A stretch of 23,769 nt of DNA from a bacterium. Lineage in GTDB: Bacteria > B130-G9. Below, one piece after another: positions 1 through 23,769 of this stretch. The notes under the pieces are model-generated. The model was not told where the DNA came from. It worked only from the letters and a program-made list of their open reading frames with translations, and searched no databases. Position 1 is the stretch's first letter; every line of letters begins with the position of its first letter. The DNA lies in the NCBI GenBank assembly GCA_021160245.1, contig JAGHCW010000047.1:1-23769 (forward strand), read 5' to 3'. The position numbers and the translations under genes are program-made.

Positions 1-2
1 GC

Positions 3-458
3 ATGGCTTTGCCATTCAAGGCCGACGTGGGCATCGACCACTTGGATGATGGCCGCCTTATGCTTCGCCTGACGGAAAAAGACTTGAACCTGTCGTATTC
101 TGCGCGCCTCATGTCAGAGGGGACGCTGAGGCTAATGGGGCTAATCGCCGCCGTTTTTCCCCGAACGCCGGCAACCGTCGTATGCTATGAGGAACCTGAG
201 AATGGGGTTCATCCTGGCAGGATCAGAATCATAGCCGACATCCTCAAAGGCGCTGCTCAGTACTACTCGAAGCAGCTCATAGTGACAACTCATTCACCTG
301 TTTTTGCCAGGCAGTTCAAGGAGGAACAGCTCTTCATTTGCAGAAAAAGAGGGCGTGAGAGCTCGGTTGGGCCATTCGGGCCCATAGGTGAGATATTCAA
401 GGAGCTGAATATAGAAGAGGCCCTGGAAGACCGGATTTCAAGGCGCAGGCATGGCTGA
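3..458 (+). CDS. AAA/ABC-type ATPase, C-terminal half (5' partial)
   Basis: The window opens inside this gene; the first in-frame ATG is at base 3 but the N-terminus, with Walker A, must lie upstream. What remains is the C-terminal half of an SMC/RecF/OLD-like ATPase (AAA_15/AAA_21 type). A signature-like stretch RLMSEGTLRLMGL lies near residue 35. A Walker B with catalytic Glu (VVCYEEPENGVHP) lies near residue 60, and an H-loop (IVTTHSP) near residue 94. Its stop overlaps the start of the next gene by 8 bases (451-458), so the two are translationally coupled. ATPases of this type paired with a Toprim-like partner are typical of anti-phage systems such as OLD/Gabija, PARIS and AbiL. A defence role is inferred from architecture only. 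The ATPase call is firm; the exact subfamily is not. Confidence 0.82.
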   Translation: MALPFKADVGIDHLDDGRLMLRLTEKDLNLSYSARLMSEGTLRLMGLIAAVFPRTPATVVCYEEPENGVHPGRIRIIADILKGAAQYYSKQLIVTTHSPVFARQFKEEQLFICRKRGRESSVGPFGPIGEIFKELNIEEALEDRISRRRHG

Positions 459-1080
459 GGAGGTCGTCGTTCTTTACTTCGTTGAGGACCCCGCTCAAGA
501 GAGCTTTATCACCACAGTCATCAGAAGAATAGCCGACGGTGAGGGAATCCCCGCACAACGGGTCTCGTTGAGTGGATGGGCTGTTCAGGATGGCAGCAAG
601 GCCATTGCTGAGTTTAAGCATTTTGTCAAAGAGGCCGGAGATGATCTTTGGGCTAGCGCGGACATTCTCGCAGTCGGATTTGACGCGAATAGGGAAGGTG
701 TGACTGAACGAAGAAAGCAGCTGAGGATGATCACGAAGCCGTTGGATATCGCTCTGCAAGACCGAATTGCATTCGCCGTCCCGGACCCTCACATCGAGAG
801 ATGGTATCTCGAAGATCAACACGCCTTTAATTCTGTTTTCGGCCCCGGGTCAGCGCCTGCCAAACCGCCATACAAGAGCGACAAGGACTATTACAAGCAG
901 ACCCTTCATGATGCAATCGCAAAGACCGGCCAGAATTCCCTACTTGGCGCCAGCGCTTACGGTGAAGACATCGCATTGGCAGTCAACTTCGATGTTCTCT
1001 CCAGGGATCGCGGCTTCAAGCTGTTTCTGAAGGAGCTGAAGGCAGCGTTTAGGCATCTGCAATCAACAATCGACCAATAA
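451..1080 (+). CDS. DUF4276/Toprim-like partner of the upstream ATPase
   Basis: A 209-residue protein whose ATG lies in the last 8 bases of the ATPase gene. The N-terminus (VVLYFVEDPAQESFI) resembles the acidic start of DUF4276/RloB-type Toprim folds. It is followed by a D-containing strand (ILAVGFDANREG), then the family-like segment DPHIERWYLED near residue 115. The end, RDRGFKLFLKELKAAF, matches the usual SF..F...L close of these proteins. Such proteins are presumed nucleases or effectors controlled by the adjacent ATPase. The assignment rests on motif pattern, not strong identity. The first acidic motif is ED rather than the usual EG, so activity is uncertain. It ends 43 bases before the convergent rluD gene. 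Confidence 0.68.
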   Translation: MAEEVVVLYFVEDPAQESFITTVIRRIADGEGIPAQRVSLSGWAVQDGSKAIAEFKHFVKEAGDDLWASADILAVGFDANREGVTERRKQLRMITKPLDIALQDRIAFAVPDPHIERWYLEDQHAFNSVFGPGSAPAKPPYKSDKDYYKQTLHDAIAKTGQNSLLGASAYGEDIALAVNFDVLSRDRGFKLFLKELKAAFRHLQSTIDQ

Positions 1081-1101
1081 CCTTCACCCGTGTCTCACCC
1101 C

Positions 1102-1119
1102 AATCTGCGTAATCTGCGG
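1102..1119. repeat. Two tandem copies of a 9-mer in a convergent gap
   Basis: AATCTGCGT is followed directly by AATCTGCGG in the 43-base gap between the Toprim-like gene and rluD. No terminator hairpin with a T-run is evident here for either gene. Confidence 0.4.
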
Positions 1120-1123
1120 ACAC

Positions 1124-2068
1124 TCACCCCTTCCGCAACAACTCCAGCGCCGCCCGCATGTCCTCCGGCAGCGGCGACTCGAACTCAACCCATTCGCCGC
1201 TTTCGGGATGCGTGAATCCGAGGCCGGATGCGTGCAGCGCCTGACGCTTCATGCCGAACGTGGGCCGCTTGTCCATCGCGCGACCGCCATATTGCTTGTC
1301 TGCGACGACGGGATGGCCGATAGCGGAGAGATGAACTCGCACCTGATGCGTTCTTCCAGTCTTTGGTCGAACAGAGACGACTGTCGCGACTCCAAAGCGC
1401 TCAATCGGCTTAATCATCGAGGACGAGGGCCTCCCTCGCCCCGTGCGTGCGGTCATAAGCTGCCTGTTCTGTTGATTGCGCTCGATGGGCAGGTCAATCT
1501 TGCGACTTTCGGGCACATCACCCAAGGCTATCGCCATATATTGCTTTTTGACCTCACGATTCTCAAATTGCTTCATCAGGGCAATATGCGCCTCGTCCGT
1601 CTTGGCGACGACCATGACGCCGGATGTGTCCTTATCGAGCCTGTGAACGATGCCTCGTCGGAGCGGACCGCCAACCGTTGATATGCTCTCGAATCGCTGC
1701 ATAAGGCCGTTTACGAGTGTTCCTGAGAGCATGGTTGATGTGCAGTGAACAACCAGCCCCGGCGGCTTGTCAATGACCGCAACCGCATTGTCCTCGTAAA
1801 TCACGCCGAACTCGATAGGCTCGGCAAGCACTTCCTCATCAGGCGGTGGCGGTATCTGAACCTCGATCTCGACCCCAAGCTCAACTGGCAGGCTTGGCTT
1901 GCAAGCTTTGCCGTTGACAAGGACGGCGCCATCGCGGATCAGTCTGCTGATTCGGGAGCGAGATATGCCGGTGAGTTTCTCAGCGAGGAAAACATCAAGC
2001 CGCTTGCACTCCTTGTCGGCAATGATGACGCCTTCCGACTCAGGCTCTATACTCGAACATGAACACAT
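1124..2068 (-). CDS. rluD: RluA/RluD-family 23S rRNA pseudouridine synthase
   Basis: A 314-residue enzyme that isomerises uridine to pseudouridine in large-subunit rRNA. An N-terminal S4 RNA-binding domain covers about residues 22-72 (RLDVFLAE...SRSRISRLIRDGAVLVNG). The catalytic motif HRLDKDTSG is at 142-150, with Asp146 as the expected nucleophile. The C-terminal KTGRTHQVRVHL motif of the family is present. Length is normal. The ATG directly abuts the TAG of lgt, and an AGGTG SD lies inside the lgt 3' end, so the two are co-transcribed and coupled. RluD is chosen over RluC because of general resemblance; the exact target positions (1911/1915/1917 in E. coli numbering) are inferred. Confidence 0.9.
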   Translation of the reverse strand: MCSCSSIEPESEGVIIADKECKRLDVFLAEKLTGISRSRISRLIRDGAVLVNGKACKPSLPVELGVEIEVQIPPPPDEEVLAEPIEFGVIYEDNAVAVIDKPPGLVVHCTSTMLSGTLVNGLMQRFESISTVGGPLRRGIVHRLDKDTSGVMVVAKTDEAHIALMKQFENREVKKQYMAIALGDVPESRKIDLPIERNQQNRQLMTARTGRGRPSSSMIKPIERFGVATVVSVRPKTGRTHQVRVHLSAIGHPVVADKQYGGRAMDKRPTFGMKRQALHASGLGFTHPESGEWVEFESPLPEDMRAALELLRKG

Positions 2069-2860
2069 CTAATCTGCACCTACCGTTTTACGTCGCAGCA
2101 GGCAATAGCCCACTCCGGCAATTGTGAACGCTACTAGGCCGATGAACTGCGAGGTGGAGAGGACCCATGACCCTAAGTTCACAGTCCCTCGCGGATCACC
2201 CCTGAAATACTCGGTGAAGAATCTGCCCACGGAGTATAGCATGACATAGAGCAGGAATATCTGGCCATCGAACTTCTTTTTCCTGAAAACGAGCATCAGG
2301 ACGATGAAGTTGACCAAGTTTGCGAGGGAGTTATAGACCTGTGTCGGGTGGACGGCGACGTGAAGCGGTGTCCCAAACATATTATGCGAGTATTCATTTG
2401 TGAAAACGACGCCGAACGCCGAACAGGTTTGGCGGCCATAGCAACAGCCGGCCATGAAGCAGCCACCGATGCGCCCGATCGTGACGCCAAGAGCCATGGA
2501 GGGGGCCAGTATATCCACCGTTTTGAGGAATCCCATACGCCTGCGCCACGTGTAGAGCCCAGCAACGAGCGCTCCCACAATCGGCCCTCCCCACCATACC
2601 CCGCCAAGCCTGAAGATATGTAGTATCTCTCCCGGGTTATGCCAGTAGTATCCGATTTCAACGATGATGAGAAGCAGTTTTGCGCCGAATATCCCCCCTA
2701 AGATTACCCATATACAGAGGTTGAAGACATGCTCCGGGTTGCTCCCCTCCTTTTTGGCGCGCCAATAGGCCAGGGCTATGCCCAGCATGAAGGCCACGCT
2801 GAGGGCCAGGCCATAAGTGCCAACCTTAAAGCTGCCTATCGTAAATAGGACTGGATGCAT
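2069..2860 (-). CDS. lgt: Prolipoprotein diacylglyceryl transferase
   Basis: Inner-membrane enzyme that transfers diacylglycerol from phosphatidylglycerol to the lipobox Cys of prolipoproteins, the first step of lipoprotein maturation. The 263-residue protein has about seven hydrophobic segments. The Lgt signature region sits at residues 129-142 in the variant GRIGGCFMAGCCYG, instead of the proteobacterial GRIGNFINGE. The downstream HPTQVYNSL and R-x-F-x-E-x-F-R-G-D motifs are conserved. An AGGGAG SD lies 7 bases before the ATG. Its upstream neighbour encodes a lipobox lipoprotein, a likely substrate, and rluD follows without a gap. Confidence 0.95.
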   Translation of the reverse strand: MHPVLFTIGSFKVGTYGLALSVAFMLGIALAYWRAKKEGSNPEHVFNLCIWVILGGIFGAKLLLIIVEIGYYWHNPGEILHIFRLGGVWWGGPIVGALVAGLYTWRRRMGFLKTVDILAPSMALGVTIGRIGGCFMAGCCYGRQTCSAFGVVFTNEYSHNMFGTPLHVAVHPTQVYNSLANLVNFIVLMLVFRKKKFDGQIFLLYVMLYSVGRFFTEYFRGDPRGTVNLGSWVLSTSQFIGLVAFTIAGVGYCLLRRKTVGAD

Positions 2861-2906
2861 CGAACGCTCCCTTCTGGGCTTCGCTGCTTAATAAACTAAG
2901 CTCAAC

Positions 2907-4106
2907 CTATCTGGCGGTGACAGAGACCTTGTTAGACCGCTTGCTCTCATTTGCATAAGATGAATTATCAATCGCAGTTACGCAATAGACATATTCGGTA
3001 CCCGGGAAAACCGTCCGGTCAACGAACATCGTCTTCATACTCGGCTCCGGCGTAAGTCGTATGAATGACTTCTGACCCGCCTTCTTCCGGTAAATGAAGA
3101 AACCGGCATGGTCTGGCGCCTCGTCTGCCGACCAGAGAAGATTCACCACTCCTTTGCCGGCGGTTGCCTCAAGGTCAAACGGCGCTTGTGGTGGGATGCG
3201 GTCCTCGGGACGTGCGAGGAGAGTAGCAGAGGTTGCGCTCTCTGCCCATAGCTCGCCATGAGCTGAGATCGTCGTAACCACATACCGGTATTCGACATCG
3301 TTCTTAACGTCGAGGTCGATGTATTCGGTTTCCGAAATAGGCTTTTTGTTAATGGGGCTTATGAGCGGCCATCCGTTAACCGGGAGCCTATATATGTTGT
3401 AGTAAGGCGGAGCATCAATCGGGTCTCCGGTCACAAGCATGGTCTGCGGCGCCCATTCCACCTTGACAGCCCGATCGCCAGCCACGGATGTCAATTTCTC
3501 CGGAGGCGCCGGGCCGAGAACCGGCATCGCTCTGGAGAGTTTCGATGGTGGGCTCTTCCGAAAACCTCGCCCTCGAACCACGACGTAATACTCAACGACC
3601 GTGCCGAACCAATCTCGGACATCCTCGATGCCGCTCATATCGTCAACTATTCGTATATTCCTATCCGCCTTGTTTCGACCGGGAACGAGCTCGGACGCCT
3701 CCCGTGAGATGATTAGCGAGGACTTGCCCTTCCTCGGACCAAACATCCGCCCCCAAAATGACCGCTTCTCTTGGGTCTTGGCCTTCGGCCAGCGTCGGAA
3801 GACATCCACTCTGGTAAAATCGCGAAAAGGCGTCTCGTCCATGTTCTCTTTGGGAAGCGTGAAATAGAGCGTAACAACTCCACCTCGAGCGATCGCCTGC
3901 AGGTCCATTACTGGCGCCGGCCCCCTCTTTCTCGGCAGCGTTGGCGGTCCCTTTTTACCGCAGCCAGCGAGAAGCCCCAGGGCAAGGATGGCAATGAGCG
4001 CAAAGGCGAGATAGCGAGCGAGGCGATTTGTGCAGTTTGGATTGAGCGCCTTGTTATGTTCCATCTTTCCCAATCCAGTAATCTGGCTTCCTGTGCTGAC
4101 CTTCAT
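2907..4106 (-). CDS. Fibronectin type III repeat lipoprotein
   Basis: A 399-residue exported lipoprotein of unknown function. A hydrophobic signal (about residues 31-47) ends in the lipobox LLAGC with Cys49. The GKKGPP that follows resembles the CGxKGP start of LptM-type lipoproteins. The mature part looks like two or three Fn3-type beta-sandwich modules (repeated Y-x-Y/Y-x-V-V strands, e.g. VEYRYVVTTIS and TEYVYCVTAID), suggesting an envelope adhesion or scaffold role. The listed ATG overlaps the upstream antitoxin-like stop (ATGA) and has an AGGGA SD. A second ATG at 4064 would give a tighter signal peptide and is a fair alternative. It lies 46 bases upstream of lgt, in the same likely operon. 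Confidence 0.8.
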   Translation of the reverse strand: MKVSTGSQITGLGKMEHNKALNPNCTNRLARYLAFALIAILALGLLAGCGKKGPPTLPRKRGPAPVMDLQAIARGGVVTLYFTLPKENMDETPFRDFTRVDVFRRWPKAKTQEKRSFWGRMFGPRKGKSSLIISREASELVPGRNKADRNIRIVDDMSGIEDVRDWFGTVVEYYVVVRGRGFRKSPPSKLSRAMPVLGPAPPEKLTSVAGDRAVKVEWAPQTMLVTGDPIDAPPYYNIYRLPVNGWPLISPINKKPISETEYIDLDVKNDVEYRYVVTTISAHGELWAESATSATLLARPEDRIPPQAPFDLEATAGKGVVNLLWSADEAPDHAGFFIYRKKAGQKSFIRLTPEPSMKTMFVDRTVFPGTEYVYCVTAIDNSSYANESKRSNKVSVTAR

Positions 4107-4312
4107 CTTTCTTCCCTGAATATCTCCTCCATAGGGCTTCCTTCCAGATTACCTGCACGATAGGCCTTGAGCCTCTTCTCTGCCTCTTCTGCCCATATCG
4201 CATCCAGCGATCTGTCCGGCTCATCAAGACTATTTATGAGCCCTTCGACCAGCAGAAACCTCTCGTCTGGTTTTAATCTTAATGCTTGTTTGAGTATTTC
4301 TTTACTGCGCAT
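4103..4312 (-). CDS. Orphan addiction-module antitoxin-like protein (PF09720/TIGR02574 type)
   Basis: A 69-residue protein of the 'putative addiction module component' family: an N-terminal helix pair (EILKQALRLKPDERFLLVEGL) followed by DEPDRSLDAIWAEEAEKRLKAY. These usually precede a RelE/ParE-type toxin. No toxin follows here; the stop overlaps the first ATG of the Fn3 lipoprotein gene. The ATG at 4312 is chosen over an in-frame GTG at 4321 because GGGAGG lies 8 bases upstream of it. Without a partner it may be a remnant, or a regulator retained in the lipoprotein-lgt-rluD operon. Confidence 0.72.
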   Translation of the reverse strand: MRSKEILKQALRLKPDERFLLVEGLINSLDEPDRSLDAIWAEEAEKRLKAYRAGNLEGSPMEEIFREER

Positions 4313-4384
4313 AAGATTCACCTCCCACTCTTGTGAAACGTAACGCTCGCGTCAGACGCACGGGCAGCGCGTCGCCTGCATCTA

Positions 4385-4852
4385 CTAGCTGGCGAATCCT
4401 TTTCCGAATCCATCCCATTTGTCCTTCAGGCCATCGAGATCTTCCTTTTTCGGGTAGAAGCATGGCACCCACTTCAGTCCTTTCTCCTTCGCATATTCGA
4501 GGCCTTGTCCGGCGTTGCGGGCCACATCCGCCGAAGAGACAAGAAATGCTTCCAGGCTACCTGTGTTGGGGCTATATCGCACGAAAACATAGTAGTTGTT
4601 GGCGCCAACCCAATCGTTGTACTTTTCCCCTATGGGCCAGAAACCGACACGGCTTCGGGAACACTTGACTTGTAGGTTAGCATGCCAGGTCCCAGACTTG
4701 TTCGTGACGACGACGTCGACGCCGGCGGTGTTCCGGATTGTCGGCAAGGCGATCAGTCCGCGAAGACTCAATTCAGACACAACGAAGTGAACACCTGCCG
4801 CTCCGATGAGAGAGGTATCTCGTGTTGGGTAATCCTGTTCTTTCCCTTTCAT
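4385..4852 (-). CDS. PD-(D/E)XK nuclease-like protein
   Basis: A 155-residue protein with the order of a small PD-(D/E)XK fold. An N-terminal helix segment (LIGAAGVHFVVSELSLRGL) precedes a strand with Asp46 (NTAGVDVVVTNKSG). The next strand carries Gln61-Val-Lys63 (NLQVKCSR), a Q/E-x-K motif. This resembles DUF4365-like and other small restriction-endonuclease-fold proteins of accessory regions. The ATG is supported by GGAGAG about 7 bases upstream; an in-frame TTG at 4867 is a poorer choice. It stands alone between hslU and the antitoxin-like gene, with no methylase or ATPase next to it. The fold call is moderate; the substrate is unknown. Confidence 0.58.
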   Translation of the reverse strand: MKGKEQDYPTRDTSLIGAAGVHFVVSELSLRGLIALPTIRNTAGVDVVVTNKSGTWHANLQVKCSRSRVGFWPIGEKYNDWVGANNYYVFVRYSPNTGSLEAFLVSSADVARNAGQGLEYAKEKGLKWVPCFYPKKEDLDGLKDKWDGFGKGFAS

Positions 4853-4946
4853 CGTTTCTCTCTCCAACAGGAACTAGATCAATCCACTGACATGCCGAAT
4901 TCCGTTGCTCTGTCCGCCTTCAGAACGCACGAGCCGACAGCTGGCA

Positions 4947-6449
4947 TCACAAAATAAACTCGGACAGATCCCTCTTTTCCGCAAGGTCGCCCACTTTCTC
5001 CCTGACGTACTTGGCGTTGACAACGATCTTCTTCGTCTTCAATTCCGGCGCGTTGAAGGAGACCTCGTCAAGCAGTTCATCGACCACAGTATGGAGCCTT
5101 CTCGCCCCAATATCCTCATGCTGGATATTGACGGTCTCCGCAATCTCGGAAATCTCATCGACTGCGCCCTTTGTGAATCTCAAGCCGATGCCCTCCGCGG
5201 CAAGCAGCGCCCTATACTGCTTTATCAGAGCGTTCTCTGGCTCCGTCAGTATTCTGGCAAACTCATCCTTCCCAAGCGACGATAAATGAACCGTTATCGG
5301 GAATCGCCCCTGAAGCTCAGGAATCAGGTCCGAGACCTTGCAGTTGTGAAATGCGCCGGCAGCGATGAAGAGAATGTGGTCCGTTCTGACCATTCCATAT
5401 TTGGTCAGGACCGTTGTCCCCTCAACAATTGGCAATATGTCGCGCTGAACGCCCTGCCTCGATACGTCCGGCCCCGAGAACGTCTCGTTTCCAACGATCT
5501 TATCTATCTCGTCGAGAAACACGATGCCAGTCTCCTCGACACGTTCAATCGCATCCTTGACGACAGAGTCCATGTCAACCAGCCTCTGCAACTCCTGCTG
5601 CGTCAGTATCTCGCGGGCCTTGCTCACCTTCTCGCGCCTCAGCTTCTCTTCCGTCGGAAATGGTAACGAGGAGATGATGCTCTTCATATCAATTCCCATC
5701 TCCTCAAAGCCGGACGATGAGAGTATGTTCAACCCAACCGCTCCAATGGACTCCCTGACGTCTATATCTATCTCAGTGTCATCAAAATCGCCCCTTGCAA
5801 GCCTCGCGCGCATCTTCTCCCGTGTGCGTTCCCACTTCTTGATGAGCTCCGGGTCAATGGCCTGCAGAGTCGGTCGGGCAGCTTCGGTCGATAGTGACCG
5901 CCCGCCATTGCCGTCCGGCTCGGGTCCATCGAGGTCAGCGTCGCCGTCATCGAGCTCGCTCTCCAGATCATCGGAGTCGTCAGGCTCATTCGCCCGGTCC
6001 GATTCAGTTCTGAAAGGGGGAGGAACGAGAATCGCGAGTATCTTGTCATCCGCCTTGAGCTCCGCCTCTTTGGTCAGCTGCTCTGTTCGCTCCGAGCGGA
6101 CCTCGTTGACTGCAAGCTCCGTGAGGTCACGTATGATCGACTCGACATCCCGGCCAACGTAGCCCACTTCGGTGAACTTTGAGGCCTCCACCTTTATGAA
6201 GGGAGATTGAGCTATGCTAGAAAGTCGCTTGGCAATCTCCGTCTTGCCCACACCGGTCGGACCGACCATAATCGTGTTCTTGGGCATGATCTCATCTCGC
6301 AAGCCCTCATCAACGCGCTGCCTTCGCCATCTGTTGCGAAGCGAGATTGCAACCGCGCGCTTGGCGTCATTCTGCCCAATTACAAACTTATCAAGTTCTT
6401 TGACTATCTCTTTCGGAGTTAGCTCTTCCATTTGAACCACCGCATCCAT
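4947..6449 (-). CDS. hslU: HslU, ATPase subunit of the HslUV protease
   Basis: AAA+ unfoldase that feeds substrates to HslV in the cytoplasm. Walker A GPTGVGKT is at residues 63-70. Walker B (GIVFLDEIDKI) and the C-terminal tail LSEFIL, which docks into HslV, are all present. At 500 residues it is longer than the usual 440-460. The extra length is an acidic Asp/Glu/Gly/Pro-rich insertion at about residues 154-192 within the I-domain, the region that handles substrate entry. A GAGG SD lies 8 bases before the ATG at 6449. The gene follows hslV with a 38-base gap and is the last gene of the GT9-tsaE-hslV-hslU set. Confidence 0.96.
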   Translation of the reverse strand: MDAVVQMEELTPKEIVKELDKFVIGQNDAKRAVAISLRNRWRRQRVDEGLRDEIMPKNTIMVGPTGVGKTEIAKRLSSIAQSPFIKVEASKFTEVGYVGRDVESIIRDLTELAVNEVRSERTEQLTKEAELKADDKILAILVPPPFRTESDRANEPDDSDDLESELDDGDADLDGPEPDGNGGRSLSTEAARPTLQAIDPELIKKWERTREKMRARLARGDFDDTEIDIDVRESIGAVGLNILSSSGFEEMGIDMKSIISSLPFPTEEKLRREKVSKAREILTQQELQRLVDMDSVVKDAIERVEETGIVFLDEIDKIVGNETFSGPDVSRQGVQRDILPIVEGTTVLTKYGMVRTDHILFIAAGAFHNCKVSDLIPELQGRFPITVHLSSLGKDEFARILTEPENALIKQYRALLAAEGIGLRFTKGAVDEISEIAETVNIQHEDIGARRLHTVVDELLDEVSFNAPELKTKKIVVNAKYVREKVGDLAEKRDLSEFIL

Positions 6450-6487
6450 TCTGACATCCTCATCTGCGAACCTGCTGCCAGGGGTCG

Positions 6488-7033
6488 CTACGAGAGGACC
6501 TCTGTTATTATATTTTCATTCGTAAATATGCACAATGACGCCGCTATCTTAATAGACTCGAGCGCTATCTCCTCTGCCCCAAGCTTCGTGTGAGCAAGCA
6601 GCGCCCTCGCCGCAGAGAGAGCGAACGGCCCGCCGCTGCCAATCGCCAAGACGTCATCGTCCGGCTCAACTACATCGCCGTTCCCAGAAATCAATAGCAT
6701 GTGTTCAATATCCGCTACAACAATTAGCGCCTCAAGCCGGCGCAGCGCTTTATCCGTCCGCCATTCCTTCGCCAGCTCAACAGCAGCTCTCTTAAGATTG
6801 CCCTTGTACTCCTCCAACTTTGCGTCAAAGCGCGCAAGAAGCGCAAAAGCGTCCGCCGTGGCTCCAGCAAAGCCACATAGGACCTTGTCCGAATAGAGCC
6901 TTCTTATCTTCCTTGCGTTCTGCTTCATCACGGTATCACCGTGAGTCACCTGGCCATCACCGGCCATTACTATCTTACCGCATCTTTTCACGGCAATAAC
7001 GGTGGTCCCGCTGAAATGTGAATTATCGTGCAA
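6488..7033 (-). CDS. hslV: HslV, peptidase subunit of the HslUV protease
   Basis: Threonine peptidase of the proteasome-like HslUV complex. The conserved mature start (TTVIAVKR) begins at Thr10, so a short propeptide MHDNSHFSG is predicted to be removed to expose the catalytic Thr. The downstream GDGQVTHG, the conserved Lys-Arg region and the [14 protein letters not shown] segment match the family. The start codon is TTG: a perfect AGGAGG lies 9 bases upstream and overlaps the tsaE stop region, and no better ATG exists before the TT motif. The 181-residue length is normal. Confidence 0.96.
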
Positions 7034-7047
7034 ACCCTAGGGCCTCC

Positions 7048-7539
7048 TCAGCTCCTTTTCCGTATCGCAATTCTCCGATGCCCCGGGGCTGGCAGATTAA
7101 TATACACCTCGACTCGGGACATCAATTTGAAAACCTCCTCTATCCTCTCAGGCCATTCTATGACAACAATGGCACTACCACAGAAAACATCAAGTAGCCC
7201 TGCTTGTTCCGCCTCGATAGCGCCGCTCACCCTATATAGGTCAAGATGGAGCATGAGGCAACTCCCGCGATGTTGGTGAAGCAGCGTGAAGCTCGGACTT
7301 GTAACATCACTCGCATCAATGCCAAGCGCCGATGCTATCCCCTTCGCGAAGACCGTCTTGCCAGCCCCCAACTCGCCATAAAGCAGAACAACGTCGTCCT
7401 CGACTAGCTCCGCGCCGAGTCTCTTTCCGAGAGCCATCGTCGCCTCGGCCGACTCGGTCTCAAACTCCCCCCAGATACTGGCCGACTCATCGACCGGTTT
7501 CCCATCTAGCCGAGAGATTCTAACGCCAGATACAATCAC
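7048..7539 (-). CDS. tsaE: TsaE, tRNA t6A biosynthesis ATPase
   Basis: Small P-loop ATPase that works with TsaB/TsaD in making N6-threonylcarbamoyladenosine at position 37 of ANN-decoding tRNAs. Walker A GELGAGKT is at residues 55-62, followed by DVTSPSFTLLHQH and the HLDLYR and VIEWPER motifs typical of the family. The start is placed at GTG 7539 because it overlaps the GT9 stop as GTGA, giving 163 residues. An upstream ATG at 7602 would run 67 bases into the GT9 gene and add a tail foreign to TsaE. The hslV gene follows 14 bases after the stop. Confidence 0.93.
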   Translation of the reverse strand: MIVSGVRISRLDGKPVDESASIWGEFETESAEATMALGKRLGAELVEDDVVLLYGELGAGKTVFAKGIASALGIDASDVTSPSFTLLHQHRGSCLMLHLDLYRVSGAIEAEQAGLLDVFCGSAIVVIEWPERIEEVFKLMSRVEVYINLPAPGHRRIAIRKRS

Positions 7540-8672
7540 AAGCCAGCAAGCTCCCTTTTGACAGCCTCGAAGACCCGAGGAGCCGAAATGTTCTCCATGC
7601 AAATGTGCCCTACATCACACGTTGAGCGGTAGCAAGGCGCACACCTAGCGTCCGAGACGATCTTCGTCCCTCGACCATAAAGATCAATCTCCGCCTCGCT
7701 GGTGGGACCCATGATCACACATACCCGCCTCTTGGCGGCCAGCGCGAGGTGCATCGCCAAAGTGTCCGCCGTAACCACTAGATCGCAGCAGGCTATTATA
7801 CCGGCGAAATCTTGTAATGAGTGACTGCAACCTCCGTCAATCGCCGCGCCATGGCATTTCGCAAGAATGCGCAGGTTCTTTGCGGTCTCCAACTGACCTC
7901 CGAGAATGAGCGGCGTTACGTCTAGCTCGTCCCGCAACATCTTTGCGAGCGCGACAAAACCATCCTCTGTCCACGCCTTGGTCGCAAATATGGCGCCGGC
8001 GCCTGTGTTGAGTCCAACAACGGGCTTGCCCTCCGCGACGCCGAGACCTCTTAGATGTGCTTTGGCCCGCGCGATCAGCTCATCCGGCAGCGAGAAGACG
8101 TAGTCGAATGACGGATCGTACTCGAGGCCGCATTGCTCAAAGGCTATCTGCTGATACGTCTTGCGGTTCTGCTTGAACTTAAGCTCGTCGTCGAATCCAA
8201 GCCGGAAACCGTAGTCGGTAAGGGCGTTAAGCGGTGTCAATACACCCTCCGGCGACCAGCCAAAGCCATATTTCTCGCCGGCGCTTACGAGGCTCGCAAG
8301 CGACGAGGCGCGTGGCTCTTTGTCGAGGCAGATGAGGATGTCGGGGCTTTCGGACATCAATCTGATTACGTTTTCAAACGAATAGGGAAGGAGTTCGTCG
8401 ATTAGCTCCGTGAAGCGGAGAAGTTCTGCGGCCGCTTTGTCGGTGATCCATGTGATATAGCTGGATGGATATCGCGTCTTCAGGGCGGTCAGGATTGGTG
8501 TAGTTCTTAGGACGTCCCCGACCGCCGCGAGCTTTATGATGAGAATGCGCTTGCCCTTGGGGGAGAAGTGCCCACAGCCTTCGCAAAGCCGCTTGAACTT
8601 GCATGGCTTTTCCCCCACAAAGAATCTGCAGTTCGTGCGAATGCCCTTCTGCATGAGGCTCATTTCTTGCAT
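7536..8672 (-). CDS. Glycosyltransferase family 9 (heptosyltransferase-like)
   Basis: A 378-residue GT9 enzyme related to ADP-heptose:LPS heptosyltransferases (RfaF/RfaC), expected to build LPS core or another surface glycan on the inner face of the inner membrane. The N-terminal GT9 motif KLAAVGDVLRTTPIL is at 47-61. The sugar-nucleotide half has VGLNTGAGA and VTADTLAMHLA. Two Cys clusters stand out: four Cys at residues 15, 24, 30 and 33 before the catalytic domain, and CAPCYRSTC...CM near the end. These could bind a metal or form a local fold. The ATG at 8672 has AGGA 5 bases upstream; ATGs at codons 4 and 7 are possible. It is the first gene of the run ending in hslU. Confidence 0.88.
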   Translation of the reverse strand: MQEMSLMQKGIRTNCRFFVGEKPCKFKRLCEGCGHFSPKGKRILIIKLAAVGDVLRTTPILTALKTRYPSSYITWITDKAAAELLRFTELIDELLPYSFENVIRLMSESPDILICLDKEPRASSLASLVSAGEKYGFGWSPEGVLTPLNALTDYGFRLGFDDELKFKQNRKTYQQIAFEQCGLEYDPSFDYVFSLPDELIARAKAHLRGLGVAEGKPVVGLNTGAGAIFATKAWTEDGFVALAKMLRDELDVTPLILGGQLETAKNLRILAKCHGAAIDGGCSHSLQDFAGIIACCDLVVTADTLAMHLALAAKRRVCVIMGPTSEAEIDLYGRGTKIVSDARCAPCYRSTCDVGHICMENISAPRVFEAVKRELAGL

Positions 8673-8715
8673 TACATCCTGCTTAGAGGTTATCCAATGA
8701 GTTGTAGTTGCGTTC

Positions 8716-8778
8716 TGTAGGGGCGGGGCTTATCTTCGCCCATTCTATATTTGGGCAGACGCAAGGCCTGCCCCTACA
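8716..8778. repeat. Two-stem inverted-repeat element (REP/MITE-like)
   Basis: TGTAGGGGC at the left end and GCCCCTACA at the right end are perfect complements. The arms extend imperfectly (GGGGCTT against AAGGCC), and an inner stem GCCCA/TGGGC encloses an AT-rich loop. It fills the intergenic gap upstream of the GT9 operon. Related GGGGCGGGG hairpins occur at 20145-20170. It could also act as a transcription terminator for the lipoprotein gene ending at 8821. Confidence 0.6.
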
Positions 8779-8820
8779 TGTTGTCCGTCCCGCTGCACCA
8801 TCCCGAGCAAGTCGCCGAGA

Positions 8821-9177
8821 CTAAATCGGCTCCCTTTTTTGCTCGGAGAGCACCAACCCAAAATCCCTAGACCCCACTCGTACGCCCGCCTCAATCACTC
8901 CCGTGACCTTGACCCGTTGGCCAACCTCGGGAAGAAGCGTCCGCCTCGTCAGTACCCACATCTCGCCGGTCTCATCTTTCAGAACGTATCCAGCCGTCTC
9001 CAAGAAGGGGATTGGGAGCTTCCTGGTTACCTCACCGAAAACTGTTACTTGTTTGTCCCTGTACTTGTCCGGTTCGGCGAGTATGTTGCCGATCTTGACT
9101 CGACAGCCCACGATTATGAGAACGCAAGCCAGCACGAGGCATACTGCAAAGGTCTTTTTGATTGAAGCTAGTTTCAT
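8821..9177 (-). CDS. Small lipoprotein with OB-fold-like domain
   Basis: A 118-residue exported lipoprotein. The signal KKTFAVCLVLACVLIIVGC ends in a lipobox with Cys25. The mature part (KYRDKQVTVFGEVTRKL ... GYVLKDETGEMWVLT ... GQRVKVTGVIE) has the beta-strand spacing of an OB fold, as in periplasmic cytochrome-maturation or stress proteins. Function is unknown. The ATG at 9177 is chosen because AAGGAG lies 6-7 bases upstream and it gives a standard signal peptide. An earlier ATG at 9216 overlaps the proS stop (ATGA) but adds 13 polar residues. It follows proS and is likely co-transcribed with it. Confidence 0.78.
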   Translation of the reverse strand: MKLASIKKTFAVCLVLACVLIIVGCRVKIGNILAEPDKYRDKQVTVFGEVTRKLPIPFLETAGYVLKDETGEMWVLTRRTLLPEVGQRVKVTGVIEAGVRVGSRDFGLVLSEQKREPI

Positions 9178-9212
9178 AAGCGACTCCTTATTCCAAATTG
9201 GCTCATTCTTTA

Positions 9213-10922
9213 TCATCCAGCGACTGCGTCTCTGAGCGAGTCTGCTGTCACGTCAATCGGCAGAAAGGTCTTTTCCTTCGTCCGTCTGTCCACAATTTCG
9301 ATCCTGCCCTCTTTGAGCCCTCGTTTGCCTAGGACAATCTGCGTCGGCACGCCTATTAGGTCCGCGTCGGCGAATTTCACCCCAGGCCAGACGTTGCGAT
9401 CGTCCAGAAGGACATCTACTCCGGCCTGCTTGAGCAGATTATAGCATTTCTCACCCAGCTGCACCAATTCGCCCTCGGGGGCCTGCATTGGGAGGATGAT
9501 GGCCTGATATGGAGCGAGGCTTTTTGGCAGGATGATTCCCCGCTCGTCGTGGCTCTGCTCGATAACTGCTGCAACTGTTCGTTCAATGCCAAGACCGTAA
9601 CATCCCATGATTACGGGATTCTCTTTGCCAGAAGCATCGCTGAAGGTCGCGCCAAGCTTCTCACTGTATCTCGTGCCCAGCTTGAATATATGCCCGACCT
9701 CAATGCCCATCTCTAATTTCAGAGTCTCCGAACATTTTGGGCATAAGTCCCCTTCAACGGCTTTTCGGAGATCGCAGAAGGAATCTGGTGTGAAGTCGCG
9801 GCCAACCTCGCATCCAACGTAATGCGCATCCTCCTTATTGGCCCCTACAACCATGCTGGTCTCGCCCTTCAGCGTCAAATCGGCGAGTACAGTAATGCCA
9901 GATAGGCCAATTGGGCCTGAGAAGCCGACAGGGCCACCGGTTGCCTCAGCGATCCGCTCAGCCGACGCGAGTTTGAGGCCCCAGTCGTCCACAGAACCCA
10001 TGAGTTTGCTCATATTAAGCTCGTGATCACCCCGAATAAGGGCTGCCAGAAGCCCACCATCGCCCTTTTCGAGGATCATTGTCTTGATCAATCTGTGGGG
10101 CTTGGTCTTCAAGAATCCAGCAACTTGTTCCACTCTGGTCATACCGGGCGTCGATACTATCTTGAGCTCGCACTCAGCACGATTCGGCTCAGTTGCGGGC
10201 GCGACGCATACCGTCTCGCCGAGAAGAGCTGAGAAACCGCACTTCGGACATTTCACCAAGTGATCCTCACCGGAGTCGGCCAGAACGATGAACTCATGGC
10301 TCGCGCTGCCGCCTATCGCGCCGGTCTCCGCCGTCGCTAGCGGCTCGTAAGCGACACCGACTCGCTCGAATATCCTGCAGTAAGCCTCGAACATCTTCTG
10401 ATAGCTCTTGTCGAGGCCCGCCTCGTCAGCGTCAAAACTATAAAGGTCCTTCATCGTGAACTCGCGCGTCCGCAAAACGCCGAACCTGGGCCTCGCCTCG
10501 TCCCTGAACTTCGTCTGTATCTGATAAAACAGTTTGGGCAGGTCTGCCCACGAACGGATGTCGCTCGCAACTATGGACGTGATAACCTCCTCATGCGTCG
10601 GCCCCAGCAGCATCTCGTGTCCGTGGCGGTCGTCGAAGCGGAAAACGTCCTGACCATAAGCCTCGAGCCTCCCAGTTCGCTCCCAAATATCGGTCGGCTG
10701 AAGCGCTGGAAGAAGGAACTCCTGACCGCCGGCTCTATTCATCTCCTCGCGGACAATCGCCTTCATCTTCTGAATAACATTGTAGCCATAAGGCAGGTAA
10801 GAATAGACCCCGGCCGCTGTCTGCCTTATCATCCCGGCGCGGACCATCAGCTTGTGGCTTATGCTGGTCGCATCTGACGGCGCCTCTTTCAGTGTTGGAA
10901 TAAACGCCTCGCTAAATCTCAT
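9213..10922 (-). CDS. proS: Prolyl-tRNA synthetase (bacterial type)
   Basis: Class II aminoacyl-tRNA synthetase that charges tRNA-Pro. The 569-residue length matches the long bacterial form with an INS editing domain between motifs 2 and 3. Visible landmarks are RAGMIRQTAAGVYSYLP near the N-terminus, LGPTHEE, motif 2 (FRDEARPRFGVLRTREF), the editing region around VEQVAGFL and VVGANKEDAHYVG, and motif 3 (CYGLGIERTVAAVIEQ). The C-terminal anticodon-binding domain (LPMQAPEG to the end) is complete. A GAGGA SD lies about 10 bases upstream of the ATG. Confidence 0.97.
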   Translation of the reverse strand: MRFSEAFIPTLKEAPSDATSISHKLMVRAGMIRQTAAGVYSYLPYGYNVIQKMKAIVREEMNRAGGQEFLLPALQPTDIWERTGRLEAYGQDVFRFDDRHGHEMLLGPTHEEVITSIVASDIRSWADLPKLFYQIQTKFRDEARPRFGVLRTREFTMKDLYSFDADEAGLDKSYQKMFEAYCRIFERVGVAYEPLATAETGAIGGSASHEFIVLADSGEDHLVKCPKCGFSALLGETVCVAPATEPNRAECELKIVSTPGMTRVEQVAGFLKTKPHRLIKTMILEKGDGGLLAALIRGDHELNMSKLMGSVDDWGLKLASAERIAEATGGPVGFSGPIGLSGITVLADLTLKGETSMVVGANKEDAHYVGCEVGRDFTPDSFCDLRKAVEGDLCPKCSETLKLEMGIEVGHIFKLGTRYSEKLGATFSDASGKENPVIMGCYGLGIERTVAAVIEQSHDERGIILPKSLAPYQAIILPMQAPEGELVQLGEKCYNLLKQAGVDVLLDDRNVWPGVKFADADLIGVPTQIVLGKRGLKEGRIEIVDRRTKEKTFLPIDVTADSLRDAVAG

Positions 10923-11130
10923 ATAACAAGTCCTCTTGACAAAAATCGCTGATTCATAACTAACCGTAAGCAGCAGGAGGCAATCAAGATTAGGTTAATG
11001 ACTCCTCGCTTTGCGAGATAATAGCCAACATTTGCAGCATCCGGCAAGCTCTTGAGGCGCAGAGCGCGAGCACGGATTAGTGCCAAGCAGTCTTCTGTGG
11101 TCTCGCCGTGCCCTAAGGCGCTGATATAGA

Positions 11131-11192
11131 CGGTTGCCAACCGCCCGACTTGGGGGCACTCTGACACTCATAAATGACAGACACATACATCG
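11131..11192 (+). repeat. 62-base REP-like repeat, copy 1
   Basis: Aligns without gaps to 14600-14661 at about 52 of 62 positions; the last 39 bases match at 35. The differences I counted are almost all transitions. The left part forms a conserved hairpin: a GCCC/GGGC stem with a 7-base loop. The right part is the near-invariant tail AATGACAGACACATACATCG. It lies in the gap upstream of a plus-strand accessory ORF. Confidence 0.7.
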
Positions 11193-11523
11193 TCGGATTC
11201 TCGAAGCGGCGCTCAGCAGATTTCACAAATTCCGAGCAGAACTTGAAAAGGCGACAGACAAAAAGCTTCGGGAATACGCGGATCGTTACAAAGAGCTTGT
11301 GAAGGAATCACGCAAGCAGTTCAGCGGTTTTGGCAGGATACACTGTCCGAAGATTGGTTTTGAAGTTTTGCAGGCGACGAACGACGAGGAATTGGACTCG
11401 ACCGATTATGTCAAGCAGGCACGTGATATTATTGGCCTCAAAAAACGAGTGGACAAGGATTTGAGGGAGCTCAATGGGAGATTACTGAATGCCCGTAAGG
11501 AATTGGCGGCGGGAAGCCCGTGA
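11134..11523 (+). CDS. Small hypothetical, coiled-coil-like, uncertain 5' end
   Basis: An open frame of up to 129 codons. From about 11191 it looks like a real charged helical protein (HKFRAELEKATDKKLREYADR; VDKDLRELNGRLLNARKEL) with coiled-coil potential. No recognised family. The only upstream start is a TTG at 11134 without a good SD, and the first 20 codons are the REP-like repeat itself. So either a non-standard start is used or the original 5' end was replaced by the repeat. It ends next to a decayed hicB and upstream of the ATPase/nuclease pair. Confidence 0.42.
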   Translation: MPTARLGGTLTLINDRHIHRRILEAALSRFHKFRAELEKATDKKLREYADRYKELVKESRKQFSGFGRIHCPKIGFEVLQATNDEELDSTDYVKQARDIIGLKKRVDKDLRELNGRLLNARKELAAGSP

Positions 11524-11547
11524 TGATTCGACCTTGTTCAAGGTCAA

Positions 11548-11730
11548 TCAAACGCCCGAGCGAAGGGCGAAGATAGCCGCCAAGTTCGCAAGGGACGGCA
11601 AATGGTGGGTTGCCTAAAGGCACGATGTGTCCGGCGTACCCATACCAGGGCGACACTGGAGGAGGCGCGAGAGAATCTGATCGACGCGGTGCGGATGATG
11701 CAGGAGCCCGATAAATGGCTCATAAGATAA
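11548..11730 (+). pseudogene. Decayed HicB-like antitoxin
   Basis: Three reading frames together give a HicB pattern. FARDGKWWVA is followed by a TAA at 11615. Then come DVSGV, then YQGDT in a second frame, and LEEARENLIDAVRMMQE in a third, ending at TAA 11728. Wyv-A, QGDT and LEEAxENLxxAV are the hallmarks of HicB domains. There is one stop and at least two frameshifts, so it is non-functional. It is unlike the intact hicB at 13590-13808, so it is not a recent duplicate. Confidence 0.55.
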
Positions 11731-11753
11731 TCCCCGCTTCCGCGTCTCGCCGT

Positions 11754-11783
11754 TTGCCCGCTTCCCAGAAGTTATGGTATGCT
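11754..11783 (+). promoter_or_regulatory. Candidate extended -10 promoter for the ATPase/nuclease pair
   Basis: TTGCCC, 18 bases, then TATGCT preceded by TG (TGGTATGCT), an extended -10 arrangement. It lies about 30 bases upstream of the ATPase start at 11815, which has its own SD GGGAGGGT. Confidence 0.35.
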
Positions 11784-11814
11784 GAGGCGGTTATTGGAAT
11801 ATGGGAGGGTAATA

Positions 11815-12837
11815 ATGGCCATCACAAGAATTAAGCTTGAGCGCTTTACCGCTTTCGAGAAACTCGATCTTGCTTTGTCGCCAGGAATCAATGTCCTCAT
11901 CGGCGCCAACGGAACCGGCAAGACCCACCTTATGAAGGTTGCCTACAGCGCATGTGACATCAGCAAAACGAAAGCCGGTTTCGCAGAGAAGCTGATTCGC
12001 GTGTTCCTGCCTTCTGGGCGTGCAATTGGCCGCTTGGTCAAACGCCAGCAGAAGAGCACAAAGTGTGCTGCGGAGGTTTTCCGGGACGCTCTTAAGCTCA
12101 GAATTTCATTCACGAACCATACTACTGTCCCAAAATCCGCAGCGGTTACCGGTGCGAGGGATTGGATGAATAGCGAGGTCGAAAGCGTATATATCCCAGT
12201 CAAGGAGATGCTCTCAAATGCCCCCGGATTCATGTCTCAGTATGCCCTGCGTGAAATACACTTTGAGGAGATCTACGCGGACATTCTTGTCCGAGCGTAC
12301 CGGAAAGCCCTGCGTGGGCCGATCGATGGGGACCGCCAGCAATTGCTTACTAACCTGCAAGAGATCATGGACGGAAAGGTCATAATCAAGGGCGAAGAGT
12401 TTTTCTTAAAGAATGGAGGAAATCTTGAGTTCACATTGCTTGCAGAGGGAATACGCAAGCTTGGGCTTTTGTGGCAACTCATTCAAAACGGAACACTTCT
12501 TAAGGGCTCTGTCCTTTTCTGGGATGAACCCGAAACCAACCTTAATCCGAAGTTATTTGGACCAATTATCGATATACTGCTCGAATTGCAGCGGCTGGGC
12601 ATTCAAGTATTTCTTGCCACACATGATTATGTAATTCTGAAGGAACTCGATCTGAGAATACAGAAGCAGGATTCTGTTCTATTCCATTCTTTGTATCGGG
12701 ACAAGGATTCCGGTCAGATCCAATCACATACAACAGATGAGTATCTGCAGATTCACCCCAATGCTATCCAAGATACATTTCTGGATCTTTTCGATCGTGA
12801 TGTGAGACGTGACCTGGGGCTTTCGAATAATGGATGA
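11815..12837 (+). CDS. AAA/ABC-type ATPase of a two-gene defence-like module
   Basis: A 340-residue stand-alone ABC-like ATPase of the AAA_15/AAA_21 group. Walker A GANGTGKT is at residues 30-37. A signature-like LLAEGIRKLGLLWQL is at 208-222, Walker B VLFWDEPETNLNP at about 233-245, and H-loop LATHDY at about 267-272. All catalytic elements are present. The start at 11815 is set by GGGAGGGT 4 bases upstream; an earlier in-frame ATG at 11779 adds 12 residues without an SD. The last 8 bases overlap the next ORF (ATGGATGA). The partner carries a D...ExK motif, so the pair looks like an ATPase-controlled nuclease, analogous in layout to Septu or PARIS but with a different effector. Confidence 0.86.
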   Translation: MAITRIKLERFTAFEKLDLALSPGINVLIGANGTGKTHLMKVAYSACDISKTKAGFAEKLIRVFLPSGRAIGRLVKRQQKSTKCAAEVFRDALKLRISFTNHTTVPKSAAVTGARDWMNSEVESVYIPVKEMLSNAPGFMSQYALREIHFEEIYADILVRAYRKALRGPIDGDRQQLLTNLQEIMDGKVIIKGEEFFLKNGGNLEFTLLAEGIRKLGLLWQLIQNGTLLKGSVLFWDEPETNLNPKLFGPIIDILLELQRLGIQVFLATHDYVILKELDLRIQKQDSVLFHSLYRDKDSGQIQSHTTDEYLQIHPNAIQDTFLDLFDRDVRRDLGLSNNG

Positions 12838-13375
12838 GATGAGCGAGATCACTGAGTCTGGTTTTCGGGTGACCGTGCCGAAGGAAACCAGCTTTCGATT
12901 CTGTGATTGCCCAGCATACCAACGACTTTCCGGTCTTTGTCTAAAGGAGATGGATATTGGCTGGTGGGACAAGGGAACTAGCAGACTGCTTCTTATTGAG
13001 TTGAAAGGGGAAGAGGTTTGGCGGGAGTTCGATAAATCCAAAGTCGCGGCCCACGAACACATGTTAACTGCGCTCAAAGGGAAACTGACGGACACTCTGC
13101 TGATGCTGGTCGCCGTTTGGATTGAGACCGGTGTTGGCAAAGAGCTCTCGAAAAGCCTGCCCGCACTAGTTCGTCAATACCCGGGTGATGGCAAGCTCGG
13201 CTTTGTCTTCCTTGTTGACACACCCGCCTCTCGCAGCCCCATGCTGACGGCGGTCAAGGACGACATGAACAAGGAACTTGAGGGGAGGATGCGTCTATTC
13301 GGTGTCAGGCGTGTGGCGATTGTTAACCTCGCAGTTGCCCAGGATATAGGCATTCCCGTAGAAAGACAGGCTTAA
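12830..13375 (+). CDS. PD-(D/E)XK nuclease-like partner of the ATPase
   Basis: A 181-residue protein starting in the last 8 bases of the ATPase gene. Asp42 (KEMDIGWWDKG) and Glu57-Leu-Lys59 (LLLIELKGEE) have the spacing of a PD-(D/E)XK active site. An N-terminal Cys pair (FCDC, then GLC) precedes it. Later strands (LLMLVAVWIETG, LGFVFLVDT, RRVAIVNLAVA) suit an alpha/beta fold. I do not recognise a named family. Function is inferred: DNA or RNA cleavage licensed by the ATPase. Its TAA interlocks with the hicA stop in the shared bases TTAA (13372-13375). Confidence 0.66.
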   Translation: MDEMSEITESGFRVTVPKETSFRFCDCPAYQRLSGLCLKEMDIGWWDKGTSRLLLIELKGEEVWREFDKSKVAAHEHMLTALKGKLTDTLLMLVAVWIETGVGKELSKSLPALVRQYPGDGKLGFVFLVDTPASRSPMLTAVKDDMNKELEGRMRLFGVRRVAIVNLAVAQDIGIPVERQA

Positions 13376-13593
13376 AATGAATGCAGGAAGTGACGGCAAA
13401 GCGCCGAACCCCGCCAAGTCTCTCGGAGCAACGGGCGGGCGAGGTCTCTCCCCGGATGCTTCGGAACCGTCGTTGTTCGTCCATCGGGATGTCGATAGAA
13501 GACGTGGCTGCCCTTCTGCCGGATGGCCTGAAAGCCGAGGTCTCTGAGTAGCTTGTCTGCTGTTTTGAAATCGAGAATCGGCAGACGGGTCAC
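13372..13593 (-). CDS. hicA: HicA-family toxin (mRNA interferase), odd C-terminus
   Basis: A 73-residue double-stranded-RNA-binding-fold toxin that cleaves mRNA when free of HicB. KLLRDLGFQAIRQKGSHVFYRHPDG carries the catalytic His of the GSH motif, and TTVPKHPGRDL the second conserved part. After GRDLARPLLRE the normal ILRDAGLSxEEF tail is replaced by TWRGSALCRHFLHSF, which may reflect a frameshift near the 3' end. The start is GTG, overlapping the hicB stop (GTGA). The gene order hicB then hicA is the reverse of the textbook order but common. Confidence 0.85.
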   Translation of the reverse strand: MTRLPILDFKTADKLLRDLGFQAIRQKGSHVFYRHPDGRTTTVPKHPGRDLARPLLRETWRGSALCRHFLHSF

Positions 13594-13808
13594 ACTTCAA
13601 CCTCGATTTGCTGGATGCCGACGAAGCGAGGTAGGCAATCGGCGGAATCCTCTAACTCGCCGAGGCAGAGCTGCAAGACCTCCTTCATATTGTGATTGAG
13701 CTCGTCGAGCGTGGCGGCTTGTGTGTGGGCGCCGGGTATTCCCGGTACCATGCCTACATACAGCCGTGTTTCAGGATCATACTCAATATAGCTGACAAAT
13801 GATCTCAT
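13590..13808 (-). CDS. hicB: HicB-family antitoxin
   Basis: A 72-residue HicB-type protein with a partial RNase H-like fold: FVSYIEYDPETRLYVGMVPGIPGAHTQ, then TLDELNHNMKEVLQLCL. It neutralises HicA. This copy lacks an evident C-terminal DNA-binding domain, ending soon after LPRFVGIQQIEVEV, so autoregulation may need another factor. The ATG at 13808 is chosen because GGAGA lies 7 bases upstream; the in-frame start at 13835 is weaker. Confidence 0.88.
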   Translation of the reverse strand: MRSFVSYIEYDPETRLYVGMVPGIPGAHTQAATLDELNHNMKEVLQLCLGELEDSADCLPRFVGIQQIEVEV

Positions 13809-13928
13809 TTCGATTCTCCAAATTTTGCTGCTCAATGTCCCAAGAGCTTACAGCTCGGAATATACCCGAGCAGACTTCTGATTCGGTCTTCGTGTGCCAC
13901 CCACCTTATCACTTGCGGCGCAGCCGGA

Positions 13929-14486
13929 TCAACTGACGAGGCGCTTGCCCAGCGCGCGGGCAGAATCGAGAAGCTCTTTCTTTTCGGCGGCTCCCCCGGC
14001 TGCCCCCAATCCTGCTCCGACCAGGATCGACTCCGGCTTCTCAAAGCCTAGCATTTTCAGGACGTGGCCCACGGAATCGAAGTATGGCGCAAATCCCTTG
14101 ACGTCTGGCATTCCCTGCGTGAAGACGAGTCCCACTTTCTTGCCTTTTGGCAGGCTACTCTTGAAGTCTGCACCCAGGTACGCGTACAGACGGTCCAGCA
14201 CAAGTTTCAGCTGCCCAGTCATGCCGAACATATAGACGGGTGAGGCAAAGACGACGGCGTCGGCCTTCTCGATTTCACCATACAGCGCGGTCATGTCGTC
14301 CTTCTGAATGCAGTGTCCATTCTCGTTGCACGCCTCACATCCCTGGCATCCTCGCATCTTCAGGTCGTTTGCTAAGAATATGTCGGTCGTTGCACCCGCC
14401 TCAGCTGCGCCTTTCAGTACCTCCTGGGCCAGGATTGTCGAATTGCCGTCCTTTCTCGGACTACCACATATTGCGATGACTCTCAT
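13929..14486 (-). CDS. Iron-sulfur flavoprotein (NADPH-dependent FMN reductase family)
   Basis: A 185-residue flavodoxin-like protein that moves electrons through FMN. The FMN phosphate loop is GSPRKDGNST (residues 8-17). A compact Cys motif follows, with Cys at 47, 50, 53 and 59 (GCQGCEACNENGHC), ending in the DDM typical of ISF-type proteins that bind a 4Fe-4S cluster. FASPVYMFGMTGQLKLVLDR is the second flavin-contact region. The start at 14486 gives the canonical MRVIAICGSP; an upstream start at 14510 has no SD. Such proteins are common in anaerobes, which hints at anoxic life. Confidence 0.88.
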   Translation of the reverse strand: MRVIAICGSPRKDGNSTILAQEVLKGAAEAGATTDIFLANDLKMRGCQGCEACNENGHCIQKDDMTALYGEIEKADAVVFASPVYMFGMTGQLKLVLDRLYAYLGADFKSSLPKGKKVGLVFTQGMPDVKGFAPYFDSVGHVLKMLGFEKPESILVGAGLGAAGGAAEKKELLDSARALGKRLVS

Positions 14487-14599
14487 GTTGTCTCTCTTTC
14501 GCGTATTCATTCATTGAAAAAAGAAGAACTACTACAACTGTTGCGGAGACTATCGCATCCTCTTGTGATCGTCTATCCGAATGGAAGTTTCAGAAAGGG

Positions 14600-14661
14600 C
14601 GGCTGCCAATTGCCCGGCTTCAGGGCATTCTGACACCCACGAATGACAGACACATACATCG
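14600..14661 (+). repeat. 62-base REP-like repeat, copy 2
   Basis: Second copy of the element at 11131-11192. The hairpin is perfect here: TGCCC, a 7-base loop GGCTTCA, then GGGCA. The invariant tail ends 12 bases before the GTG start of the DUF2283 gene, so it forms most of that gene's leader. Confidence 0.72.
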
Positions 14662-14673
14662 AAGGACGGAACC

Positions 14674-14910
14674 GTGGCCCAGATAGATGTGCAGGAGATT
14701 CTGAACCTGACACCCCAATTGCTCAAGATCCCCCACAGGCGAATCTGGTGCAGTTACGACGAGGAAGCGGATGTTCTGTACTTGATCTTCAAGAAACCAA
14801 GTCATGCAGACGATGGCGAGCTCACCGAGGACGATATCATCATTAGATACGAGAACGGTGAAGTCGTGGGTATGACGGTTCTCCACGCTAGTGAGCGAAA
14901 GGCGGGATAA
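14674..14910 (+). CDS. DUF2283 family protein
   Basis: A 78-residue protein. YDEEADVLYLIFKKP followed by LTEDDIIIRYENGEVVGMTVL is the DUF2283 pattern. These small proteins are widespread, often near toxin-antitoxin genes, and their function is unknown. The start is GTG with AAGGA 8 bases upstream. The leader is the REP-like repeat. It reads in the same direction as the beta-helix genes that follow but is probably separate from them. Confidence 0.85.
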   Translation: MAQIDVQEILNLTPQLLKIPHRRIWCSYDEEADVLYLIFKKPSHADDGELTEDDIIIRYENGEVVGMTVLHASERKAG

Positions 14911-15037
14911 TTCGCCCATGTTCGGCAGGAAGCGTGGAAGGGGTAAACCTGATGGTTATCAAGAGACGGGTGGATCACGAGGGCCGATATTCTCGGTCAT
15001 ACAAACACAACATTTTCCCAAAAAGAGGGGGGAACAG

Positions 15038-16168
15038 ATGAGCTTTGGCAGCAGACTGGCATTGGTGGTCGTTATCACAATAGCGGCCATACAATCGGGG
15101 CGAGCGGCGCGTTTGCAGCCAATGATTACTATGTTGATGGGACGCATGGCGACGACAGCAATGACGGTTACAGCTGGGCGCCGGCATGTTTATCTACTAC
15201 TGCTCGCCGAATATCTTGGACTGCACGGTCCGCAATAATCATGCGAACTGTATGGGTGGTGGCATATTCTGTTTCTTTGAAAGCGCTCCAATGTTCCGGG
15301 GCAACACAATTGTCACCAACACAGCGGAGTACGGCGGCGGAGTCAACGTGCATTTCAGCAGCAGCCCAACCCTCCAGGACAACATCATCAAGAACAACAC
15401 AGCCGATCACGGCGGAGGGCTATGCTGCGATTACTTCAGTTCCCCAACAATCCAGGGCAACTCAATAACGGGCAAGTCTGCCTCGTCTGCATCGGGATTC
15501 GGTGGCGGATTCTCTGTAATTACAGTAGCTCGCCGGAGATCATCGATAACACGATTGCCGACAATTCTGCGGAGGACGCCGGCGACGGCATAGCTTGCCA
15601 CGAGTCTTCAGCGACGATGGAAGGCTGCACGCTCTCGGGTAACGCGGCCGGCTTTAGCGATTATTACTCCAGCAGAGGCGGGGGCATTTACTGCCGTAGC
15701 AGTTCTCCGAGGTTAACCAACTGCACGATCACTGGCAACTTCGCGGGTCTCCCTGGCGGCGCCATCAAATGCGCCGACACATCCAGCGCTGCGAGAATCT
15801 TGAACTCGATTCTGTGGGGAGATATCCCGGACAAGATTCGTGGGAACAAAGTTATAGTCACCTACTCCGACGTTGAGGGCGGCTGGTCGGGAACAGGCAA
15901 CAAGGTTTTCCGCAGCATCTCGGCAGATGGCTCCGACGTTATCTTGATAACTCCGAGGCTTATCCCCGCCCGAGGCACGCCAGCCTCTGGCGCCTCATAC
16001 TTCTGGGACATGGATGTTGAGCGAGGCGTCAACTATCATTATTGGCTGGTTGACATCGAGACGAGCGGCAAGTGGACGGCGCATGGGCCGGCATCTGCGC
16101 GCCTGCCGCTTGGACAGCCTGAAAAGGCCGTCCTGCACCTGATAGCGGCAGACGTTATGATCGAGTAG
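15038..16168 (+). pseudogene. Broken secreted right-handed beta-helix protein
   Basis: A GGGGGG-containing SD and an ATG at 15038 begin a signal peptide (SRLALVVVITIAA). A frameshift near 15095 moves the mature start AFAANDYYVDGTHGDDSNDG to another frame. A second break near 15180 enters MFIYYCSPNILDC, and a third near 15510 moves to NYSSSPEIIDNTIADNSAED. The recurring SSPTLxxNxIxxNxAxxGGG units are parallel beta-helix rungs. The end, GTPASGASYFWDMDVERGVNYHYWLVD, matches the Fn3-like tail of the C25 gene, but the segment between helix and tail (about 15905) is shortened by deletion. Paralogue of the two loci downstream. The longest open frame runs 15422-16168. Confidence 0.8.
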
Positions 16169-16238
16169 GCCAACGGGCTCTCGGTCGCGATGGCCGCGCA
16201 AATGAAGTTAAATGGGAAGTGATTGACGGCACGTGCAC

Positions 16239-16267
16239 TTGACAAAAATCTCCATTTAGCTCATTAT
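16239..16267 (+). promoter_or_regulatory. Sigma-70-like promoter for the C25 peptidase gene
   Basis: A consensus TTGACA at 16239-16244, a 17-base spacer, then CATTAT (4 of 6 to TATAAT). It lies about 270 bases upstream of the preferred start at 16540, giving a long leader. The same 13-mer CTTGACAAAAATC occurs at 10935-10947. Confidence 0.5.
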
Positions 16268-16310
16268 TCTGTTGTGAAAGAGGAGATGTGGAAGGAGAAC
16301 TGGAAACGAG

Positions 16311-16355
16311 GGTAGGGCGCCAGGTTTAACCCGTCGCCTATCGTCCTTTCCTACC
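16311..16355 (+). other. Nested hairpin in the C25 peptidase leader
   Basis: GGTAG/CTACC closes an outer stem that encloses GGCG/CGCC and a small GGT/ACC hairpin. It directly follows a 9-codon ORF at 16286-16315 (MWKENWKRG) whose stop lies at the base of the outer stem. It could be an attenuation-like leader or chance pairing; it matches no riboswitch I recognise. The rest of the roughly 370-base gap 16169-16539 holds the promoter above and nothing else I can support. Confidence 0.3.
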
Positions 16356-16539
16356 GCGGATAGTTCCTGCGCAATTCCCCTCTCTTTTTGCCACTTGGTC
16401 GGCAAGTTCGGTTGAGTATTGTCGCGTGGTAATTGACTGCGAGCCGAAAGTGAGGTGAATGACAGATAGAGAGATGCTGATCTACAAGAATCTCATTGAT
16501 ATGCCTTCGGGCAAACACATCCAAAACAGGAGGGAAGCG

Positions 16540-19500
16540 TTGAGACTTTACCAGAAATTGAGTGTGGCGCTTATTATCGTTGTTGCGATAATGGTAACAG
16601 GCGCCATGGCAACGGAGACCATTTCATTTGAGGTGAAGAGTACTGATTATCAAGTTTCAAAGGATTCGCGCGGGGGCGATGTCATCCGAATGGATGGCTT
16701 CAAGACCAACGCCGCGCCCGGGGCGCCGTTGCTGCCTCGCAAGGTACTTGACGTGGCGCTACCACCAAGCGTTAACTGGGACAGCGTAGTCGTCAGAGCG
16801 CAGGATGCTGTCGAAGTCCCAATAGATGGGCTCTTCAACATCGCGCCAGCTGGCCCCGACGCAACCTGGCCGCTCGATAGTGAGATTCTCGTCGATTGGG
16901 CAGACGCTGGCCAGATAGTTGATGGCAAGGACGTTTCGATATATGGAGTGGATGCGAACCATCCGCGGACATGCGCCTCGAATAACACTTTCTCGCAGAT
17001 GCGGAAGTGGAAGTTTGTGCGTGTGGAGTTCACACCATTTGCCATCAATCCCGTAACCGGACAGCTCACGTTGACCGAGAGCGCTCGAATTGCTATCCAG
17101 TTCGAGACTGACGGTGAGCCGGAGCCGCCGGCTCTCCTTCGCGACACGGTGATGGACGATAAAGCCAAGAGGCGGTTCATCAACTTCGATGAGGCGGCAA
17201 GCTGGTACCAGTTAGCTGACACGAGCGCCAAGAAGAACGGCAAGGACCCGGTCTATGATTATGTGATTATCACGACGAACGCTATTGAGGCGGGCAGCGC
17301 GAAGTTGTCCGATTTTGTGACGCACAAGACCGCGCTCGGTTTCTCCGTTCTTGTGATAACAGAGGACGAGTTCGGGAGCATGACCGGTCAGACTCCTAAT
17401 GGGATTTCGGAGAAGATTCGGCAGTGGTTGATTGAGAATTACGCTAGTTGCGAGATCAAGTTCGTCTTATTCATCGGTGATCCCGATCCAGACGCGGGCG
17501 GCGTGCCGATGAAGATGTGTTGGCCGAGGCGCAACTACAGTTCCTACAAAGAGGCGCCGACGGATTATTTCTACGCCGATCTTACGGGAGACTGGGATCT
17601 GGATGGAGACACGTATTTCGGCGAGTATTCTCACGATCAAGGCACTGGCGGCATCGATCTAACGGCCGAGGTCTATGTTGGCCGCATACCCGTCTATGAC
17701 GAGGACTATGGCCAGCTTGACGACATCCTTCAGAAGACAATGGATTACCAGGCTGCATCCGGCGACCTATCCTGGCGCAAGAAGATTCTTCTACCAGAGA
17801 GCTTTTCGGACTCTTCAACGGATGGGGCCTACCTCGGTGAGTGCATCATGGACGACTTCGGCACCTCTTATGGTCTTTCGCCATACAAGCTCTATCAGCA
17901 GGGCGCCTGCACCGATGACTCGTCTTTTTCGAGCGACGAGGAGCTCGTTAGCAATGCGACATGGAACCACTGGAAGGCCCCGAACCCGTACGGCCTCGTA
18001 ACCTGGTGGGCGCATGGCAACACGACGATCGCCGCAATCGGATATAGCCCCAACAACTGCGGGACGCTGCTTGCGACATCCAATTGCCCCACGCTGGACG
18101 ACACTAAGCCGGCGATTGTCTATCAGTGCAGCTGCCTCAACGCATATCCTGAATCCACAAGCAACCTCTCATACGCGCTGCTTAAGTCCGGGGCAATTTC
18201 TGCCGTAGGCGCCTCGCGGGTGTCTTGGTATTCACCCGGTTGGACAGCTCCCACGGGCAGCCTACTCAACAACGAGCTCGGCTATGAGATGGACAGGAAT
18301 ATGGCCGTCCATGCAGATACCGTCGGCGAGGCGCTGGCGACAGGAAAGGCCTATCTGACTGTCGGCAGCCCCGGAAGGCTAATGAATGCCTTCGTAATGA
18401 ATATGTATGGCGATCCACAGGTTCATTACAACGACAAGCAGCAGGGAACTGACTACTGCGTTGACGGCAATTCAGGTAGCGACACCAACGGCGGCTCAAG
18501 TTGGACAGACGCCTTCAAGACTATCCAGCACGCTATAGATGAGTGCGGCACGGGCGCCGCAGGATCTCCGGACACCGTGCATGTTGCGGCCTATACATAT
18601 TACGAGAATATCGAGCTCGATGATCACATCAGGCTTTGGGGCGGCTATCCTGCCGGTGGAGGCGCTCGCAATCCCGCGCTCAATGAGACGATCATCGACG
18701 GCTCAAACAGCGGGATTGTAGTCCACATTTTTGCAGATGAAGGCGTGACCGTTGATGGTTTCACAATTCAGAATGGTTATAGCGCGGATGGCGCTGGACT
18801 CCAAATATTTGAATGTGATCCCATGATCTCGAATAACAGGATTCTGAGCAACCATGCTTGGGACCCAAGCAACGGACGTGGTGGCGGCATCTACTGCGGC
18901 TATGCCTCGCCAACGCTTCAGAACAACATCATCATGAACAATGTCGCTGAGACGCGCGGAGGTGGGATATATTCGTACCGCAGTTGGCCGACGATCATAA
19001 ATTGCCTGGTCGCCCATAATGACGCCGATGTGGAATGTGGTGGGATATACATGAGGGCGATAGACGCTCAGTATGAGTGCGCACCCGAGATCATTAACTG
19101 CACCATAGCCGACAATAACGCGCCAGAGGGAACCAGCGGAGCCGGCGTCTATGCCTTCGGCTCTCATTGCAACCCAGTCCTACTCAACTCGATCGTGTGG
19201 CACAATGGCCATATCGATAGTAGTTCATGGGACGACGTTTACGGTGTTGCTGACAGCGATGCTTCGTATTGCGACATAAGCACAGGTAGTTGGACCGGCG
19301 CCGGGATGCTCAATACCGATCCAATCTTTGTGCCTATAAATGAGACACCATTTCAGTACTACCTTGTTCATACAGGCCCTCAAGCAGTGGATTCTCCTTG
19401 TCTGGACGCTGGAGAGGGAACCGTGACACAGTATGGCATGCATGGGACCACAACCTGCACGGATGGCAGTGCGGACGGCGATGACGATGCGAGCGGCCAA

Positions 19501-19917
19501 ACAGGCCCGATTGACATGGGCTACCACTATCCCCAAGGCTACGACGGAAATGAAGACACCTACATCGACTTGGTGTCGTTCGAGGCGCGGCCGGGTAATG
19601 CGTCGCTTATTCTGACTTGGGAGACGGGCGCCGAGATAAGAAACGCCGGCTTCGTTCTTTTCAGGACAATTGCAGGCGAAAGCGACTATATCCAGTTGAG
19701 TGGCCTGATTGGCGCAGAAGGCACACCAGCCTCCGGCGCCTCGTACTTGTTCATCGACAACGACGCTGAGGCGGGAATCAGCTACGATTACTGGCTCGTT
19801 GACGTCGAGACGACTGGCAAGTGGACAGCCCACGGCCCAGCATCGGCGAGGCTGCCAATGGGCCTCAAATTGTTTGAACTGCCAACTGTCAACTACCAAC
19901 TGCCAACTACCCGATAA
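16540..19917 (+). CDS. Secreted gingipain-like C25 peptidase with beta-helix and Fn3-like tail
   Basis: An exported cysteine peptidase of 1125 residues. The signal peptide is MRLYQKLSVALIIVVAIMVTGAMA. A propeptide-like region follows (PGAPLLPRKVLDVALPPS). The C25 domain runs from about residue 238 (YDYVIITTNAIEAG) to 630, with catalytic His492 in TWWAHGN and Cys530 or Cys532 in VYQCSCLNAYPE. From about 637 a right-handed beta-helix begins (VDGNSGSDTNGGSSWTDAFK; rungs such as GGGIYCGYASPTLQNN). Residues 1008-1106 are an Fn3-like module. The start is TTG at 16540 because AGGAGGG lies 6 bases upstream and the signal peptide starts cleanly there; an ATG at 16459 would add 27 polar residues. The extreme C-terminus is encoded by a heptamer repeat. 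Substrate unknown; a role in surface or extracellular protein processing is likely. Confidence 0.87.
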   Translation: MRLYQKLSVALIIVVAIMVTGAMATETISFEVKSTDYQVSKDSRGGDVIRMDGFKTNAAPGAPLLPRKVLDVALPPSVNWDSVVVRAQDAVEVPIDGLFNIAPAGPDATWPLDSEILVDWADAGQIVDGKDVSIYGVDANHPRTCASNNTFSQMRKWKFVRVEFTPFAINPVTGQLTLTESARIAIQFETDGEPEPPALLRDTVMDDKAKRRFINFDEAASWYQLADTSAKKNGKDPVYDYVIITTNAIEAGSAKLSDFVTHKTALGFSVLVITEDEFGSMTGQTPNGISEKIRQWLIENYASCEIKFVLFIGDPDPDAGGVPMKMCWPRRNYSSYKEAPTDYFYADLTGDWDLDGDTYFGEYSHDQGTGGIDLTAEVYVGRIPVYDEDYGQLDDILQKTMDYQAASGDLSWRKKILLPESFSDSSTDGAYLGECIMDDFGTSYGLSPYKLYQQGACTDDSSFSSDEELVSNATWNHWKAPNPYGLVTWWAHGNTTIAAIGYSPNNCGTLLATSNCPTLDDTKPAIVYQCSCLNAYPESTSNLSYALLKSGAISAVGASRVSWYSPGWTAPTGSLLNNELGYEMDRNMAVHADTVGEALATGKAYLTVGSPGRLMNAFVMNMYGDPQVHYNDKQQGTDYCVDGNSGSDTNGGSSWTDAFKTIQHAIDECGTGAAGSPDTVHVAAYTYYENIELDDHIRLWGGYPAGGGARNPALNETIIDGSNSGIVVHIFADEGVTVDGFTIQNGYSADGAGLQIFECDPMISNNRILSNHAWDPSNGRGGGIYCGYASPTLQNNIIMNNVAETRGGGIYSYRSWPTIINCLVAHNDADVECGGIYMRAIDAQYECAPEIINCTIADNNAPEGTSGAGVYAFGSHCNPVLLNSIVWHNGHIDSSSWDDVYGVADSDASYCDISTGSWTGAGMLNTDPIFVPINETPFQYYLVHTGPQAVDSPCLDAGEGTVTQYGMHGTTTCTDGSADGDDDASGQTGPIDMGYHYPQGYDGNEDTYIDLVSFEARPGNASLILTWETGAEIRNAGFVLFRTIAGESDYIQLSGLIGAEGTPASGASYLFIDNDAEAGISYDYWLVDVETTGKWTAHGPASARLPMGLKLFELPTVNYQLPTTR
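19877..19911 (+). repeat. Five tandem heptamers, consensus AACTRCC
   Basis: AACTGCC, AACTGTC, AACTACC, AACTGCC, AACTACC run head to tail. They encode the last dozen codons of the C25 gene and end just before its TAA, 10 bases upstream of the peptide gene's SD. Heptamer arrays can change length by slippage and would alter the peptidase C-terminus and reading frame. Confidence 0.8.
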
Positions 19918-19930
19918 GAAGGAGATAGTA

Positions 19931-20053
19931 ATGAAGACGAATAGAGTCTATGAGGCGCCAGTAGTAATAACGCTTGACAGCGAGGCGATACTTGCGACGT
20001 TGGGTCCGAGCTTGTCGTGCACGGGCTTTGGCGGCTCAGCAAGCGGCTGCTAA
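19931..20053 (+). CDS. 40-residue Gly/Ser/Cys-tailed peptide, candidate RiPP-like precursor
   Basis: ATG at 19931 with AAGGAG about 8 bases upstream, starting 13 bases after the C25 stop, so probably the same transcript. The peptide has a charged N-terminus with a YxxP motif (RVYEAPVVITLD), a helical middle (SEAILATL), then the tail GPSLSCTGFGGSASGC with two Cys. YxxP plus a short Gly/Ser/Cys-rich end resembles the leader-core layout of lasso and other peptide natural-product precursors. No radical-SAM enzyme, cyclase, RRE protein or ABC exporter is in the window. A role as substrate or partner of the C25 peptidase is a guess. That it is translated is well supported; its function is not. Confidence 0.62.
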   Translation: MKTNRVYEAPVVITLDSEAILATLGPSLSCTGFGGSASGC

Positions 20054-20093
20054 GTAATCGACAGAATCTATGGCGCCTTGGGGCGCGATGCTA

Positions 20094-20117
20094 GAGGGGC
20101 GGAGTATTCCCGCCTCC
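20094..20117 (+). terminator. Hairpin after the small peptide gene
   Basis: GAGGGGCGG, a short loop, then CCCGCCTC pair with one bulge and are followed by CTTTC. It lies 40 bases after the peptide stop. A second small stem (GCGCC/GGCGC, 20073-20086) precedes it. The T-run is weak. Confidence 0.4.
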
Positions 20118-20144
20118 TTTCGAGCAGATGATTTATGCGACTTA

Positions 20145-20170
20145 GGGGCGGGGACGCGAGTCCCTGCCTC
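20145..20170. repeat. GGGGCGGGG hairpin element
   Basis: GGGGCGGGGAC, loop GCGA, then GTCCCTGCCTC form a stem of about 11 pairs including G-T pairs. It shares TAGGGGCGGGG with the element at 8716-8778, so it is probably a member of the same intergenic hairpin family. The rest of the 288-base gap to 20342 holds nothing I recognise. Confidence 0.45.
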
Positions 20171-20341
20171 GAGGTCGTAATTGCATTTATTGGCTTGGCT
20201 CAAGGAGGCTGTCCAATAAGTCGGCGGCGGTCATTGCGTTGGCGAGTGTAGCAAATGGAGGCACAGAAAGAGACGCACGCGAGAGTGAATTGGGCTCAGT
20301 TTTAGATAGAACAGAACGTCTAAAGCGTATCAGGGGAGACA

Positions 20342-23051
20342 ATGTGTATTCGCAAAGCCATAATCACGATGCTCGCAATTATGGTAACGGGCGTCTCTGC
20401 CGGTGACTACTACGTTGCGACTGATGGCAGCGACACCACGGGCGACGGATCGTCGGGAAATCCCTGGCAGACCATTTCCTACGCTTTGTCGCATGTTAGC
20501 GGCAGTTCCCGATCCACATAGCGGCGGGCACGTATGCGGCCTCAACTAACGGGGAGTCCTATCCCCTCAATATGGAGAGCTACGTCTCGCTCTCGGGCGA
20601 GGACGAGGCGAATACAATCCTCGATGCCAAGTACGCGGCGGACCACGTCATCTACTGCCTCAGCGACAACAACTTGACAATCGAAGACCTCACGATTCAA
20701 GGCGGACATGCGAACAGCGGCTCAGCCCCGAATAACTCGGGCGGCGGCATCTTCTGCGACGACAGTTCTCCGACGCTGAGCAACTGTACGATCAGCGGCA
20801 ACACAGCGGATTACTACCTGGCGGCATCTACTGTGGAGGAGGCTGCCATCCAACTATTCTGAACTCGATCCTCTGGGGTGATGACCCGGACGAGATTGCG
20901 GGATACACAACCGACGTGACGGTGACATAGTCCGACGTTGAGGGGGGCTGGTCGGGAACCGGCAACATCAATGAGGATCCGCTATTTGTCTCTGGTCCGT
21001 ATGGGGATTATTATCTCTCGCATGCGGACTTCGACGCTGCGGATTCCCCTTGCATTGACCGCGGTGACGGAGCGGCGGGCGATTACGGCCTTGAGGACAG
21101 GACAACGTGCAGGGATGGTCGTGAGGATGGAGATGACGACAGCAACGGGAGCACGGGCGCAATTGATATGGGCTTTCATTACCCAGGCTTTACCGACTGT
21201 TACGTTGACTTGACGAATGGGAACGACAGCAATAGCGGGTTTGATTGGGACAACGCCTTCGCCACGATAGGAAAGGTCATTGCCGTATCTCGGGGCAGCG
21301 CCATACACATAGCCGCCGGAACGTATGCCGAGAATATCGAGCTGGACAATAATCTGACACTGTTGGGCGGCTATCCGGCTGGTGGCGGCGATCGCGCCCC
21401 GAGCGCGAATAAGACCATCATCGACGGCGGCGCTGTTGACACTGTCGTCATGATCATGGGAAAGACCGATGTGATGATCGACGGCTTCACGATTCGGAAT
21501 GGGATCGCGACCTACGGAGGCGGCGTCTATGGCGAGGCCAGCTCCGCAGAGTTAAGCAATTGCATAGTCACGGACCATACTGCCGAGGTTGGTGGGGGCA
21601 TGTTCTTCTACGACGGGAGCTCAGTTCACCTCCTGAATTGCCTGATTGCTCATAATAGTGCCAATTATGGCGCATCAGCTCTCTGCTATTGGGATTGCGC
21701 CTTGGATATGGTCAGCTGCAGGGTCGCGGATAACACCGCTGACTGGGTGGGAGGCATCTGCTGCGACGGGGCGTCTGAGCTGGCTCCGCTTAACTCGATA
21801 CTGTTTGGTAACTCGGGCCACCAGGTTTACGGATTTGCAATGAACAACACATTCGACATCACGTATTCCTGCGTCGAGGGGGCTATTCGGGGACTGGGAA
21901 CATCGATAATGATCCGGGATTTGTGCCGACGTCCGACCCGCCATTCGACTATTATCTCGCACACACTGGCGCACAGGCCGGGGATTCCCCGTGCCTCGAC
22001 GCCGGCTACGGCGATGTTGCGGACTAGGGCCTCGAAGGGAGAACGACTTGTACTGACGGGCGCGAAGACGGGCGCCGAGATAGACTGCGCGGGCTTCGCG
22101 CTCTTCCGAGAGGTCGCCGGCACGCGGGACTATCAGCTCAGCGATCTAATCCCAGCCCAGGGCACATCATCCGACGACGCCTCGTACAGCCTCGTGGACT
22201 GGGACGTTGAGAGAGGCGTGACATATAACTACTGGCTCGTAGATGTCGAGACGAGCGGCGAGTTGGCGGCAGAGCTGGCGACCGTGCTTCCCAAAAGCGA
22301 CAAGCGGCTTGTGGTTTACTCGCTCAATGAGCGATTCGAGATCGACTCGACAAGCGTAGGCTATCTGGGGATTCACCCCTTCTTTGTTTTCTTGACTGGC
22401 AGGGACCTTACAATGGCGCTATTTCGGGATTTCTTTTTGGATGGAGAGTGGCTCATCGAACCTGATTGGGAACATATTTACGTAGTTGAACGAGGATGTG
22501 ACGCATTTCATCTCCGAAGCGACATCAAGCTCGCGCTTATTGAGAAGATGGCCGGCTACAGGGCGGAGGCGCCGACGGAGCTTCACTTCTCCCCTTCCAC
22601 TACGCCTCAGTCAGGAGGCGGGCGTCTGGCCGCCTGTGGAGTGGGCCCCGATGGCATCTGTATTGAGTTGAGGGAACTGATGCTCGATCCCATCCTATAT
22701 GACCGCGTGCGGGTAAGGTTCCGTCAGCCTCTTGACCGTCCAGGAAGCTCGATCGTCCTCATGTGGTTTGGGTCAAATGCGGAGGACACTCCATTGGGAA
22801 GCCAGCAAATCAGTCTTTCTGGTGAGCAATTGGTCTTCAATCTTCGCGTCGAGCCGGAGTGGTTGACCGCCAGCAGCATCAGAACATTGCGGTTGTATCT
22901 CGGAAGCGTTAGCCAAAGCGAGGCTCTTCAGCTCATCAGCATTGACCGCGAGCCATTCGTTCTTTCAGCCTCCAGTGCCAAGCCTTTGCTGCCCCTGGCG
23001 ATTGACGCCAGTAGCCTCCGCCGGCGCGGCGCGTTGAAGACCGCCGATTAG
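20342..23051 (+). pseudogene. Broken secreted beta-helix protein with unfamiliar C-terminal segment
   Basis: GGGGAGA and an ATG at 20342 give a signal peptide (MLAIMVTGVSA) and GDYYVATDGSD. A frameshift near 20510 moves to IHIAAGTYAAS; another near 20820 moves to GGIYCGGGCHPTILNSILWGDD. TAG at 20928 replaces the Tyr of the conserved TYSDVEGGW. The frame then stays open from 20931 to 23051, but a one-base loss near 21888 puts GYSGTGNIDNDPGFVPTS out of frame. That frame meets a second TAG (in VAD-stop-GLEGRTTC) before the main frame resumes at AEIDCAGFALFRE. Two beta-helix blocks and one Fn3-like module are visible. From about 22300 a beta-rich segment of about 250 residues has no counterpart in the paralogues and may be the 3' end of another gene. 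Longest intact ORF: 21168-23051. Confidence 0.78.
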
Positions 23052-23094
23052 ATTGAATTATGCCAATCCGTAGAATGCAGTCCCGACGGTCGAA

Positions 23095-23223
23095 CGTCAG
23101 TGACGACTTGCCCGAGCCCGACAGGCCCGTGATGACCACGAGCTTGTCTCTGGGAATCGAGACGTCGATGTTCTTGAGATTGTGCTCCCGTGCGCCTTTT
23201 AAGAATATGTTGTCGTGCTCCAT
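23095..23223 (-). pseudogene. uvrA: N-terminal fragment of UvrA
   Basis: About 43 codons of the UvrA start: [20 protein letters not shown], then Walker [10 protein letters not shown] and LTFD, after which the expected TxYAEGQRRYVESLS is absent and unrelated codons follow. An AGGAAG SD is intact upstream. UvrA is the DNA-damage sensor ATPase of nucleotide excision repair, about 940 residues. This copy cannot work. The break at about 23095 marks a deletion, rearrangement or assembly join between the beta-helix locus and the tag region. Confidence 0.8.
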
Positions 23224-23290
23224 TGGTCTTCCTAATTTGAGAATCAGTCGAGATAACGGTTAAGGAAGGTATCGCGCAGAGGTAGAAATG

Positions 23291-23769
23291 TCAGCTCTGT
23301 CGCTTGAAACACGTGACGATGTGATCGTTCACAAGTCCCACAGACTGCATGTAGGCGTAAGCGATTGTGGGCCCAAAGAATGTGAATCCAGCCTTCCGAA
23401 GCAGGTCACTCAAGGCTTGGGACTCGTCGGTCGATGCGGGAACATCCTCCCAACGTGTCCAGTCGCCGGTTCTTATCTTGCCGCCGAGGTTCTGAAAGAC
23501 GTATGCGGCAAAAGAGCCGTGAATCCGCCTAATCTCCAAGACTCTTCTGGCGTTGTTTATTGCCGAGCGCACCTTTCGCCGATTTCTGATGCCCCTCGGG
23601 TCTTCAATTATGTCATCCGCACGAGCCTCGTCGAAGCCCGCAACGAGCTCCGGGTCAAAGTCCGCGAATGCTGCCCTTAAAAAATCTCGCTTTTTCAGAA
23701 CGATCTCCCAACTGAGGCCCGCCTGGAAGCCGCTGAGGCACAGCTGCTCACAATGTGTTCTCTCGTCCA
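23291..23769 (-). CDS. tag: DNA-3-methyladenine glycosylase I (5' partial at window edge)
   Basis: Base-excision repair enzyme that removes 3-methyladenine from DNA. The frame is open to the window end, beginning in ERTHCEQLCLSGFQAGLSW, then VLKKRDFLRAAFADFDPELVA, IRNRRKVRSAINNAR and the C-terminal GPTIAYAYMQSVGLVNDHIVTC. The last segment contains the His and Cys (HxxxC) that bind the structural zinc in E. coli Tag. About 25-30 N-terminal residues, with the other zinc ligands, lie beyond the window. It sits next to a uvrA fragment, another repair gene. Confidence 0.92.
   Translation of the reverse strand, partial: DERTHCEQLCLSGFQAGLSWEIVLKKRDFLRAAFADFDPELVAGFDEARADDIIEDPRGIRNRRKVRSAINNARRVLEIRRIHGSFAAYVFQNLGGKIRTGDWTRWEDVPASTDESQALSDLLRKAGFTFFGPTIAYAYMQSVGLVNDHIVTCFKRQS

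Follow-up and report, generated by a model that had tools for sequence, protein, structure and literature searches.

The stretch of DNA analysed here (the window, 23,769 nt) carries, directly behind a gene for a C25 peptidase of secreted type that includes a C25 propeptide, a very short open reading frame with the layout of a leader and a core, and this raises the question of whether it is a genuine gene and what kind of peptide it would produce. A gene for a peptide of 40 residues would be skipped by annotation. The ORF lies at 19931-20053 on the + strand, opens with an ATG at 19931, closes with a TAA at 20051-20053 and encodes MKTNRVYEAPVVITLDSEAILATLGPSLSCTGFGGSASGC. The original prediction had described it as a tiny ORF with a strong Shine-Dalgarno sequence 13 nt behind the peptidase ORF (stop codon TAA at 19915-19917), and both the coordinates and the Shine-Dalgarno sequence proved to be exact. 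The features of the window are listed below.

15422-16168, + strand: remnant of an upstream cargo gene, with a partial FnIII-like domain (15887-16105).
16459-19917, + strand: cargo protein of 1152 aa with a C25 propeptide, a C25 peptidase (17260-18423), a beta-helix/DUF1565-like region and a C-terminal FnIII-like domain.
19555-19854, + strand: the FnIII-like C-terminal domain common to the cargo proteins neighbouring the peptide (profile match, E 1.8e-43; adjacency; predicted beta-sandwich).
19877-19908, + strand: tandem repeat of the heptamer AACTGCC in the 3'-terminal part of the cargo gene, immediately ahead of the peptide gene (Tandem Repeats Finder).
19919-19924, + strand: Shine-Dalgarno sequence AAGGAG, 6 nt ahead of the ATG (read directly).
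19931-20053, + strand: candidate precursor peptide gene, 40 aa (26 intact homologues in four genomes, invariant core, purifying selection).
19931-20002, + strand: proposed leader, residues 1-24.
19949-19966, + strand: YEAPVV, a YxxPxV motif of the kind that binds RREs in lasso leaders (alignments, spacing check, literature).
20003-20050, + strand: proposed core GPSLSCTGFGGSASGC, residues 25-40.
20342-22271, + strand: second, downstream cargo gene disrupted by frame shifts and stop codons, with an FnIII-like remnant at 22041-22271 (ORF list, profile match).
22936-23223, - strand: ORF that starts like the UvrA N-terminus and diverges after ~45 residues, presumably a fragment, a frame shift or an assembly break.

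The close relatives of the window in sequence are Candidatus Coatesbacteria. Intact copies of the peptide were found in all four Coatesbacteria genomes examined, 26 in total (five in the window's own genome, G000, six in G001, 13 in G002 and two in G003), along with a few additional truncated ones. The homologue search proposed in the original prediction thus returned a multi-copy family, and not the lack of conservation in relatives that the prediction had named as counting against a gene. In a search of 41 genomes the paralogue matches, mostly with E-values of 1e-20 to 1e-9, came from the own genome and the three genomes of the same family; weak matches in G024, G026, G031 and G034 were taken as chance. 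When 84,980 species genomes were scanned for the sequence pattern, only Coatesbacteria and one other contig were found to have the peptide. The peptide frame of the window is open further upstream, as a 114-aa ORF from a TTG at 19709, and the homologues start at the position of the short ATG and not at this TTG. The start codon is ATG in all intact copies but one (TTG), with a ribosome-binding site before nearly all of them.

The consensus of the 26 intact sequences is MxxxxTYEAPxVxTLDSxxIxSxLGPSLSCTGFGGSxSC, with a leader of the type YExPxVxT and an invariant core LGPSxSCTGFGGSxxC, so that the leader-core layout with YxxP and a two-Cys tail, first noted in the single peptide, extends across the family. 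Over 27 sequences (the 26 and a phage-borne copy described below), pS was 0.66 against a pN of 0.094 in the core, and 0.70 against 0.37 in the leader. This contrast indicates that the peptide frame is translated and that the core is under strong purifying selection, and conservation far beyond chance confirmed, on the evidence of sequence, that the ORF is a real gene. The YxxPxV/I leader motif is present in all copies but one, and its Tyr lies exactly 18 residues ahead of the Gly in LGPS in every member checked. Two Cys residues are found in nearly all cores; the first is replaced by Tyr in one intact copy and the C-terminal one is absent in another (L045:1277-1402 and L053:7453-7617). Three degenerate or truncated copies were also seen (L047:540-632, L054:4180-4260 and G002:C209:5619-5732), of which the first two retain the core end only. 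It should also be noted that no Pfam or NCBIfam model matches the Coatesbacteria peptides or those from outside the phylum.

The gene context of the copies argues against a specific pairing with the C25 peptidase. All 26 intact copies adjoin, on the same strand, a gene with an FnIII-like domain, which lies upstream of the peptide in 21 cases (19 within 200 bp and two at 468 and 521 bp) and downstream in the remaining five. This domain was found in all 28 neighbouring cargo proteins, whereas a C25 domain was present in just four, many of the others being of the beta-helix type. The suggestion that the peptide could be a partner of the peptidase was therefore rejected, as the C25 pairing seems mostly incidental. 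The FnIII-like domain spans ~100 residues with the pattern WETGxEIDNAGF...DIDTSGxxTxHGP and is predicted to form a six-stranded beta-sandwich (mean pLDDT 86). Its best matches among solved structures, with modest scores, were FnIII and Ig-like domains, including that of P. gingivalis peptidylarginine deiminase. The four Coatesbacteria genomes contain 14, 12, 21 and seven such domains, with 14 domains to five peptides in G000. Since the domains outnumber the peptides, the domain is not tied to the peptide everywhere and the cargo has no strict need of it. The heptamer AACTGCC recurs near the ends of other cargo genes (L042, L045 and L049).

The original prediction had seen no maturation enzyme, which holds for the window, and had proposed to look for RRE and radical SAM genes elsewhere in the genome. 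An operon with such genes was found in the same genome, on a different contig. Its order is PqqD (RRE), PqqD-radical SAM-SPASM, HPr-kinase-like, PorU-like C25 and S24/S26-like peptidase, with products of ~96, 462-464, ~403-419, 1075-1087 and 204-207 aa, respectively. G000 and G001 show the complete order; in G003 the contig reaches only as far as the C25 gene, with the first four genes present, and in G002 it is cut within the HprK-like gene. A free PqqD protein together with a radical SAM/SPASM enzyme that carries its own fused PqqD domain occurs once in each of the four genomes, one of which has a separate lasso-type PqqD in addition. As the operon adjoins no peptide copy in Coatesbacteria, its action on the peptide must be in trans.

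The nearest solved structures to the radical SAM enzyme were an anaerobic sulfatase maturase, the CteB-type radical SAM enzyme (5wgg), SkfB and PqqE, and its best NCBIfam matches included the mycofactocin rSAM, ScmE and StsB models, all below the curated cut-offs. The operon C25 protein was nearest to PorU (6za2) and the gingipains. Its scores against the PorU model, 257-284 bits, lie below the cut-off of 420 and it is thus called PorU-like only. Its catalytic dyad of His and Cys is conserved (GHG and CLNG motifs), as is the Walker A sequence GAARCGKT of the kinase-like protein, for which the HprK match was under the curated cut-off. No exporter for the peptide was detected in the operon, and a search for SprA, in which no positive control responded, gave no match in the four Coatesbacteria genomes. 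There were 71 radical SAM domain and 13 SPASM matches in G000, so that an enzyme other than that of the operon could act on the peptide. The 71 radical SAM matches, together with 16 C25 peptidase matches, look like an unusually high load for a genome of 3.4 Mb.

The association of peptide and maturase was further supported by genomes from outside the phylum. Orthologues of the maturase (E below 1e-50) were present in seven of 290 genomes, namely the four Coatesbacteria and G139, G189 and G044, the last two of which belong to the same phylum. In all three outside genomes a homologous peptide built on the same plan (PKYVQPEVITYTNDDVIKHLGPAQACSTTPCTVSPSGSGF, PTYIPPEVITYSSDEILEELGTVQACNSYDSSCGVLY... 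and PKYEAPKVITYHEDDILEELGPAQACTSPCPAP) lies inside the maturation operon (loci L151, L150 and L149), next to PqqD/RRE and PqqD-radical SAM-SPASM genes, and this gives good support to the idea, raised in the original prediction, of a RiPP-type precursor. The order in G044 is PqqD, peptide, cargo, radical SAM, HprK-like, PorU-like C25 and S24/S26-like; the contigs of G139 and G189 stop before the position of any C25 gene could be read. The cargo protein of each outside operon has the same FnIII-like domain (i-E 4e-36, 2e-26 and 1e-20), and in that of G139 (L149) a T9SS type A sorting domain was found in addition, scoring above its cut-off. The radical SAM motif CxxxCxxC and the SPASM motif C-x2-C-x5-C-x3-C are kept in all seven enzymes. 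When 386 genomes were searched with the peptide profile, E-values below 1e-7 were obtained in only seven, the same seven that have the maturase, with none outside; weak matches in G051, G153 and G158 were taken as chance. As the Coatesbacteria genomes are not independent of one another, this coincidence of seven out of seven amounts to about three independent lineages.

Recognition by RRE domains has been documented for YxxP (PMC12710340), the YxxPxL of lasso leaders occupies positions -17 to -12 (PMC10368454), and the SPASM motif C-x2-C-x5-C-x3-C correlates with peptide modification (PMC3023750). Taken with the YxxPxV leader and the conserved SPASM domain, these findings are best read as RRE guidance of a radical SAM enzyme that modifies the two-Cys core, and the operon-borne homologues, placed among modifying enzymes, a protease resembling sortases and an exported protein, suggest a modified cell-surface peptide. 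With the family, its selection, the operon, the co-occurrence and the neighbouring cargo all read directly from the genomes, it is considered likely that the Coatesbacteria gene encodes an RRE-guided, radical-SAM-modified precursor that is matured in trans and works with exported proteins on which the PorU-like enzyme acts. A selected leader-core gene, a leader motif and a tie to an RRE and an enzyme are together what would be expected of an RRE/radical SAM RiPP precursor, and all three are seen here; Cys in the core with a SPASM radical SAM enzyme bearing an RRE, likewise observed, is the combination expected of a sactipeptide or ranthipeptide.

The individual steps are held with differing confidence. 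The leader YExPxVxT...L would very probably be bound by the PqqD-type RRE domains, of which one is a free protein and the other part of the radical SAM/SPASM enzyme, both acting in trans from the one locus on another contig. Modification of the two-Cys core GPSLSCTGFGGSxxC by the operon radical SAM enzyme is probable too. The most likely chemistry would be a Cys-derived cross-link, for which the chances are considered even. The HPr-kinase-like protein may phosphorylate Ser or Thr of the core, a suggestion that is rather doubtful. The product would work outside the cytoplasm together with the exported FnIII-like-domain proteins, and the PorU-like C25 enzyme and the S24/S26-like peptidase may process the peptide, the cargo or both; for an action of the PorU-like enzyme the chances are as even as for the cross-link. 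A link between peptide and cargo is made plausible by the presence of this enzyme in the maturase operon and of FnIII cargo beside the peptide.

A copy of the peptide, MRYEPPLIITIDNAVLAAAIGPSISCTGFGGAVNCD, was also found on a phage contig (L067:9992-10102, + strand; also L096), where it overlaps the stop of a 951-aa gene. The contig, JAFDGR010000001.1, is binned as Deltaproteobacteria, is identical to an IMG/VR contig over the part compared, and has a GC content of 53.6% against 54.4% for the window. The copy is surrounded by an endolysin gene and other phage genes. PHROGs recognised just an endolysin, an SbcC-like protein and an unknown nearby, and a phage structural role was consequently set aside. 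In the stretches of the phage contigs that were read, neither a PqqD gene nor a radical SAM gene was noticed, and the phage thus carries the precursor gene apparently without the enzymes.

As phages do carry host signals, this single copy would also suit a secreted or intracellular signalling peptide, of which one invariant core is sensed by cell or phage while the cargo is merely co-regulated, and an invariant core behind a variable leader over 26 copies likewise fits a single common product. However, no sensor or receptor gene was linked to the peptide, its conserved partners being the RRE, radical SAM, kinase-like and C25 genes and the FnIII-domain cargo, and signalling is therefore thought improbable, even though it could coexist with modification. 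A small protein that stays unmodified and serves the exported proteins as chaperone, escort or structural subunit would account for the cargo adjoining every intact copy and for the lack of a maturase beside the peptide in Coatesbacteria; it would not explain the homologues within the radical SAM/PqqD operons of other lineages, the fixed Tyr-Gly spacing of the YxxP leader or the strict co-occurrence with the maturase, and it is regarded as very improbable. A lasso peptide precursor was rejected as barely credible on core sequence and operon content: although YxxPxV lies near the lasso position, a Gly stands at the proposed core start and PqqD and HPr-kinase-like genes accompany a YxxPxL/V leader in some lasso clusters as well, there is no Asp or Glu at core positions 7-9 (GPSxSCTGFGG) and no AsnB-like cyclase or B2 leader protease in the operon. 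A separate lasso-like cluster without a peptide of this family was seen in G001 (L139:1132-4815, + strand), with kinase-like, protease-like, PqqD and AsnB-like genes identified by eye, and may be contamination.

Within the reading of a modified precursor used with exported proteins, the part of PorU known from P. gingivalis, removal of the C-terminal domain of cargo and attachment of A-LPS (PMC8545088), suggests one further step. The modified peptide could be a surface anchor or tag that the PorU-like sortase joins to exported FnIII-domain proteins, much as PorU does with A-LPS in Bacteroidota, while phages would take up the precursor gene and depend on the maturase of their host. This is speculative and, on balance, unlikely; if the peptide is indeed joined to cargo, it would represent a new way of anchoring bacterial surface proteins. 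In the open-access literature searched, no description of such a system was found, nor any paper joining type IX secretion, radical SAM and a peptide. The small-gene family comes with a complete candidate pathway in Coatesbacteria, a phylum on which few papers turned up, and it ties radical SAM peptide modification to a PorU-type sortase and exported cargo.

Among known systems, the SynChlorMet and GeoRSP cassettes (NCBIfam) share the logic of PqqD with radical SAM/SPASM, with weak similarity to ScmD, ScmE and ScmF. The scores remained far below the equivalog cut-offs (31 of 100 bits for ScmD, 121 of 400 for ScmE and 89 of 400 for ScmF) and membership of the SynChlorMet cassette was rejected on that ground; to our knowledge, a C25 enzyme is not part of either cassette. 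Many dispersed precursor genes served by one trans-acting maturase locus are a property of the prochlorosins and other one-enzyme, many-substrate RiPPs, shared with Coatesbacteria. A diversity library of the prochlorosin type was nevertheless rejected, as the situation here is the opposite, with an invariant core and a varying leader. Type IX secretion has in common a C25 sortase-like enzyme and cargo with a conserved C-terminal Ig/FnIII-like domain; what sets the present case apart is the attached PqqD/radical SAM operon and peptide gene. The likeness to the RRE-dependent radical SAM/SPASM RiPPs (sactipeptides such as StsA/StsB, the ranthipeptides, and the PQQ and mycofactocin maturases) extends to the PqqD-type RRE, the SPASM C-x2-C-x5-C-x3-C motif and a short precursor with a leader and a Cys-containing core. 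Unlike in those systems, the precursors of Coatesbacteria are scattered over the genome beside exported proteins, and the operon adds HprK-like, PorU-like C25 and S24/S26-like genes.
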